A stretch of 64,000 nucleotides of DNA, from NCBI GenBank assembly GCA_025359185.1, contig JANYHF010000019.1, forward strand, positions 1 to 64,000. Direction: 5' to 3'. This document shows positions 1-64,000 of the stretch, piece after piece (within the stretch, counting starts at the first letter, position 1; every line of letters begins with the position of its first letter). This DNA comes from Hyphomicrobiaceae bacterium (GTDB taxonomy: Bacteria > Pseudomonadota > Alphaproteobacteria > Rhizobiales > Hyphomicrobiaceae). Below the pieces are notes generated by a model that saw nothing but the letters and a program-made list of their open reading frames with translations, was not told where the DNA came from and ran no database searches. The position numbers and the translations under genes are program-made.

Positions 1-69
1 GCTGCGAGACGGGCGAGCGCCGCTCGCCCCTACGCCGATAGTGCGAGCACACCCAATCCTCGCCCCGTG

Positions 70-849
70 TCAGCGCTCGTACAACTGGCCGAACTGGGGC
101 AGCTTGTCCGCAATGCCCGCCAGCCGCAGGCAGTGCCAGGCCATCGCATGGTTCGACGACGTCACGGGAATGCCGATCCGCGTTTCTATGCGCGCGGCGG
201 CCTCCAGCAGCCGCACACTGGTGCAGGACACAAACACCATATCGACCTGGCACGCCCGCGTAATGGCATCGATGCCGGCCTCGATGCTGGCGGCGTCCAT
301 GGCAGCGACGATTCCGTCATCGGGCTCGTTGAACGAACCGAACACGGGCACCGCGTAGCCCTTCTTGTCTATGTAAGCCCGCACCACCGCGTTCACGTCG
401 GCGCGGTAGGGCGTCAGTACCCCGATGCGTTTGGCACCGAACGCTTCGAAGGCGGCGAACGCGGCCGTGATCGGTGTCGTACACTTAACGTCGGGCCGGG
501 CGGCGTGAATGCGCTCGAACACGGCGTCTTCACCCAGCACCATCGAGGCCGACGTGCAGCCATAGGCCACCACATCCAGCTTGTTGCCCGGCAGAATAAC
601 TGCCGCAGCGCCGGCGATATCTGCCTTCATGGCTGCCAGCGTTTCGGGCGTGATCTGTGGCGAATTCATAATCCGCGACTGGTACAGCGCGACGCCCGGC
701 AACTGCGCCAGCACGGCCCGGTATTCGTGCTCGATGGTGAAGTCGGTCGCCAGCACGATCAGGCCGATGCGGGCGCGCGCCCCGATACCGCCGTCCGTCG
801 AAAACGGCAGATGCTGGATCATCTCACAAGGCGCAGGCTGCATGAGCAT
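70..849 (-). CDS. Asp/Glu racemase / maleate isomerase-like protein
   Basis: This 259-residue protein has the two-cysteine layout of the Asp/Glu/hydantoin racemase, maleate cis-trans isomerase and arylmalonate decarboxylase superfamily. The first cysteine lies in YGCTSAS near residue 98 and the second in VSCTSVR near residue 209. Members move a proton through one or both cysteines. The conserved ILPGN segment just before the first cysteine also fits the maleate isomerase/EutA branch. No signal peptide is visible, so it should be cytosolic. The ATG at 849 is used here; a TTG at 855 has a better-spaced AGGA and is possible. A D-amino-acid dehydrogenase and an M20 hydrolase lie nearby, so an amino-acid or hydantoin substrate is plausible. 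The exact substrate cannot be read from the sequence. Confidence 0.8.
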   Translation of the reverse strand: MLMQPAPCEMIQHLPFSTDGGIGARARIGLIVLATDFTIEHEYRAVLAQLPGVALYQSRIMNSPQITPETLAAMKADIAGAAAVILPGNKLDVVAYGCTSASMVLGEDAVFERIHAARPDVKCTTPITAAFAAFEAFGAKRIGVLTPYRADVNAVVRAYIDKKGYAVPVFGSFNEPDDGIVAAMDAASIEAGIDAITRACQVDMVFVSCTSVRLLEAAARIETRIGIPVTSSNHAMAWHCLRLAGIADKLPQFGQLYER

Positions 850-1003
850 ATCCAATTGCGGTCCTATTCGTCAGGCAAAGCGGGGGAGGGGGAAAGTGCC
901 AAAAGTTTGATATCATTGTAGCACGGAACCCTGTGGACGGACTGTGGGCAGTTGCGGCAGTATCACCTCCGATGAGAGGCTCTATTCCAAGGACCAGTCA
1001 ACC

Positions 1004-2029
1004 ATGATCGTGCAGTTTGCGGCGCTTTGGCTGATGGCGGCGAGCGGCGCCTCGCCAGCGGAGGACTGGAAAGACTGCAAGAGTGACGATTATCAGACGG
1101 TCATCCGGGGCTGCACACGGTCCCTGAAGGCGGGCAGCCTCAGCCGCTCCGACACCGTCGATGCCTATGCCAACCGGGGCTGGGCCTTCTACAATACCAG
1201 CGACAACGACCGGGCGCTGGCCGACTACGGCGATTGCGTGAAGCAATCGCCGGAGAACGCGATCTGCCACAACGGCATGGCCGCCGTGTACATCGAAAAG
1301 CAGCAATATGTCGATGCGCTGGCCTCCGCCGACAAGGCGCTCGCCATCAATCCGCGCTATCAATATGCGTTTTTGAACAAGGGCCGCGCGCTCGATGCCA
1401 TGAGCAGCTTTAGCCAGGCCATCGAGCAGCTGACCAAGGCGCTCGACATCGCGCCGGGCTGGGCTAATGCCTATTACCGGCGCGGCCGCACCTACGCCAA
1501 TGTCGATCGCTTCGAAGACGCCATCGCTGAATACGACAAGGCGCTGCTGATCAATCCGAAATATTCCGAAGTGTACGGCGTGCGTGGCTTTGCCCACCGG
1601 GTGCTGAAGCACAACGAGATGGCGCTGGCCGATTTGAATTCCGCTGTGGCCGCTGATTCCAAGGACGACTGGTCGCTGGCCATGCGGGCGACGGTTTATC
1701 TCGCCACCGGCGAAAACGAGAAGGCGCTCAGCGATCTGGAGCGGGCGGTGTCGATGTCTCCCACCACCAATTGGTACCGCAATCAGCGCGGCATCGCCCT
1801 GATGCGCCTTGGCCGCACGGATAAAGCGGTGGCGGACTTCGCCAAAGTGATTAAGGTTCTGCCGAACAACGCCATCGCCAACGCCAATCTCGGTCTGATT
1901 AAGGAGAAGGCCGGCGACAAGGAGGCGGCCAAGGCAGCCTATCGCGCCGCCATGACCGGCGAAGGCACCGATCCCGATACCAGGGACGCGCAGAAAATGG
2001 CGCTGGAGCGGTTGACGGGGCTGAAGTAG
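1004..2029 (+). CDS. exported tetratricopeptide-repeat protein
   Basis: The 341-residue product begins with a short hydrophobic stretch ending in ASGASPAE, which looks like a cleavable signal peptide. After it come at least seven TPR-like units, recognisable by repeated patterns such as W/YANRG, YNTSDNDRALADY, AFLNKGRALDA and EDAIAEYDKALLINP. TPR proteins are scaffolds, and this one probably acts in the periplasm. A longer reading frame opens at 944, but the hydrophobic segment starts at the ATG at 1004, so that start was chosen. It stands alone on this strand, converging with the dadA-like gene. No enzymatic domain is present and the partner is unknown. Confidence 0.75.
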   Translation: MIVQFAALWLMAASGASPAEDWKDCKSDDYQTVIRGCTRSLKAGSLSRSDTVDAYANRGWAFYNTSDNDRALADYGDCVKQSPENAICHNGMAAVYIEKQQYVDALASADKALAINPRYQYAFLNKGRALDAMSSFSQAIEQLTKALDIAPGWANAYYRRGRTYANVDRFEDAIAEYDKALLINPKYSEVYGVRGFAHRVLKHNEMALADLNSAVAADSKDDWSLAMRATVYLATGENEKALSDLERAVSMSPTTNWYRNQRGIALMRLGRTDKAVADFAKVIKVLPNNAIANANLGLIKEKAGDKEAAKAAYRAAMTGEGTDPDTRDAQKMALERLTGLK

Positions 2030-2218
2030 GCGGTGCGATGGGTCACGCGACTTGAGAACACCGCCGTCGTCCCAGATGCGCCGCAGCATTCGTCATGGTG
2101 CAGTGCGGGACCTTGCCTGCGGCTCAAGCACCTGTCCGAGCCGCAAGATCCCGGGTCAGCGGTGCCTCATGAAGGATGCTGCACAATTTCGATCCGCCTG
2201 CCATGACGAACGGGGGCT

Positions 2219-3466
2219 CTACCCCCCATACCGCATCCCCGCCTGATCTATCGCGGGTTGGCGTTGGGCGATGAGGTCGGCGAGGACGCGGGCCGAACCG
2301 TTGGCCATGGTCCAGCCGATATGGCCGTGGCCGGCGTTGAGCCAGAGGTTGGGATAGGGCGAGCGGTCGATCACGGGCATCCCGGTGGGGGTCATGGGGC
2401 GCAGGCCCGCCCAGTGGGTGGCGCGCGCGTAATCGAGGCCTGTGGGGAATAGTTTTTTGGCCCGCTCCGTCATCACGGCGAAGTCGGATGGTGTGTAGGC
2501 GTTGGAATAGCCCGCGATCTCGGCGGTGGCGGTGACGCGCAGCCGGTTCCCCATCGGGCAATAGGCGAGCAGGTTGTCCTCATCGACGCCGCCATGGCGG
2601 GGCAACGCCGAAACGTCCGTGGCCGGAATGGTCAGCGAGTAGCCCTTTACGGGGTAGATGGGCAGATGGATGCCGAGCGGGCCGAGGAGGTGCGGGGCGT
2701 AGACGCCGAGGCAGACCACATAGGCGTCGGCGATGACGGGCGCACTGTCCGTCAGTACCCGCGCAATCTCGCCGCCTGCGGCTTCGAGGCCCGTGAGCTT
2801 GGTGTGCCAGCGAAAGACCACGCCCTGATCCGCGCAGACCTTGGCCAGCCCTTGCGTAAACTTCCGGCAATCGCCGCTTTCGTCCGTGGGCACGAACAAT
2901 GCGCCCGCGATCTGATTCGCTGCCGCGCCAAGTCCCGGATCGCGGGCGATGGCGGCGGCGCGGTCGAGCGCCTGGATTTCGACGCCCTGTGAACGGAGTA
3001 AGTCAGCCTTGGCTGCCGCAGGCTCGAAACTCTGGGGCGAACGGTAGAAGTAGAGGATGCCGCCCTCGCGCCGGTCATAGGTGACGCCGGTCGCCGCCAC
3101 CACCTCGCCGAGCACAGCTTGCGAATACCGGCACAGCCGCGTCTTGTTGATCGTGTTCTCGCGCGCCCGTTCCGCCGTACACTGACGCAAGAAACCCACC
3201 GTCCAGCGCCACTGCCGCAGATCGAGCTTAGGGCGCAACCGGATCGCCTGGTCGCCGCGATAAAGCGAGCGCAGCATCATGCCCGGCGCACGCGGGCTCG
3301 CCCAGGCATAGGCGTGCCCCGGCGTCACCAGTCCGGCATTGCCAAAGCTGGTGAAGTTCGCCGCCTCGCTCTCGCGGTCGATGACGGTCACCGCGTGGCC
3401 GTCCCGCATCAGCTGATAGGCCGTCGTGATGCCGATGACGCCTGCGCCAAGCACGGCAATGCGCAT
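2219..3466 (-). CDS. dadA: D-amino-acid dehydrogenase (FAD, DadA-like)
   Basis: The product has 415 residues, the usual size for the small subunit of D-amino-acid dehydrogenase. It opens with the FAD-binding GAGVIGITTAYQL motif and the E-containing end of the Rossmann fold (VIDRES). It closes with the family's GHGHIGWTM block near the C-terminus. The enzyme oxidatively deaminates D-amino acids to 2-oxo acids and passes electrons to the respiratory chain at the inner membrane. The ATG at 3466 is preceded by GGGGGAAC; the longer reading frame upstream lacks support. It lies 68 bases behind the M20 hydrolase on the same strand, so the two are probably co-transcribed. DadA paralogues with other substrates, such as hydroxyproline epimer oxidases, are an alternative. 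Confidence 0.85.
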   Translation of the reverse strand: MRIAVLGAGVIGITTAYQLMRDGHAVTVIDRESEAANFTSFGNAGLVTPGHAYAWASPRAPGMMLRSLYRGDQAIRLRPKLDLRQWRWTVGFLRQCTAERARENTINKTRLCRYSQAVLGEVVAATGVTYDRREGGILYFYRSPQSFEPAAAKADLLRSQGVEIQALDRAAAIARDPGLGAAANQIAGALFVPTDESGDCRKFTQGLAKVCADQGVVFRWHTKLTGLEAAGGEIARVLTDSAPVIADAYVVCLGVYAPHLLGPLGIHLPIYPVKGYSLTIPATDVSALPRHGGVDEDNLLAYCPMGNRLRVTATAEIAGYSNAYTPSDFAVMTERAKKLFPTGLDYARATHWAGLRPMTPTGMPVIDRSPYPNLWLNAGHGHIGWTMANGSARVLADLIAQRQPAIDQAGMRYGG

Positions 3467-3534
3467 GAAAGTTCCCCCGAAAGACCCGATGACGGGCAAC
3501 CATAGCAGCGCGCTGGCTTTGGGCTCAATGCGCC

Positions 3535-4806
3535 CTAAGTGCTGTTGGCGAGATCCCACAGGACATCGGCGAGCACCTGCGCGCCCGCGTGTGCGTGACC
3601 GGGCTCGATGGCTTCGGCTTCGTTGTGGCTGAGCCCGTCCCGGCAGGGAATGAAGATGATGCCGGTGGGGCAGGTCTTGACCAGGCTGCGGGCATCATGT
3701 CCGGCCAGAGACAGAATGGGCATATGCGGGAGGCTGAGGGCCGCTGCGGCCTGTTCGATGCGCCGTGCAATATCTGCAGGGAACGTGATTGCGGGCTTAT
3801 CAACCAAGGCCTGGATCTCGAGGCGGCACGGCCCCTTCTCGCTCTCGCAAATCAAACGCACCGTATCGCCGAGCCGTTGGAGTGTCGTCGTGTCCGGATG
3901 CCGGATATCGACAACAAAAGTCACCTGGCGCGCAATGACCGAGGGCGCGTTGGGCTCAACGCTCAGCTGGCCAACCGCAAAGCCAATGTCGGGGGACGCA
4001 TAGAAACTGTCGAGCGCCGCAATGATGCGCATGGCCGCTTTCAGGGCATCGCGGCGGCGGTGGCGGGGCGTGGTGCCGGCGTGCGACGCCTCGCCGAACA
4101 CCCGCACCTGGCAGGTGCGCACCCCTTGCAGGGCCGTCACCGCGCCGATGGTTGAGCCCCGCTGTTCCAGCATCGGACCTTGCTCCAGATGCGCCTCGAC
4201 ATAGGCCGAACAGGCAAAGCCCAGCCCGATCCTCGCGATATCGGTCTCGGCCGCGAGGGTGCTGGCGAGCGCGTCCCGGCACGAGATGCCCGCGCCATCG
4301 GTGACCGCGTGCATGGTGGCGAGGCTCAATAGGCCCGCAAAGGCTTCCGACCCCGCATAGCCGGGGCTGAACCGCGAACCCTCGCCATTGGCCCAGATCG
4401 CCGCGATCAGCGGGCGGCTGGCGGGGCGACCCATCGCCTGGACGGCCTGGAGGGCTTCAAGGGCAGCCACCACACCAAAGCTGCCGGCGTATTTGCCACC
4501 AGCCGGTTGCGTATCGAGATAGGCGCCCGTCAGCACCGGTTTGGCGTCAGGCTCCAGGCCCTCCAGCTTGAGAAACAGGTTCCCCGCCGCATCACCCGAC
4601 ACGGCCAGACCTGCCTCCTGCGCCCAACCGGTGACGGTTCGCCGCGCCGCCTGGTCCGCTGCCGAAAACGCCGGGCGGTTGACGCCACCCGAACGCGTTG
4701 CGCCATGCCGGGCTAGATCCTGCAGCCGGAACCAGAGGCGGGCGCCATCGACGGAGTGTGAAGGGAGGGTGGGGGAAGGCCGGCGGGGCGTGCGAGGCGA
4801 GGTCAT
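3535..4806 (-). CDS. M20 amidohydrolase/carbamoylase-like protein with altered metal site
   Basis: The fold is that of the AllC/HyuC/beta-ureidopropionase branch of peptidase family M20 (423 residues, normal length). The family cuts N-carbamoyl or ureido groups with two metal ions. Recognisable pieces are LDTQPAGGKY, NGEGSRF, EAHLEQGP (His206), SHAGTTP (His242) and SHNEAE (His394). Three residues that are normally invariant differ. The GSH histidine is Tyr96, the YDG aspartate is Ala107, and the catalytic glutamate of the NEEGSRF block is Gly141. All three were confirmed in the nucleotide sequence. The reading frame is intact, so the gene is maintained but may bind one metal, use another chemistry, or be non-catalytic. 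It is the first gene of a likely operon with the D-amino-acid dehydrogenase. Confidence 0.85.
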   Translation of the reverse strand: MTSPRTPRRPSPTLPSHSVDGARLWFRLQDLARHGATRSGGVNRPAFSAADQAARRTVTGWAQEAGLAVSGDAAGNLFLKLEGLEPDAKPVLTGAYLDTQPAGGKYAGSFGVVAALEALQAVQAMGRPASRPLIAAIWANGEGSRFSPGYAGSEAFAGLLSLATMHAVTDGAGISCRDALASTLAAETDIARIGLGFACSAYVEAHLEQGPMLEQRGSTIGAVTALQGVRTCQVRVFGEASHAGTTPRHRRRDALKAAMRIIAALDSFYASPDIGFAVGQLSVEPNAPSVIARQVTFVVDIRHPDTTTLQRLGDTVRLICESEKGPCRLEIQALVDKPAITFPADIARRIEQAAAALSLPHMPILSLAGHDARSLVKTCPTGIIFIPCRDGLSHNEAEAIEPGHAHAGAQVLADVLWDLANST

Positions 4807-4943
4807 GAAGCAGTCTAGTCGAGAGCCGATGACGCCAGAATAGGAAAAACGGCCAGCTTAGGAGGATACCTAGGGTGTACAAATCTTTTGCAACTCAGGA
4901 GTGTCGTCGCACCAAGTGGCATCTGCCCGCAAGCCTTGACCGG

Positions 4944-5240
4944 CTACTGGCCAGCGGGCACAAACTCCGACAGTTTCTTGACAATCTCGGCCCCGTACAT
5001 CTGCCACAGCAGTTTGCCGCCGTAAGCAATGGCGGTCAGCAGCAGCAGGGCCGTGGCCGCCGCAAACATCAGCTTAAGGAGAAACCCGACCATCTGGAGA
5101 AACGGCACCCTGAGGCCGATGATGACCACCGGTTGCGCATCTTCGACAAACTGCGACTTATCGCGCCGCGATGGCGCATCCGGCCGCAGCGTCGTTGGGG
5201 GCCGTTCCGACGGGGTGAAATGCACTTTCACGCGCTCCAT
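4944..5240 (-). CDS. small single-pass membrane protein, unknown function
   Basis: The 98-residue product has a charged, proline-rich N-terminal part of about 40 residues. One strong hydrophobic helix follows (about residues 47-73, with FAAATALLLLTAIAYGG), then a short amphipathic tail. It is therefore probably an inner-membrane protein. No domain is recognised. It lies divergently next to apt and is separated from it by about 135 bases. It could be a chance frame, but the clean transmembrane segment and the ATG at its start argue for a real gene. Confidence 0.5.
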   Translation of the reverse strand: MERVKVHFTPSERPPTTLRPDAPSRRDKSQFVEDAQPVVIIGLRVPFLQMVGFLLKLMFAAATALLLLTAIAYGGKLLWQMYGAEIVKKLSEFVPAGQ

Positions 5241-5375
5241 CCTTGCAACCTCGCCGCCGCGACTCTATCAAACGCTTTGACTGCCGTTCTGTTTAGCTCA
5301 CCTTCGAGGTAATGACCAAGCCCTGAGCGGCGGGGCGCACAGCGATCATTGTTTCAGTTCGTCGAGGCCGCTTCC

Positions 5376-5903
5376 ATGGATCTCAAAAGTCTCGTCCGGA
5401 CCATCCCGGATTACCCAAAGCCGGGCATCCTGTTCCGCGATATCACCACGCTGCTCGGCCATGCCGAAGGTTTTCGTGAGGCCATCAAGGGCCTGGCCGC
5501 ACCGTTCGCCAGCCAGCGCATCGCGGCGGTGGCGGGCATCGAAGCGCGCGGCTTCATATTGGGAGGCGCGGTGGCGGCGCACCTCGGCACCGGCTTTGTG
5601 CCCATCCGCAAAAAGGGCAAGCTGCCCGGCAAAACCATCGGCCAGGACTACACGCTGGAATACGGCGTCGACGTCATCGAGATGCACGAAGACGCCATCG
5701 ACCCCGGCAAGCGCGTGCTGCTGATCGACGACCTGATCGCCACCGGCGGCACTGCCGAAGCCGCCGCCAAACTCATCCGCAAATCGGGCGGCGAGATCGT
5801 CGGCGCGGCGTTCGTGATCGACCTCCCCGACCTCGGCGGCGCAGCGCGGCTGAAAGCGCTGGGCATCGCCTGCCACATGCTGCTGGCGTTTGAGGGGCAC
5901 TGA
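5376..5903 (+). CDS. apt: adenine phosphoribosyltransferase
   Basis: The 175-residue enzyme converts adenine and PRPP to AMP in purine salvage. The N-terminus [16 protein letters not shown] is characteristic of Apt. The PRPP-binding loop [13 protein letters not shown] lies in the second half, and the ARGF motif ([10 protein letters not shown]) is present. The start at 5376 is set by alignment with the family; nine extra in-frame residues precede it. It is followed after about 210 bases by mtnA. The pairing makes sense because the methylthioadenosine salvage route releases adenine, which Apt recycles. The methylthioadenosine phosphorylase gene mtnP, often adjacent, is not in this window. Confidence 0.95.
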
Positions 5904-5914
5904 TGCCCGCCCCG

Positions 5915-6084
5915 CTTCGTCATCCTCGAACGAGTGCGCCGCTCCCGGCGCGCGACGTTGGGGGACCCAGCACAAGACGCGGCGAAGCCTTTACAAATAT
6001 CGTGTCCCTGCGGACGCTTTTCATACTGGGTCCCCGAAGCGCTGCGGGGCTGAAACGCCCCTCGCTCTTTGCGGATGACGAAAG
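5915..6084. repeat. imperfect inverted intergenic repeat, CTGGGTCCCC family
   Basis: The apt-mtnA gap holds a degenerate palindromic element. Its outer arms are CTTCGTCATCC at 5915-5925 and GGATGACGAAAG at 6073-6084. Inner blocks include GGGGACCCAGCA and its partner CTGGGTCCCCG. Related sequence occurs at about 7550-7640 and at 60541-60645. This resembles the dispersed repeats common in alphaproteobacterial intergenic regions. It is not coding. Confidence 0.55.
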
Positions 6085-6114
6085 TGCAGATTTTTTGACA
6101 GGACACGAGACCCC

Positions 6115-7206
6115 ATGCACATCCACGGCCGCGCGCATCGCACCATCTGGCTCAACGCCGACGGCTGGTCCGTCGAGGTGATTGAGCAGACGCTGCTGCC
6201 GCACCGCTTCGAAACCGTCACCCTGAAAACCGCCGAAGCCGCCGCCGGCGCCATTAAGACCATGCAGGTGCGCGGCGCGCCTCTAATCGGGGTGACCGCC
6301 GCCTATGGTGTTGCCCTCGCCATGCGCGCGGACTCGTCCGGCGCGGCCCTCGCGCGAACCATCGCCTACCTCGCCTCGCAACGCCCGACCGCCGTCAACT
6401 TGCGCTGGGCGCTGGAAGAAATGCGCAAAGTCCTCGCCCCGCTGCCCCCGGCCGACCGTGAAAAAGCAGCCTATGCCAAGGCGGCCGCGATCTGCGACGA
6501 TGAGGTCGAGACTTGCCGGATGATTGGCGTCCACGGCCTACCCATCATCGAGGCGCTGGCTGCGAAAAAGCGCCCCGGCGAGCCCGTCAACATCCTCACC
6601 CACTGCAACGCCGGCTGGCTCGCCTGCGTCGACTGGGGTACCGCCACCTCGCCGATCTACCAGGCCCACGACCGTGGCGTCGCCCTCCACGTCTGGGTGG
6701 ACGAAACTCGCCCGCGCAACCAGGGCGCCTCGCTCACGGCCTACGAGCTCGGCGCCCACGGCGTCCCCCACACAATCATCGTCGACAACGCCGGCGGCCA
6801 CCTGATGCAGCACGGCAAGGTCGATATGTGCATTGTTGGGACCGACCGCGTCACGTCCAACGGCGATGTCTGCAACAAGATCGGCACGTATCTGAAGGCG
6901 CTGGCGGCGTTTGACAATGGCGTCCCGTTCTACGTAGCCCTGCCGGGCTCGACGGTGGATTGGGAGCTGGACGACGGCATGAAGATCGAGATCGAGGAGC
7001 GGTCTGGCGACGAGGTGCTGAAGATGGCGGGGCGGTTGCCGGATGGGCGTGTCGAAGTGGTGGAGATCGCCGCCCCGGGGAGCAAGGCCGGGAACCCGGC
7101 GTTTGATGTGACGCCGGCAAGGTTAGTGACGGGGCTGGTGACGGAGCGGGGGGTGTGTAAGGCGAGTACGGACGGGTTGCGGGGGGTGTTTCGTAGGTTG
7201 GGTTAG
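6115..7206 (+). CDS. mtnA: S-methyl-5-thioribose-1-phosphate isomerase
   Basis: MtnA isomerises 5-methylthioribose-1-phosphate to the ribulose form in the methionine salvage pathway. At 363 residues it matches the family. The conserved MQVRGAPLIGVTAAYG block lies at residues 50-65. The catalytic cysteine is Cys164 in THCNAGWLA, and the catalytic aspartate is Asp244 in VGTDRVTSNGD. The ATG at 6115 follows an AGGA about ten bases upstream. The last few codons (RRLG and the stop) fall inside a repeated CGTAGGTTGGGT sequence that recurs downstream, so a repeat seems to have supplied the native 3' end. Later pathway genes (mtnK, mtnB, mtnC, mtnD) are not in the window. Confidence 0.93.
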   Translation: MHIHGRAHRTIWLNADGWSVEVIEQTLLPHRFETVTLKTAEAAAGAIKTMQVRGAPLIGVTAAYGVALAMRADSSGAALARTIAYLASQRPTAVNLRWALEEMRKVLAPLPPADREKAAYAKAAAICDDEVETCRMIGVHGLPIIEALAAKKRPGEPVNILTHCNAGWLACVDWGTATSPIYQAHDRGVALHVWVDETRPRNQGASLTAYELGAHGVPHTIIVDNAGGHLMQHGKVDMCIVGTDRVTSNGDVCNKIGTYLKALAAFDNGVPFYVALPGSTVDWELDDGMKIEIEERSGDEVLKMAGRLPDGRVEVVEIAAPGSKAGNPAFDVTPARLVTGLVTERGVCKASTDGLRGVFRRLG

Positions 7207-7785
7207 CGCTCTTTGCGCGTAACCCAACATTGGTACGCGCGAATGTTGGGTTTCCCCAATCACTGATCCAAGAATTCGCTGAAGCTTGTCGTCGGAACGG
7301 CCACCGGTTGTTGGCAAATTGGGTAAAGGAGCTGTCACTGTGGAGCGAACTCCAAACGGACGCGGGTCCAGAGTCGACGTAGCCAGACGTAGGTTGGGTC
7401 AAGCCTTCGCGCGACCCAACGTCTAGGCGGCGGGCACTCAGGTGTTGGGTCGCGCGAAGGCTTAACCCGTGGGAGCGACCCATTAAGCGCCGCCCGCATC
7501 GTCGAAACCGGCGAGCGGTTGGCCGCCAAGGCGACTTCCGCCCCCCTTTCGTCATTCTCGTCCAAGCGCGCCGTTTCAGGCGTGTGATGGACGGGATCCC
7601 AGCGTCAGACTTCGGGGCGCAGCCCGCAAAAGTCTTAATTGTCCATAGTGCGATTGGTGGCGATAGCGCCGCAGGCCGGGCTTCATCTCGAACACTGCAA
7701 CGCCGATCGCCGCGAACCATCACCCAATGGGCGGGAATGATACCGGAATGACCACGAACGATACCGGAATGATCACCAGCCTGCG
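7197..7785. repeat. gene-free stretch of inverted repeats
   Basis: This roughly 580-base gap has no credible gene. It begins with an imperfect palindrome at 7197-7229 (GTTGGGTTAGCGC against GCGCGTAACCCAAC) that includes the mtnA stop. At 7396-7419 and 7445-7468 lies a 24-base inverted repeat with one mismatch, built on TTGGGTCGCGCGAAGG. The CGTAGGTTGGGT block appears both at about 7191 and at 7389. A third part, from about 7550 to 7640, resembles the CTGGGTCCCC repeat family. Near 7740 a short GATACCGGAATGA unit is repeated with small changes. The region looks like an accumulation site for small palindromic elements. Confidence 0.6.
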
Positions 7786-7971
7786 CTACAAAATCCCATC
7801 GAGGAGGAACGATTTATGCGCCTTCGACGCTGCGGGGGCGTCGGCTTTTTTCTCGACGGCGGCGACCCCGCCGGGAGGCTCCAGCGGACCGTTAACGCCG
7901 CAACCGGCGAGCGCAGTTGCGCATACAGCAACCACAGCGGTCAGTCGCAAGAACGTGCTTAACGAAATCAT
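7786..7971 (-). CDS. small lipoprotein, LptM/YifL-like
   Basis: The 61-residue product has a short hydrophobic signal segment ending in the lipobox LAGC, with the modified cysteine at residue 24. GVNGPLEPP and an alanine/lysine-rich tail follow. Lipobox-CGxxGPLxxP is the pattern of LptM (YifL), a small outer-membrane lipoprotein that helps mature the LPS translocon in enterobacteria. The position immediately downstream of argH matches its usual place in alphaproteobacteria, where lysA commonly follows. Here lysA is absent and a repeat-filled gap follows. The start at 7971 places the lipobox correctly; upstream in-frame codons overlap argH. Confidence 0.75.
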   Translation of the reverse strand: MISLSTFLRLTAVVAVCATALAGCGVNGPLEPPGGVAAVEKKADAPAASKAHKSFLLDGIL

Positions 7972-8044
7972 GACATCTCTCTTGGCTTGCGCCCAGCGAC
8001 TTCCCTTCCGAGGAGCCGGCCGCCGGGCGCGAACTTGCAATATC

Positions 8045-9475
8045 TTACCCCCCAAACCCCTCCTTTTCCAACCGCTTTATCCACGCGGCGGCCATTTTGC
8101 GCACGTTCTGTGGCGCAGTTCCCCCAGTTGACACCCGGCTGGCGACGGAATTGTCCACCGAAAGCACCGAAAACACCCGTTGATCGATACGTGAATCCAC
8201 TTGTTTTAAGGCCTCCAGCGGCAGCTCATCCAGCCGCACACTCAGCCCCTCGGCCGCCGCCACCGCCCGCCCCGTAATATGGTGCGCATCGCGGAACGGC
8301 ACGCCCGCCTCGCGCACCAGCCAGTCGGCGAGATCGGTCGCCGTGGAGTAGCCCTTCATGGCGGATTTTCGCATGTTTTCAACGTTAGGCGTCAAGTCCG
8401 CGATCATCCCGGTCATCGCCGCCAGCATAAGATCCAGTGTCTCCAGCGCGACAAACGTGGCCTCCTTATCCTCCTGCATGTCCTTGGAATAGGCCAGCGG
8501 CAGCCCCTTCATGACCATGACAAATCCTTGGAACGCGCCGGCGATCCGGCCGATCTTGGCGCGGACAAGTTCGGCGGCGTCGGGGTTGCGCTTTTGCGGC
8601 ATGATCGAGGAACCGGTGGTGAAGGCATCTGTGAGTTTTATGAACGCAAATTCGGATGTGCACCAGAGTACGATTTCTTCGGCAAGGCGGCTGAGATGCA
8701 CAGCGGAAATAGTCGCCGAGCTCAGTGTTTCGAGCACGAAATCGCGGTCGGCGACGCTATCCATAGAGTTCGCCGTCGGGCGGGCAAAACCCAGGGATTC
8801 CGCTGTCATTTTGCGGTCGATTGGGAAGGAGGTGCCCGCCAGAGCCGCCGCGCCGAGCGGGCATTCATTGAGCCGCTTACGCGCATCCGAAAACCGGCCG
8901 CGGTCGCGCGCAAACATCTCTGTATAGGCCAGCAGATGGTGACCAAAAGTCACAGGTTGGGCGGTTTGCAAATGGGTAAACCCGGGCATTATCGTCTCCG
9001 CATGTTCCTCAGCCCGGACGGCCAAAACATACTGCAAACGAGCGAGACTTCCGTCCGTGTCATCAAGCCAATCGCGGATATACAACTTGAAGTCCGTCGC
9101 CACCTGGTCGTTGCGCGACCGGGCCGTATGCAGCCGCCCCGCAGGCTCGCCGATCAGCTCCTTGAGCCGCGATTCCACGTTCATATGCACGTCTTCCAGC
9201 GCGCGCGAAAATGTGAATGTCCCGGCCAGGATCTCTGCCAAAATCGTCTCTAGACCGGCGCAGATCTTATTGGCATCGTCTGGCGTTAAGATACCGGCTT
9301 TGGCCAGCATCAGCGCGTGCGCCTTGGAGCCCGCGATGTCCTGCGGGGCCAGCCGCTTGTCGAAATCGATGGAGGCGTTTATCTGCTCCATCATGGCCGC
9401 CGGACCCGACGCGAACCGGCCGCCCCACATGCTGTTCGAGCCTGTTCCACGCGACGCTGGAGATGATTTTTTCAT
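8045..9475 (-). CDS. argH: argininosuccinate lyase
   Basis: ArgH splits argininosuccinate into arginine and fumarate, the last step of arginine synthesis. The 476-residue product carries the superfamily signature [12 protein letters not shown] and the N-terminal MWGGRF block. The HLQTAQP motif with its catalytic histidine region is also present. The ATG at 9475 is used here; the ATG at 9430 (giving MWGGRF directly) is also possible. A TTG further upstream is less likely. The start codon overlaps that of the divergent tlpA-like gene in a single CATG. The gene is probably followed in the same transcript by the small lipoprotein. Confidence 0.95.
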
Positions 9476-10094
9476 GGATGGGGAACCGAAGGTCAAAAGG
9501 CGCGGCGGCTCAGGGGGTTGGATCGCGCTGGCCGCCGTCGCTGTCGTGGCTGGAAGCGTCCTTTATCTGTACAATGGCGGCGCTGGCAAGGGGCCCGCTG
9601 CCCCAGCGGCCGTGCTGGCCCTTCAAGGGTTAGTGAAAGGCGAAGTAGCGGCGTTCACGCTGCGTGATGCCCCAATTGCAGTGCCCCCGGTGACCTTCAA
9701 GGACGCCGAGGGCAAGGAGGCTGATCTCAAAGCCTGGCGGGGCAAGGTGGTGCTGCTCAACATCTGGGCCACCTGGTGTGCGCCCTGCCGCCACGAGATG
9801 CCCGCGCTCGATGCGCTGAAAGCGGAGCTCGGCGGCAAAGACTTTGATGTGCTGGCCTTGTCAACGGACCGGGGCGGTATCGACAAGCCGAAGAAATTCT
9901 GGACCGAGACCGGAATCAAGGCGCTGGGGCTGTATCTCGATACGGGCGATGCGACCCATTCTCTAGGCATCCTTGGCATGCCAACCACGCTGCTGATCGA
10001 CCGGGAGGGCCGTGAGATTGGCCGCCTTGTTGGCCCGGCGGAGTGGTCCAGCCCGGAGGCAAAAGCCCTGCTTCTGGCGGCGCTCAAAGGCTGA
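9474..10094 (+). CDS. TlpA-family thiol:disulfide oxidoreductase
   Basis: The 206-residue protein has an N-terminal membrane anchor (about residues 16-33) and a periplasmic thioredoxin-like domain. The redox motif WCAPC has cysteines at 102 and 105, and the cis-proline block is GMPTTLLID. Such proteins reduce periplasmic disulfides, often for cytochrome c or cytochrome oxidase maturation. A GGAG lies about ten bases before the ATG at 9474. TlpA next to argH is a familiar alphaproteobacterial arrangement. The stop directly abuts that of the convergent pseudo-receiver gene. Confidence 0.88.
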
Positions 10095-11165
10095 CTAGCT
10101 CAACCGCCGGTTGCGGTAGTTGGCATAGCTTGCGACAGTGCCGCAAACGCGCCGGATGACGTCCGGTTCGTCGATGACGGCGCACCGCAGGCCGCCGTCA
10201 CCCAGCGGCTCCCCCGGCCAGACAAACTGGCGCCAAGTGCGCTCCATGGTGCGAGCATAAAAGCCATTGGCGGTGGGGAATACAGCGATGGATTTGCCAT
10301 CGATCAGGCAGCGCAACAGCTCTGTTGGCGCCCGCTCAGCCTGGGCGATCTCGAACGAGGCTTGCTGGAAATCTTCGTCGACCACCAGGAGAATAGCCGG
10401 GCGACCGGCATCGTCCAGCCCTAGGATGCCCGGTGGATCCAGCAGAACGCAATATTCGATAATCTGGTAATCGGATACGAACCGTTGGAAGGCGTCGCGG
10501 AAACCGGCAGCAGCCAAGAAGCCGGCCTCAGGCGACGCGAGAGCGGGCTCAAACAGCCGCGTCAGCTCGCGGAAAAACTCAAATTGGGAGCGTTGCAGAT
10601 GATCGGCCAGGGCATCGGGCAAGGCGGGATGCTGCTTGGGCAGATAGGCATCGATCAGTCCCGCGCGCTGAGCCTCGACCGCAGATGGCAGGCCACGCTC
10701 GTCGGGCAGGAAGATCTTGCAGAGCGGCAGATCGCGCAAACTGTCGAGCATTGCGGCGCCAGACATATCGGACATTGAGTGATTGGCGACGATCACCGAC
10801 GTCGTGCCGAACCGGCTCTCATCGGCAAACACCTGGGTCAGCCGCGACAGCTGGCAATGGAGAATACGCTGGCTGCGGTCAGGAATATGTTCCATGGCAT
10901 CGGCATCTTGCGGATCGGCGCTTGGCAGCCGGTCTTTGCTTTGCGCCGATTCCGCCCGGACATAATCGATCGCCCGCTGGGCTGTGCTGACGCAGACGCA
11001 CTGAAAGCGGGACCTGAGTTGCGTGGACATGCGCCCCAGGAAATCTGTGTCATCGTCGACCAGCAGGATGCGGGTCGGGTGATAGAGAGGCAGAACCTCT
11101 GTGATGCTCGTTCTTGTCATAATCATGCGGTGCCATACCGAATCCCGTATTCCCACGTTGAGCAT
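10095..11165 (-). CDS. receiver-domain-like protein lacking the phospho-acceptor Asp
   Basis: The 356-residue protein has a response-regulator-like start, RILLVDDDTDFL near residues 32-43. The strand that should carry the phosphorylated aspartate reads SVIVANHSMSDMSG, which puts Asn128 at that position. There is also an insert of about 40 residues between the acidic pocket and this strand. A C-terminal half of about 150 residues follows with no recognised output domain. It is therefore best seen as a pseudo-receiver that works without phosphorylation. The ATG at 11165 is used here; ATGs at 11126 and 11120 are alternatives. It stands alone between convergent tlpA and the divergent transglycosylase genes. 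Confidence 0.6.
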   Translation of the reverse strand: MLNVGIRDSVWHRMIMTRTSITEVLPLYHPTRILLVDDDTDFLGRMSTQLRSRFQCVCVSTAQRAIDYVRAESAQSKDRLPSADPQDADAMEHIPDRSQRILHCQLSRLTQVFADESRFGTTSVIVANHSMSDMSGAAMLDSLRDLPLCKIFLPDERGLPSAVEAQRAGLIDAYLPKQHPALPDALADHLQRSQFEFFRELTRLFEPALASPEAGFLAAAGFRDAFQRFVSDYQIIEYCVLLDPPGILGLDDAGRPAILLVVDEDFQQASFEIAQAERAPTELLRCLIDGKSIAVFPTANGFYARTMERTWRQFVWPGEPLGDGGLRCAVIDEPDVIRRVCGTVASYANYRNRRLS

Positions 11166-11315
11166 GAGCCCGAAGCATTTTCGAGATCTAAATGACCACC
11201 CTGGGGACTGTCCTAGGGTAACGGCGGCGGGTCAGGCCTGCGGGCCGCACGGCCCAACTTCCGACCACATGCTGGTCGAGAGCACGAGGCTTATGACACG
11301 ATCAGGACTGACAAG

Positions 11316-12587
11316 ATGCGAAGGTACGTGGTTTGGGCGGTAAACCTGTTGGCACTGGCTCTATGGCTGGCTGTGCCCGCGAGCGCCGCGCCCGCCAAAG
11401 GCGACTTTCGCAAATGGCTGGAGACGGTCTGGCCTGAGGCGCAAAAGATCGGCGTGTCTCGCGCGACCTTCGATGCTGCGACAGGCAAGCTGCAACCCGA
11501 CCTCAGCCTGCCGGACCTTGAGGGTTACACTTCCAAGTCAGCGGAAAAGGCGCAGGCCGAATTTATCCGCCCGGCTGGCGGCTACATGGATGAAAAATAC
11601 ATCGGCGCACTGTCGGCGGCGGGAGCCCAGCAGGCCGCACGCTACCGCGATCTGTTGCCGCGCATCGAGAAAACATATGGTGTGCCGGGCAGTATTCTGC
11701 TGGCCATTTTTGGCCGTGAAACGGATTTTGGCGGCGAGCATCCAAAGAAATCCGTCGTCCAAGTGATCGCCACCGAGGCGTTCGCGGGCCGCCGTAAGCA
11801 GTATTTCCGCGAGCAGTTCATCTGGGCACTCAAAATGCTTGAGGATGGCGATGTGGCGCCCGCTGACTTCACGGGTTCTTGGGCGGGCGCGTTTGGCCTC
11901 ACCCAGTTCATGCCGACGGGGTTCCGCGACTACGCCGTGGATTTTGACGGCGATGGCAAGCGCGATGTGTGGAATTCAGTGGCTGACGCGCTGGCCACCT
12001 CCGCTGTAGAACTGACCAAGTCCATCGACCGGGACGGCACGCCCGTTGGCTGGCAACGTGGCAAGACCTGGGGCTACGAGGTGCGCAAGCCGCGCGGGCT
12101 GGACTGCACATTGGGCGGGTACGACCGGCCCAAATCGGTCAAGGACTGGCAGAAACTGGGGTTCGCTCGCGCCTATGGTAAAGCCTTCCGGCCCGATGAA
12201 CTCGACGATCCCGCCTTCCTGCTGTTGCCCGAGGGCGCGGCTGGCCCCGCCTTCCTTGTCTTCAACAACTTCCTGTCGCTGAAGGTGTACAACTACGCCG
12301 ACCTTTATGCGCTGTTCGTTGGCCACACGGCCGACCGGATTGCTGGCGGGCCACCCTTTGAAGCCAAATGGGCCGAAGCCTCCCATCTCAGCGAGGCCTC
12401 AGTGTTCGATCTGCAACGTAAACTGGTCACGCTCGGCTATGACGTTGGCAAGGTTGATGGCAAAATTGGCTGGAAAATGCGTATCGCTTTGGGCGACTTT
12501 GAAAAAAAGCAGAAACTCCCTGTGCTGTGTTATCCTTCCGAGGCTGACGGCCGGGCGCTCGGGAAGGTTGCTGTGGGTACCCAGTAA
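11316..12587 (+). CDS. MltB-family lytic murein transglycosylase (copy 1)
   Basis: The enzyme cleaves the glycan strands of peptidoglycan with formation of 1,6-anhydro ends in the periplasm. It starts with a signal peptide (hydrophobic to about residue 24, ending ASAAPA). The catalytic glutamate is Glu135 in FGRETDFGG. The family blocks GSWAGAFGLTQFMPT and VDFDGDGKRD follow. The C-terminal 70 residues form a degenerate peptidoglycan-binding domain. An AGGA lies about eight bases before the ATG. A second member and an SGNH hydrolase follow on the same strand, suggesting a cell-wall remodelling unit. At 423 residues it is of normal length. Confidence 0.9.
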   Translation: MRRYVVWAVNLLALALWLAVPASAAPAKGDFRKWLETVWPEAQKIGVSRATFDAATGKLQPDLSLPDLEGYTSKSAEKAQAEFIRPAGGYMDEKYIGALSAAGAQQAARYRDLLPRIEKTYGVPGSILLAIFGRETDFGGEHPKKSVVQVIATEAFAGRRKQYFREQFIWALKMLEDGDVAPADFTGSWAGAFGLTQFMPTGFRDYAVDFDGDGKRDVWNSVADALATSAVELTKSIDRDGTPVGWQRGKTWGYEVRKPRGLDCTLGGYDRPKSVKDWQKLGFARAYGKAFRPDELDDPAFLLLPEGAAGPAFLVFNNFLSLKVYNYADLYALFVGHTADRIAGGPPFEAKWAEASHLSEASVFDLQRKLVTLGYDVGKVDGKIGWKMRIALGDFEKKQKLPVLCYPSEADGRALGKVAVGTQ

Positions 12588-12698
12588 TCGTCCGGGGAAC
12601 TGGCTCCGCCAATCGGCCGCATCCTGCCGGTCACATTGAGCCGGTAGGTTATTGCGGTGGCGCGATTCACGATCCAAGAGCGGGGCTGGCAGTTGCAG

Positions 12699-13982
12699 AT
12701 GACGCGGTCCAAAACGACATCGGGTGTGCGCTGGATCGCGTGCGTTGCACTGCTGGCGGGACTATGGCTCGCGCCCTCCTCGGTCCAAGCGGACTGGGTC
12801 CAAAACGGCCCCCAGATCGCCGACCCAACCTTCACCGAAGCGGACCTGGCAGATTACACACGCTACGTCACCTCGATCTGGCCCAAAGCACAGGCGACCG
12901 GGGTCTCGCGCGCAACCTATGAAAAGGCCTTTGCCCAACTCACGCCCGATCCGCACATTCTGACCAAGCCCAAGCAACAGCCCGAGCTGGAACGGCCGGT
13001 CTGGGAGTATCTCAATCAGATCGTCTCGGAAAAGCGCTTCAATCTCGGCCGCGAGGCGCTTGCCACCAATCTCAAGGGCTTTGAGGTCATCGAGAAGGCC
13101 TATGGTGTGCCGCCCAATTTCATCGTGGCGGTCTGGGGCGTCGAATCCATGTACGGCACCAATACGGGGCAATACAACGTTATCCGGTCGCTCTCAACGC
13201 TTGGCTGGCGTGGCGGACGTAAGGCCAAGTTTGGTGAGCAGCAGCTGCTGGCCGCTTTGCGCATTCTGGAACATGGCGACGTGGCCCCCTCGGCCATGAC
13301 CGGGTCCTGGGCCGGCGCCATGGGGCACACCCAGTTCATCCCGACCACCTACGAAGCCTACGCTGTCGATTTTAATCACGACGGCCGCCGCGATATCTGG
13401 GGCGACGCCACCGACGCCGTGGCCTCGGCCGCGCATCTACTCAAATCCAACGGCTGGCACGCTGGCGAGCCCTGGGGCTACGAAGTCCGGCTGCCCGGCA
13501 ATTTCGATTTCAATGCCGCCGGGCTTGCTAACAAGCGGCCGCTGTCGTTCTGGCATGATGCGGGCGTGTTGCAAGCCGACGGCAAGCCTGTGGGCCGCAG
13601 TGACTTGAAGGGTTCAGTTCTGTTGCCGGCAGGCGCGCATGGCCCGGCGCTGCTTGTGTTTGGCAATTTTCGCGCGCTGCTCCGGTACAATAATTCGGTG
13701 TCCTACGGGCTTGCCGTAGCCCTGTTGGCGCAGAAACTGGTCAATCAGCCATTCATCACGGCGTCCTGGCCGCTACAGGAAAAGCCGTTGCAACTTGAGG
13801 AAAAGCGGGAACTGCAGCGCCTTTTGGTGGCACGCGGGTTCGCTTTGACAACGGCCGATGGCGTCCTTGGCGGCGAAACCATCGCCGCCCTGCGGTCGTA
13901 CCAGCATAGCAAGGGGTTGCCCGCCGATGGTTTTGCCAGCGCGCGCGTGTTGCAGGAATTACGGCATGACGCCAAGCCCTAG
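12699..13982 (+). CDS. MltB-family lytic murein transglycosylase (copy 2)
   Basis: This second transglycosylase (427 residues) has a signal peptide ending near APSSVQA and the catalytic Glu149 in WGVESMYG. The substrate-binding block GSWAGAMGHTQFIPT is present, as is a C-terminal peptidoglycan-binding domain (LQRLLVARGF, ADGVLGGETIAALRSYQ). It is closer to canonical MltB than copy 1 in both the active site and the C-terminal domain. The ATG at 12699 places the signal peptide at the N-terminus; a GTG at 12657 would add 14 residues. It lies 111 bases after copy 1 and its last codons overlap the next gene. The two copies are clearly diverged, so the duplication is old. Confidence 0.9.
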   Translation: MTRSKTTSGVRWIACVALLAGLWLAPSSVQADWVQNGPQIADPTFTEADLADYTRYVTSIWPKAQATGVSRATYEKAFAQLTPDPHILTKPKQQPELERPVWEYLNQIVSEKRFNLGREALATNLKGFEVIEKAYGVPPNFIVAVWGVESMYGTNTGQYNVIRSLSTLGWRGGRKAKFGEQQLLAALRILEHGDVAPSAMTGSWAGAMGHTQFIPTTYEAYAVDFNHDGRRDIWGDATDAVASAAHLLKSNGWHAGEPWGYEVRLPGNFDFNAAGLANKRPLSFWHDAGVLQADGKPVGRSDLKGSVLLPAGAHGPALLVFGNFRALLRYNNSVSYGLAVALLAQKLVNQPFITASWPLQEKPLQLEEKRELQRLLVARGFALTTADGVLGGETIAALRSYQHSKGLPADGFASARVLQELRHDAKP

Positions 13983-15228
13983 CATGGCACGCAGCATTAT
14001 GTTCGCTACGGCCGTGCTTATGCTGACGGCCCAAACTCTTTGCGCCGCGGATACTGGCTTTTCGAGCTACATCACGCCGTTTCCCCCGAACGAGCGCCAC
14101 AAGCTGTTTGTGTTCGGCGATTCCCTCGCAGCGGGCCTCGCCGCGCCTTTGACAGCCGACCTTGCCGCATCCAACGTCGATGTGGTCAGTAAAGCCATCG
14201 GCACGCCCGGCTTGTCGCGCACAGACACCGAGTGGGAAAAGATCGTCGAAGCGCTGCCGCTCAGCGACGATTTCCAGATCGCCGTCGTTCTGGTTGGCGC
14301 CGATGACCGTGGCCCGATCCGGCTGCCCAAGCAGCGTCTGGATTTCGGCACTCCGGCTTGGAAGCAGGACTACGTGCGGCGGATCGATGGTCTGCTGAAA
14401 GCGTTGCATTCGCGCAAGGCGGCCGTTTACTGGGTGGGCCTGCCCATCATGCGTGGTGAAGCAGCAACCAGCGCCGCTCAATTGCTGAATGGGATGTTTC
14501 TGGAGCGCGCCCGGCTCAGCAGCACCAAATTCATCGATATCTGGGACGGCTTTGTCGATGCAGACGGCGCCTATTCCGATATCGGCCCGGATCTGACTGG
14601 CGCTGTGCGTCAGTTGCGGATGCAAAACGGTGTCCACATGACCGCGCTGGGCTACCAGAAGCTGGCCAACATTCTCGAACGCGAAATCACCCATGATCTG
14701 ACGGCCGCCCATCGCGAACGGGAGGTGCCCTTGGCGGGTGATGACAGTGAGCAGCAGAATGTGCGCGATGACGCGGTGACCCGGGTTCCATCGGCCGATG
14801 GTCGTAAGGCCGATGCCAAGGCAGCCAAGAGCAAAGCCGTTAAGGACGTCGCCGCCGACGATGGGGTGGTGACGCTGAACACCAGCGCCGATGCGCCGCC
14901 CGACGTGGTGACCATTATCCGGCCACCCATTCCTGGCAGCGTGGTTGGTCAAATCCTGTCGAGCCGCGCCGCCCAGCAGGCCGATCTCGGGCATACGATG
15001 TCTGCGGATCTCTTGGGCGGCTATACGGCGCTGAGTTCGATTTCAACATCGGCCGATGCCAAAGAGAGCTTGCGCCAACAATTACCGCTGACGGACAGCC
15101 CGTTTTACCGGCTGCTGATCCGTGGCGACACGCTGCCCGCCAAGCCGGGCCGCGTCGATGATTTCGGCTGGCCACGGGCTGGCGACGCCGCTCCCACTGA
15201 GGAGCCTGTCGTAGGATCGAACGGCTAA
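13966..15228 (+). CDS. exported SGNH/GDSL hydrolase, DUF459-like
   Basis: The 420-residue protein has a signal peptide (to about residue 27) and the SGNH block FVFGDSLAAGL with nucleophile Ser53. The C-terminal catalytic block is GVHMTALGYQKLA. This pattern, together with WVGLPIMR and FIDIWDGFVD, matches the DUF459 branch of SGNH hydrolases, which are deacetylases or esterases acting outside the cytoplasm. The last 150 residues are low-complexity and probably disordered. The ATG at 13966 has an AGGA eight bases upstream and overlaps the transglycosylase by 17 bases. That indicates translational coupling and suggests action on peptidoglycan or another envelope polymer. The substrate is not known. 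Confidence 0.75.
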   Translation: MTPSPSMARSIMFATAVLMLTAQTLCAADTGFSSYITPFPPNERHKLFVFGDSLAAGLAAPLTADLAASNVDVVSKAIGTPGLSRTDTEWEKIVEALPLSDDFQIAVVLVGADDRGPIRLPKQRLDFGTPAWKQDYVRRIDGLLKALHSRKAAVYWVGLPIMRGEAATSAAQLLNGMFLERARLSSTKFIDIWDGFVDADGAYSDIGPDLTGAVRQLRMQNGVHMTALGYQKLANILEREITHDLTAAHREREVPLAGDDSEQQNVRDDAVTRVPSADGRKADAKAAKSKAVKDVAADDGVVTLNTSADAPPDVVTIIRPPIPGSVVGQILSSRAAQQADLGHTMSADLLGGYTALSSISTSADAKESLRQQLPLTDSPFYRLLIRGDTLPAKPGRVDDFGWPRAGDAAPTEEPVVGSNG

Positions 15229-15238
15229 CCAAGCGCTT

Positions 15239-16216
15239 TCAGCGACCCGCGATGATGTCGGCGAACAGGCCCGGGTCGATATTGCCGCCCGATAGGATGA
15301 CGACCGAGGTGCGGCCCCGCGCCGGAACGGCTCCCATCAGCAATGCTGCCAATCCGACCGCGCCGCCCGGTTCCACGACCAGCTTGAGGTTTTCAAAGGC
15401 AAAGCGGACGGCGGCGCGAACCTCCGTCTCAGGCACGGCACAGCCGGTGACGCGCTGGCGCTGACAGGCCGCGAACGTGATCATGCCGGGCTGTTGAGCC
15501 AGCAGGGCATCGCAGATTGAACCACCATTGCGAATGTTGCGCTCGTGCTGGCCGCTCAGCAGCGAGCGCGTATAATCGTCAAATCCTTCGGGCTCAATGG
15601 CGATGATTTGCGCATCGGGCAACGACGCATGGATGGCCGTCGCGACGCCGCTGACCAGGCCGCCACCTCCGCAAGGCACCAGCACCTGATCCGGCCGGGC
15701 ATCCATGGCTGCGGCCTGTTCCGCGATTTCCAGCCCGGTCGTGCCCTGGCCCGCGATAATGTCTGGATCGTCATAGGGCGGCACCATAGCGGCGTGCCGC
15801 TCATCTTTGATGCGCTCGGCAATAGCGATCCGGTCCTCGGTTTCGCGGTCGTAGGACACCACCTCGGCGCCAAGGGCTTTGGTCCGGGTAATTTTCATTG
15901 CGGGGGCGTCGTTTGGCATGACGATGACGGCGGCAAAGCCGCAGATCGCGGCGGCGTCGGCTGCGCCTTGGGCATGGTTCCCCGACGAGCAGGCGACAAT
16001 GCCGCCCGGGAAGCTCGCCTTGTCGAGCTGGCTGATCTTGTTGTAGGCCCCCCGGAACTTGAAGGCGCCAACCCGTTGTAGCGTCTCCAGTTTCAGCAGC
16101 ACTCGGCCGCCCAACCTTGCGTTGAGCGCTGCGCTCTCGATCAGCGGCGTGCGCACAGCCAGCGGGCGGATGCGGATGGCAGCGGCGCGGATATCGTCGA
16201 TCGTTGGGAGGTGCAT
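15239..16216 (-). CDS. threonine/serine dehydratase-like PLP enzyme
   Basis: The 325-residue enzyme belongs to fold-type II PLP proteins. The PLP lysine lies in GAFKFRGAYNK, the substrate loop reads SSGNHAQG, and the phosphate-binding glycine loop is CGGGGLVSG. Members deaminate L-threonine or L-serine, racemise serine, or act on hydroxyaspartate; EutB of ectoine breakdown is also in this group. It lacks a C-terminal ACT domain, so it is the catabolic rather than the isoleucine-regulated type. The ATG at 16216 follows AGGA with eight bases of spacing. It is divergent from the PuuB-like oxidase, with which it may share a promoter region. Confidence 0.82.
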   Translation of the reverse strand: MHLPTIDDIRAAAIRIRPLAVRTPLIESAALNARLGGRVLLKLETLQRVGAFKFRGAYNKISQLDKASFPGGIVACSSGNHAQGAADAAAICGFAAVIVMPNDAPAMKITRTKALGAEVVSYDRETEDRIAIAERIKDERHAAMVPPYDDPDIIAGQGTTGLEIAEQAAAMDARPDQVLVPCGGGGLVSGVATAIHASLPDAQIIAIEPEGFDDYTRSLLSGQHERNIRNGGSICDALLAQQPGMITFAACQRQRVTGCAVPETEVRAAVRFAFENLKLVVEPGGAVGLAALLMGAVPARGRTSVVILSGGNIDPGLFADIIAGR

Positions 16217-16346
16217 GACGGTGTTCCTGAAGGTCTCGACGCGACAGTGTGGGATTTCCCTGGCCTTGACCAGTCGCTTTGACATCGCGGTAAGATTGTG
16301 ATCACAATTTTGCAACGTTAATCCCATCGAGAGCAGCGGAACGGGT

Positions 16347-17633
16347 ATGACGCGCCAGCGACCTCAAGACCACCCCGCCTCCTACTACGCCGCGACCGCC
16401 AACGACGCCACACGCTATCCCCTGATGAAGGGCGAAGTCAGCGCTGATGTGTGCATCGTGGGTGGCGGCTTTTCTGGCTTGTCGACAGCCATCTTCCTCG
16501 CGGATCGCGGCGCCAGGGTTGTTCTGCTGGAGGCGCACCGCATCGGTTGGGGCGCGTCGGGCCGTAATGGCGGCCAGGTGCAAGGCGGGTTGCAGGGCGA
16601 TGCGCGGCTAGCGGCGCAACTGGGTGAGAGAGGCAAGCGCCTGATCGCCGAGGTCTGGTATCGCGGGCACGATATCATCGAGGAACGCATCAAGCGTTTT
16701 GCCATCGAATGCGATTACAAGCGCGGTTATCTTGAGGCCGCCGCCAAGCCTGCCCACGCCGAAGCGCAGAAGCTGTGGCTGGATGATTTTGTGCGCGATC
16801 ACCCGGACCATCAGTGGCGGGTGATGTCGAAGCACCAAGTCGCCGATGCGCTGGGGACGGATGTTTACGACGGCGGGCTGTTCGATGGCCGCAGCAGCCA
16901 TTGCCATCCGTTAAACCTGTGTCTGGGCGAAGCGCGCGGGGCGGCGTCTCTCGGTGTGCAGATCTTCGAACAGAGCCCAGTGCTGGAGATCCAGCATGGC
17001 GCCAAGCCGGTTGTTGTCACGGCGGGCGGGCGCGTGACCGCGAGCCAGGTCGTGCTGGCCGGTAACGCCTATCACCATCTCGAACAGCGCAAGCTCAGCG
17101 GCCTGCTGTTCCCCGCCGGCACCTACGTCGTCACCACCGAGCCCTTGCCCGAGGCCACCGCGCGCCGGATCAACGCGCTTGACGCCGGCGTCTCTGACAG
17201 CCGTCTGGTGCTCGATTACTACCGGATGACGGCCGACCACCGGCTGCTGTTCGGCGGCCTGTGCAACTATTCCAACCGCGAGCCCGTGAGCATCGCGGGC
17301 TCCCTCAAACCCAAACTGGCGCGGATCTGGCCGGAGCTGGCGAATGTGCGCATCGACCACGAATGGGGCGGCAAGATCGGCATTGTCATCAGCCGTGTGC
17401 CCCTGATCGGCCGGACAGCCAGTAACGTGTTCTATCTGCAAGGCTATTCCGGCCACGGCGTCAACGTCACCCACCTCGCCAGCGAGATCGTCTCTAACGC
17501 CATGGACGGGAGAAGCGAGCGCCTCGAAATGTTCGAGCGCATGGGCCAATACCGCGTGCCGGTTGGCCAGTGGCTCGGCAACCAGATGCTGGCGCTGGGC
17601 ATGGCGTATTATAAGTTGAAGGATATGATGTAG
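16347..17633 (+). CDS. FAD-dependent amine oxidase, PuuB-like
   Basis: The 428-residue protein resembles gamma-glutamylputrescine oxidase. The N-terminus has SYYAATAN followed by the dinucleotide-binding VGGGFSGLSTAIFLADRG. RIGWGASGRNGGQVQGG, a block typical of PuuB/OrdL, comes next, and GYSGHGVNVTHLA near the end is also diagnostic. The family oxidises secondary amines of glutamylated polyamines or related compounds. No transporter or other puu gene is nearby, so the substrate is uncertain. A long inverted repeat directly after the stop may serve as terminator. Confidence 0.82.
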   Translation: MTRQRPQDHPASYYAATANDATRYPLMKGEVSADVCIVGGGFSGLSTAIFLADRGARVVLLEAHRIGWGASGRNGGQVQGGLQGDARLAAQLGERGKRLIAEVWYRGHDIIEERIKRFAIECDYKRGYLEAAAKPAHAEAQKLWLDDFVRDHPDHQWRVMSKHQVADALGTDVYDGGLFDGRSSHCHPLNLCLGEARGAASLGVQIFEQSPVLEIQHGAKPVVVTAGGRVTASQVVLAGNAYHHLEQRKLSGLLFPAGTYVVTTEPLPEATARRINALDAGVSDSRLVLDYYRMTADHRLLFGGLCNYSNREPVSIAGSLKPKLARIWPELANVRIDHEWGGKIGIVISRVPLIGRTASNVFYLQGYSGHGVNVTHLASEIVSNAMDGRSERLEMFERMGQYRVPVGQWLGNQMLALGMAYYKLKDMM

Positions 17634-17634
17634 A

Positions 17635-17697
17635 TTGGGTCAAGCCTTTCCTGCCGGCCCGAAGCCCTTTGTTCGGTCTGGCGAAGGCTTGACCCAA
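17635..17697. repeat. inverted repeat with TTGGGTCAAGCCTT arms
   Basis: Perfect 14-base arms, TTGGGTCAAGCCTT at 17635-17648 and AAGGCTTGACCCAA at 17684-17697, enclose a 35-base loop in the gap between two convergent genes. The sequence is related to the 24-base inverted repeat at 7396-7468. It could act as a bidirectional terminator, but there is no T-run. Confidence 0.65.
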
Positions 17698-17707
17698 CCT
17701 ACGTAAC

Positions 17708-18706
17708 CTACGGCACCAGCACGATCTTGCCGATATGGGTGCCCGCTTCCATGCGCTTATGGGCGGCGGCGGCTTGGGTGAGGGGGAAGGTTTGGTCCAT
17801 CACGGGGCGCAGTTTACCGGAGGCGATCAGCGGCCAGACTTTCTGCTCAAGTTCGGACGCCAGATGCGCCTTGAAGGCGTCGGTGCGGGGGCGGAGAGTC
17901 GAGCCGGTCCAAGTCAACCGCTTCATCATCAGCTTGGCGACGTTCATCTCCAGCACAGGCCCTTCCAGGAACGCGATCTGCACGATGCGGCCATCTATGG
18001 CAGCGGCGTCGAGATTGCGGGCCATGTAGCTGCCACCCACCATGTCGAGGATGACGTTGGCGCCCTTGCCGCCCGTGCTTTCGGCAACGGCTTCGACAAA
18101 ATCCGAGGTTTTGTAATCGATCGCGACCCGTGCGCCGAGCTGGACGCAGGCCTTGCTCTTTTCGACAGATCCGACCGTTACCAGCACGTCCGCGCCGAAC
18201 GCCTTTCCCAGCATAATCGCCGTCGTGCCGATACCGCTGGAGCCGCCATGCACCAGCAACGTTTCGCCCGCCTTGAGCCCGCCGCGCTCGAACACATTGT
18301 GCCAGACCGTGAAAAAGGTTTCCGGGATAGCCCCGGCCTCGGTCATGCTGAGGCCAGCGGGCACCGGCAATGCCGCCCCCTCCTCGGCGATCGCGTAGTC
18401 CGCGTAACCGCCGCCGTTAAGCAGCGCGGTGATCTTATCGCCCACGGCGTAGCGCGTGCAGCCTGTGCCCAAGGCGACAACCTCGCCCGCCGCCTCCAGC
18501 CCCGGCAGCGGTGACGCGCCCGGCGGCACCGGATATTTGCCCTCGCGTTGTAGTACATCTGGCCGATTGACGCCCGCCGCCATCACTTTCATCAGCAGTT
18601 GCCCGGGGCCTGGCCTCGGCATGGGCACTTTGGCAGGATGCAGCACATCGGGACCGCCGGGCGCAGTGATGGTGATGGCCGTCATGGTTTCGGGGACTGT
18701 GGACAT
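17708..18706 (-). CDS. NAD(P)H-quinone oxidoreductase, zinc-free MDR family
   Basis: The 332-residue protein is a quinone oxidoreductase of the medium-chain dehydrogenase/reductase family, closest in pattern to the PIG3 group. The N-terminal part has AAGVNRPDVLQREGKYP. The cofactor site is VHGGSSGIGTTAIMLGKAFGA. Zinc-binding cysteines are absent, as expected for this branch. It reduces quinones with NADPH in the cytosol. The DUF1192 gene is divergent from it, an arrangement seen in other alphaproteobacteria. The ATG at 18706 gives the standard N-terminal length. Confidence 0.88.
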   Translation of the reverse strand: MSTVPETMTAITITAPGGPDVLHPAKVPMPRPGPGQLLMKVMAAGVNRPDVLQREGKYPVPPGASPLPGLEAAGEVVALGTGCTRYAVGDKITALLNGGGYADYAIAEEGAALPVPAGLSMTEAGAIPETFFTVWHNVFERGGLKAGETLLVHGGSSGIGTTAIMLGKAFGADVLVTVGSVEKSKACVQLGARVAIDYKTSDFVEAVAESTGGKGANVILDMVGGSYMARNLDAAAIDGRIVQIAFLEGPVLEMNVAKLMMKRLTWTGSTLRPRTDAFKAHLASELEQKVWPLIASGKLRPVMDQTFPLTQAAAAHKRMEAGTHIGKIVLVP

Positions 18707-18774
18707 GGGGTGATCCTCGTTTGAGTTTGCGCTAGGATCACCCGGAGCGGTGAAAACGCAAGTAGGTGGCAGCG

Positions 18775-18966
18775 ATGGACCTTGATGACCTGATGAAGCC
18801 CAAGAAGCCCACGGGCGTGATGCTTGGCGAAAGTCTTGCCGCGCTCTCGACTTGCGATTTGCAGGCCAGGCTGGCTTTGATCGAAGCGGAGCGGACGCGC
18901 GTTGAAGCCGAGATCATTGCCCGCGGGCAATCGCGCGATGCGGCCGACGCCATGTTCAAGCGCTGA
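18775..18966 (+). CDS. DUF1192 family protein
   Basis: This 63-residue protein fits DUF1192: an acidic start (MDLDDLMKPKKP), the block LGESLAALS, then a short helix LQARLALIEAERTRVEAEI ending in DAMFKR. It has one predicted coiled-coil helix and no membrane segment. The ATG at 18775 has an AGGTGG six bases upstream. An upstream GTG is not needed. In many alphaproteobacteria this small gene sits just ahead of the DUF1465 (rcdA) gene, as here. Its function is not established. Confidence 0.85.
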   Translation: MDLDDLMKPKKPTGVMLGESLAALSTCDLQARLALIEAERTRVEAEIIARGQSRDAADAMFKR

Positions 18967-19002
18967 AAAAACGGCTGCGGCTGTGCCAAACCGGTCGCGC
19001 CA

Positions 19003-19017
19003 TTAAGCGTTCGTTAG
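19003..19017 (+). promoter_or_regulatory. CtrA-like box (TTAA-N7-TTAG)
   Basis: TTAA GCGTTCG TTAG differs by one base from the CtrA recognition pattern TTAA-N7-TTAA. It lies just before the candidate small RNA and 254 bases before rcdA. CtrA boxes usually overlap the -35 region, which fits a start near 19035. RcdA helps degrade CtrA in Caulobacter, so feedback is plausible. The assignment rests on the motif alone. Confidence 0.35.
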
Positions 19018-19029
19018 GCTAGTGCTCGT

Positions 19030-19135
19030 ACAGTCAAAGTCATCCAGTCTCTGGATTCTGAGTGGTCCTGTCCACTCTGTTTGACGCCTCCCTGTTAACT
19101 TCTGAGCCGCTTTTCAGCGGCTCATTTTTTTTGCC
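19030..19135 (+). ncRNA. candidate three-hairpin small RNA between DUF1192 and rcdA
   Basis: The 304-base gap between DUF1192 and rcdA holds no supported protein. It contains a compact chain of stems. ATCCAG-TCT-CTGGAT lies at 19042-19056 and GAGTGG-TCCTGT-CCACTC at 19060-19077. A 26-base single-stranded stretch with CCTCCC follows, then an intrinsic terminator at 19104-19132. This is the usual architecture of a trans-acting sRNA, with an exposed C-rich seed able to pair with Shine-Dalgarno sequences. The 5' end is estimated only. The alternative is the 3' untranslated region of DUF1192 mRNA. No known RNA family was recognised. Confidence 0.45.
19104..19132 (+). terminator. intrinsic terminator
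   Basis: An 8-base stem GAGCCGCT / AGCGGCTC with a TTTC loop is followed by a run of eight T residues. It ends either the candidate sRNA or DUF1192 read-through, before rcdA. Confidence 0.85.
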
Positions 19136-19270
19136 TTTTTTCAACCCGGCCCGGCCATCTTTTGATGCGAATCGGAAGGTCTACGTTAACTGTCATGCAG
19201 TCATACTTGCTTTTGAATGCAAGCCTTCTCATGATGTCGGTCGTGTGGTTCCAGTGATGGCAGTCCAAAC

Positions 19271-19858
19271 ATGGTAGAGCGTAGCGTACGCGATGAAGCC
19301 GGAGCGGGTGGCGTGACCATCTCCTTCGGTGAGCGGTATTTGACCTCCGAGCGCTTCCAGGCGATTTACCGGGAAGGCATGGAACTGGTCGAGTCGACCG
19401 CCAAATATCTCGACGGCGAAGGCCGGGCCGAGGGCAAGGGCCTCAAAGGCGCCGTATCGCTATCGTTTGCGACTGAGAGTATGCGGCTAACAACGCGATT
19501 GATGAACGTTGCGTCCTGGCTGCTGATCCGTCGCTCAGTCAACAACGGCGAGATGACGCAAGAGCGCGCCCGCCGTGAGCGCCTGAAGCTGAAAATCGAC
19601 CCGATTGGCCGGCCTTCGCACATCAAGGATTACGACGCGCTGCCCGCGCGGCTTCGCGAGCTGATCGAGGCGAGTTTTCTGCTGCAGGACAAAGTGATCA
19701 AGCTCGACCGTCTGTTCGAAGGCGGCTCGGTGATCGGGGAAGACATGCAACCCAGGGCGGTCGCCGCACCCGCACTATTGACCAAAGATGCGGGTGCCCC
19801 AGTTGACACCCCGCGCATTCGATTGGTGTTCAGCTGCGGCAACGCCGTTAAGCATTAG
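19271..19858 (+). CDS. rcdA: RcdA-like (DUF1465) protein
   Basis: The 195-residue product matches DUF1465, the family of RcdA. The early FGERYLTSERFQAIYREGM and the helix YLDGEGRAEGKGL are typical, as is the core ESMRLTTRLMNVASWLLIRRSV. In Caulobacter RcdA is an adaptor that, with CpdR, delivers CtrA and other proteins to the ClpXP protease. The C-terminal 50 residues are variable and probably disordered, as in RcdA. The start ATG at 19271 has no clear Shine-Dalgarno. The CtrA pathway is also represented in this window by chpT. The specific role in this organism is inferred. Confidence 0.8.
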   Translation: MVERSVRDEAGAGGVTISFGERYLTSERFQAIYREGMELVESTAKYLDGEGRAEGKGLKGAVSLSFATESMRLTTRLMNVASWLLIRRSVNNGEMTQERARRERLKLKIDPIGRPSHIKDYDALPARLRELIEASFLLQDKVIKLDRLFEGGSVIGEDMQPRAVAAPALLTKDAGAPVDTPRIRLVFSCGNAVKH

Positions 19859-19867
19859 CGCTGACCT

Positions 19868-19944
19868 GGTGTCAGGCACCAAATCGCTGCGGCGAAAGCC
19901 TCACGGGATGTAAGGAGGGGGCAGGCGAATTGGTCCCTGACACC
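19868..19944. repeat. GGTGTCAGGCACC inverted repeat, copy 1
   Basis: The arm GGTGTCAGGCACC at 19868-19880 pairs with GGTCCCTGACACC at 19932-19944, with one mismatch. It lies between the convergent rcdA and rpmE genes. The same arm recurs at 57311-57339 and 63580-63609, each time at gene 3' ends. Confidence 0.75.
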
Positions 19945-19947
19945 CCG

Positions 19948-20178
19948 TCACTCGACTTTCTTGAAGAGCCCCTCAAACTTCTTGTTGAACTTGGTCAGGC
20001 GGCCGCCGCGATCTAACAACTGCTGGTTGCCCCCAGTCCAGGCCGGATGAGTCGTCGGGTCGATATCCAGAGCCAGCCTGTCGCCCTCCTTGCCATAGGT
20101 CGAGTAGGTCGTGAACTCGGTGCCATTGGTCATGACGACGGTGATGGCGTGATAATCGGGATGCAGGGCGGCTTTCAT
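19948..20178 (-). CDS. rpmE: 50S ribosomal protein L31
   Basis: The 76-residue protein begins [19 protein letters not shown], the alphaproteobacterial form of L31. It contains the THPAWTG block and a basic C-terminus. No cysteines are present, so it is the zinc-independent (C-minus) type. The long reading frame extending upstream on this strand is not needed. It is divergent from ettA and convergent with rcdA; the DUF1192/DUF1465/L31/ABC-F neighbourhood is a familiar alphaproteobacterial arrangement. Confidence 0.93.
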
Positions 20179-20379
20179 GGCGGCACGTCTCGGTTGGGGC
20201 CGCGCGGAATGCGCTGGCGAGGTGATCTGGCCCGATGTCGGGAAATTCTGGCATCGATACTGCGGAACACCCTTCCGGGTCAAGCTGCGTGCAGCCGCGC
20301 GATTGTGCTCAGGTACACCTTCCGCTAGAACCCGCCCCAACCCCACGAACACCCCACACGCACGCAGAAAGGGCCCCCG

Positions 20380-22038
20380 ATGGCCAACCCTCAATTCGTC
20401 TATCACATGTCGAAGCTGTCGAAGACCTATCCCGGTGGTAAGCAGGTGCTCAAGGACATCTCGCTGTCGTTTTATCCAGGCGCCAAGATCGGTGTGGTTG
20501 GGCTCAACGGCGCAGGTAAATCGACGCTCCTGAAGATCATGGCGGGCACCGTAACCGATCACACGGGCGAAGCCTGGCCTGCCGAGGGCATCCGGCTGGG
20601 ATATCTCGCACAGGAGCCGCATCTCAATGCCGACAAAGACGTGATGGGCAACGCCATGGAGGGCGTGGCTGAAAAGAAAGCGATCCTCGACCGTTACAAC
20701 GAGATCGCGGCTAACTACTCCGACGAAACCGCCGACGAAATGGGGAAGCTGCAGGACGAGATCGACAGCCAAAACCTGTGGGACTTGGATTCTCAGGTTG
20801 AGCAAGCGCTGGACGCGCTGCGCTGCCCGCCGGGCGAGACCAAGGTGGACAAGCTCTCGGGCGGCGAGCGCCGCCGGGTGGCGTTGTGCAAACTCCTCCT
20901 CTCCAAGCCCGACATTCTCCTCCTGGACGAGCCCACCAACCATCTCGACGCTGAAACGGTCGCGTGGCTGGAAAAATTCCTGCGCGACTACACCGGCTGC
21001 ATCATGCTGGTGACGCATGACCGCTACTTTCTTGACAACATCACCGAATGGACCCTTGAACTCGATCGCGGCTCGGGTGTTCCGTATAAGGGCAACTATT
21101 CTAGTTGGTTGGAACAGAAGTCCAAGCGCATGGACGTAGAAAAAGGCCAGGAAGAAGGAAAATCGCGGGCGCTCAAGCGCGAGTTGGAATGGATCCGGTC
21201 GTCTCCCAAGGCGCGGCAGGCTAAGTCGAAGGCACGTATCGCGGCCTATGACCGGATGGCCGAAGAGGCAAGTAAGGAGCAACTCAACACGGCCAATTTC
21301 CAGATCGCGCCGGGGCCGCGTCTGGGCGGGGTTGTTGTCGAGGTTGAGGGGCTGACAAAGGCGTTCGGCGACAAGTTGCTGGTGGACAATCTGTCGTTCA
21401 AGCTGCCGCCGGGGGGCATCGTCGGCATCATCGGGCCGAACGGCGCGGGCAAGACGACGCTGTTCAAGATGATTACGGGCGTCGAAAAGCCGGATGCCGG
21501 GTCAATCCGGCTCGGCGATACGGTGAAGACGTCTTATGTTGATCAGTCGCGCTCGCATCTCGACGACAAAAAGAACGTCTGGGAGGAAATTTCCGGCGGC
21601 AACGACATGATCAGCCTTGGGGGAAAGCGTGAAATACCGTCCAGAGCCTATTGCGGCTGGTTCAACTTCAAGGGCGCCGACCAGCAGAAGAAGGTGGGGC
21701 TGCTGTCGGGCGGCGAGCGCAACCGCGTGCATCTGGCCAAGCTGCTGAAAGAAGGCGGCAACCTGTTGCTACTCGACGAGCCAACCAACGATCTCGATAC
21801 AGAAACGTTGTCAGCGTTGGAATCGGCGCTGGAAGATTTCCCAGGTTGCGCCGTGGTCATCAGCCATGACCGCTTCTTTCTCGATCGCATCGCCACGCAC
21901 ATCCTGGCCTTCGAAGGCGACAGCCATGTCGAGTGGTTCGAAGGCAATTTTGCTGATTACGAGGAAGACAAGAAGCGCCGTCTGGGTGAGCACGCAACCG
22001 ACCCGCACCGGATCAAGTTTAAGCGGTTTGAGAGGTAG
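20380..22038 (+). CDS. ettA: ABC-F translational throttle EttA
   Basis: The 552-residue protein has two ABC ATPase domains and no membrane domain. Walker A motifs are GLNGAGKST near residue 44 and GPNGAGKTT near residue 353. The signatures LSGGERRR and LSGGERNR are each followed by DEPTNHLD or DEPTNDLD. The linker between the domains and the overall length match EttA, which binds the ribosomal E site and gates entry into elongation depending on the ADP/ATP ratio. It acts in the cytosol on ribosomes. A toxin-antitoxin pair follows about 60 bases downstream but appears to be an independent unit. Confidence 0.93.
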
Positions 22039-22100
22039 GGCCGTGGCGTTTCGCCGAATAGCTCAGCTGTGATAGCCTAAGTCCCGAAAGGAGACGCGTC

Positions 22101-22376
22101 ATGGAAATCGTCAGTCTGGCAGAAGCCAGTGAGCACTTGGAAGATTTGGCGCAGCGCGCCATGGGCGGCGAAGACGTGCGGATCATCCATCCGAAACTCG
22201 GAACGTTTCAGCTTGTGCCAGTCCAACAGGGCCTGCCTGCAGGCCAAAAGCCGTTTGTGCCGCTGAAGGCTGACCGTGTGCCGGGACGATTGTCTGGAAA
22301 AATGACGGTACCAAAGCGTCTGTTGGAACCAATGTCAGACCAAGAATTACAAGATTGGTATGGGGAAGACGCGTGA
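22101..22376 (+). CDS. Phd/YefM-type antitoxin
   Basis: The 91-residue protein starts MEIVSLAEASEHLEDLAQRA, then GGEDVRIIHPKLGTFQLVPV. This is the N-terminal DNA-binding fold of Phd/YefM antitoxins (helix, then the strand pair after GE-V-I). The C-terminal third (RRLLEPMSDQELQDWYGEDA-like, ending near the stop) would be the toxin-binding tail. An AAGGAG lies seven bases before the ATG. The stop overlaps the toxin start in GTGA, so both are translated together. It should neutralise the PIN toxin and repress the operon. Confidence 0.82.
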   Translation: MEIVSLAEASEHLEDLAQRAMGGEDVRIIHPKLGTFQLVPVQQGLPAGQKPFVPLKADRVPGRLSGKMTVPKRLLEPMSDQELQDWYGEDA

Positions 22377-22759
22377 GGCTTCTTCTCGATACCCACGTTG
22401 TTTTCTGGTGGCTGATGGACGTGTCGCCGTTGTCGCCGAATGCTGTTGCGGCGATCACAGCGAAAGACAACGACGTGTTCGTCAGCGTTGCAAATTTATG
22501 GGAAATGTCAATTAAAGTGGGCATCGGCAAGTGGCCGGAGGCCGCCGCACGTGTCGATAGTTTTGAAGACCAAATTGCCTCGGAACAGTTCAGCATCGTC
22601 CCGATATTGTTGACACATTGCCGATCCGCAGGCCTTTTGGCTGCTGGGCACCGCGATCCCTTCGACCGGCTTTTGGCTGCGCAGGCGATTGCGGAGGGGC
22701 TGACACTCGTCACCTCGGACACCAAAATGGCATCGCTCGGCGCGCCGTGCCTGTGGTAA
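22373..22759 (+). CDS. PIN-domain toxin, VapC-like
   Basis: The 128-residue protein has the PIN ribonuclease pattern: an acidic first strand LLLDTHVVFWWL with the first aspartate, NLWEMSIKVGIGKWP with a conserved glutamate, and HRDPFDRLLAAQA with two further acidic residues. TLVTSDTKM completes the site. HVVFWW and WEMSIK place it in the PIN subgroup often paired with Phd-type antitoxins. The GTG start overlaps the antitoxin stop by four bases. The target RNA is unknown. The pair sits between ettA and the anti-sigma gene and is probably acquired, although no flanking repeat was found. Confidence 0.88.
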   Translation: MRLLLDTHVVFWWLMDVSPLSPNAVAAITAKDNDVFVSVANLWEMSIKVGIGKWPEAAARVDSFEDQIASEQFSIVPILLTHCRSAGLLAAGHRDPFDRLLAAQAIAEGLTLVTSDTKMASLGAPCLW

Positions 22760-22765
22760 CCGCCG

Positions 22766-23542
22766 CTACCTCAGCTCCAGCGCCGCATACAGCCGCCCTG
22801 CGACCACCTTCAGCTTGCCGCTTTCGATGTTGCTGCTGACGGCGCAGGCGAAGTGGCTGTCAAACCAGTAGTAAGTGTTGAGCCCATTGCCCACCATACT
22901 GCGCATGGAGTCTTCGCCGTCGGGCCCCCATTTTTCTATATAAAGCGTGACGCGGCGGCCGGTGGAGTCTTCGTACATGAGCAGAGCGGCCGGACGGTCG
23001 CCTTCGGCCAGCAGGCGGCCACCGACAAGCGCAAAACCGGCGTCATTGATGTCTGGGGCAGTAAAGGAAACGCCGATCCGCTTGCCGAGCCACTTGGCGA
23101 GATGGTCCGCGTCCGAACCGGCCACTTCCACCGGATGGCGGATTTCGCTGGCGAACACCTGGTGGGCTCCGACGGCGCGCTGGGCGACCTGCTCGATGGT
23201 ACCCCCGACACTGTTCATGGTCTGCAGCCCGGCAACATAGCCGATGCAGGCTGCCGCAGCTGCAAAAGCGAATGCGGCCGCAGCGCGTCGGGTCCCGCGT
23301 GGCAGGGTCCACATTTGCGGCGGGCGCAGAAGCCGGACCGTCTGCGCCGGGGGGGGCTCACTGAGTATCGAGTCAAACGCCTCATGGAGCCGGTCGCCGA
23401 GCAGATCGCGCCACGCCGCCACGCCGCGCGCGGCTTCGTCGGCCTCCAATGCGAGGCGCACGTCTTCCTTAGCTTCGCCGCTAAGCTCGCCGTCGGCATA
23501 GGCGTTGATTTCCACATCACTCAGTTGGCGCAGCGCGGTCAT
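22766..23542 (-). CDS. transmembrane anti-sigma factor
   Basis: The 258-residue protein has a cytosolic N-terminal domain with the anti-sigma pattern LSDVEINAYADGEL. One membrane helix lies at about residues 86-107 (AAAAFAFAAAAACIGYVAGL). A periplasmic C-terminal domain of about 150 residues follows. It lacks the HxxxCxxC zinc motif. It should hold the neighbouring ECF sigma factor inactive until an envelope or redox signal is sensed. The start overlaps the sigma stop in an ATGA, giving translational coupling. The periplasmic domain has no recognised ligand. Confidence 0.82.
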   Translation of the reverse strand: MTALRQLSDVEINAYADGELSGEAKEDVRLALEADEAARGVAAWRDLLGDRLHEAFDSILSEPPPAQTVRLLRPPQMWTLPRGTRRAAAAFAFAAAAACIGYVAGLQTMNSVGGTIEQVAQRAVGAHQVFASEIRHPVEVAGSDADHLAKWLGKRIGVSFTAPDINDAGFALVGGRLLAEGDRPAALLMYEDSTGRRVTLYIEKWGPDGEDSMRSMVGNGLNTYYWFDSHFACAVSSNIESGKLKVVAGRLYAALELR

Positions 23543-24048
23543 TTGACCCTCCGCAGCGTCGGACGGGCGGTTTCTCGATCCAGCAATTCACGCAACCGTT
23601 CGCGGCCGCGTGACAGCCGCGACATGACAGTGCCGGCAGGCACGCCCAGCACGTCGGCGGCTTCGGCATAGGTGAGGCCTTCGAGCCCGACCAGCAGAAC
23701 GCACTGCCTTTGTTCGAGCGGAAGGGCGGCCATGGCGGCGTTGATCTCGCTTTGGGTAACATCATCACTGGGGCGAACCACGCTGGCGGAGTGATGCTGC
23801 TCTTCGAGTACAACATGAACTGGGCTTCGCTTGCGCGCCCGCATCTGATCGATGTAAATGTTGTGCATGATCGTGAACAGCCATTTCCTGGGACTGTCGC
23901 CATCGCGCCAGCCCGATAGATTTGCGAGAGCACGAACAATACAATCGTGGACCAGGTCGTCGGCCTCGCGCCGATCCCGGATCAACGCGCAGGCGTAGCG
24001 TGTCAGCCGCGGAACTTCGGCCGCGATGGCGTTCCTGCGGTCCGACAT
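23539..24048 (-). CDS. ECF-type RNA polymerase sigma factor
   Basis: The 169-residue protein has sigma region 2 (DDLVHDCIVRAL, then KWLFTIMHNIYIDQMRAR). Region 4 follows (LPLEQRQCVLLVGLEGLTYAEAADVLGVPAGTVMSR in segments). It is cotranscribed with its membrane anti-sigma. A cytochrome c'-like gene lies about 97 bases upstream on the same strand and may be a target or part of the operon. The ATG at 24048 has GGAACGG upstream; an ATG at 24060 would add four residues. Pair structure and neighbourhood resemble the ECF26-type groups; this subgroup call is tentative. Confidence 0.88.
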   Translation of the reverse strand: MSDRRNAIAAEVPRLTRYACALIRDRREADDLVHDCIVRALANLSGWRDGDSPRKWLFTIMHNIYIDQMRARKRSPVHVVLEEQHHSASVVRPSDDVTQSEINAAMAALPLEQRQCVLLVGLEGLTYAEAADVLGVPAGTVMSRLSRGRERLRELLDRETARPTLRRVK

Positions 24049-24144
24049 AGACCGTTCCATGCGGATGTCACTTTCAGGCCAAGCTAAAATCAAGCGGTCC
24101 GGCCCCTAACACAGGCGTTCCGGACCGCTCGGCATGCTCAAGTG

Positions 24145-24612
24145 CTATTTCAACCTGTATTTCTCGTGGCAGCCTTTGCAGTTGCCGAAGACCTTGCCGG
24201 CAGCGGCCTTGAAATCACCTTCGCCTTTGGCAGCGGCAGCAACAGCAGCTGTTGCGTCGGCTTCAAGCGCCATCGCGCGCTTCTTGAAATCGTCTTTGTT
24301 TTTCCAGATGTCGGGCGACGCCTTGGTGTCACCTGTCATCGTGCTATCAGGGAAATTTTTGTCGAATTCAGCGCCGAAGCCATGCCCGGCGGCAACCATA
24401 GCTTTGGCGCCGTCACCGGCCGTAGCCGCATCGAACTTCGCCGAACCGTCGAGCATTCCGCCGATAGCTTTGGCTGCGGTACCATTGGCCTTCATCAGGC
24501 CGCGGCGGGCTGCGATCACGTCAGCGTCGGCCGCATACGCCAAAGCCGTAAAGCCGATGGCCCCAGCCAGCACCGCGCTGACCGCAATCCCCGAAAGTGT
24601 TGTGAATTTCAT
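24145..24612 (-). CDS. cytochrome c'-like periplasmic haem protein
   Basis: The 155-residue protein has a signal peptide ending near ALAYAAD. A four-helix body follows with a single haem attachment motif CKGCH at the extreme C-terminus (about residue 146), the hallmark of class II cytochromes c. The N-terminal helix RRGLMKANGTAAKAIG matches the region that carries the sixth ligand or hydrophobic pocket. Cytochromes c' bind NO or act in redox protection. A candidate ECF promoter is found about 95 bases upstream, so the downstream sigma factor may control this gene and its own expression. Confidence 0.88.
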   Translation of the reverse strand: MKFTTLSGIAVSAVLAGAIGFTALAYAADADVIAARRGLMKANGTAAKAIGGMLDGSAKFDAATAGDGAKAMVAAGHGFGAEFDKNFPDSTMTGDTKASPDIWKNKDDFKKRAMALEADATAAVAAAAKGEGDFKAAAGKVFGNCKGCHEKYRLK

Positions 24613-24705
24613 GTGCTACTCCTTGTCGTGGTGGTCTTGCGTCTTTGGCATCAGGTTCTGAAGGTCCGCCGGCAGGCTTCGTTGCGCACTTTGACTGCAT
24701 TGGGG

Positions 24706-24732
24706 TAAACGCCGGTTCGCCGTCTTTATTCC
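24706..24732 (-). promoter_or_regulatory. candidate ECF-sigma promoter
   Basis: Read on the minus strand, GGAATAAA (from 24732) and CGTTTA (24711-24706) are separated by a spacer compatible with an ECF promoter. They lie about 95 bases before the cytochrome c' start. The pattern resembles GGAATA / CGTT elements of several ECF groups. It would make the cytochrome-sigma-anti-sigma genes one autoregulated unit. This is motif-based only. Confidence 0.4.
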
Positions 24733-24823
24733 AAAGCCGTACTTAGCCTTGCACAGTTCGCGCGGCAGATCGATGACAAACCATGCAGCCGCATTCAATA
24801 ATCGGAGCGACAGGACCTCAGTC

Positions 24824-27523
<2,700 letters not shown>

Positions 27524-27533
27524 GAACTCCACC

Positions 27534-28259
27534 ATGCAGTGGGCCGATGAAGGCGTTGTGTTGTCGGTCCGCCCGCACGGCGAGACGGGCGCGGTTGCCG
27601 AGGTGTTCACGCGGGCGCATGGCCGTTATCTAGGCCTCGTGCATGGCGGCCGGGGACGTACCAAGCGGCCCATCCTGCAACCGGGGAACCATGTGACCGC
27701 CGAGTGGCGGGCGCGCATCTCCGAGCAGCTCGGCGTGCTGACGCTGGAGCTGAAACATCCGTTTGCGGCCGAACTCCTGGACCGCCGCCTGGGCCTCGCA
27801 GGCCTCGAATGCCTGACCACGCTGGCCCGACTGCTGCCGGAGCGCGATCCGCACGCCAACTTGTTCGAGGTGACCCTGTTCGTCCTCGGCTTTCTCGGTG
27901 ACGACGAGATCTGGCCCGCGCTCTATGCCCGCTGGGAGCTGGCGTTGCTGCAAGAGCTGGGCTTTGGCCTCGATTTGTCGGCCTGTGCCGTGACCGGTGC
28001 GAACGACTATCTTGCCTATGTCTCGCCGCGTACCGGCCGGGCCGTGTCGGCGGCGGCGGCTGAACCCTACAAGGATCGCTTGCTGCCGCTGCCGGGTCTG
28101 CTCATCGGCGGCGGTGCCCAAGGCGCGCGGCCCGCCGATATCGAAGCGGCGCTGCGGCTGACCGGCCATTTCCTGGAGCGGGATGTGCTGATGCCGCGCG
28201 GCCTCAAGATGCCCGATGCGCGGCGGCGGTTATTGGCAGGGTCCTGCTGGGGATCATAA
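27534..28259 (+). CDS. recO: DNA repair protein RecO
   Basis: The 241-residue protein begins MQWADEGVVLSVRPHGETGAVAEVFTR in segments, the OB-fold start of RecO. It includes GRYLGLVHGGRGR and the helical core ECLTTLARLLPERDPHANLFE. RecO loads RecA onto single-stranded DNA with RecR. The zinc-ribbon region is reduced. The last six residues (GSCWGS) look unlike a RecO tail. An alternative, normal-looking tail (LLVPRGLKMSDARRRLLTA and a stop) is found as an orphan 1.46 kb downstream. An accessory methyltransferase lies between. The gene is probably functional, with its 3' end exchanged during an insertion. Confidence 0.9.
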   Translation: MQWADEGVVLSVRPHGETGAVAEVFTRAHGRYLGLVHGGRGRTKRPILQPGNHVTAEWRARISEQLGVLTLELKHPFAAELLDRRLGLAGLECLTTLARLLPERDPHANLFEVTLFVLGFLGDDEIWPALYARWELALLQELGFGLDLSACAVTGANDYLAYVSPRTGRAVSAAAAEPYKDRLLPLPGLLIGGGAQGARPADIEAALRLTGHFLERDVLMPRGLKMPDARRRLLAGSCWGS

Positions 28260-28450
28260 TGACCCGGGCAGCGGGCAACGGATCAGGTCAGCTAATAAAC
28301 TCGGTGCCGGCCACCTACGGCTTCCGTGAGGTGCCGGTGAAGGGGTTCGTCGAGGCGGTTGCAATCTTTACCGATCGCAAGAGATCGCCCGGTATCGGCG
28401 CTCCTACGGCGCTGCCGATCTGGTGTTCGATCCGCTGCACTATGAGGGGG
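28259..28450 (+). pseudogene. IS21-family transposase (IstA) remnant
   Basis: Directly after recO, one frame reads NSVPATYGFREVPVKGFVEA and then VAIFTDRK. The next frame continues with QEIARYRRSYGAADLVFDPLHY. Together these match the stretch of IS21-type IstA transposases before the DPxHY block. The join needs a frameshift near 28375, and both ends are missing. It is a dead fragment about 190 bases long. It shows that mobile DNA was involved in building this locus. The rest of the gap to 28620 has no recognisable content apart from a T-run and an AAGGAG before the next gene. Confidence 0.6.
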
Positions 28451-28620
28451 TCAAATCTTTCTTGTCCAGCAAGGTGCCTCGACCTCGGCTATTTTGACGA
28501 AATTTCTTCGAGTGGTCCGGTGACAGGACTTGCAGTGACCACAACATGCTTGTCGATCGTCGCATCAAATGATCAAAGAAGAATATGCTGCAAAGTGCTT
28601 TTTTTTCCAAGGAGAGCGAG

Positions 28621-29613
28621 ATGAGCACACCGTCCCAACAAATCCTGCGCATGAGTTTCGGGTTCGCCCTTTCACAGTCTCTGCGTGTTGTCGCTGAGCT
28701 AGGCATCGCTGATCTCCTCGCAACGGGAGAGCGCTCCGCTGACGAGTTGTCTCAGACCACTCGAACAAATGCCGATGCGCTTTATCGCGTCATGCGTCTG
28801 GTAGCCAGCGAAGGCGTGTTTCGCGAAGTATCGCCGCGACGTTTCTCGCAAACGGAACTCAGTGCAACTCTCCGATCCGATCTTCCGTCGAGCCCGCGCA
28901 ATTTCGTGCGCATGATAAACAGCGAACCATTTCAGGCCTTCTCGCAGCTTCTTCATTCTGTTCGAACTGGAGAGCCAGCGTTTGAGCAAGTCTTTGGCGC
29001 TCCGAGGTTTGAGTGGCTCGGGTCTCATCCGGAGCAAGCTGCGCTCTTTCAACAGGCGATGATTGCTTTCAGTCAAGGCAGCAACGATGCGGTGGCAGAA
29101 GCTTACGATTTCAGAGCGTCCCGCTGCGTTGCAGATGTCGGAGGAGGACACGGGCAGCTCCTGTCAGCCATCTTGACCAGGAACTCTCATCTCACAGGAA
29201 TTCTGTTTGATTTACCTGCTGGGATTGCTGCGGCGCGAGCCGAAGTCGGAGGTGCCTTGCCACGCACTGAACTCATCGCGGGCGATTTCTTCGCGAATGT
29301 GCCTGTGGCCGATACCTATATCCTGAAGAAGGTTATCCACGATTGGGACGACGAGCGAGCGTCGGTCATTCTGCGCAACTGCCAAAAGGCGATGCCCAGC
29401 AACGGCAAAGTACTGATCGCAGAAACGATTATGCCGGTCGGCAACGATCCTGATCCGATCAAGGTGCTAGATTTGAATATGCTGGTAGTCCCGGGCGGGA
29501 AGGAACGAACTGAAAGCCAATTTGGAGATTTGCTGTCGCTCGCGGGGTTACGGCTTGAACGTGTTATCGCGACTAAAGCTCCCATCTCGATCCTGGAGGC
29601 ACGCAACGCCTGA
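28621..29613 (+). CDS. SAM-dependent O-methyltransferase, family 2
   Basis: The 330-residue protein has the two-part layout of family 2 O-methyltransferases. The N-terminal winged-helix dimerisation domain includes LGIADLLATGERSADELSQ and ALYRVMRLVASEGVFRE. The C-terminal Rossmann domain has the SAM motif VADVGGGHGQLL. The block KKVIHDWDDERA carries the histidine/acidic catalytic region. Such enzymes methylate small aromatic or secondary-metabolite hydroxyls. AAGGAG precedes the ATG at 28621 with good spacing. Base composition and codon use look less GC-rich than in neighbouring genes. It lies between an IS21 remnant and a duplicated recO tail, so it is almost certainly acquired. The substrate is unknown. 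Confidence 0.88.
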   Translation: MSTPSQQILRMSFGFALSQSLRVVAELGIADLLATGERSADELSQTTRTNADALYRVMRLVASEGVFREVSPRRFSQTELSATLRSDLPSSPRNFVRMINSEPFQAFSQLLHSVRTGEPAFEQVFGAPRFEWLGSHPEQAALFQQAMIAFSQGSNDAVAEAYDFRASRCVADVGGGHGQLLSAILTRNSHLTGILFDLPAGIAAARAEVGGALPRTELIAGDFFANVPVADTYILKKVIHDWDDERASVILRNCQKAMPSNGKVLIAETIMPVGNDPDPIKVLDLNMLVVPGGKERTESQFGDLLSLAGLRLERVIATKAPISILEARNA

Positions 29614-29643
29614 GCGAAAGTCTCGGCTCCAACAGCGGCCCGC

Positions 29644-29703
29644 CTGCTGGTGCCGCGCGGCCTTAAGATGTCGGATGCGCGGCGGCGGTTACTGACGGCG
29701 TAG
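29644..29703 (+). pseudogene. orphan copy of the recO 3' end
   Basis: This stretch encodes LLVPRGLKMSDARRRLLTA followed by TAG. It aligns without gaps to the 3' end of recO at 28185-28240 (47 of 56 bases identical, counted by hand), with most differences in third codon positions. It has no start of its own. It marks the distal end of the insert carrying the methyltransferase and is probably either the original recO tail or a tail imported from a related genome. Confidence 0.8.
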
Positions 29704-29709
29704 TGTGTG

Positions 29710-29774
29710 CTGAGACCCTTCGCGAAGCCCACCGTAACGATGACCTTTGCGGTGGGCTTCGCGAAGGGGCTCAG
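29710..29774. repeat. long inverted repeat between methyltransferase insert and folP
   Basis: Arms of 25 bases at 29710-29734 and 29750-29774 pair with one mismatch around a 15-base loop. The core CCCTTCGCGAAGCCCACC is GC-rich and lies between convergent transcripts. It may stop transcription in both directions. Its CTTCGCG core is shared with the inverted repeats near 7400. Confidence 0.75.
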
Positions 29775-29780
29775 CCTACC

Positions 29781-30869
29781 CTACGCATGACCCGCAAGGC
29801 TCGCCTGGAACACATCCAACGCGGCCTTGGTCTCGCGTACGTCATGCACACGGATGATCTGCACACCTTGTGCGGCACCGACCAGGGCAGCGCCAACGGA
29901 ACCCGAAACGCGATTGGCGGCCACCGGCTCAGCCGTCAGTGTGCCAATGAAGCGTTTGCGCGAGGCGCCGAGCAACACCGGACAGCCGAGGCCGTGAAAC
30001 AGGCTGAGCGACGCCATCAGCTGCAAATTGTGCGTCAGCGTTTTGCCAAAACCGATGCCAGGATCAATGATGATGCGCTCACGAACGATCCCGGCGTCTT
30101 GGCAGGCCGCGATGCGGGCGGCGAGATAGTCATAGATGTCGGTTGGCGCATCGTCGTAGTGCGGATTGTCCTGCATGGTCCTGGGGTCGCCAAGCGCGTG
30201 CATCAGCACCACGGGCACACCCGCTTCGCCCACCACCTCCAGCATCGCCGGATCATGCGTCATGGCGGTCACGTCGTTGATGATATGTGCACCGGCCTCC
30301 AGCGCGCGACGGGCAACCTCGGCCTTGCGCGTGTCGATGGATATGAGCGCTTCGGTCTTGGCCGCCAGCCCTTCGATGACCGGCAGCACACGCGAGAGTT
30401 CACTCTCCAAAGGCGTTGCCAGCGATCCTGGCCGCGTGGACTCGCCACCGATATCGAGTACGCTCGCGCCTTCCTGCACCAGCCGCAGGCCATACGCCAC
30501 GGCCTCGGCGCTTGAGGTGAACTGTCCGCCGTCGGAAAAACTGTCGGGCGTGACGTTGACCACGCCCATCAGTTGGGGCCGGTCGAGCCGCATCCCGGCG
30601 ATGCGGCGGCGCGGGGCGGTGAGGCGCTCAAGGATGTGAGGCGCAGACGCCAGTGCGGGCGATACGTCGCTGTCCCACATCTCGCCCAAAGCACGCAGCC
30701 GCCGGGTCACGATCGTTCCCTGCCGTGTGATGACTTCAAGGCCCAGGAAGTCGAACGGACCATCGCCACACAAAGGCAGCGCGCCCGAGAACCGGCCTTC
30801 GGCTTCGTCCAGCGCGCGCTGGGCGGGCGTTGCAGTAACGAGCCCCGTTGGCCGCAGGTAAATGCGCAT
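29781..30869 (-). CDS. folP: dihydropteroate synthase with N-terminal extension
   Basis: FolP joins para-aminobenzoate to the pterin pyrophosphate in folate synthesis. Core motifs are MGVVNVTPDSFSDGG, VLDIGGESTRPG and the phosphate site GASRKRFIG. The product here is about 362 residues, with roughly 95 residues before the core; such an extension is common in alphaproteobacteria. The ATG at 30869 has AGAGG five bases upstream; the ATG at 30884 is an alternative. The HAD phosphatase gene ends about 20 bases upstream, so both are likely cotranscribed. Confidence 0.93.
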   Translation of the reverse strand: MRIYLRPTGLVTATPAQRALDEAEGRFSGALPLCGDGPFDFLGLEVITRQGTIVTRRLRALGEMWDSDVSPALASAPHILERLTAPRRRIAGMRLDRPQLMGVVNVTPDSFSDGGQFTSSAEAVAYGLRLVQEGASVLDIGGESTRPGSLATPLESELSRVLPVIEGLAAKTEALISIDTRKAEVARRALEAGAHIINDVTAMTHDPAMLEVVGEAGVPVVLMHALGDPRTMQDNPHYDDAPTDIYDYLAARIAACQDAGIVRERIIIDPGIGFGKTLTHNLQLMASLSLFHGLGCPVLLGASRKRFIGTLTAEPVAANRVSGSVGAALVGAAQGVQIIRVHDVRETKAALDVFQASLAGHA

Positions 30870-30888
30870 GCTGGCCTCTGTCATGGCG

Positions 30889-31743
30889 CTACCAGGCCAA
30901 ATGAGCTGTTGCCGCAATGGGGTGCGGACCCTGGCCAGAGAACAGCTTAGCCAGGGTGCGCTTATTTAGCCCCTCGCTGGGACTCAAATGAATACCCGAG
31001 GCGACAAACAACGCATCGATGCCGAAACGCCGGGCGCCCAGTATGTCCGTATGCAATCCATCGCCGATGGCCAGCACGTCGCGTTTGGAGATCGCTGCCC
31101 CCCGCACTTGCGCGGCACGGGCCATTGCGGCCTCGTAGATCGGCGCGTGCGGCTTGCCTGCATAAGCAACGTGGCCACCCATGGCTTCGTAGGCTTGCCC
31201 GATGGCTCCCGCGCAATAGCAGATTGCCGCCCCGCGCTCGACCACGATGTCGGGATTGGCGCAGATCATCGGCAGGTTGCGCTCGCGCATGGCAGCGAGC
31301 TGATCTTTGTAACTGTCCGGTGTCTCCGTCACATCGTCGATGAGCCCCGTGCAGACCACGGCTTCGGCCCCGTCAATGCCGGTCAGCCGCGCGCCGGTCC
31401 CCGCGAACAGAGAGCTGTCGCGCTCCGGCCCCAGATGAAACAGCGGGCGTTTGCCATAGTCCACGATGAGGGCCCGCGTGACATCGCCCGAGGTCACGAT
31501 GGCATCATGAGCTTCGGCGGAGACGCCGAGGTTGGCGATCTGCCGCTTAACATCGTCACAAGGACGCGGCGCGTTGGTGATGAGTATGGCAGTGCCGCCA
31601 GCGCCACGAAACGCGACCAGCGCTGCTGAGGCGGCAGGATACGCCGCCACGCCATTGTGGAGCACGCCCCATATATCACAGAGCCACACCGGGTACCGGC
31701 CGGCCAGAGACCGCGCGCCGTCTATAGTGGGAATGCTCGTCAT
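30889..31743 (-). CDS. HAD-superfamily class IIA phosphatase
   Basis: The 284-residue protein begins with the HAD nucleophile motif in CDIWGVLHNG. It continues with LITNAPRP (motif II) and AGKPHAPIYEAA with the lysine, and ends with IGDGLHTDILGARRFGID (motif IV). This is the NagD/4-nitrophenylphosphatase-like subfamily with a class II cap, close to the alphaproteobacterial TIGR01459 group. It should dephosphorylate a sugar phosphate or nucleotide in the cytosol. The natural substrate is unknown. The ATG at 31743 gives the usual length. Confidence 0.85.
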   Translation of the reverse strand: MTSIPTIDGARSLAGRYPVWLCDIWGVLHNGVAAYPAASAALVAFRGAGGTAILITNAPRPCDDVKRQIANLGVSAEAHDAIVTSGDVTRALIVDYGKRPLFHLGPERDSSLFAGTGARLTGIDGAEAVVCTGLIDDVTETPDSYKDQLAAMRERNLPMICANPDIVVERGAAICYCAGAIGQAYEAMGGHVAYAGKPHAPIYEAAMARAAQVRGAAISKRDVLAIGDGLHTDILGARRFGIDALFVASGIHLSPSEGLNKRTLAKLFSGQGPHPIAATAHLAW

Positions 31744-31840
31744 AACTGCTATGCTACACGCCAGTTCTGCCACACGGATGGCCACCCGACAGCCATCCCG
31801 CAGCGTGCGTTATCACGATTGCTCGAACCCGCATCAAAAA

Positions 31841-33250
31841 TTACGCGGCGCGGGTCTTGGCGGCCGGTTTGGCCACATCCGAGCGTAACGGCTTTGGCTC
31901 AGAGAACAGCCGGCCTTGCCCCAGCACCAAGCCAAAGGCCAACCCCAGGCTGACCTCCCCTTCGGCTACCACATCCGTCAGGATCGTCTCGATCCCGCCA
32001 TTCCTTAGATCAGACACGGCCATAGGGTTCTGCTCGGCGTTCAGCACCGTTGCGGTCACGCGTACAAAACCTATCCGCCGGGCGGTCAATTCTTCCAGTT
32101 CAAGCGCCAAGGTGTCGGCCGATCCGAGCGAAAAACGGAAACCTGCCCGGCCAAGCAATTCCATGTTGTCGCGATCCACTCCATCGCCCTGTTCAATTTC
32201 GCTCTGATCGATCTCGAACACAATCAGATCGGCCAGCAACGGATCGGGTTTGATCTCCGTCAACACGCGCTGCAAGAAGGAGCGATCACGGAGGGCGGCG
32301 GGTGAGAGCCGGAAGATCATACTGCGAGCGCGGCCCCGCTCTGACAGATTGCGCTGAATGGCGCAGCAGCGCAGCAAGGCCGCGCGTTCGACGGCAAGCT
32401 CCAGCCCCATGGTTTCGGCTTTGAGCTGATAGTCGTTCAGCGACAGCACCGTGCCCTTGGCGTCGATGATGCGTGGGAACACCTCATACAATCGGGCCTT
32501 GCGGTCGGCGAACGAAACGATGGGTTGAAGATGAATTTCCAACTGTCCAGCAGCGGCGGCGCGGATGGCGTCGGCCATCAGAGGATCGGTCTGGGGAGCG
32601 CTGACCTGGGGTTGAGGCGACACCATGGGAGCGGCCTGAGACAGGTTCGGGCGTGGCACAGGTGCGCGCGCCAGAGCTGGAAGCTCCGGCTCCGCAACGG
32701 TACGGCCTCGGTCGAGTTCCTCGGCATACTGACGCACCAGCGCATCCACATCGCCCGGCTCGCTCCAGCCATGGTCCGTGTCCATCTTCAATTGTGGTCC
32801 ATCACCAAAATCGGTGACCGGGGCCGCAAGAGCAGACTGTGCCATCCGCTTCTGGCTTGACTTCCGGGCCACAGGTTCCACGTCGCGATCCCGCAGCGCC
32901 GCAGCGGCCGCTGCCAGCTGGCTTGACGCGATATCGAGAGCGGCGTTGGCCGGAGAGACATCGTGCAACGATGGCTCATGTCGGTCTCTGCCTACTGGGA
33001 CGGTCGCCGTTTGCAGGATTTCGATACGCCTGCGCAAGGTATGGATCATGGCGAGCATCGCAAACACCCCGCCGCCCGTCAGGCCCGAGGCAATCATACC
33101 CATCCCTGCCTGAAGATGCATGGCAACGCCGATGGCGATCGAAGCGGCAGCCATAGCCGTCAGAACAACGACATCAGTTCCGCCGAAGGACGGTCTGGTC
33201 TGCGCGGCCCGGTTCGTACCAGCGGCAGTCTTGTGCTTGCTGCTTGTCAT
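31841..33250 (-). CDS. TipF-like membrane protein with degenerate EAL domain
   Basis: The 469-residue protein has two N-terminal membrane segments (about residues 25-45 and 50-67), a coiled-coil/low-complexity linker and a C-terminal EAL-like domain. In that domain the EAL motif is replaced by YEVFPRI. The DDFGTG region reads GFRFSLGSADTLA, so phosphodiesterase activity on c-di-GMP is very unlikely. This layout matches TipF of Caulobacter, a c-di-GMP receptor that helps position new flagella at the pole. An AGGGGAAT-like Shine-Dalgarno precedes the ATG at 33250. No flagellar gene is in this window. Confidence 0.72.
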   Translation of the reverse strand: MTSSKHKTAAGTNRAAQTRPSFGGTDVVVLTAMAAASIAIGVAMHLQAGMGMIASGLTGGGVFAMLAMIHTLRRRIEILQTATVPVGRDRHEPSLHDVSPANAALDIASSQLAAAAAALRDRDVEPVARKSSQKRMAQSALAAPVTDFGDGPQLKMDTDHGWSEPGDVDALVRQYAEELDRGRTVAEPELPALARAPVPRPNLSQAAPMVSPQPQVSAPQTDPLMADAIRAAAAGQLEIHLQPIVSFADRKARLYEVFPRIIDAKGTVLSLNDYQLKAETMGLELAVERAALLRCCAIQRNLSERGRARSMIFRLSPAALRDRSFLQRVLTEIKPDPLLADLIVFEIDQSEIEQGDGVDRDNMELLGRAGFRFSLGSADTLALELEELTARRIGFVRVTATVLNAEQNPMAVSDLRNGGIETILTDVVAEGEVSLGLAFGLVLGQGRLFSEPKPLRSDVAKPAAKTRAA

Positions 33251-33538
33251 CATTCCCCACACGGTTCGACTGCCATGCAGTCCGTCTGAACATCACTCCG
33301 AATCAATACTTTGTTAGGATTTCACAGTCAGCCGCTGCTGCAACCAGCCAGGCCGCCACTATCCTCAGCAATCTGTTGTGGTGGCACCCTTCAACCCGAG
33401 ATAGTGTCGCCAAAGCCACAGTAAGGATGTGGTGGGAAGATCAGGGGCTGCCGCAATCTTGCCAAGCGGCGGCTTAAACCTTGTTTTACCGATTCGGCCA
33501 GAGTATCGGGGCAACGTTTCGCAGCGCCCTCCTAGAGT

Positions 33539-34312
33539 ATGGTAGAAAAACCGATGTCGCCGTCCCAATTCATCGCTGGTTCACGAACCGAGACGCCGTC
33601 CCATCCTGAGCTTGAAGGCCGCCGCGTCTTTATGTCGGGCATCGGGGAGGCAACCGGTGAGACCCTTGCCGCAGCCTTTGCCAGACAGCGGACGCGGCTG
33701 GTGTTGCACAGCAAGCAACCTGCCCCGCAGGCCGCTGCGTTAGCTGATGCAACCAAGGCGCAGGCCGCTTCAGTAAGGTTGTTCGCAGGCGAGGTTGGTG
33801 CCGAACAGGCCGCTTGCGAGCGATTGGCCAGGGCGGCACTTGGCGCCTACGGAGGCATTGATCTCGTGGTCAATCTGATCGCCAGCGGTAGCCCGGCAGA
33901 AATCAAAAAGAGCGCCGATTTCGAACGGGCCATCGCCAACGATCTGCGGCCCGCGCAAGTACTGGCCCGGGCGGTTGCCGATCACGCGCGCAATTCCGGC
34001 CAACCCGCAACGATCATGCATGTCTGCCTCGCCAAATCGGGCAAAGGAGCTGAATTTGCCTATTACGCCATGATCAAATCGGGCTTGGAAACGATGGCGC
34101 AGGATCAGGCCCGCCGCTGGTTCAGCCACGATATTTGCGTGTATGCTTTCCTTCCGGCCCTCGCCGATGACCATTTCGGCGATGACGGCGAGGCAGACAA
34201 TGTCGTGCAAGCGCGCTCAAATTTCGATTCGTCGCTGGCCGCCATCGTCCTCAACGCCGCGTGCGGGCGCTCGCAATGGCTGAACGGTGTCACCGTTGCC
34301 GTCCCGGTCTGA
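33539..34312 (+). CDS. SDR-family oxidoreductase-like protein
   Basis: The 257-residue protein has a short-chain dehydrogenase layout. The cofactor loop is modified (MSGIGEATGETLA instead of TGxxxGIG). There is a strand GGIDLVVNLIASG in place of NNAG, and an AYYAMIKSGLE block that carries the Tyr-xxx-Lys pair. The C-terminal NGVTVAVPV is typical. Altered cofactor and NNAG motifs suggest either unusual cofactor use or a non-enzymatic role. The ATG at 33539 gives a 22-residue extension before the first strand. It stands alone, divergent from the TipF-like gene. Confidence 0.72.
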   Translation: MVEKPMSPSQFIAGSRTETPSHPELEGRRVFMSGIGEATGETLAAAFARQRTRLVLHSKQPAPQAAALADATKAQAASVRLFAGEVGAEQAACERLARAALGAYGGIDLVVNLIASGSPAEIKKSADFERAIANDLRPAQVLARAVADHARNSGQPATIMHVCLAKSGKGAEFAYYAMIKSGLETMAQDQARRWFSHDICVYAFLPALADDHFGDDGEADNVVQARSNFDSSLAAIVLNAACGRSQWLNGVTVAVPV

Positions 34313-34438
34313 GTTTGTCCGGGGATGGCTGAGCCATCGCTTGACACTGTCAAATTGGCAAAAGGGACAAGGGGCTTGCTAGACCAAAGCCCTGGGGCGG
34401 CTGCTCGCGCCTCAGTGCAAAAATGGGGACGTAGCGGC

Positions 34439-36049
34439 TTACGCCGCCGCCGTTGCGCTCGCGCTCTGGTCGAGGTAGCGGTCGACCAGGAACGATGCCA
34501 TGTCAGTGCGGATGGGGTCGATGCGGATGGCTTGTTCGAGGCAGTCGATGCCGAGGTCGTCGCTGGATCCAAGAAGCGCTTCGCCAACAGCGAACCACTC
34601 TTCAGCGTGGCCCTTGGCCCAATCGGTACTTGGCGCCATTTTCAGGGCCTCGCGCAGGCATGCGGGGCCTTCAGGCGAGCCGCCATCGACCATGGCGATA
34701 CCGGCGGCCAGCCAGGCGCGGCCGTCTTCGGTGTGCCAGGCGAGCGCTTCCTCGTAGCGGCCCTGGGCTTCGACAAGGCCGCCAGCGTAGTAAGCTAGGC
34801 GCGCACGCTCAAAGGCGGAAGCTAAATCGAGGGCCTGGTGTTTGGCCAGCGCGTCCAGGTCGAGGAGGCGGCGGGCGCTGGGGGGAAGACTCTCGAAGGC
34901 TTTGCGCCAAGCGGGGGTGGCTTGCGCGCGCCAGGCATCGTCAAAACGCGTCATCACAGTATCGAGGAACGGACCCAGCAGACCGGCGGCCGACTGCGCC
35001 ACGGGGCCGGGAATACTGGGTTCGACGCCCAACGCTGCCAGCCGCTCGGCCAGCACAGGATGCGCCGGATCGGCGGGCGCGCGGGTCAAGGCGACTTGTA
35101 GAATGTCCTCAGCCAGCTCCCACTCAGTCATGCGCGGCAGGAAATTAGCCATTTCGCGGTGTGGCGAGAGCACGGGTTCGGGCGTCGTCACCGGCTCCTC
35201 GGCAAAGCGGCGCCAGTATTCGGCGAGGAACTCTTCAGCGATGCTCAGGCGCTGCAAGGCCGTGCCAACGGCGTCGGGGCCTGCGATCTGGGCCGCAAAG
35301 CCGTCGGCGGCGAATTCGGCAGCGCGTTCCTGGGCGGCAGATAGTGCGAGGAACTTTGGCCCAAACCAGCGCGCCAGCAGGGCGAATGGAAAGCGCAAGT
35401 AAAGCGGCTGCTGTGACTGCCGGTCGAGAATGTGCTGCCAGGTGTTGCGGGCCTGATGGACGACGGCGGCCTTCTCGCCGCTACGGCCCGACAGGTGGCC
35501 GAGCTCATGGGCGATCAGCACCGCCGCCTCGGCCTTGGATACCGATTGCAGCAGCGGCAGTCCGATGATGATTTCGTTGCGAGTGCCGCCAAACAGGCCG
35601 CGGCTGGGGCGCTGGATGGCCTGAGCGGCAAAGGTGTCGGTGAGGTAGACGGCGTCGATCCTGGGGGCCTTTAGGTAGCTGCGCAGTTTTTCGATCAGCA
35701 CAAAGAGTTCGGGCGCATCGGCGGTGCCAACGGGGATTCCCGATGGCTTTTCGAAGCGGACCCAACCGGCCAGGATCAGTAGCGCGGCGGGGATCAGAAA
35801 GAGGAGGAACCACGCATGGTTCGAGAGCATCGGCTGGTGCCGGACAAAGGTGCTCCAGCTGATTACCGTGACCGGGATGGCGACCAGCGTGCCCGCGATG
35901 GCAGGGACGAGCGCATAGCCGCGTTTGGCCCAAAGATAGGCGCAGTCCAGATCCAGATTTGCAGGCACCCCGGGCTCCGGTGCTGCCGTTGCAACGACCG
36001 CTTCGGCTTGCCCAGCCGCCAGCATGACCGCACCCTCGGCCTCAACCAT
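34439..36049 (-). CDS. M48-family membrane zinc metallopeptidase with TPR tail
   Basis: The 536-residue protein has two membrane helices (about residues 45-66 and 79-96). A peptidase M48 domain follows with the zinc motif HELGH at 181-185 and a downstream EFAAD helix providing the third ligand. The last 150 residues contain TPR-like pairs (YYAGGLVEAQGRYEEALAWH, WLAAGIAMVDGG). It may process or quality-control membrane proteins, as HtpX and BepA do. The gene lies 90 bases downstream of the pilus operon on the same strand, but no functional link is evident. Confidence 0.82.
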   Translation of the reverse strand: MVEAEGAVMLAAGQAEAVVATAAPEPGVPANLDLDCAYLWAKRGYALVPAIAGTLVAIPVTVISWSTFVRHQPMLSNHAWFLLFLIPAALLILAGWVRFEKPSGIPVGTADAPELFVLIEKLRSYLKAPRIDAVYLTDTFAAQAIQRPSRGLFGGTRNEIIIGLPLLQSVSKAEAAVLIAHELGHLSGRSGEKAAVVHQARNTWQHILDRQSQQPLYLRFPFALLARWFGPKFLALSAAQERAAEFAADGFAAQIAGPDAVGTALQRLSIAEEFLAEYWRRFAEEPVTTPEPVLSPHREMANFLPRMTEWELAEDILQVALTRAPADPAHPVLAERLAALGVEPSIPGPVAQSAAGLLGPFLDTVMTRFDDAWRAQATPAWRKAFESLPPSARRLLDLDALAKHQALDLASAFERARLAYYAGGLVEAQGRYEEALAWHTEDGRAWLAAGIAMVDGGSPEGPACLREALKMAPSTDWAKGHAEEWFAVGEALLGSSDDLGIDCLEQAIRIDPIRTDMASFLVDRYLDQSASATAAA

Positions 36050-36138
36050 GTACGCCTCCTATTGCCTCTGAACTCGCGGGCAATTTGATGGAGACTGTAA
36101 GCAATGGCAGTGAAGGAAGGCTTACTCGGGCCGGTCTG

Positions 36139-37110
36139 TCACGGAACGGGGTCGATTTGGATGGTCAGGGTGCCTGCGTAGTGACCGGCCATGAGCGGGC
36201 GGACATTGCTCTGCATGTTCACGTCCACGCTGATCTCGCCGCTGCTGCTTCCGCTGTCTGTATTGGTCCTATCCGAGCGGACGGGAACCGTGGGGTTCAA
36301 CCCATCGGTCTTGAAGGTGGCGCGGGCATTCCCGAATGTAGCGGTTGCAACCCAGTCGATATACGTATCGAAGGCGCCGCCCGTATCGACGGGGTGGACC
36401 AGCTGCATCGCACCGCCAGATAGCGTCACGGTGGCTGGGGAGGTGCACTCGACCTTGGGGATGAGGACTGAGAAGATGCTTCCAGGATCGGTATTGCCTT
36501 CGCTGATACCACTGCTGAGGTTGAGCGTAAGTTCATCGGGCGGCGTGATCTTGCACGCGCCGATCACGGTCGCACTGACGTTTAATTCAGCTTTGATCGC
36601 AGCTTGAAAGACGCCATCCGTTATGTCGAAGAAAAGCACACGTAGGGTCTCGGTATAATCGCCTAATGGCACGAATTGGGATGCGTCCGGCTTCAGCGTG
36701 GCACTCTGTACACGTTCTTCATGGGGGGCAAAGACGTTAAGATCGTCGCGTTGATCGCTGGCGGGCGTATCGCTTTGCGACATGATCGGCCGGCCGTCGC
36801 TCGTCGCCGTGTATGTGAGCACTTGTCCCGAAGAATTTAACATGGCGAAGGGGAAGCCGCCGTTGCGGATGAAAGAGAACGAAAATCTGCAAGGCCTGTC
36901 GGATTGGTTAGTGATCACGATCCGCACGTCCTTGGCCACAGGCGTGGCAAACGGATTGTACCGGCCAATGGTGCCTTGGCCTTCGAACACGACGAGGGGC
37001 CGCTGGTCGCAAGCGGCATGGGCCAAAGGGCTGGCCACCAGTGCAGCAGCACTGGCCAGCATAAAGCCGTACACTGCGCGCTTTAGCGCGTTGCCCCAAC
37101 CCATCCTCAT
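36139..37110 (-). CDS. secreted tip adhesin/pilin with spore-coat-U-like domains
   Basis: The 323-residue product has a signal peptide ending near LAHAACD. Two beta-rich domains follow, the second starting ACKITPPDELTLNL and ending MAGHYAGTLTIQID. The cysteine spacing and the terminal donor-strand pattern match the spore coat protein U (SCPU) domain used by archaic chaperone-usher pili such as Csu. Being the last gene of the operon and having two domains, it is the likely tip adhesin. Its ATG overlaps the usher stop by four bases. Confidence 0.78.
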   Translation of the reverse strand: MRMGWGNALKRAVYGFMLASAAALVASPLAHAACDQRPLVVFEGQGTIGRYNPFATPVAKDVRIVITNQSDRPCRFSFSFIRNGGFPFAMLNSSGQVLTYTATSDGRPIMSQSDTPASDQRDDLNVFAPHEERVQSATLKPDASQFVPLGDYTETLRVLFFDITDGVFQAAIKAELNVSATVIGACKITPPDELTLNLSSGISEGNTDPGSIFSVLIPKVECTSPATVTLSGGAMQLVHPVDTGGAFDTYIDWVATATFGNARATFKTDGLNPTVPVRSDRTNTDSGSSSGEISVDVNMQSNVRPLMAGHYAGTLTIQIDPVP

Positions 37111-39764
37111 CCCCCCACCGGATTCAACGTGCCGGCCTTGAACAACCCCGTCGCGCCTTCGGGGATCACGATGGTGAACTTGGTCGGCGCAGGGTCGGTT
37201 TCCATCTGGATGGTCCAGCGGCCGGGCGCGAGGCCGTCGGCCCCGAACCGGCCCGCGCCGTTGGTGAAGATGGCGATCTGCTTGGCCGGGTTGGCTTCTG
37301 GCGATGCGGTTCCCGTCAGCAGCGCAATCGGCTCGCCCGCCGCGTTCTGTAGCGTGCCATAGGCTGAGACGGACTCGGACGATCCCACCTCCAGCGCATA
37401 GCCCGCTCGCAACGGCGGCATGAGATCGAACGCGCCCTGGCCGAGGCTGTAGCCCACCGGCAGATCGGCGACATCGACGGCGAGGCTGGCGGGCGAATAG
37501 GCCGGCAGATCGCGCACCAGCGCCGGGCCGAACGCGTCGGACGAGGCGCGCGGATTGTCGGGATCACCCACGGTGATCCGCTTGCCTGCAATCGACTTGT
37601 GCGGATAGACGATGGCAAAGCCGTTGCCCCGGATGGGCGCGCCAAAGGCCACATGCCCGTCCGCAAAGGCGATGGCCGAGCCAACATGCAGCGACGTGCG
37701 CTGACTGCCGCGTGCCAGCGCCGGATTGCCCGCACTGATGCCGTTGAAGCCGGAGCGCTGGCTGAGCCGCGCCTCCAGCCGGTTGCCCGAGTATCCCACC
37801 CCGGCGGCCAGCGCGCCGTTGTCGTCGCCTGTGTTGTCGGAGACATCGACGGTGCCGGACCATTGATCGGCACCGAAGCGCCGTTCGGTGGTCGCTGACA
37901 GGTCTGCTGTCCGGCTGCGCGTGTCGGCGCTGGCGGCGACTTGCGTGTGCTCATCGGCGCGCATATTGACGTGGAACCCGGCGTGCCATTCGCCCGCATC
38001 GCTGCTGGTGCTGAGTTGTGCATCGTTGCTGTAACCGCCCGACAGGCTGCCGCTCATCGTATCGGTCAGCGGCGACGACACGGTCAAATCAAGGCCGTAG
38101 CGGTTGCCGGTGAAGGTGTAGGGCTGAGCGACCGCGGCTGGATTGGCGATGGTGTAGTGGCCAGACAGGTTGGCAGAAATGGTTTCTGTGATGGGTGCGG
38201 AGTAGGTGCCATCGAAGCGCCAGGAATAGTCATATTGCGGATAGATGACGTCGCCGGCGGTGGCGAGATACTGGCCCGGCTCACGAAATGTTGCGGAGCG
38301 GAAATCGGCGCTGAGGCCGACGGATTCACGCCCCGTCTTGCTGCTGCGCATGAGCAATTTGGTGTTGGCCAACGTCCAGGCCGCGCGCGCGCCAAAGCCG
38401 GTGCCGCTCTTGCTGAGGCTGACCGCGCCGCCCAGCGAGGCAAAACCCAGCGGCAGCGCCGTCAGAATGCGGCTGCCAGCCTCGCCGCCTTCGCTGTCCG
38501 CCTGCATCTGCACTTCGCCGGTCAGCGTATTGGTCAGTCCACGCCGGTAGTGGCCCGCGCCCGTCACGATGCCGCTACGATAGACGCGCTCATCATTGGC
38601 CGTGAAGGACGGCACGCCGCCGGTCACCGCCCACTGTGATTCTCCAACCGCCAAAAGCGCGCCGTCAAAAAACGCTGTGAACGACTGGCTGTGGGTGACG
38701 CCCGTGTCATCCGTGATCTTCAGGATGATATCGTTGGCGCCCGATTGCAGCGGGATGTCGGCTAGGTCATACGGCCCCGCCTCCAGATGCAGGTGTTTGA
38801 CGGCGATGCCGTTGATAATGACGTCAACGTCCGAAGGCCGGTCCAGCTTGAAGGCTGATCCGGCCGTGGGCGAGGTGATGCTGCCCGGCGCCAGCTTGGC
38901 GGAGGAGCGCTCGATGCTGATCCCTAGAGTTTCGCCCGGCGACTGAAAATCCGTCCCCAGCGCTTCGACATCACCGAACTCGAAACGCAAAAGATCTTCG
39001 GGGCGGTCATAGATCGCGCGGGTAAAATGGCGCTTGAGGCCGCCGGTATGGTCGTTGAGACAGATGGCGCCGGTCGGGCAGACGAACTCGGCGCCGCTGC
39101 TTTGATAGGCCCAATCGCCCTCGACGGCGACCTCCCCGATGCGGAACACCGGCTTGGCGTCGAGGCTGAGGGCGTCGTTGCCGGTCGAGTCCCAATCATG
39201 ATCGATGCCGCCATCGAGATTGACGTAACCCGCGATCGTGGCCGGGCTGGCGGCATTGGCGCTGGTGCCGCGCAGGCCTGAGCGCGCTCCACCCAATGAC
39301 AACTTGCCGGTGCTGCGGTCGTCGGGCTTAGGGGCATACACCAGGGCGAGATTGGCGGGGTCAAACGAGAGATTGAAGCCAGCCGCCTTGAGGGCGTCGA
39401 GAGGCACATAACCGCCGGTATCGCCCACGCCGTTCAGGCGCTTGATGGCATCCGCCGCCAGGACGGTCTTCAGCATCCCGGCAAGCACGGTCTTTTGCAC
39501 CAGCACCGTATCGCCCGGATTGATCCGCACGGCGATGGTGCCGATTTCCTGTTTGCCCAGGTTAAACGGCACCGACATGCTGATGGGTTTGTCTGACGGG
39601 TTCAGCCTGGCGGAGAAGGTTTTGGCATACTCAGGTTCGGCAGCTACAGCGGATGGGATACTCAGTAGGCCAAGTAACAGCAAAGCTGCCGGCACGAGGC
39701 AAAGACTCAGCGTGCGAAGCGCACAGCGCCCGCGAGTCCCTGACTTGGTGGCAGCCAAAAGCAT
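37107..39764 (-). CDS. fimbrial outer-membrane usher
   Basis: The 885-residue protein has a signal peptide (RTLSLCLVPAALLLLGLLSI to AVAAEPEY). An N-terminal domain with YVPLDALKAAGFNLSFD follows. The central beta-barrel/plug includes DVDVIINGIAVKHLHLEAGPYDLADIP in segments, a hallmark of PapC/FimD ushers. The C-terminal part has the typical GRFGADGLAPGRW block. It forms the outer-membrane pore through which pilin-chaperone complexes are assembled. The ATG at 39764 has a GGAA upstream and gives a proper signal peptide; the GTG at 39803 does not. It lies between the chaperone and the tip adhesin genes. Confidence 0.9.
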   Translation of the reverse strand: MLLAATKSGTRGRCALRTLSLCLVPAALLLLGLLSIPSAVAAEPEYAKTFSARLNPSDKPISMSVPFNLGKQEIGTIAVRINPGDTVLVQKTVLAGMLKTVLAADAIKRLNGVGDTGGYVPLDALKAAGFNLSFDPANLALVYAPKPDDRSTGKLSLGGARSGLRGTSANAASPATIAGYVNLDGGIDHDWDSTGNDALSLDAKPVFRIGEVAVEGDWAYQSSGAEFVCPTGAICLNDHTGGLKRHFTRAIYDRPEDLLRFEFGDVEALGTDFQSPGETLGISIERSSAKLAPGSITSPTAGSAFKLDRPSDVDVIINGIAVKHLHLEAGPYDLADIPLQSGANDIILKITDDTGVTHSQSFTAFFDGALLAVGESQWAVTGGVPSFTANDERVYRSGIVTGAGHYRRGLTNTLTGEVQMQADSEGGEAGSRILTALPLGFASLGGAVSLSKSGTGFGARAAWTLANTKLLMRSSKTGRESVGLSADFRSATFREPGQYLATAGDVIYPQYDYSWRFDGTYSAPITETISANLSGHYTIANPAAVAQPYTFTGNRYGLDLTVSSPLTDTMSGSLSGGYSNDAQLSTSSDAGEWHAGFHVNMRADEHTQVAASADTRSRTADLSATTERRFGADQWSGTVDVSDNTGDDNGALAAGVGYSGNRLEARLSQRSGFNGISAGNPALARGSQRTSLHVGSAIAFADGHVAFGAPIRGNGFAIVYPHKSIAGKRITVGDPDNPRASSDAFGPALVRDLPAYSPASLAVDVADLPVGYSLGQGAFDLMPPLRAGYALEVGSSESVSAYGTLQNAAGEPIALLTGTASPEANPAKQIAIFTNGAGRFGADGLAPGRWTIQMETDPAPTKFTIVIPEGATGLFKAGTLNPVGG

Positions 39765-39830
39765 TCGACGGTTCCAGTCGCGTGGCAGATCGAAGTTTGA
39801 CACGGGGGTACTGGAAAAGGCGTTTACGTC

Positions 39831-40568
39831 TTAACGGGCAGGCGTGTAGTCCAGGCGGGCCTGAATTTTGCTGGCCCCGGCTGGCAGTTCATCAGGCAAT
39901 ATAAACACACGGCGTTTGCCCGGCTGGACGATACCGATGCCGATCTTTTGCAAGATATCGCCCGACTCATAGGTCTTTGACCAAGTCCCGGCGCTGACGT
40001 GGATCACCGCGTTTTCCAGATTGGCGTGGACTTTGGACGCATTCTCCACCGTGATCGTGGCATGGCGTTTGCCTTGCGCGTCGGCGGCAACGCCAGTGCT
40101 GGCAAGCCGGAGGCTGGGTTTGCCATTTGGCGGGGCCACGTTCACGACCACGCCAAAGCTCGATACGATCTGCACGCCGTTTCGGTTTTTGTCTATCTTC
40201 ACAGGGATCTGTGTGACCGACAGCATGTAGCTGCGGCTGCGGTCAAGATTGGGTTCGCCAACCCATTGCAGGCGGAACAACTGCGTGCCGCCCGCTGGGA
40301 TCATGGCTTGGGGCGGAAAGACGAGGAATTCTTCTCCGGCTGGGCTGGTCTTGGTGACGCCATTCTGGTCGATGTCCAGCTTTTGCAGCGACGTTTCGAC
40401 AGGAATTGGGGCCGAGCCGTTGTTGGTCACGGTAATCTGTGTGCGGCCCGCATTGCCCACCGAGGTCATCTCGACGTGGTTCGGTGAAACGGACATTGCG
40501 TGTGCAGATGATACTGTCAGGCTGACAAGGGCCGCAAGAGCCATTGCGCGGAAAATAGTCGTAACCAT
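39831..40568 (-). CDS. periplasmic fimbrial chaperone (PapD-like)
   Basis: The 245-residue protein has a signal peptide ending near SSAHAMS. The two immunoglobulin-like domains of pilus chaperones follow. The first has VEMTSVGNAGRTQITVTNNG, the chaperone motif FLVFPPQAMIPAGGTQLFRLQW in two blocks, and the conserved arginine near RSYMLSVTQIP. It binds pilin subunits in the periplasm and caps them by donor-strand complementation. It fits the archaic (Csu-type) branch. Its gene follows the major pilin with a terminator-like hairpin in between. Confidence 0.9.
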   Translation of the reverse strand: MVTTIFRAMALAALVSLTVSSAHAMSVSPNHVEMTSVGNAGRTQITVTNNGSAPIPVETSLQKLDIDQNGVTKTSPAGEEFLVFPPQAMIPAGGTQLFRLQWVGEPNLDRSRSYMLSVTQIPVKIDKNRNGVQIVSSFGVVVNVAPPNGKPSLRLASTGVAADAQGKRHATITVENASKVHANLENAVIHVSAGTWSKTYESGDILQKIGIGIVQPGKRRVFILPDELPAGASKIQARLDYTPAR

Positions 40569-40598
40569 CTCGGCACTCCAAGCGGAAGGGTTTGGGTG

Positions 40599-40639
40599 AA
40601 AAAACCGGCCGGTGCACGCTTGCGCGCAGACCGGCCGGG
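40599..40639 (-). terminator. terminator/attenuator between pilin and chaperone genes
   Basis: Read on the minus strand, CCGGCCGG arms enclose about 18 bases and are followed by six T residues, shortly after the pilin stop. Such a partial terminator would keep the pilin message in excess of the assembly genes, a known feature of pilus operons. The stem could also form with its own palindromic halves. Confidence 0.6.
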
Positions 40640-40653
40640 TAAAAGCCTCCCGA

Positions 40654-41217
40654 TCACGTACTCGGCGTGATCGTTACAGTGAGGGTGTCAACATAGTGAC
40701 CAACGGCGAGCGGATTGCCGGACACGTCGAGGATGGGAGTGACGCTTACCGTGAGTGCGGTGTTCGCCAAGCTACCGTCTGTGATCAGTCCCGCAGCGGT
40801 CTGTGCAGTCGATGCACCGGCCGTACCATTGGTCGTCAGATTGGCGATGGCGCCAACGCCCGCAACAACCAAGTCCGCAGAGTAGTCGATTCGGCCAAGG
40901 CTGCCCGAGGGCGGTGAACCTGGACGCGTAACGCCGCCGTTCAGTGTCGAGAGACTGAACGTCGCTTTCAAGTTGCACGTAACCGTGCCGACGCCCGTCG
41001 CCGGGATCGCAGTCGTACTTCCGATAGCGTTCCCGGAGATCGGGATCGTCACTGTGTTGGCAGCAGCGGCACCCGTGCTCAAACTGCAAGTGGGAGACAC
41101 GTCAGCCTGCAGGGGAATATTCTGGCTAACGGGTGTCCCTAGTGTCTGAGCAAAAGCCCCACTGACGCCAAACAACGAAAACACCGCAACGGCGGCTAGT
41201 ACGATTACCTTTTTCAT
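40654..41217 (-). CDS. major pilin of an archaic chaperone-usher pilus
   Basis: The 187-residue protein has a clear signal peptide (MKKVIVLAAVAVFSLFG to GAFAQ). A beta-rich body follows with two cysteines in PTCSLS and VTCNLK, expected to form a disulfide. It ends LAVGHYVDTLTVTITPST, the strand motif of SCPU-like/fimbrial pilins. A GGAG sits nine bases before the ATG. As the first and smallest pilus gene, ahead of a terminator-like hairpin, it is the likely major subunit. Four genes (pilin, chaperone, usher, tip) make a minimal complete system. Confidence 0.82.
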   Translation of the reverse strand: MKKVIVLAAVAVFSLFGVSGAFAQTLGTPVSQNIPLQADVSPTCSLSTGAAAANTVTIPISGNAIGSTTAIPATGVGTVTCNLKATFSLSTLNGGVTRPGSPPSGSLGRIDYSADLVVAGVGAIANLTTNGTAGASTAQTAAGLITDGSLANTALTVSVTPILDVSGNPLAVGHYVDTLTVTITPST

Positions 41218-41648
41218 GTATGCCCACTCCTCATGAAAGGACCCTTGGACCGCAGTCCTAAGCGAGCCCCTGGTTACACAACAATCGAACCGCGCATGGC
41301 CTACAGCCTGGCGGCGTACGCACAACAACACCTTGCCGGACGTGCTCCTCGCCCGTCCGATCGCAAGCTCTGAAACTGTCAGTAGGCGCATGACGCGCTT
41401 TGGGTTCCGGTGTGGTTTTCGGCGTGGCACTGCGTCCGGAGCTCGCTGGCCCCGTGGATCATCCGTCTACACACTCACAAGACCCCCCATGGACCCGGAC
41501 CGGGCGCACAACACCGCGCCAGCCGAATGGGCCAGACCGGCGACTGCTGAAACCAAGTGAGCCGGGCCGATACGTAAAATGACGGAACACAGTTTCGAAC
41601 TGGTTAAAGCAACCCAGAGTTTATTCTCCGCGGCGCGGCGGCCGCCTG
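41218..41648. other. gene-free region upstream of the pilus operon
   Basis: About 430 bases separate the pilin start from the DUF1045 stop. No open frame with coding character was found. The region should contain the pilus promoter and any regulator sites. I saw no clear sigma-54 or other recognisable promoter motif, and no strong terminator for DUF1045. Confidence 0.5.
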
Positions 41649-42344
41649 TCAGACTTGGGCGAACGCGAACCTATGAAGCAACTCGAAGCGCGCGGTGCGG
41701 GCCGGTTGCTTGAAGATGGCGATACCGTCAATCCTGACCGGTACGTCCACTGGGGCGTATAGCGTGCGTAGGGTTTCGGTGATGGGAGCCAACTGGTCCA
41801 ATGACAGCGGCCCTGCCAAGGTCATATGAAAGCGGAACTCTTCAAAGACATAAGGGTAGCCCCAGGCGTCGAGGTAGACGAGTTGCGTCGTTGTCATCGG
41901 AACTTTCAGCCGCCGGTCGCGGTCAGCGGCTGACAAGGGCGCGCGAAAGCTGTCGAAATCGCACACGCAATCGACCGCGAACGGTTCGAGCGCCGCTGGC
42001 GCAACTTCCGGGATCAAGGCGACGAACCGCTCCAGCGTCGCAATCTTCAGGTGTCCCAAAGGCAGGGGCGGTTGCCTAGCGGCAAAATCGGCAGCGGCGG
42101 CCAGCAACTGGGCTTCGGTCTTGCGGGCGGCGAGCTCGAACGGCGCTTTCAGCGTGGCGTGGAAACCGTAGCGCGCGGGTTCGGAAAAGGCGCCGGCCGC
42201 CAGCGCCACGCGTAACGGCTCGAAGGGCTGGGGCCTTGCGTCCGGTTCGGCGGGATCATAGCCAACAACGCGGCAGCCAAAGCGCCACAGCGCCGATGTT
42301 ACGGCCGGCATGGAGTAGATGGCGTAACGCGGCGTGCCGGTCAT
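41649..42344 (-). CDS. DUF1045 (2H phosphoesterase-like) protein
   Basis: The 231-residue protein begins RYAIYSMP and has two HxTx motifs, HATLKAPF and HMTLAGP, the double-histidine pattern of the 2H phosphoesterase superfamily. Overall it matches DUF1045, members of which are found in phosphonate-degradation operons (TIGR03223). The likely chemistry is hydrolysis of a cyclic or linear phosphoester. No phn genes are nearby, so a phosphonate role is not supported here. The ATG at 42344 is used; an ATG at 42362 would add six residues. Confidence 0.85.
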   Translation of the reverse strand: MTGTPRYAIYSMPAVTSALWRFGCRVVGYDPAEPDARPQPFEPLRVALAAGAFSEPARYGFHATLKAPFELAARKTEAQLLAAAADFAARQPPLPLGHLKIATLERFVALIPEVAPAALEPFAVDCVCDFDSFRAPLSAADRDRRLKVPMTTTQLVYLDAWGYPYVFEEFRFHMTLAGPLSLDQLAPITETLRTLYAPVDVPVRIDGIAIFKQPARTARFELLHRFAFAQV

Positions 42345-42516
42345 GGGGTGAAATCCCGTCATCCCGCCCGCGGTATAATGCTACTATTACGGTGCGCCGC
42401 GGGCGCGGGGCCTTGTGCATCAGAAAGGTGCAGGAGCCGCGAGTACGATCCCGGATCAGCACTGCACGATAAGGATGCTGCAGTGCATCCGGGACGACGG
42501 CGGAGGGGCGTTAAAA

Positions 42517-42870
42517 TCAGTCCAGCGCTGCCGTGACCATGATTTCGACAGTATATTCGGGGCCAGCGAGCTTGGCTTCCACGGTGGCGCGGGCGGGCGT
42601 GTTGCCCGGTGATACCCACTTGTCCCACTCGGCGTTCATTTCGGCAAATTTCGAGATGTCGGCAAGCCAGATGTTGGTGGTGATGAGCTTGGCTTTGCTG
42701 GTGCCGGCCTCTTTCAGCAGGCGGTCGATGTTGGCAAGGATGTCCTTGGTCTGCTCGCCAACGCTTTTGCCCTTAGCGGCGCCGGCGACCTGGCCTGCCA
42801 GATAGACCATGTTGCCATGGACGACGCCTTGGCTCATGCGCGGGCCAACTTCGAGACGCTTGATGGGCAT
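42517..42870 (-). CDS. RidA family protein (enamine/imine deaminase)
   Basis: The 117-residue protein is of the YjgF/YER057c/UK114 type. VYLAGQVAG near the N-terminus and PARATVEAKLAGPEYTVEI near the C-terminus contain the conserved arginine that binds the substrate carboxylate. RidA proteins hydrolyse reactive 2-aminoacrylate formed by PLP dehydratases, and this genome has such a dehydratase at 15.2 kb. AGGAT lies eight bases before the ATG. It may be of a non-RidA subfamily since the signature is not the archetypal one. Confidence 0.87.
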   Translation of the reverse strand: MPIKRLEVGPRMSQGVVHGNMVYLAGQVAGAAKGKSVGEQTKDILANIDRLLKEAGTSKAKLITTNIWLADISKFAEMNAEWDKWVSPGNTPARATVEAKLAGPEYTVEIMVTAALD

Positions 42871-42946
42871 GGGAGTGTATCCTGTTTTCGAGGGAAGACA
42901 CGATCATAGCCGAGGGCGCGTGGCGGCAACAAGTCACTTGAGTCGC

Positions 42947-42982
42947 AAAAAAAAGGACGGCGCCGTTGCCGGGGCCGTCCTT
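42947..42982 (-). terminator. intrinsic terminator after the DUF1127 gene
   Basis: On the minus strand AAGGACGGC pairs with GCCGTCCTT around a 12-base loop and is followed by a run of T residues. It lies 27 bases after the DUF1127 stop. Confidence 0.85.
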
Positions 42983-43009
42983 CGGAATGACTGCAAGGCC
43001 CCCTCGCTT

Positions 43010-43258
43010 CTAGCGGCGGGCGATGACGCTCAGGGCCGGCAAATCGGCAAACCCCGCGATGCGGGGGACATCGGCGCGGATGACGCCGATGTCGGCAAGG
43101 TCGCGGTCCGACATGCTGGACAGCTCCGCCAAGACGCGGCGGCGTTCGGCGCGGGCGCTGAGATAGCCACGAATGGCGTTGAAACGGTCCGAGAAGCCTT
43201 CGGCGACAACGGTCATTGCGCCAGCGCGGCTCTGCATTGTGGTGTGGTTCATGCTCAT
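43010..43258 (-). CDS. DUF1127 (YjiS-like) small protein
   Basis: The 82-residue protein ends in the DUF1127 pattern RRRVLAELSSMSDRDLADIGVIRADV. Such arginine-rich small proteins bind RNA or membranes and affect RNA turnover or phosphate and carbon metabolism in alphaproteobacteria. GGAG lies eight bases before the ATG, and a strong intrinsic terminator follows the gene, so it is a monocistronic unit. The N-terminal 30 residues are variable. The precise role here is unknown. Confidence 0.85.
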   Translation of the reverse strand: MSMNHTTMQSRAGAMTVVAEGFSDRFNAIRGYLSARAERRRVLAELSSMSDRDLADIGVIRADVPRIAGFADLPALSVIARR

Positions 43259-43433
43259 GATCTTAGCTCCGATCGTCAGCGTGCGGGCCCGGTGGGCTAC
43301 CGCTTGTTTTGCTGTTTGTTGTGCGATGCAACATTTCTACCTGGACAGCCCCCAAAAGTCAATCCTCGGGCCGCTCTGTTGCCATGCGCCAATCGCATGG
43401 CTTCACCAGAATAACCGTCACATTTTCCCAAAA

Positions 43434-44471
43434 TTAACCCTTTTCGGCTAAGGGAGCCAAAGATTCTGGCAATAAACGCATAGCGAGGTCAACCGTTTCG
43501 CGGATGCCGACGCAGGCCGCATGGCGGGCGAGCCAGGTCTCCGTCTCATGCGCACCGGCTTCGAACAGTTTGTCCGTGGTGGCGCGGTCGGGCCGCAAGC
43601 GGCTGATTTCCGGCAATGTTCCGGTGTAGTGTCCGGCCTCGATGAGATGAAAGCGGTGCTGCGCCACGCGCTTGCGCTCGCGCGATACTAGAATGCTTTG
43701 CGGTCCCGCCATCGCCTGGCGGATCGAGAGAATCTCACGCACATCGCGCAGCAGTGGTTGGTTGAATGTGATGCGGTTGATCTGGCTGAGAATATCAACC
43801 GACTGCGTCGGCACCGGATCGCGCGTCGCGGGTGTTAGCAGCACCACTAAAGTGTCGTGCGCGCGGGAATCGCGGGCCAACGTCACCAGATCGGGGTTTG
43901 CCGAAAAGCCGCCGTCCCAATAACTGTTCTCGCCGATTTTCACGGCCCTGTAGAGCATCGGCAGGCAGGCCGAGGCGAGCACAACATCGACAGTGAGTTC
44001 ATGGCGGGTGAACAGCCGGGCGTGGCCAGTCGAGGCGTCGGTGGCGGCGATCAGCAGCTCCACTTTGCCGTGCCTGGCGATGCCGTCGAAATCGATCAGT
44101 TCCGTCAACAGCTTGCGCAAGGGGTTGAAATCAAAGGGATTGAAGGTGTAGGGCGAGACCAGACCCGCGATCTGCGCCATGCTGGGGGCGCCGAACGGCT
44201 CGATCTTGCCAAGGCTCGCCAGCAACGGGTTCAGCATGTTGAAATCAGGCGGGGCCGACGTGATGATAGCATCCCAGACTTGGCGCAGCGATTGGCGCGC
44301 AGCTGCGGGGCCGCCGCTGACCAGGCCGCTAAGCATGGCCACGGCATTGACCGCGCCGGCGCTGGTGGCGCTGACGGTGTCAAAGCGGAAGCAGTCTGCT
44401 GCCAGTAGCCGGTCCAGCACGCCCCAAGTGAAGGCGCCGTGCGCGCCGCCGCCTTGCAGTGCCAGGTTCAT
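43434..44471 (-). CDS. patatin-like phospholipase with altered nucleophile elbow
   Basis: The 345-residue protein begins with the oxyanion block ALQGGGAHGAF. The nucleophile region is SATSAGAVNA (Ser37) and the catalytic aspartate lies in YWDGGFSANP. In most patatins the elbow is GxSxG; here the first glycine is Ala35, confirmed in the DNA. The rest of the catalytic dyad is present, so activity is still likely. It would hydrolyse membrane phospholipids. The ATG at 44471 is directly before the GGG block. A metallophosphoesterase gene lies about 100 bases upstream on the same strand. Confidence 0.85.
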   Translation of the reverse strand: MNLALQGGGAHGAFTWGVLDRLLAADCFRFDTVSATSAGAVNAVAMLSGLVSGGPAAARQSLRQVWDAIITSAPPDFNMLNPLLASLGKIEPFGAPSMAQIAGLVSPYTFNPFDFNPLRKLLTELIDFDGIARHGKVELLIAATDASTGHARLFTRHELTVDVVLASACLPMLYRAVKIGENSYWDGGFSANPDLVTLARDSRAHDTLVVLLTPATRDPVPTQSVDILSQINRITFNQPLLRDVREILSIRQAMAGPQSILVSRERKRVAQHRFHLIEAGHYTGTLPEISRLRPDRATTDKLFEAGAHETETWLARHAACVGIRETVDLAMRLLPESLAPLAEKG

Positions 44472-44572
44472 TTTTGATTTCGATGCTATCAAATCCGAAT
44501 GCCTCTGGTGTTCATGTTGCAATGCAACATGAAGGTGTACCCGACTCTGCCAAGATTGCCAAATCGTGGCCA

Positions 44573-45493
44573 TCAGGGGGCCAAATGCAAACGCTCGATC
44601 TCGTGCATTTGCCCGTCAGGGCCGTACTGGCGACCCGTCAGGCCGATGCGCCAACCGTCGCCCGCGGGCACAATAGTCAGGAGATTGTAACGCGCGGATG
44701 GCGCATGGCTGTCCGGATGCATACTGGCCGAAGGCACGCCCACGACCGGGATGCGGCCCCGGAGACCTTGCGCAAAGGCCAGCATTGGTCGGTGGTTGTG
44801 GCCATGCAACACAAGCTCGGCACCCTCGCAGGCAAGACTCTCGGCCATTTCGGCCGCATCCTCAAGGCCGCGCGACGCGCTCGCCTGGCCTGGCAGCGGC
44901 GGATGGTGGATCAGCACCACCCGGCAAAACCCGTCGTCACCGAGCGTGCTGAGCAGATGACCCAGCGCCCGCCGCTGGCTTTTGCCCAGCCGTCCGGTGG
45001 CCCAAAGTGGCGGCGTCGGCACCGCTGTCGAGGTGCCGATCAGCGCGATCCGGCCATAGGTTTTCACGAACGGGAACCCGGCATGGTGGCCTTGCGACGG
45101 ACCCGACGCCTGGCCAGTGCCGGGCGCGTTGGAGCACATATAGTCGCGCCAGGGCCCGAAATCCGACGCGCCGCGCCGCCAGCCGTAAACATCGTGATTG
45201 CCGGGAATGGTAGTAACCCGCTCCGGCGTCCCAAGCGTGTTCAGCCACTCCCGCGCGGCGATGAGTTCCTGGGGCATCCCCATATTGACGAGATCGCCCG
45301 TGACGGCGATGTGGTCGGGACGCTGGGCGAGCAGATCGGCTGTGAGCAAGTCGAGCACTTCACGGCGGTGGAGGAACCGGCGCTGGCGAACCCAGTTGAC
45401 GAGGGCGAGCGCGCGTTTTGGCGTCAGATCGGCAAGCCGGGGTGCTGGCAACGGCGCCAGATGGATATCGGACAGGTGGGCAAGGGTGAACAT
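44573..45493 (-). CDS. calcineurin-like metallophosphoesterase
   Basis: The 306-residue protein carries all five phosphoesterase blocks: AHLSDIHLAP, VTGDLVNMG, PGNHDVYG, LIHHPPLPG and LHGHNHRP. It resembles the CpdA/Icc cyclic-nucleotide phosphodiesterase group. It is probably a cytosolic dinuclear-metal enzyme. The ATG at 45493 directly precedes the first block. It is divergent from the NUDIX gene and may form a transcript with the patatin gene. Confidence 0.87.
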   Translation of the reverse strand: MFTLAHLSDIHLAPLPAPRLADLTPKRALALVNWVRQRRFLHRREVLDLLTADLLAQRPDHIAVTGDLVNMGMPQELIAAREWLNTLGTPERVTTIPGNHDVYGWRRGASDFGPWRDYMCSNAPGTGQASGPSQGHHAGFPFVKTYGRIALIGTSTAVPTPPLWATGRLGKSQRRALGHLLSTLGDDGFCRVVLIHHPPLPGQASASRGLEDAAEMAESLACEGAELVLHGHNHRPMLAFAQGLRGRIPVVGVPSASMHPDSHAPSARYNLLTIVPAGDGWRIGLTGRQYGPDGQMHEIERLHLAP

Positions 45494-45576
45494 GAGTGGC
45501 TGACGGCACGTCCCTGATGTGCAGAACGTTCTTAGCACAAACCTCTGCCAGTAACCCCTCTTTGGAAGACCAGTTG

Positions 45577-46038
45577 ATGCGGCCTGACAAAATCATTTCG
45601 GCGATGTTCCGGCCGTACTGGCGGATGCGCCGTGGCCTGACGCTCGGCGCGCAGGCCTGCGTGTTGGACGAGACCTCGCGCGTGCTGCTGATCAAGCATG
45701 GCTATCGGCGAGGCTGGCATTTTCCCGGCGGCGGCGTCGAGTGGGGCGAGACTGTAGAGTTTGCCCTGGGCCGCGAATTGCATGAGGAAACCGGCGTCGA
45801 ACTGACCGCCCCGGCCGAGCTGCATGGGTTGTTTGCCAATTTCGCGGCGTTTCCTGGCGATCACGTCGCGCTGTTCTTGGTCCGCCAGTGGTGCCGCCCC
45901 GCCGTGCCAGCCGCCAACGCCGAAATCATCGCTAGCGGCTGGTACGCCCGCGACGCGCTGCCCGCTGATGCAACCCCCGCCGTCGGCCGCAGACTCGCTG
46001 AAATTTTTGGTGACGAGGCCAAGCGGCAGCAGTGGTGA
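45577..46038 (+). CDS. NUDIX hydrolase
   Basis: The 153-residue protein contains the full NUDIX box: GGGVEWGETVEFALGREL followed by HEETGVEL. The surrounding fold is small and soluble. It should hydrolyse a nucleoside-diphosphate derivative in the cytosol. GGAAGA lies about eight bases before the ATG at 45577. The substrate cannot be predicted. The 190-base gap after it has no supported gene, although a minus-strand frame there looks faintly protein-like. Confidence 0.87.
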   Translation: MRPDKIISAMFRPYWRMRRGLTLGAQACVLDETSRVLLIKHGYRRGWHFPGGGVEWGETVEFALGRELHEETGVELTAPAELHGLFANFAAFPGDHVALFLVRQWCRPAVPAANAEIIASGWYARDALPADATPAVGRRLAEIFGDEAKRQQW

Positions 46039-46227
46039 CCAATCACCAGTTGCCGTTGGCCGGGGCGACTGAATCCAGCTTTCGCTGGGCAGTGCAATCG
46101 AGCCGTTCAAGGCGGCATTGACGAGGTCGGCGGAAACGAGGACAGGATTCGGGTTGGCGCTGATCTTGCATCCTTTGGGGACAGAGTTACTGGCGGAGGG
46201 CCGGTCCCGGCAGAGCGAGGATGCGCC

Positions 46228-47451
46228 GTGCACCAACACATCACCCTTGACGATTTTGCCCCACCCTGTGCCGGTCTGGCACAACCGCCAACTGCCAAGC
46301 CGGTGGCTGTTCCCAACGCCGAACCGCGGATTATGGCGCTCGACGGGTTCCGCGGGCTGATGACATTGTTTGTCCTTTTCTCGCATTATCTCGCCGAAGT
46401 GCCGCACGGAGTGCCGGGGTTCGCAATTGGCTGGATTGCCGTGGTGTCCTTCTTTGTGCTGAGTGGATTCCTGGTTGGCCGCCTCATTCTTGACAAGCGG
46501 GATTGCGCTAATTTCTTCATCGTCTTCTATGTCCGCCGGTTCTGCCGTACTTTGCCGGTCTACCTGGTCTGTGTGACATTGGTGTTCGCCTGCCTCATGG
46601 TGTTCGGCGATGCCAACTGGCTGAACATCCATGCCACTGTGCCGTTGTGGGCCTATCTGACCTTCACACAAGGTTTCTTCTTTGTTGCAACTGACAGTTT
46701 CGGGCCGCATTGGCTGGCGCCGACCTGGACCTTGGCAGTCGAGGAGCACTTCTATCTGTTCGCGCCGTTTCTGTTCTTCATCGTGCCGCGCCGCCACATG
46801 CTCCCGGTGCTGACCATGGGGCTGGTGGCCACGGTTGCCTTCCGCGCCTATGTCCTGTTGACTGGAGCGCTACCAAACATGATCACAACTGTCATGCTGC
46901 CGGGCATCGCCGATACGCTGATCTGCGGCCTGATCGCCGGTCTGCTGATCAAAACTGACGGCATTGACTGGAACCGCTACGATCTCGCCTTGCGCCTCAT
47001 TCCGGTGCTGATGCTGGTCATCACCAACGGCCTGATCCGGATGGATGGTGGCGTCAGCGGCCCCGCGTTCCAGATTTTCGCCCGCCTGACAGTCTCCATC
47101 GCCGCCGCCTCTTTCCTGCTCGCCATCGTTCGCGGCGCACCCGAGGCCAAACGCTTCACATCGCCCATTCTCTGCTTCTTCGGCCGCACGTCCTACAGCG
47201 TGTACATGACGCATCTGGCGGTGCTCGGTCTCATGCATGGCCTGCTGCTGGGCAGCCGTCCCGATCTGACCACTCCCGCGCAATGGGCCGTGACGCTGGC
47301 CGCGCTGCCCATCGCGGTGCTGGTCGGATGGATTGGCACCAAGATCGTCGAGGAGCCGATCACGGCCTACGGCCGCAGCTGGAAGTGGAGCAAGCAGAAG
47401 CGGCCAGTTGCCGGTTTGGCTCATAACGAAGGCCAGCCAGCCGCTGCTTGA
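46228..47451 (+). CDS. membrane acyltransferase, family 3
   Basis: The 407-residue protein has about ten membrane helices and begins its domain with RIMALDGFRGLMTLFVLFSHY, the acyltransferase-3 start with the catalytic histidine, given here in part. WTLAVEEHFYLF is a second conserved block. Such enzymes O-acetylate sugars of surface polysaccharides or peptidoglycan. The GTG at 46228 has GAGG upstream; the domain starts about 35 residues later. The last 20 residues are polar and probably cytosolic. Confidence 0.85.
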   Translation: MHQHITLDDFAPPCAGLAQPPTAKPVAVPNAEPRIMALDGFRGLMTLFVLFSHYLAEVPHGVPGFAIGWIAVVSFFVLSGFLVGRLILDKRDCANFFIVFYVRRFCRTLPVYLVCVTLVFACLMVFGDANWLNIHATVPLWAYLTFTQGFFFVATDSFGPHWLAPTWTLAVEEHFYLFAPFLFFIVPRRHMLPVLTMGLVATVAFRAYVLLTGALPNMITTVMLPGIADTLICGLIAGLLIKTDGIDWNRYDLALRLIPVLMLVITNGLIRMDGGVSGPAFQIFARLTVSIAAASFLLAIVRGAPEAKRFTSPILCFFGRTSYSVYMTHLAVLGLMHGLLLGSRPDLTTPAQWAVTLAALPIAVLVGWIGTKIVEEPITAYGRSWKWSKQKRPVAGLAHNEGQPAAA

Positions 47452-47513
47452 TGCCAGACGCCGCCGCAGGTATAAGCGCCCATCAACAATTTTGAGAAGT
47501 TGGGGCTCTACCG

Positions 47514-47936
47514 ATGGCCATCGAGCGCACGTTTTCCATGATCAAGCCGGATGCGACGGCACGCAATCTCACCGGCGCGATCAACGCCAAGATCGAGGCC
47601 TCTGGCCTCAAGATCATCGCCCAGAAGCGCGTGCATTGGAGCACGGGCCACGCGCAGAAGTTCTACGAGGTGCACAAGGCGCGGCCGTTCTACAACGACC
47701 TCGTCAAATTCATGACCTCTGGCCCCATCGTCTTGCAGGTGCTTGAGGGCGAGAATGCCATCAAGAAATACCGGGATGTGATGGGCGCGACAGATCCGGC
47801 CAAGGCCGAAGCGGGAACCATCCGCAAGGAGTTTGCGGAAAACATCGAGCGCAATTCGGCTCATGGCTCAGACAGCGTCGAGAACGCGGCCGCCGAGATC
47901 GCCCTCAATTTCGCCGGCTTCGAAATCGTCGGTTAG
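47514..47936 (+). CDS. ndk: nucleoside diphosphate kinase
   Basis: The 140-residue enzyme transfers the gamma-phosphate between nucleoside di- and triphosphates. [14 protein letters not shown] starts the family pattern. The phosphorylated histidine lies in NSAHGSDS. It is a standard-length alphaproteobacterial Ndk. Its stop almost touches the convergent DUF2339 gene. Confidence 0.96.
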
Positions 47937-47941
47937 TAACA

Positions 47942-50632
47942 TTATTCTGTGGGCGCCTCCTTTTGGGGCGCCCGCAGCACCAGCCGCTGATAGGCTAGGC
48001 CGATGCCGATCAGCGCCAGGCCGAGGCCAATGAACGAGCCCGCCTGTTGCAGGCCAGATAGCCCGGCAAGATCCACCAGAAACACTTTCAACGTCACCAG
48101 CAGCAGCACGCCGAAAGCGGCCTGCCGCAGGATCGGGCTGCCCAAGCGGATGCCGGCGGTCAGGAGTGCCAGCGCGAACGCCAGCCAAGCCACAGAGTAC
48201 GCGTAGAGTTCGCTGGCGCGGATGTCGCCCATGTCCAACACGGGTCCCTCGAAGGCGTGGGCGACCTCGAAAGTCACGTAGGCGAAGGCCAGAATGAGAG
48301 CGGCTGCGGCGGGTATCCAGGCAACCCAGCGGGGCGGGCTGCGGCGCAAGAGGTAATAGAGGCCGCCGCACAGCAACGCAGGTAAGCCGTAGGCCAGCAG
48401 CAGATCGTTCAGTACAAGGCTGCCGCCAACCGAGGTGCCCGTGAAGACGGGGTTTTGAAGGAGAAGATTGTTCAAGAGCAGCGAGGCCATGCCAAGTCCA
48501 CCGAACCCTAGCGCCGCGTAGCGCGGCACGGTTCGCCCGCCGTCAAAGCCCGCCCGCAGCCTGAGGCCAATCGACAGGCCGAGCCAACTCATGGCGTGCA
48601 AGCCGTATTCGCCGAGGCTGGCACTATAAACCGTGACGTAACCGCCGGTCATGTAGTGCCGGATTTCAGTTCCGATTAGTCCGGCCAGGAAGGCAATCGA
48701 CGCGCCCTCAGCGATTTGCACGGGCAGATCGTCCCGCTCTTTGAGAAGCAGACGGGCGCTGTACCAGAAGGCGGCAACCGGGATGCCATAGGCGTAAAGC
48801 AGCCAGTTGAAAATGGGCAGATGGCCCAGATCGCCGCCGACGATGCTGGGGTCCGTCAGCAGGCGGCCAACCAAAAGCAAAGCCAGCCCCGCGATCATCC
48901 AGCGCAGGATGCCAATCGGCCTTGCCTTGTGAATGAGCGCGATTCCCAGTGCCATCAGCGCCAGTGCCACTGTCAGCCAGCCCTTGTTCAGCACCATTGC
49001 CAACGCCAATGACAGCGCCGCAACCGCAGCCGCCGCATAAAGAGCGACGCCCCAGTCGATCAGCGTCGAGCGTGGCCGCCGGTTGGCGTATTCGGCAGCG
49101 TAGGCGAAGGCGACCGCTAGTAGCCCGCCGATGCAAGCAAACGGGATCGAGGGCCGGAATCCAGTGCAGATCCAATAGGCATAGACCAGTATGAACAGCG
49201 GGACTGCCGCCGAAATGGTGGGCCAGACGGCGTTGGCGCGTCGGCTGAGGAAGGCGACGAGCCCGGCGATGCCAAAGCCTGCCCCAAACAGGGCGCCCGT
49301 CGTCAAAAACCCAAGCGTAGCGGCGGGCAACACAGGCGGAACATCAACGCCCATGGCCGCCCACCACGGCCCGAGCGGATCGCGCGAAACAACGTAGGAC
49401 AGCACCACCGTGATTGCCGCGATGGCCGGTGCCAAGGCCAGAGATCGCCATGTCCAGGCCGCACCGCCAAGCATCAGTGACAGCGCGATCAGGCACCACA
49501 GCGAAGGTGCCGTCAGCTGATCGGCAAAACTCAAGATCAGCGCCAGCACCGCATGTCCGGCCAGCAGCCACGATACTGGCACATCGATATCCGCCCACTG
49601 CCAGAAGGCCGTTGGCGGCTCCGGCGCGGCGCGGGTTTCGGCGGACGTTTCACGATGTAGCAGCAAGATCGTGCAGGCCGTCAACGCGGCGATATAAACA
49701 GCGTCCGGCCAGCGCGCCCGGTCGTTGTTCTGGCTCACCAGCCAGAGCAATCCCCAGAGATCGGCCGCCACCGATGCGGTGATCGCCAGCCAAATCCAGC
49801 GCCGCAGATGGGCGGTGAAAAAGCAAGCGAAGGTGACAGCGAGCAGATAGGCGAACAGCATCCATGGGTCGGGCCTGCCGCCGTTGACCATCAGTGGTGT
49901 GGCGTAGCTTCCCGCAAGGCCAAGTGCGGCTAGGCCAGGACCATGGATTGAGGAGATGGCGAGCCCGGTGAACGAGCACAGTCCAAGCAGCACGAAGGCT
50001 GTACTCGCATCGATAAAACCGTAAAGAGCGTAGGCGGCGTAGATCGTGGCGAAGGCGGTGACGATAGCCGCGCCGTTGAGCGCGCCAGGGACGTAGGCCT
50101 TGGCGGCCCCCGTGTCCAAACGCTTGAGATCATCCTGGCGCAGATATTCGCCAGCGCCCGCCAGCGCAGCGGCAAAGACGGCTCCAAGCCCGATGCGTCC
50201 TGCCGGTCCAAGCAGCCCCTGCTCAATGGTGTAGCGCACCAGAAACACGCCGCCCAACGCCAGTGCCAGTCCGCCGAGCAGTACCGACAGCCGCCCGCCC
50301 GCCAGTTCCTCCAGCCAACGCAGTCTGCCGCGCGTGGCGTCGCCAGGGCTTGGCGCCGGAATTGGGATTTGGGGGGGCATCGGCGATAAAGTCACGGCCT
50401 CTTTGGGCTCGATCACCGGCACGGGCGCGACCGGAACGGCTGCCGGTGGCATCTGCTGCCGCCCCTCGCCGAGCCCATCAAGCCGGCTTCGCAGTTGCGC
50501 CAGCTCACCGCGCAAACTTTCGATGGTCCGGCTCATCCGGTCCTGGCGGAAAAACGCGATCATTCCCAGGACCGTGCCGCCAAATAGCAACACCAGGTAG
50601 AGGGCGGCGGCGTAAAAAAACGAGAAATCCAT
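47942..50632 (-). CDS. DUF2339 polytopic membrane protein
   Basis: The 896-residue protein has an N-terminal helix and a short coiled coil (about residues 30-60). A proline-rich linker follows, and then about 25 hydrophobic helices. This is the architecture of DUF2339. Conserved features include WLEELAGGRLSVLLGGLALALGG in two parts and YLRQDDLKRL. The function is unknown; relatives have been linked to envelope stress. The final codons include a GGGCGCC / GGCGCCC palindrome that may help termination between the convergent genes. Confidence 0.82.
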   Translation of the reverse strand: MDFSFFYAAALYLVLLFGGTVLGMIAFFRQDRMSRTIESLRGELAQLRSRLDGLGEGRQQMPPAAVPVAPVPVIEPKEAVTLSPMPPQIPIPAPSPGDATRGRLRWLEELAGGRLSVLLGGLALALGGVFLVRYTIEQGLLGPAGRIGLGAVFAAALAGAGEYLRQDDLKRLDTGAAKAYVPGALNGAAIVTAFATIYAAYALYGFIDASTAFVLLGLCSFTGLAISSIHGPGLAALGLAGSYATPLMVNGGRPDPWMLFAYLLAVTFACFFTAHLRRWIWLAITASVAADLWGLLWLVSQNNDRARWPDAVYIAALTACTILLLHRETSAETRAAPEPPTAFWQWADIDVPVSWLLAGHAVLALILSFADQLTAPSLWCLIALSLMLGGAAWTWRSLALAPAIAAITVVLSYVVSRDPLGPWWAAMGVDVPPVLPAATLGFLTTGALFGAGFGIAGLVAFLSRRANAVWPTISAAVPLFILVYAYWICTGFRPSIPFACIGGLLAVAFAYAAEYANRRPRSTLIDWGVALYAAAAVAALSLALAMVLNKGWLTVALALMALGIALIHKARPIGILRWMIAGLALLLVGRLLTDPSIVGGDLGHLPIFNWLLYAYGIPVAAFWYSARLLLKERDDLPVQIAEGASIAFLAGLIGTEIRHYMTGGYVTVYSASLGEYGLHAMSWLGLSIGLRLRAGFDGGRTVPRYAALGFGGLGMASLLLNNLLLQNPVFTGTSVGGSLVLNDLLLAYGLPALLCGGLYYLLRRSPPRWVAWIPAAAALILAFAYVTFEVAHAFEGPVLDMGDIRASELYAYSVAWLAFALALLTAGIRLGSPILRQAAFGVLLLVTLKVFLVDLAGLSGLQQAGSFIGLGLALIGIGLAYQRLVLRAPQKEAPTE

Positions 50633-50723
50633 GGCTTGCGTCCGGCTGATTCGGAATGTCCGTCATCATACACCCAGAGGCCAAAGCCCACGCGAACGAA
50701 CCTGAAATAGGGTTGCACGCGCC

Positions 50724-51440
50724 TCACCTGCCCGTAAGCGCCCGCGTGGTGCCACGGCCCAAAATGGAGCGCCGCAGTGTTTTCAGCCGCCGGTTCATGC
50801 GCCGGAACAGGTTGGACTGCTCATGCGCGCTGTCGTGCACAATGGCAACGTCAGTGCCCTGACCAGACGTCACCTCGCGGCCGGCATAGCGCGCGTCAAG
50901 CATCGACCATGTCGTGCCGGGGCTCCGGCTCATGGCGACCATCATCGCGGGCTCTTCGCTGCTTTCGGTGGTTTCCTCGCGGGCGGCCTGCACCCAGGCT
51001 TCCACCCAGCGAATGGCTCCCGGCGCTGGCCGCAACACCATCACGCGTGAGGACATATTGCCAAGCTGGCGGCGTCCGAGCTTCTTGACGTCGAGATAGC
51101 ACGAGACGTCCGCCTGCCCGTGAGTGGCCCGCTCGATGGGACCCACGATCTCGCAATCGACGTCCATGAACACGACGACTGCTTGGGGGTAAGCCTGCAT
51201 CGCCTGCAGAACCATTGATGGCTTGCGGAACACCTCGCGATCCCAGGTGCCGGTTTTCTCAACGCTCAGGAAATGATAGGGAGCGCCAAAGCTGGTCAGC
51301 TGGCCGGCCAGCCGTTGTGCGAGAGGCCGGTAGTCGGGCGTGAACCAGCCGCTGACGAGCCAGCCTTCCGGGGCCAGCGAACTCAACAGATCCTGCCCCG
51401 CACCCGCTTGCGTTTGAGCCGCCGTCATCGTCTGTTCCAT
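50724..51440 (-). CDS. putative glycosyltransferase (DxD) of unknown family
   Basis: The 238-residue protein has the look of a nucleotide-diphospho-sugar transferase. A Rossmann-like start (GWLVSGWFTPDYRPLAQRL) and VVVFMDVDCEIVGPI, with a DxD metal motif, are present, then CYLDVKKLGRRQLG. No signal peptide or membrane helix is seen. The basic C-terminal 30 residues are probably disordered. GGAA lies six bases before the ATG. It is divergent from the phosphatase gene with about 40 bases between, so the pair may share control. Confidence 0.5.
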   Translation of the reverse strand: MEQTMTAAQTQAGAGQDLLSSLAPEGWLVSGWFTPDYRPLAQRLAGQLTSFGAPYHFLSVEKTGTWDREVFRKPSMVLQAMQAYPQAVVVFMDVDCEIVGPIERATHGQADVSCYLDVKKLGRRQLGNMSSRVMVLRPAPGAIRWVEAWVQAAREETTESSEEPAMMVAMSRSPGTTWSMLDARYAGREVTSGQGTDVAIVHDSAHEQSNLFRRMNRRLKTLRRSILGRGTTRALTGR

Positions 51441-51482
51441 CGCTGTTCCGCCAGTCTGCCGGGTATGCTAGGCGTTGCCGCC

Positions 51483-52187
51483 ATGGCCAGAATTCCTGAC
51501 AACACGCGCATCTACGCCATCGGCGATATTCACGGCCGCGCCGATCTGCTGGCGGCCCTTTTGGGGCAAATCGAGGCCGACGACAAGGCGCGCCCGCCTG
51601 CGGCCACGCGCCTCGTGTTTCTGGGCGATTATATCGACCGGGGTCCCGACAGCTATGGCGTAATCGAGCTGCTGCTCAAGGGACTTCCGGCCGGCATGGG
51701 CGCCGATTTTCTCATGGGCAACCACGAGCGGATGATGCTCGATGCGCTGGCCGAGGAGTGGCGGATGCCGCTCTGGCTGAGCAATGGCGGCGGTGCAGCG
51801 GTGCTGTCGTACACGCGGGCGGCACGCGAGCGGGGCGAGAACGCCGGGCCCTGGAGTGATATCGCCGGCGTCGTCCCGGCGGTGCACTTGGGCTTTTTGG
51901 CGGGGTTGAAAGTGCTGATCGAATATGGCGACTACGCCTTTGTCCATGCGGGTATTCAGCCTGGCACTGATCTTCACACGCAAGATCCCCATGACCTCGT
52001 CTGGATGCGCGAACCGTTTCTTTCCTATGGCGGCAGCTTCGGCAAGATTATCGTGCATGGCCACACCCCAGTTGAGGCGCCCGAGATCAGGCACAACCGG
52101 ATTGGAATTGATACGGGTGCGGTGTTTACCGGCCGCCTGACAGCGCTCGTGCTTGAGGGCGATACCCGCGCATTCCTTTCGACCTAG
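51483..52187 (+). CDS. PPP-family serine/threonine phosphatase
   Basis: The 234-residue protein has the PPP signature blocks GDIHG, GDYIDRGPDS and GNHE, and the later GHTP and HAG histidine blocks. Bacterial PrpA-like or diadenosine-tetraphosphatase-like enzymes have this set. It should dephosphorylate proteins or Ap4A in the cytosol with two metal ions. The ATG at 51483 directly precedes the fold; an ATG at 51465 is possible. The stop overlaps that of the convergent coiled-coil gene in a CTAG. Confidence 0.87.
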   Translation: MARIPDNTRIYAIGDIHGRADLLAALLGQIEADDKARPPAATRLVFLGDYIDRGPDSYGVIELLLKGLPAGMGADFLMGNHERMMLDALAEEWRMPLWLSNGGGAAVLSYTRAARERGENAGPWSDIAGVVPAVHLGFLAGLKVLIEYGDYAFVHAGIQPGTDLHTQDPHDLVWMREPFLSYGGSFGKIIVHGHTPVEAPEIRHNRIGIDTGAVFTGRLTALVLEGDTRAFLST

Positions 52188-53698
52188 GCCTGCTCATAGG
52201 TTTTAAGGCGTTGCAGCAGACGGGCGCGTGGTGTCGCCTCGGATGCCGTATCAGGTGCTGCTACGGCCGCCTCGGACGACTGCGCGGCCAGTGCCGCACT
52301 GTCCGGCAGCGGCGCGGCCGGAGCGTTGTCAGCTGGTGTTCCGGCCCCATTCTCAGCCGCAGGTTTGCCGTCGCCAAAATGCCCCTGCAGCGCCCGTTGC
52401 AGTTCTCGCGCGCGGGCCGAGATCGACGCGCGCGGTGCTGCGGGAGCGGTCTTGACGGAGCTGGCAGCGGGCGCAACGGGCCGCATGGTCGCACCGGTTG
52501 CCACCAGAATATCGCGCGCCGAGGCCGCCTGCCGGTTGCCCGCCCGCCGCATGTCATCGCGAAATTGCGTGGCTTGGCGCGCCATCCGTTCATTGGCCGC
52601 AGCCAGTTCCGCCCGCAGCCGGCCCGATTGCTCGCGCTCCCGTTCGAGGTCGCCCTCGACCCGGTCCATCCTTGCCTTCAGCCAGATCTTTGATTCGCGA
52701 ACGCTCGCATTTGACGCCGGGTCGCCAGCGCGCGTGATGGCTTCGTTCTCAGCGCGCAAGCGGGCGATTTCATCGGTCTGCCCACGGAACTGCGTATCCA
52801 TCTGCTGCAAGCGCTCGACCGTCAAAGCGAGTTCATCGGGCGGGTTGGTCTGGGTTGGAACGCCCCTGCTTGCCGCTTCCAGATCGCGGTTGAGTTGTTG
52901 GATCAGCGCCCCTTGTTCGGCAATCTTGCCACGCAATCCGGGCGCATCGGTCCCGTCCTGCAGCCCGGCCATGGCGGCAACCGAGCGCGGCCGCATCGCA
53001 ACCTCGCTTTGTAGCCGGTCGATGACGGCGCCGCGTTCGGCTAGCCGCGCCTTCAGCGATTCCATCTCGGCACGCAGCATCAGCACGGTGTCGCTGCTGC
53101 CGGTGCTGCCGCCGACACCATCGGCCCGGCGTTCGCGGGCTTGCGCGTGGGCTTCCTGGAACAGCGCCTGCAAGCGCTGCACTTCCAGCGCGCGCTGGGT
53201 GAGAATGGCGCGGCCATCTTCCAAGGCGGCAGCCTGTCGCTCCGACGTCGATCGCAGGTCATTGATGGCGGCATCGCGCGATTCCAGTAGCACGCGCGCA
53301 TCTTGCAGCGACCGTTCCAGCGCTGGGATGCGCTCACTGACGGTCTGCTCCAGAACGGTGCGGGCGTTGCGATGCTCGTTCAGCCCGGCTTCGGTGCGCG
53401 ACAGATCATCCGTATAGCGGCGGATTTCGATATCGCGGCGGTTGATCTCAATCTGCTGCCGGTGGGCGGCAAGCCGCACCTGATCCAGCTCGCGCTCCAG
53501 CTGATGCACTTTCAGCGCATATTCCGCACGCAGCAGATCCTTGTCGGCGCGGATCTCCTGCTCGCTCAGCGGCAGGGCATTACGCAGGCGCACGCTGGTG
53601 AGCCGGACGGCGCGCGACCAGAAGGCCGGGGCGGCCAGCAATGCCACGAGGCTTGCAGCAATGAAACCCATCGCCGCAAGCATGATCGATTGAATCAT
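52184..53698 (-). CDS. membrane-anchored coiled-coil protein
   Basis: The 504-residue protein has one N-terminal membrane helix (about residues 8-27). A long coiled-coil region to about residue 390 is marked by heptads rich in R, E, Q and L. An alanine/proline-rich tail follows. SVRLRNALPLSEQEIRADKDLLRAEYA (in segments) is a conserved-looking juxtamembrane block. No enzyme domain is visible. Such proteins act as scaffolds in the envelope or cell division. Function unknown. Confidence 0.7.
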   Translation of the reverse strand: MIQSIMLAAMGFIAASLVALLAAPAFWSRAVRLTSVRLRNALPLSEQEIRADKDLLRAEYALKVHQLERELDQVRLAAHRQQIEINRRDIEIRRYTDDLSRTEAGLNEHRNARTVLEQTVSERIPALERSLQDARVLLESRDAAINDLRSTSERQAAALEDGRAILTQRALEVQRLQALFQEAHAQARERRADGVGGSTGSSDTVLMLRAEMESLKARLAERGAVIDRLQSEVAMRPRSVAAMAGLQDGTDAPGLRGKIAEQGALIQQLNRDLEAASRGVPTQTNPPDELALTVERLQQMDTQFRGQTDEIARLRAENEAITRAGDPASNASVRESKIWLKARMDRVEGDLEREREQSGRLRAELAAANERMARQATQFRDDMRRAGNRQAASARDILVATGATMRPVAPAASSVKTAPAAPRASISARARELQRALQGHFGDGKPAAENGAGTPADNAPAAPLPDSAALAAQSSEAAVAAPDTASEATPRARLLQRLKTYEQA

Positions 53699-53787
53699 TC
53701 CGGCCCTGCAAAAACGGCTGCCGCAGCTAATTTCTGGAGCGCAGGAAGCCCGGCGGATGGCGCATTGTCAACCCGGCGACGCACGTT

Positions 53788-54576
53788 TTAGAAGGGGTTC
53801 CAAGTTGGCGACCGGGTAAATTTGAGATAGCCGACATTGGCGCCGATCCGCAGGCCGAGCCCGGAGCGGATGGGGGCCATGGTGACAGGGCCGCTTTTGA
53901 GGTAAGTGAGGCCAACGCCGCCGACGATATAGGCCTGCCCGCCGACGCCGGCATAGTCGTAATAGACATCGTCCGGGCTGTGCATATTATAGACCAGAAT
54001 CATGGTCTTGGAGCCCTCGCCGCCGAAGTCGTAGCCGACCGACGGGCCCTGCCAATAGACGTGCCGGTTGCCCGCATCCTTCGTGTACAGAGTGCCCTCG
54101 CCGTAGCGCAATCCTGCGATGATCGCGCCGCCGCCTTCCTCGCCGAGAATGTAGCCGTTGGGCCGTCCGTTGTTCTGAAATGTGTACTCGATGACGCTGG
54201 CAAGATCCGTCGTCACGCGGCCGAAAAACCTATGCCCGGCGCCACTTATATCTTCTGGCCCAAAGCTCGAGGGCGCGCCTTGGGTCTGCATCTGCTCGGG
54301 TGGCTGGACCGGATTGTCGTAACCGCTTTCGGCCGCCAGCGGGGCCTGCTGATAGACCGGCTGGGGCGCGCGGTAGGGCGGCGGATAGACCTTGGCGTAG
54401 GGCTTGCGCTTGAGCTTGGGATAAACGGGTGTGGACGGATCATAGGGCGCCGGCTGATAGGCGTTGGGCGTGTAGGCGGGGGCCGCGTCGCCGGTCTGCC
54501 AGGGCAGTTGCTCGCCCGAAATAGCAGCGGTGGCCGTCAACCCAAATAGACCTGCGGTCAGCCAAAAACGTGTCAT
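53788..54576 (-). CDS. DUF1134 family exported protein
   Basis: The 262-residue product has a signal peptide, a proline/tyrosine-rich linker (about residues 30-105) and a C-terminal DUF1134 domain. The domain contains HRFFGRVTTDLASVIEYTF, GGGAIIAGLRYGEG and QGPSVGYDFGGEGSK. The family is restricted mostly to alphaproteobacteria, and its fold resembles lipid-binding SYLF domains. It is divergent from chpT. Function unknown. Confidence 0.85.
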   Translation of the reverse strand: MTRFWLTAGLFGLTATAAISGEQLPWQTGDAAPAYTPNAYQPAPYDPSTPVYPKLKRKPYAKVYPPPYRAPQPVYQQAPLAAESGYDNPVQPPEQMQTQGAPSSFGPEDISGAGHRFFGRVTTDLASVIEYTFQNNGRPNGYILGEEGGGAIIAGLRYGEGTLYTKDAGNRHVYWQGPSVGYDFGGEGSKTMILVYNMHSPDDVYYDYAGVGGQAYIVGGVGLTYLKSGPVTMAPIRSGLGLRIGANVGYLKFTRSPTWNPF

Positions 54577-54905
54577 GGAGCGCTCATCGTCTGTGGAGGG
54601 GTGAGATACAACTCACACTGATTCGCCCTCAAGTGTCGTGGCTAAGTGTTGCCAAACTATGGCCAGCGCGCGGCCGCTTCGGGGCGTTCATACGCGTTCA
54701 TTCGCGTTCATTCCTGTATCATTCCCGGCGATTGGGTGATGGTTCCGGTGTGGTCCGCACTCATTCAGAGGAAAACATTTCGCATCCGTGCCCGTTAGAC
54801 CATAGCGGCGCACCCGAGCTTGGTGTAGATCAGCCATTAACCATGTCCGGTTGCGTTGCGTCTGCATCCCAAACCCCGCCGCACGAGCAATCGGAACCTC
54901 CTCGC
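54577..54905. other. DUF1134-chpT divergent intergenic region
   Basis: The 329 bases between the divergent DUF1134 and chpT genes contain no supported gene. They hold three tandem copies of GCGTTCATWC (see separate entry) and a single TTAACC at about 54838. Promoters of both genes must lie here. Confidence 0.5.
54684..54713. repeat. three tandem 10-base repeats (GCGTTCATAC / GCGTTCATTC)
   Basis: GCGTTCATAC, GCGTTCATTC and GCGTTCATTC follow one another without gaps. Ten-base spacing places each copy on the same face of the helix, as for operators that bind a regulator cooperatively. Chance duplication cannot be excluded. Confidence 0.7.
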
Positions 54906-55574
54906 ATGACCACCAGCCCGGCCGCCACCCTCCCGCCTGTCGCAGCCACCCCCATCGACGATCTGGAACTGGCCGCGCTGATCTCAAGCAAAATCTGCCA
55001 CGATGTGATCGGCCCCGTCGGTGCGATCTACAACGGGCTGGAAGTGCTGGCCGACGACGACGACGAGCAGTCGCGCGCCTACGCTCTTGAAGTCATCCGC
55101 AATTTCACGGAGCAGGCCTCTGCAAAAGTGCAGTTCGCGCGCTTTGCCTTTGGCGCATCGGGTTCCGTTGGCGCTACCGTCGATCTGGGGAACGCGGAGC
55201 AGATCGCCCGTGGCTTCATTGGCCAGGGCAAGCACAAGCTGACCTGGAACTGCGCGCCTGGCCAGATGCCAAAGGACCGGGTCAAACTGCTTCTGAACCT
55301 GATCGCCTGCGGCGTCACAGCCTTACCACGCGGCGGCGAGATCGTCGCCTCAATCCGTGGCCGGATTGAAGACCCCATCATTGAAGTGCGCTGCATCGGC
55401 GTCAGCCCGCGCCTGCCGCAGCACCTGAAAGAATTCCTCAGTGTGCCGATGGTGCACAAGATCGACGCCCTCAGCGTGCAGCCCTATTACACGACGCGGC
55501 TGGCCAAAACGGCGGGGCTGCGGCTGAGCGTGGGGCTCGAGGGCGTGGATGTCGTGATGAGCGCGGTGCGGTAG
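54906..55574 (+). CDS. chpT: histidine phosphotransferase ChpT
   Basis: The 222-residue protein has the ChpT H-box SSKICHDVIGPVGAIYNGLE, with the phosphorylated histidine at residue 32. The downstream part resembles a degenerate HATPase (KLLLNLIACGVTALPRGG) that forms the response-regulator docking surface without ATPase activity. In Caulobacter ChpT passes phosphate from CckA to CtrA and CpdR. GGAACC lies before the ATG at 54906; an ATG at 54843 would add 21 residues. A second, diverged copy of its last 40 bases is found after the following toxin-antitoxin genes. Confidence 0.86.
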   Translation: MTTSPAATLPPVAATPIDDLELAALISSKICHDVIGPVGAIYNGLEVLADDDDEQSRAYALEVIRNFTEQASAKVQFARFAFGASGSVGATVDLGNAEQIARGFIGQGKHKLTWNCAPGQMPKDRVKLLLNLIACGVTALPRGGEIVASIRGRIEDPIIEVRCIGVSPRLPQHLKEFLSVPMVHKIDALSVQPYYTTRLAKTAGLRLSVGLEGVDVVMSAVR

Positions 55575-55633
55575 GAGAACCAGCCGCCGGGTTGCTTGAC
55601 CAAAAGCATCGCTTCGCTCATCATGGATGGGTC

Positions 55634-55876
55634 ATGGACTACTCCAAAATCATCACGATCGAACCTGGCAAGCGAAGCGGCAAACCCATCATCCGCGGCC
55701 TGCGGATTACTGTGCAGGATGTGCTGGAATACTTGGCGTCCGGCATGACGGAAGCAGAAATTCTCACCGATTTCCCCGAGCTGACCAGTCAAGACATCCG
55801 GGCCTGCCTCGCCTTCGCCGCTGATCGCGAGCGCCGGCTGATGGGCGCCGGTCCTGTCATCGCTGTTGCAGAGTGA
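55634..55876 (+). CDS. DUF433 antitoxin
   Basis: The 80-residue protein starts MDYSKIITIEPGKRSGKP and continues IIRGLRITVQDVLEYLASG, then FPELTSQDIRACLAFAADRE. This is DUF433, a small helix-turn-helix fold that serves as the antitoxin (VapB45-like) to DUF5615 PIN toxins. The stop overlaps the toxin GTG. The pair lies between chpT and its orphan 3' copy, so it has been inserted. Confidence 0.87.
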   Translation: MDYSKIITIEPGKRSGKPIIRGLRITVQDVLEYLASGMTEAEILTDFPELTSQDIRACLAFAADRERRLMGAGPVIAVAE

Positions 55877-56211
55877 GTCTGCTGTTCGACGAAAATCTAT
55901 CTCTCACTTTGGCTGGGCGGCTGTCAGACGTGTTCCCAGGCGCTGAGCAGGTTATCTTGGTCGGGCTTGAGCACGCTGCGGACGACGTTATCTGGGCGCA
56001 CGCAGCCGTCGCAAACCAAACCATTGTGACGAAAGACGCTGACTTCGCCCAGCGCAGCTTTCTCTATGGCCCGCCGCCTAATGTGGTTTGGCTGCGCATC
56101 GGCAACGCCTCGACAGGCGAAGTGGAAACGCTGCTGCGACGCCGGGCCGATGATATTGATTTGCTGCAAACAGGCGGCATCGCGGCAGGGATACTGATCA
56201 TTGAAGCGTAG
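55873..56211 (+). CDS. DUF5615 PIN-like toxin
   Basis: The 112-residue protein has the start LLFDENLSLTLAGRL, with the first acidic residues. ADDVIWAHAAVANQTIVTKDADF contains the other acidic residues (given in part), and then comes PPPNVVWLRIGN. This is DUF5615 (Mut7-C-like PIN fold), the VapC45-like partner of DUF433 antitoxins. It probably cleaves RNA. The GTG start overlaps the antitoxin stop by four bases. Confidence 0.87.
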   Translation: MSLLFDENLSLTLAGRLSDVFPGAEQVILVGLEHAADDVIWAHAAVANQTIVTKDADFAQRSFLYGPPPNVVWLRIGNASTGEVETLLRRRADDIDLLQTGGIAAGILIIEA

Positions 56212-56217
56212 GCGCGA

Positions 56218-56260
56218 GGGATCGATGGCGTCGATGTGGTGATGAGCGCTGTGGGGTGGG
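56218..56260 (+). pseudogene. orphan copy of the chpT 3' end
   Basis: The bases encode GIDGVDVVMSAVG, matching the ChpT tail GLEGVDVVMSAVR and its stop, which has become TGG. The DNA aligns without gaps to 55533-55575 at 36 of 43 positions (hand count), mostly differing at third codon positions. It marks the distal end of the toxin-antitoxin insert. Confidence 0.78.
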
Positions 56261-56332
56261 GAAAACTGGCGACACTGCCGCAAACATCATTCTAACCGGT
56301 TCGTCATATACGGACGTCCCCCGCGACACCCC

Positions 56333-56349
56333 CTAACCGCTTATTAACC
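56333..56349 (+). promoter_or_regulatory. CtrA-like box upstream of the CheY-like gene
   Basis: CTAA CCGCTTA TTAACC differs by one base from TTAA-N7-TTAAC, the CtrA recognition pattern. It lies about 55 bases before the response regulator start, a normal promoter distance. ChpT is encoded next door, so control by CtrA is credible. Confidence 0.45.
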
Positions 56350-56402
56350 CCCCTCGGCCATGCTCTGCCCCAACACCATCACGCCGCCTCCCGGAGCCCG
56401 CC

Positions 56403-56780
56403 ATGCGCCACTGCCTGATCGTCGATGACAGCGATGTTGTGCGCAAGGTTGCAAAGCGCCTGCTGGAAGAGTTCCACATGACCTCGACCGAAGCAGAGAG
56501 CGCGGCAGACGCCATGGAGGCCTGCCGGCGCGCCATGCCGGACGTGATCCTGCTCGACTGGCACACCTCCCCCGCCATGACCAGCCACGATTTCATGTCG
56601 CTGCTGCGTCATACGCCCGGTGGCGATCAGCCGATCGTGATTTATTGCACAACGGACAATGATCATGGTGACATCACGCGCGCCCGCCAGAACGGCGCCA
56701 ACGAGATTTTGATGAAGCCGTTCGACAAAGAATCGATGGGTAAGAAGCTGCGCGCGGCGGGGCTGGACGGAATCGTTTAA
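56403..56780 (+). CDS. single-domain response regulator (CheY-like)
   Basis: The 125-residue protein consists of one receiver domain. CLIVDDSDVVRKVAKRLLEE gives the acidic pocket, VILLDWHTSP the phosphorylated Asp52, and ILMKPFD the conserved Lys105. There is no output domain. It is downstream of chpT, from which it was probably separated by the toxin-antitoxin insert. It may be a partner of ChpT or of a chemotaxis-like kinase. Confidence 0.87.
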   Translation: MRHCLIVDDSDVVRKVAKRLLEEFHMTSTEAESAADAMEACRRAMPDVILLDWHTSPAMTSHDFMSLLRHTPGGDQPIVIYCTTDNDHGDITRARQNGANEILMKPFDKESMGKKLRAAGLDGIV

Positions 56781-56842
56781 GCCGGACGCACGTTGCTTCG
56801 CTCCGCCCGCAGGCCTAATCTGGCCCGCAACAAGGAGCCCTC

Positions 56843-57301
56843 ATGCGAAAAATCATCTCCGAGGCCGTCAAGACCGCCATGAAAGCGGGCGACAAGGCGC
56901 GGCTGTCCACTCTACGGCTGATCAGTGCCAAGCTGAAAGATATCGATCTTGCGGCCCAGGGGCTCGGCAAGGCGGAGGCGAGCGATATCGAGCTTGTCGA
57001 GGCGCTGGCCAAGATGGTCAAGCAGCGGCGTGAATCTATCGAACATTTCAAGACCGGCAACCGGCCCGATCTGGTGGCCATCGAGGAGGCCGAGATCACG
57101 GTCATCGAGGGCTATCTGCCCAAGGGGCTGAGCGCTGGCGAGGTGGCCGCGGCCATTGATGCCGCCATCAAGGAGGCCGGCGCAGCCACGCAGAAGGACA
57201 TGGGCAAGGTGATTGCGCTTTTGAAGGAGCGCCACGCCGGGCAAATGGATTTTGGCGCGGTGAGCGGGCTGGTGAAGGCGAAGCTGAACGTAAAGGTGTA
57301 G
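56843..57301 (+). CDS. GatB/YqeY domain protein
   Basis: The 152-residue protein matches the YqeY family: MRKIISEAVKTAMKAGDKARLSTLRLI (partly), RRESIEHF, IEGYLPKGLS and KDMGKVIALLKERHAGQMDF. YqeY is related to the tRNA-binding tail of GatB. In alphaproteobacteria it usually precedes dnaG, which is not seen here. Its stop is followed by a perfect hairpin of the GGTGTCAGGCACC family. Function probably tRNA-related, but not proved. Confidence 0.9.
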   Translation: MRKIISEAVKTAMKAGDKARLSTLRLISAKLKDIDLAAQGLGKAEASDIELVEALAKMVKQRRESIEHFKTGNRPDLVAIEEAEITVIEGYLPKGLSAGEVAAAIDAAIKEAGAATQKDMGKVIALLKERHAGQMDFGAVSGLVKAKLNVKV

Positions 57302-57307
57302 GTTTGA

Positions 57308-57342
57308 CCCGGTGTCAGGCACCGCTGGTGCCTGACACCGGG
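57308..57342. repeat. GGTGTCAGGCACC inverted repeat, copy 2 (perfect)
   Basis: A perfect 16-base stem (CCCGGTGTCAGGCACC and its complement) encloses the loop GCT. It lies seven bases after the YqeY stop and probably works as a hairpin at the transcript end, without a T-run. Confidence 0.85.
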
Positions 57343-57519
57343 TGATGGCACCCAATGAACGCAGGGTGGCGCAACGGCCACGGTTGCGCATTGGCCCATT
57401 GCCGCCGCTTGGGTGCCATCGTCTCGTCATGGTCGGCCAGCAGTTTGTGCGCAGTCCGGCGGGGCTGAGTCGTTGCGTTCACGGCCTTCCCGCGTCCAGA
57501 GTTGACAGGAGGTGCCGTC

Positions 57520-58128
57520 ATGCCCGCCCCGTTCCGACCCCTCGACCGCGACGCGTTCGCTGCCGCACTGATGGCTTTTGTCTGGGACCGCCGCATCTGG
57601 CGCGTGGACATGCATCATACCTTCCACCCGTCGCACGCTGACTATGACGGCGAGCCGTGCATCGCTCGCATGTGCAAATTTCACGTCGTTGACCGCGGGT
57701 TCGACGACATCGCCCAGCATGTGTCGATTGCGCCAGACGGCACAATCTGGACTGGTCGCGATTGGAACAAGACGCCCGCCAGCGTTGGCGGCGTGCTCAA
57801 TCAGGGCGCGTTCATGTTCGAGGCCATTGGCAATTTTGATGCGGGGGCTGACCGGCTTGAAGGCGAGCAACTGGCCAGCGTAGTGATGGTGATCCGGGCC
57901 GTGCAGCGCCGGTTCCGCCTGCCGCCAGAAGCGCTGCTCTTCCACCGCGACGTGCCGGTGACGGCCAAGACCTGCCCGGGGACATCAGTAGACAAGGCGC
58001 AGATTCTCTCAAGAGTGGCACGGTTGCAGCTGCCTGAGGTGACGCCCTTGGCGCAGGTGATGCGGCGGGCTGTGCCGGCGGCCCGCGCGGGCGATGCAGG
58101 CGGGCTGCATATGCGCTCCGGATTGTAA
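57520..58128 (+). CDS. N-acetylmuramoyl-L-alanine amidase domain protein (amidase_2 type)
   Basis: The 202-residue protein resembles amidase_2/PGRP enzymes. The zinc ligands are likely the histidine in DMHHTFHPSH and the His/Cys in FHRDVPVTAKTCPG. The middle section SIAPDGTIWTGRDWNKTP is typical. No signal peptide is found, so it would act in the cytosol or be released by another route, as phage-type endolysins are. A near-perfect AGGAGGTG lies six bases before the ATG at 57520. It is monocistronic, and phage ancestry is possible but no other phage gene is near. Confidence 0.8.
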   Translation: MPAPFRPLDRDAFAAALMAFVWDRRIWRVDMHHTFHPSHADYDGEPCIARMCKFHVVDRGFDDIAQHVSIAPDGTIWTGRDWNKTPASVGGVLNQGAFMFEAIGNFDAGADRLEGEQLASVVMVIRAVQRRFRLPPEALLFHRDVPVTAKTCPGTSVDKAQILSRVARLQLPEVTPLAQVMRRAVPAARAGDAGGLHMRSGL

Positions 58129-58154
58129 GCGGAGAGTTGCGGTTGAGGCGTAAT

Positions 58155-58168
58155 GGAATATATGTTCC
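58155..58168 (+). promoter_or_regulatory. IolR-type operator GGAA-N6-TTCC (autoregulation)
   Basis: GGAATATATGTTCC lies 15 bases before the start of the RpiR-type regulator. The GGAA-N6-TTCC palindrome is the known pattern of rhizobial IolR. A half site GGAAC follows at 58175. The location suggests autorepression. Confidence 0.7.
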
Positions 58169-58183
58169 ACCAAGGGAACATCC

Positions 58184-59050
58184 ATGCGTCGTCCAACCAA
58201 GTCAACTGCCGCCGCCGAAGCCCCGCGGGATTTTGACGGGTTGCGTGGCCTCGTTCTAGCGCGGGCGGGCGATCTGCCCAAGAAGCTGGCGCAAGTCGCG
58301 GCCTTTGCGCTGGAGCATCCGGACGAGGTCGCGTTCGGCACAGCAGCGTCAGTGGCCGCCAGCGCCAAGGCGCAGCCTTCGACCATGGTGCGGCTCGCGC
58401 AGGCGCTGGGCTATTCTGGATATTCCGATTTGCAGGCGGTATTTCGCGACAGACTGCGCGAGAAAGTGCCCGGCTATGCCGATCGCCTGGCCGCCCTGCA
58501 CGCAGGCAAAGCAGCCGAGACCGGCGCGTTGCTCTCGGCCTTTGCCGGCGCCGCCATCCGCTCGGCGCAATCGCTGCGTGAGCGTATCGATCTGGCGCAG
58601 CTGGCGACGGCCGCGACGGTCCTAACCGGCGCCCGCACGCTCTATCTCGCCGGGCAGCGGCGCTCGTTCCCGGCCGTGGCCTATCTGTCCTATGTGCTGG
58701 CCAAGCTCGCCGTGCCGCACCACTTGCTGGCGTCGCCTGCCGGCATCGATGCCGAGACGCTGACCCTGGCGGGGCCGGAGGACGCGCTGCTCGCCATCAG
58801 TTTTGCGCCCTACGCACCCGGCACGCTGGCATCGGTTCGGGTGGCGCACGAGCGCGGCATCCCCGTGGTCGCCATCACCGATAGCCCGTTTTCGCCGCTG
58901 GTGCCCAGTGCCGCCGCCTGGCTCGAAGTCATCGAGGCCGATGTCGAAGGCTTCCGCACTCCGTCAGCGACGTTTGCGCTGGCGATGACGCTGGCGGTAA
59001 GTGTGGCCGAGCGGCGGCGCGTACCTCTAAACCGCCGCCGCGATCGCTAA
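58184..59050 (+). CDS. iolR: MurR/RpiR-family regulator, probable IolR
   Basis: The 288-residue protein has an RpiR-type N-terminal helix-turn-helix (AAFALEHPDEVAFGTAASVA, STMVRLAQALGYSGYSDLQ). A SIS sugar-phosphate-binding domain follows, including ALLAISFAPYAPGTLASV and VVAITDSPFSPLV. It probably represses inositol catabolism and senses a phosphorylated intermediate. This reading rests on its position near idhA, iolC and iolB and on shared GGAA-N6-TTCC sites before its own gene and iolC. Its stop overlaps that of the convergent secreted-protein gene. Confidence 0.82.
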   Translation: MRRPTKSTAAAEAPRDFDGLRGLVLARAGDLPKKLAQVAAFALEHPDEVAFGTAASVAASAKAQPSTMVRLAQALGYSGYSDLQAVFRDRLREKVPGYADRLAALHAGKAAETGALLSAFAGAAIRSAQSLRERIDLAQLATAATVLTGARTLYLAGQRRSFPAVAYLSYVLAKLAVPHHLLASPAGIDAETLTLAGPEDALLAISFAPYAPGTLASVRVAHERGIPVVAITDSPFSPLVPSAAAWLEVIEADVEGFRTPSATFALAMTLAVSVAERRRVPLNRRRDR

Positions 59051-59424
59051 CGCAAGATCCCGTGCGATTTGAGCATCTCTTCAATAGGCGGCGCCGCATG
59101 TATGGTCGCGGCCGCCATTTGACACATTTGAGCAAGTTGTTCTGAGGTGCCGCTTTTGATCATGGCTTCCGACTCGGCGATGTTATTGACGACTTCGGCA
59201 AGACAGGTATCGCTTTCGAACTGTTCGGGGTCGAGGGCGTTGGCCGCGTTCAGGAATTGCACGGCGTCGGTGTCCTGCATGGCGTTCATCGCCTCGCAAT
59301 GGCGCGACGCCAGTACGAGCGAGAGGCCTGTGTCGAAGACGTCAGGTTTGACGATGCAACCTGCTTGAGCGGACGTTGACATGGCGACTGCCAAGCCCAA
59401 GATCAAACTCACTCTATGTCCCAC
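59047..59424 (-). CDS. small exported protein, unknown function
   Basis: The 125-residue protein has a signal peptide ending near AQAGCIV. Three cysteines follow in the mature part (RHCEAMNAM, DTCLAEVV, AQMCQM). Its body is helical and acidic. No family is recognised. It lies between iolR and idhA on the opposite strand to iolR. A role in the inositol locus is not indicated. Confidence 0.55.
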   Translation of the reverse strand: MGHRVSLILGLAVAMSTSAQAGCIVKPDVFDTGLSLVLASRHCEAMNAMQDTDAVQFLNAANALDPEQFESDTCLAEVVNNIAESEAMIKSGTSEQLAQMCQMAAATIHAAPPIEEMLKSHGILR

Positions 59425-59521
59425 TGCACCACCTCATACTGTGTTTGAGCCGGGCCGATTATAGCAAAAAGCCCAATGACAGTTGAGGCGGGCAGGTATT
59501 GGGGTTAATGGACCACCGTGG

Positions 59522-60511
59522 CTACTTGATTGTCACCGGCTGCCCGGTTTTGACGCTTTCTGTTGCCGCGTCTGCCAGTTTCTGCGCCATCAGGCCGTCA
59601 TGACCGTTGGCCTTGGGTTCGGTGCCTTTGGCGATGGCGTCTAGGAAGGCGGCGACTTCGTTGGCGTAGGCGGCGATGTAGCGCTCCAGGAAGAAGTTCT
59701 GCACGGGCGCGCTCGTAAAGCCAGCCGCACCCGCGAACTCGACGCTGTTCTCGTGCACATTGTGGGCGCGCAACATGCCCTTTGATCCGTGCACCTCCAT
59801 CCGCTGGTCGTAGCCATAGGTCGCGCGCCGCGAATTGGTGATGACAGCGATTTTGCCGCTGGCAGTCTGCATGTGCACGCAGGCCGTATCCACATCGCCC
59901 GCCTTGCCGATAGCCGGATCGACAAGTGAAGAGCCCAAGGCGTGGACGGTCACGAATTCCTCACCAACCAGGAACCGCGCCATGTCGAAATCGTGGATCA
60001 TCATATCACGGAACAAACCGCCCGAACGTTCGATGTAGGACACCGGCGGCGGCGAGGGATCGCGCGAAATGATGGTGCAAAGCTCAATGCTGCCGGCCTC
60101 GCCCGCGCGCAGCCGCTTTTCCAGCGCGGCGAAATTGGGATCATGGCGCCGGTTGAAGCCGATCATCAGCGGCGTCTTGTTGGCTTCGACCACCTTGAGG
60201 CAAGCGATGGTGCGTTCTGCCGTCAGTGAGATTGGCTTCTCGCACAGGATCTTCTTGCCGGCCGTGGACGCGGCCTCAATCAGATCGGCGTGTGTATCGG
60301 TCGGTGTACAGATCAAAATGCAATCGACGTCCTTGGCCTTGATGATGTCGTCGACGCTGGCGACCTTGGCGTTGACGCTGGCGGCCAGCGACGCGGCGGC
60401 CTTGGCATCGGCATCGGCCACATAGGCGATGACCGCCTTGCCCGACGCCGCAATGCCCAGCCCGTGCACCTTGCCGATGCGCCCGGCGCCCAGAAGTCCG
60501 AATCTGATCAT
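59522..60511 (-). CDS. iolG: inositol 2-dehydrogenase
   Basis: The 329-residue NAD-dependent enzyme oxidises myo-inositol to 2-keto-inositol (scyllo-inosose), the first step of catabolism. FGLLGAGRIGKVHG is the NAD-binding start. The GFO/IDH/MocA catalytic lysine is in CEKPIS, and GGLFRDMMIHDFDMARFL carries the conserved D/H pair. The start at 60511 follows the family length. It is divergent from iolC across a 270-base region that contains the IolR-type sites. Also called idhA in rhizobia. Confidence 0.92.
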   Translation of the reverse strand: MIRFGLLGAGRIGKVHGLGIAASGKAVIAYVADADAKAAASLAASVNAKVASVDDIIKAKDVDCILICTPTDTHADLIEAASTAGKKILCEKPISLTAERTIACLKVVEANKTPLMIGFNRRHDPNFAALEKRLRAGEAGSIELCTIISRDPSPPPVSYIERSGGLFRDMMIHDFDMARFLVGEEFVTVHALGSSLVDPAIGKAGDVDTACVHMQTASGKIAVITNSRRATYGYDQRMEVHGSKGMLRAHNVHENSVEFAGAAGFTSAPVQNFFLERYIAAYANEVAAFLDAIAKGTEPKANGHDGLMAQKLADAATESVKTGQPVTIK

Positions 60512-60540
60512 GGGGTAGTCCTCGTGGTTGTTACGTTCGG

Positions 60541-60645
60541 CATCCTCGAACCGCGAGGGGCGTTTCGGCCCCGCGAGCGGTCGCCGCATCTTATGCTGGG
60601 TCCCCGGCCTTCAAACGCCAGAAGGGGCGCAATCGGCCGAGGATG
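60541..60645. repeat. imperfect inverted repeat, CTGGGTCCCC family
   Basis: Outer arms CATCCTCG (60541-60548) and CGAGGATG (60638-60645) enclose internal palindromic blocks including CTGGGTCCCCG. The same family occurs at 5915-6084. It lies in the idhA-iolC control region. Confidence 0.55.
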
Positions 60646-60664
60646 ACGAGGTGGTGGCCACTGC

Positions 60665-60678
60665 GGAATACCTGTTCC
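60665..60678 (+). promoter_or_regulatory. IolR-type operator upstream of iolC (perfect)
   Basis: GGAATACCTGTTCC is a full GGAA-N6-TTCC palindrome 106 bases before the iolC start. It matches the site before the iolR-like gene, so the same protein probably controls both. Confidence 0.72.
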
Positions 60679-60694
60679 GAATTGACCGGAAAAC

Positions 60695-60708
60695 GGAATT
60701 GTTGTTTC
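60695..60708 (+). promoter_or_regulatory. second IolR-type site upstream of iolC (one mismatch)
   Basis: GGAATTGTTGTTTC deviates from GGAA-N6-TTCC at one base. Its centre is 30 bases from the perfect site, about three helical turns, compatible with cooperative binding. Confidence 0.5.
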
Positions 60709-60783
60709 ATTCGATGCGACACAGATAGCCAACGCCGCCTGCCCTGTCTATCGCGGCCGTCACCATTTTTGATGGGATTTGAC

Positions 60784-62694
60784 ATGACCACAGCCAAGCC
60801 GCTCGACGTCATCACATTTGGGCGTTGCTCCGTTGATCTCTACGGCCAGCAGATCGGCTCGCGGCTAGAGGATATTTCGTCGTTCGCCAAATCGGTGGGC
60901 GGGTCGCCTACCAACATCGCGATCGGGGCGGCCCGGCTGGGGTTGAAATCGGCGGTGCTGACGGCCGTAGGCGACGAGCAGATGGGCCGCTTCGTGCTGG
61001 AGCAGATGGGCCGCGAGAGCGTGTCCACGGCTGGCATCAAGATCGACACCGAGCGGCTGACGGCGCTGGTGCTGCTGTCGGTGGAAAACGACAAGACGTT
61101 TCCGCTGGTCTTCTACCGCGAGAATTGCGCGGATATGGGGATCACTGAGGACGATGTTCGCGAGGAGTTCATTACCTCGGCGCGCGCGATCTGCGTGACG
61201 GGCACGCATTTCTCCAAGCCAGGGGTGGCGGCGGCGCAGAAGAAGGCCATGCGCATCGCCAAAGCCAACGGCATGAAGATCGCGTTCGACATCGACTACC
61301 GGCCGAACCTTTGGGGTCTCGCTGGTCACGCAGCGGGCGAGGAGCGGTACATCGCGTCGGAGCGGGTATCAAAACACCTCAGCGCTATCTTGCCAGACTG
61401 TGATCTGATCGTCGGCACCGAAGAGGAAATCCGCGCCGCCTCGGGCAAAGAGGACGTGTACGAAGCGTTGGAGGCGATCCGGGCCGTGTCGAAAGCCGTG
61501 ATCGTGCTGAAGCGCGGGCCGATGGGCTGCGTGGTGTTCGAGGGGCCGATCCCGGCGAAGATCGACGACGGTATCATCGGCAAAGGCTTCCCCATCGAAG
61601 TCTACAACGTGCTGGGCGCGGGCGACGGCTTCATGGCCGGCTTTTTGCGCGGTTTTTTGCGCGGGGAATCGCACCAGACCAGCGCCACCTGGGCCAATGC
61701 CTGCGGGGCCTTCGCGGTGTCGCGGCTGCTGTGCTCACCGGAATATCCAACGTGGACGGAGTTGCAGACCTTCCTCAAGCATGGCAGTCCGCAGCATGCT
61801 CTGCGCAAGGACGAAAACCTCAATCACATCCACTGGGCGACCACGCGGCGGCCGCAGCCAGACGGGCTGATGGCGCTGGCGATCGACCACCGCTCACAGC
61901 TGGAGGCGATGGCGGACAAGGCGGGGGTTTCGCGCGAGAAGATTTCCGCGTTCAAGGTGCTGGCCGTGGCAGCGGCGGCCAAGATCGCAGACGGACGCCC
62001 TGGCTTCGGCATGTTGCTGGATGAGAAATATGGCCGCCAGGCGCTGTTTGCTGCAGCCAAACACAACGTCTGGATCGGCCGCCCAGTCGAACTCCCCGGT
62101 TCTCGCCCGTTGCGTTTCGAGTTTTCGCAGGACCTCGGCTCGCGGCTGACCGAATGGCCGGTGACGCACACGATCAAGTGCCTCGCCTTCTATCACCCGG
62201 ACGATCCGGCGGTGATGAAGGCCGAGCAGCAGGAGAAGCTGCGTGGGCTGTATGATGCGGCTCGCAAAGTAGGGCGTGAGCTGTTGGTGGAGATCATCGC
62301 GGGCAAGACTGGTGAGCTCGCGGACGATACGATTGCGCGCGCCCTCGGCGAACTGTACGCGCTGGGCATCAAACCCGATTGGTGGAAACTGGAGCCGCAG
62401 CGCTCGGCCAAGGCCTGGGGCAACATCGCGGGTGTGATCGAGACGAACGATGCGTTCTGCCGGGGTATTGTCATGCTCGGGCTGGAAGCGCCGGAAAAGG
62501 AGCTCGCCGCCGCCTTCGATGCCGCCAAGGACGTGCCTTGGGTCAAGGGTTTCGCCGTCGGCCGCACGATCTTTGGCGAAGTCGCCGAGGGCTGGCTCGC
62601 GGGCAAAGTCACAGATGCCGCCGCCACTGCCGAAATGGCGGCAAGGTTTGGCCGGCTGGTGGAGTTGTGGCAAGGTCGCCGGGCGGCCAAGTAA
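60784..62694 (+). CDS. iolC: 5-dehydro-2-deoxygluconokinase fused to DUF2090 domain
   Basis: The 636-residue protein has an N-terminal PfkB-type kinase (to about residue 320). GGSPTNIAIGAARLG and NVLGAGDGFMAGFLRG form its substrate and ATP/anion sites. A C-terminal DUF2090 domain follows, starting near LMALAIDHRSQLEAM, with an aldolase-like fold. The kinase phosphorylates 5-dehydro-2-deoxygluconate. The second domain may provide the following aldolase step, as proposed for fused IolC proteins. A GGGAT precedes the ATG at 60784. iolB follows after about 80 bases, with no iolD or iolE between. Confidence 0.92.
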   Translation: MTTAKPLDVITFGRCSVDLYGQQIGSRLEDISSFAKSVGGSPTNIAIGAARLGLKSAVLTAVGDEQMGRFVLEQMGRESVSTAGIKIDTERLTALVLLSVENDKTFPLVFYRENCADMGITEDDVREEFITSARAICVTGTHFSKPGVAAAQKKAMRIAKANGMKIAFDIDYRPNLWGLAGHAAGEERYIASERVSKHLSAILPDCDLIVGTEEEIRAASGKEDVYEALEAIRAVSKAVIVLKRGPMGCVVFEGPIPAKIDDGIIGKGFPIEVYNVLGAGDGFMAGFLRGFLRGESHQTSATWANACGAFAVSRLLCSPEYPTWTELQTFLKHGSPQHALRKDENLNHIHWATTRRPQPDGLMALAIDHRSQLEAMADKAGVSREKISAFKVLAVAAAAKIADGRPGFGMLLDEKYGRQALFAAAKHNVWIGRPVELPGSRPLRFEFSQDLGSRLTEWPVTHTIKCLAFYHPDDPAVMKAEQQEKLRGLYDAARKVGRELLVEIIAGKTGELADDTIARALGELYALGIKPDWWKLEPQRSAKAWGNIAGVIETNDAFCRGIVMLGLEAPEKELAAAFDAAKDVPWVKGFAVGRTIFGEVAEGWLAGKVTDAAATAEMAARFGRLVELWQGRRAAK

Positions 62695-62777
62695 GGCCAG
62701 TGAAACAAGTAAGGCCAGTGAAATATGTGAGGGGTTGATCTGTGCACAACTCGTTCATAGCGACAGAGGTCAACGTC

Positions 62778-63578
62778 ATGTCAAAACTGCGTGTACGCCC
62801 GAGCGGAACATCTGGCCGCATCACCCACATCACGCCGCAATCGGCAGGATGGATCTATGTGGGGTTCGATGTCCACAAGCTTGCCAAGGGCGCGGGCGCC
62901 GAGGGCAATGATGCGGCGCGCGAGACCTGCCTCGTGCTCATCTCGGGCAAGGCGCGCTTCACCGCCGATGGCAAGGATTTCGGCCTTCTGGGCGAGCGCA
63001 CCACTCCGTTCGAAGGACGACCATCGTCCGTCTACGTACCGGCGGGAGCCGCGTGGTCGGTGATCGCCGAAACCCCCGTGGAACTCGCTGTCTGTTCGTC
63101 CCCCGGCAAACCCGGCGCGCGTCCTGCGCGGCTGATCTCGCCCGCCGGCTGCACCCAGGAGACGCGCGGAAAAGGCTCCAACACGCGCTATGTGACGAAC
63201 ATCCTCTCCGGCACCTCGGACGCCGATTCGCTGCTGGTCGTTGAAGTCATCACGCCCGGTGGCAATTCCTCCTCCTATCCTCCGCACAAGCACGATCAGA
63301 ACAACCCGCCGCATGAAACGCTGCTGGAGGAAACCTACTACCACCGCCTCAACCCGCCCCAAGGCTTCGCCTTTCAGCGCGTGTACACGGATGACCGCAC
63401 CCTGGATGAAGCCATGGTGCTAGAAGACGGCGACGTGACACTAGTGCCACGCGGCTATCATCCGTGTGCGGCTACGCACGGCTACGATCTCTACTACCTC
63501 AACGTCATGGCCGGCCCCGTGAAGCAGTGGCGCTTCCACAATGACCCGGCGCATGAGTGGCTGCTGAAAAAGGTGTGA
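62778..63578 (+). CDS. iolB: 5-deoxy-glucuronate isomerase
   Basis: The 266-residue enzyme converts 5-deoxyglucuronate to 5-dehydro-2-deoxygluconate. Its cupin metal site includes SSYPPHKHD and HETLLEETYYHRL. The block EDGDVTLVPRGYHPCAATHGYD is also characteristic (given as a block name, residues about 223-244). AGAGGT lies seven bases before the ATG at 62778. It is the likely second gene of the iolC transcript. A GGTGTCAGGCACC hairpin follows the stop. Confidence 0.93.
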   Translation: MSKLRVRPSGTSGRITHITPQSAGWIYVGFDVHKLAKGAGAEGNDAARETCLVLISGKARFTADGKDFGLLGERTTPFEGRPSSVYVPAGAAWSVIAETPVELAVCSSPGKPGARPARLISPAGCTQETRGKGSNTRYVTNILSGTSDADSLLVVEVITPGGNSSSYPPHKHDQNNPPHETLLEETYYHRLNPPQGFAFQRVYTDDRTLDEAMVLEDGDVTLVPRGYHPCAATHGYDLYYLNVMAGPVKQWRFHNDPAHEWLLKKV

Positions 63579-63579
63579 C

Positions 63580-63609
63580 GGTGTCAGGCACCAGGAGGTG
63601 CCGGACACC
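63580..63609. repeat. GGTGTCAGGCACC inverted repeat, copy 3
   Basis: GGTGTCAGGCACC and GGTGCCGGACACC pair with one mismatch around a four-base loop. It starts one base after the iolB stop and lies before the convergent mmcB end. Confidence 0.8.
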
Positions 63610-63615
63610 GGCGCA

Positions 63616-64000
63616 TCAGCTTGCCCATCCGTCAGGATCAAACAGCCCATGCAGCCGCTGCGCCGCAACGCGCGCGAAACTCAGCATCACCGCCTTGCGC
63701 CGCGCGCCTGCCAACGGTGCGTCCGCCGCCTCCCGCACAATCGCCGCGCCATATTTGTCCGCAACGATCAGCCCGACCTCAGCCGGGATCAGCTCCTGCG
63801 GGAAATCCGGCCCGACCGCAAACGAGAACCGGTCGCTGAAGGCGAGGTAATCCTGCCATTTCCCATCGGCCATGAAATCGGCGACGCTGGATTTGATCTC
63901 GATGATCCAGATCTCGCCCTTGCCGCCCACCGCTAAAATATCGGTGCGGCGGCCATCGGCGAGCGCGAATTCCTGGAGGCCGGCATAGTCCAGCCCGCGC
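63616..64000 (-). CDS. MmcB-like DNA repair protein, N-terminus outside window
   Basis: The reading frame runs off the right edge, so the N-terminal part is missing. The visible 128 residues begin with RGLDYAGLQEFALADGRR and continue with TDILAVGGKGEIWIIEIKSS, the nuclease-like core with conserved D, E and K. DKYGAAIV follows later. This matches the MmcB family, PD-(D/E)XK-like proteins found in alphaproteobacteria and connected with the SOS/imuABC response in Caulobacter. The stop at 63616 follows GLFDPDGWAS. Confidence 0.83.
   Translation of the reverse strand, partial: RGLDYAGLQEFALADGRRTDILAVGGKGEIWIIEIKSSVADFMADGKWQDYLAFSDRFSFAVGPDFPQELIPAEVGLIVADKYGAAIVREAADAPLAGARRKAVMLSFARVAAQRLHGLFDPDGWAS

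Follow-up and report, generated by a model that had tools for sequence, protein, structure and literature searches.

Given that an accessory O-methyltransferase gene lies behind recO and is itself followed by a second copy of the recO 3′ end, we asked how a single accessory gene could have come to rest between two ends of the same housekeeping gene. The locus was analyzed within a window of 64,000 nucleotides, i.e., the opening 64 kb of a 98-kb contig in a 4.04-Mb assembly of 125 contigs; elsewhere this window also holds a match to the small RNA BjrC1505 (18994-19130; Rfam RF02356, 80 bits). An earlier, sequence-only reading had proposed that the incoming segment replaced the end of recO and pushed the old end downstream, in the manner of integrative elements, which at gene 3′ ends leave a repeat and rebuild the gene end from the incoming DNA. 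The relatives used for comparison belong to other genera (of the same family, with a few of the same order; those with names in the recO comparison are alphaproteobacteria in the main), the host genus being represented by this genome alone.

The two ends of recO and the DNA between them

recO (27534-28259, plus strand, with RecO_N and RecO_C domains; present 3′ end ...RRRLLAGSCWGS*) has a single match genome-wide, and the repeat of its 3′ end farther downstream proved to be real. The tail in use (28185-28241, plus strand) and the downstream copy (29644-29700) are identical at 48 of 57 positions in register, at a spacing of 1,459 bases. A repeat search returned the pair as 28186-28242 and 29645-29701 at 86% identity, and BLAST against the window gave 90% over 50 bases (E 3e-14). 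Outside the repeat, in-register identity falls to chance level within ~10 bases on both sides. When 300 random 57-mers were drawn from the window, their best match anywhere in it was at most 41 (vs 48 for the recO tails); of 4,000 random 57-mers, one reached 48 within 7 kb, in a sample that may contain the recO repeat itself. The downstream copy lies in recO’s frame, and this orphan tail (29644-29703, plus strand) is translated as LLVPRGLKMSDARRRLLTA*, with a TAG stop at 29701-29703. The longest identical run between the tails is 18 bases and 6 of the 18 aligned codons differ; contrary to the earlier description of mostly synonymous changes, just two of these six are synonymous. A possible upstream extension of the orphan, in which AAR before 29644 resembled the family pattern, was dropped, as random sequence scored equally well or better at a rate of 0.05-0.12.

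The sequence-only reading had also drawn attention to the residues GSCWGS, with which recO now ends. By eye these do appear unlike the family, at the point where the repeat ends, yet the stretch is variable within the family (an alignment of 67 rows, i.e., recO and 66 relatives, of which L012 and L039 are apparently one contig), and the length of the present tail is ordinary. The stop of the orphan, said to be a proper one, is present but falls inside a dispersed palindrome (29698-29786) of 89 bases with GCGTAG at each end, which occurs at 15 further places in the genome (26 matches at 16 places, both orientations counted). The left end of the palindrome provides the stop of the orphan, and its right end that of folP (29781-30917, minus strand, Pterin_bind), which is convergent with recO. 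At 10 of the 14 ends of seven other copies, an open frame of 100 aa or longer terminates at -2 to +15 from the end of the palindrome, a count in which one frame, of 101 aa, is doubtful and two frames compete at one end; four clear stops use TAG at +5. Because other copies supply gene stops in the same way, a recO gene that ends in the palindrome opposite folP would be the older layout, and by its structure the downstream copy seems to be the earlier of the two recO ends. In this respect the earlier proposal held up: an accessory segment does lie behind recO, and the old end, sharing its palindrome with folP, was probably left downstream.

The palindrome has GTAG ends, the motif of REP elements mobilized by RAYT transposase. 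The assembly (97% complete) contained no match to a RAYT gene (Y1_Tnp, PF01797) in a search that was positive in 5 of 14 control genomes. Across the genome, the GCGTAG palindrome is frequent at gene ends as a source of stop codons, with some copies serving both sides. A different palindrome (GGTGTCAGGCACC...) lies just 3′ of two gene ends in the window, at 57300-57341 and 63571-63611.

Between the two tails lie an IS21 remnant and the methyltransferase gene, as the sequence-only reading had it. By blastn, the remnant (28299-28443, plus strand, 145 bases) matches the interior of istA on two Methylorubrum plasmids, at 76% and 73% identity; it maps inside the istA of ISMdi7 from Methylorubrum extorquens DM4, and has no second copy in the genome at the DNA level. 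A complete IS21 element has istA and istB between terminal repeats; here the similarity amounts to ~145 bases of istA. The methyltransferase (28621-29613, plus strand, with Dimerisation and Methyltransf_2 domains) has its best plasmid relatives in Mesorhizobium sp. AR02 (65.7% identity) and Rhizobium sullae (64.5%), and, among 101 further genomes from its family, is matched in 38, at ~40% at best. Its lower GC content is likewise borne out (55.6% vs 62.6% for the window), and its GC3 is 57%, as compared to 80% in recO, 77% in a TPR gene, 75% in folP and 62% in a nearby aminotransferase gene. Since this last neighbor is low as well, base composition is weak evidence alone, and it is mainly on account of its foreign relatives that we take the methyltransferase to be a probable acquisition. 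The absence of a recombinase from the insert, also noted earlier, was upheld by a Pfam scan of two frames: the istA transposase remnant apart, no recombinase gene was found, one frame (28259-28621) having no Pfam match and the other being the methyltransferase.

Turning to the relatives, we found a second recO tail in none of 100 recO loci, which together offer 906 kb of downstream DNA (at least 1.5 kb in 96 loci and at least 10 kb in 62). A 30-bp match in the locus L215 was rejected as a second tail, being a dispersed repeat. The TPR gene, folP and the methyltransferase were absent from the vicinity of recO in all relatives’ loci tested, and a single locus held an aminotransferase match (29%), ~12 kb away; as the tested loci are without its neighbor genes, the recO neighborhood appears particular to this genome. 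era, which adjoins recO in 4 of 5 relatives among those listed, lies elsewhere in this genome (G000:C22:82915-83820), followed by a frame that we take to be dnaE-like.

Displaced tails at chpT, fmdA and rpoD

Another such case occurs elsewhere in the window. The histidine phosphotransferase gene chpT (54906-55574, plus strand, HPTransfase) has as its closest NCBIfam model HisPtaseChptBrucRhz, at 231.3 bits, under the cut-off of 240. Behind it lies, as cargo, a DUF433 and DUF5615 pair (55637-56211, plus strand, by Pfam), which presumably resembles a toxin-antitoxin module and has no match in NCBIfam or PADLOC; relatives of the DUF5615 member were found in 9 of 100 other genomes of the family, the best at 45%. 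Then come an orphan chpT tail whose stop codon is gone (56218-56271, plus strand; 78% over 54 bases to 55533-55586; reading GIDGVDVVMSAVGW...) and a response regulator gene (56403-56780, plus strand, Response_reg). We compared 29 relatives with the chpT locus, out of 95 others with a match, using flanks of 1.5 kb. The response regulator follows chpT in 19 of them; in 18 its distance to the stop of chpT is 90-264 bp, and in the nineteenth, where a premature stop served as the reference, it is 603 bp; in the other 10 it was not within the flank. In the window, the position equivalent to the stop of the orphan lies ~144 bp from the regulator. The DUF433/DUF5615 pair was found in the flank of none of the 29, such that at chpT an insert-free allele with a single copy of the target exists in other genera (regulator in 19/29, cargo in 0/29). 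Relatives without the cargo that nevertheless carry both tails, which the sequence-only reading had named as counter-evidence, were encountered neither in the 100 recO loci nor in these 29.

A wider scan used the rule that an in-frame copy of a gene end lies downstream of the gene, with almost no reading frame before the copy. In this genome, 833,640 bases (the window and 40 stretches, with 1-kb overlaps) yielded the recO and chpT cases only. In relatives, 998,867 bases, all around recO, yielded two further cases, at fmdA and rpoD, and 400,000 further bases of G060, the genome with the fmdA case, held no displaced tail, making a total of four in ~2.2 Mb drawn from one family plus a few relatives within the same order. 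The rule flagged 22 + 7 pairs, 27 of 29 of which were rechecked by reading frame; the two others share one 340-aa frame with a checked third. Apart from the four displaced tails, the rechecked pairs are paralogs or internal repeats that share long frames, or else dispersed short repeats lacking a gene frame in common. In this recheck, the automatic frame for chpT fell on the opposite strand, as the true frame contains a stop, and its frame was established separately. We also considered the 20 repeat pairs in 8 stretches of E. coli K-12, 400 kb in all; when coordinates were set against the annotation, not one of them read as a displaced tail. This result shows no difference in rate, since the frequency found here predicts ~0.7 for that amount of DNA.

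In the fmdA case (L146:1051-4604), a tail copy of 209 bp (85%) lies beyond a FadL/OmpP1-like gene, and no second fmdA tail was found in the sister genomes G058 and G020 (12.9 kb searched). In the rpoD case (L162:7997-8382, in G065), a C-terminal fragment of a beta-lactamase-family gene separates the gene from a tail copy of 84 bp (79%), and the sister genome G070 (L178:3547-7022) carries a complete beta-lactamase-family gene ~0.5 kb behind rpoD. Separately, an 83% repeat of 54 bases (1621-1673 and 2383-2436 of L139, in G007) was seen behind a beta-lactamase-family gene. All four cases share one anatomy, namely a gene with a complete tail, the cargo, a short in-frame tail and the downstream DNA; the four target genes are unrelated, and all copies are 3′ ends. 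As the rule covered 3′ gene ends, the bias towards them is an impression.

The distance from the cargo stop to the orphan tail is 30 bases at recO, 6 at chpT, and 4 and 8 at fmdA and rpoD, respectively; a cargo stop so close to the orphan (4-30 bases) may point to where the joining occurred. An orphan that starts a few bases past the cargo stop in four of four cases would also suit a full gene duplication, whereby a second recO behind the cargo was deleted down to its tail. However, no larger one-sided remnant was recognized among the pairs flagged in the ~2.2 Mb, the tails measuring just ~50-210 bases, and we consider such a history highly improbable.

Direct repeats that flank foreign DNA at a gene 3′ end, and the confinement of the four cases to 3′ ends under a scan whose rule covered 3′ ends, are features that could stem from a mobile element which integrated site-specifically at the 3′ end of recO and has since lost its integrase. 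Against this stand the scanned frames, where no recombinase gene was found besides the istA remnant, the 100 relatives’ recO loci, none of which is occupied at the same site in the 906 kb of downstream DNA searched, and the four unrelated targets. Furthermore, the 18-base core matched four contigs in IMG/VR, none with a RecO match and none similar past ~27 bases. The likening to integrative elements in the sequence-only reading is not supported, and site-specific entry seems to us quite improbable. Among the open-access literature matches listed, we found no paper on recO as an integration site.

Decay of the tails and the route of entry

At fmdA and rpoD the tails differ by 6 and 5 amino acids, respectively, and in all 11 instances it is the orphan that departs from two sister genomes. 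Judging from these comparisons, the orphan tails are decaying, and as they decay, part of the divergence between tails (now 84% identical, 48/57, at recO and 78% at chpT) would have arisen after entry; that the two tails stem from different strains or species, as the sequence-only reading suggested, is a possibility. Where the two sisters agree, the synonymous differences at fmdA and rpoD, counted by hand, match the orphan in 6 instances, the gene in 5 and neither in 1, and given this split they name no donor tail. In rpoD codons 9-16 the gene tail differs from both sisters, with which the orphan mostly agrees; this short stretch hints that the gene tail is the incoming one, while codons 24-27 run in the opposite direction.

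The reading that we favor, with moderate confidence, is an additive homologous integration by a single crossover, of which the recO-methyltransferase block would be the scar. A fragment in which a recO 3′ end was joined to the methyltransferase gene and the IS21 remnant would have entered as a circle, or been circularized, and would have recombined once with the resident recO tail by means of the host machinery. Through this crossover, recO would have gained the incoming end, and the resident end, joined to the palindrome and folP, would have been stranded downstream, where it would decay. At both recO and chpT the gene end is found on either side of the foreign DNA, with the right copy on native downstream DNA, as is characteristic of a single crossover. 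That the molecule was circular, that it crossed over once and that the present recO tail came from a donor are inferences; a circularization joint would explain why the orphan starts right after the cargo. An identity of 18 bases is short for ordinary RecA exchange, so the tails would have been more alike at entry, or would have paired by another mechanism. We found no donor. Considering the IS21 remnant, a transposon could once have been involved. ComEC is present in the genome but says little here, because the same search was positive in 10 of 14 control genomes.

A precedent for this outcome exists in E. coli conjugation, in an experiment that tested homology-facilitated illegitimate recombination. 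There, PCR on 60 recombinants yielded, in 56 of them, the product expected when part of the homologous gene end is duplicated on both sides of foreign DNA, the duplications measuring 109-950 bp in 14 sequenced clones (PMC3240628). That report explains the result by one crossover with a circle missing part of the fragment, the loss being due, probably, to linearization, degradation and recircularization (PMC3240628). A circular intermediate was likewise proposed for the displacement of rhs tips (PMC2935791).

A linear fragment could instead have entered by homology-facilitated illegitimate recombination, with an exchange inside recO and an illegitimate joining inside the resident tail, such that both the recO 3′ part and the cargo would be donor DNA. 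This would account for a recombinase-free entry with a displaced tail, and one study invokes it for displaced effector ends at Vibrio type VI loci (PMC5361080); yet the outcome that the E. coli report sets out for this process is an insertion with a deletion and without duplication (PMC3240628). At rpoD, moreover, no long foreign stretch is evident upstream of the repeat: compared with G070, the gene is identical at 54/60 and 56/60 positions in the two stretches before the tail and then at 49/60 in the tail, a level that falls within the spread of values along the rest of the gene. Overall, we regard entry by the linear route as unlikely.

Another possibility is an insertion with long target duplication, as reportedly described by Nobusato et al. 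in 2000, or a copying of the tail upon insertion. In either event the tails would at first have been identical and native, with the orphan diverging later, which agrees with the decay of the orphans and with the about even (6 to 5) split of synonymous differences at fmdA and rpoD. Such duplications are described for restriction-modification genes of Helicobacter pylori (PMC1643837). Conversely, the recO residues that are unlike the family at the repeat’s limit (by eye, in a variable stretch) suggest that part of the present end may be non-native. In addition, the differences between tails at recO and chpT avoid second codon positions (3/18, or 0/13 once three boundary or stop codons are removed), as opposed to 8/37 at fmdA and rpoD; the counts are small, and the recO/chpT pattern is compatible with two selected alleles. 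We judge duplication of the tail to be improbable to the same degree as the linear route, and place the single crossover ahead of both.

A possible wider route and its known counterparts

More tentatively, and with some doubt, we suggest that accessory genes may settle singly behind core genes of bacterial chromosomes by a general route that needs no recombinase, and that displaced 3′ tails could be its scars. The target would be any gene end of which a homologous piece is present on the incoming DNA, the survivors would be those in which the core gene received a working end, and the scar would mark the point of entry as its decay marks the age. Single-gene acquisitions usually leave no trace of their arrival; a displaced, decaying tail, for which a simple scan suffices, would reveal where and in which direction the gene came in and would serve as a rough clock. 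If such tails are common, part of the single accessory genes behind housekeeping genes would have entered via host recombination and not on mobile elements. As judged against the open-access literature, and with an earlier description being possible, what appears to be new is that one type of scar occurs four times within a single family, at housekeeping genes and with cargo unrelated to them.

Insertions with long target duplication are alike in that a direct repeat exceeding transposon target duplications flanks an accessory gene; those described concern H. pylori restriction-modification genes, whereas the present cases have varied cargo and copies of 78-86% identity (PMC1643837, PMC2749054, PMC3154945). 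Displacement of Rhs C-terminal ends (PMC2935791) and of type VI effector ends (PMC5361080) likewise leaves an old 3′ end downstream of an intact gene with an incoming new end. Those, however, are toxin-type loci with variable tips, Rhs being a polymorphic toxin with a conserved core and a variable tip, while the targets here are the housekeeping genes recO, chpT, fmdA and rpoD, which keep the same protein end and carry unrelated cargo. Single-crossover integration in E. coli also places foreign DNA between duplicates of a gene end with no recombinase of an element (PMC3240628); that case is a laboratory construct with the end of lacZ, whereas those at recO, chpT, fmdA and rpoD are natural and diverged.
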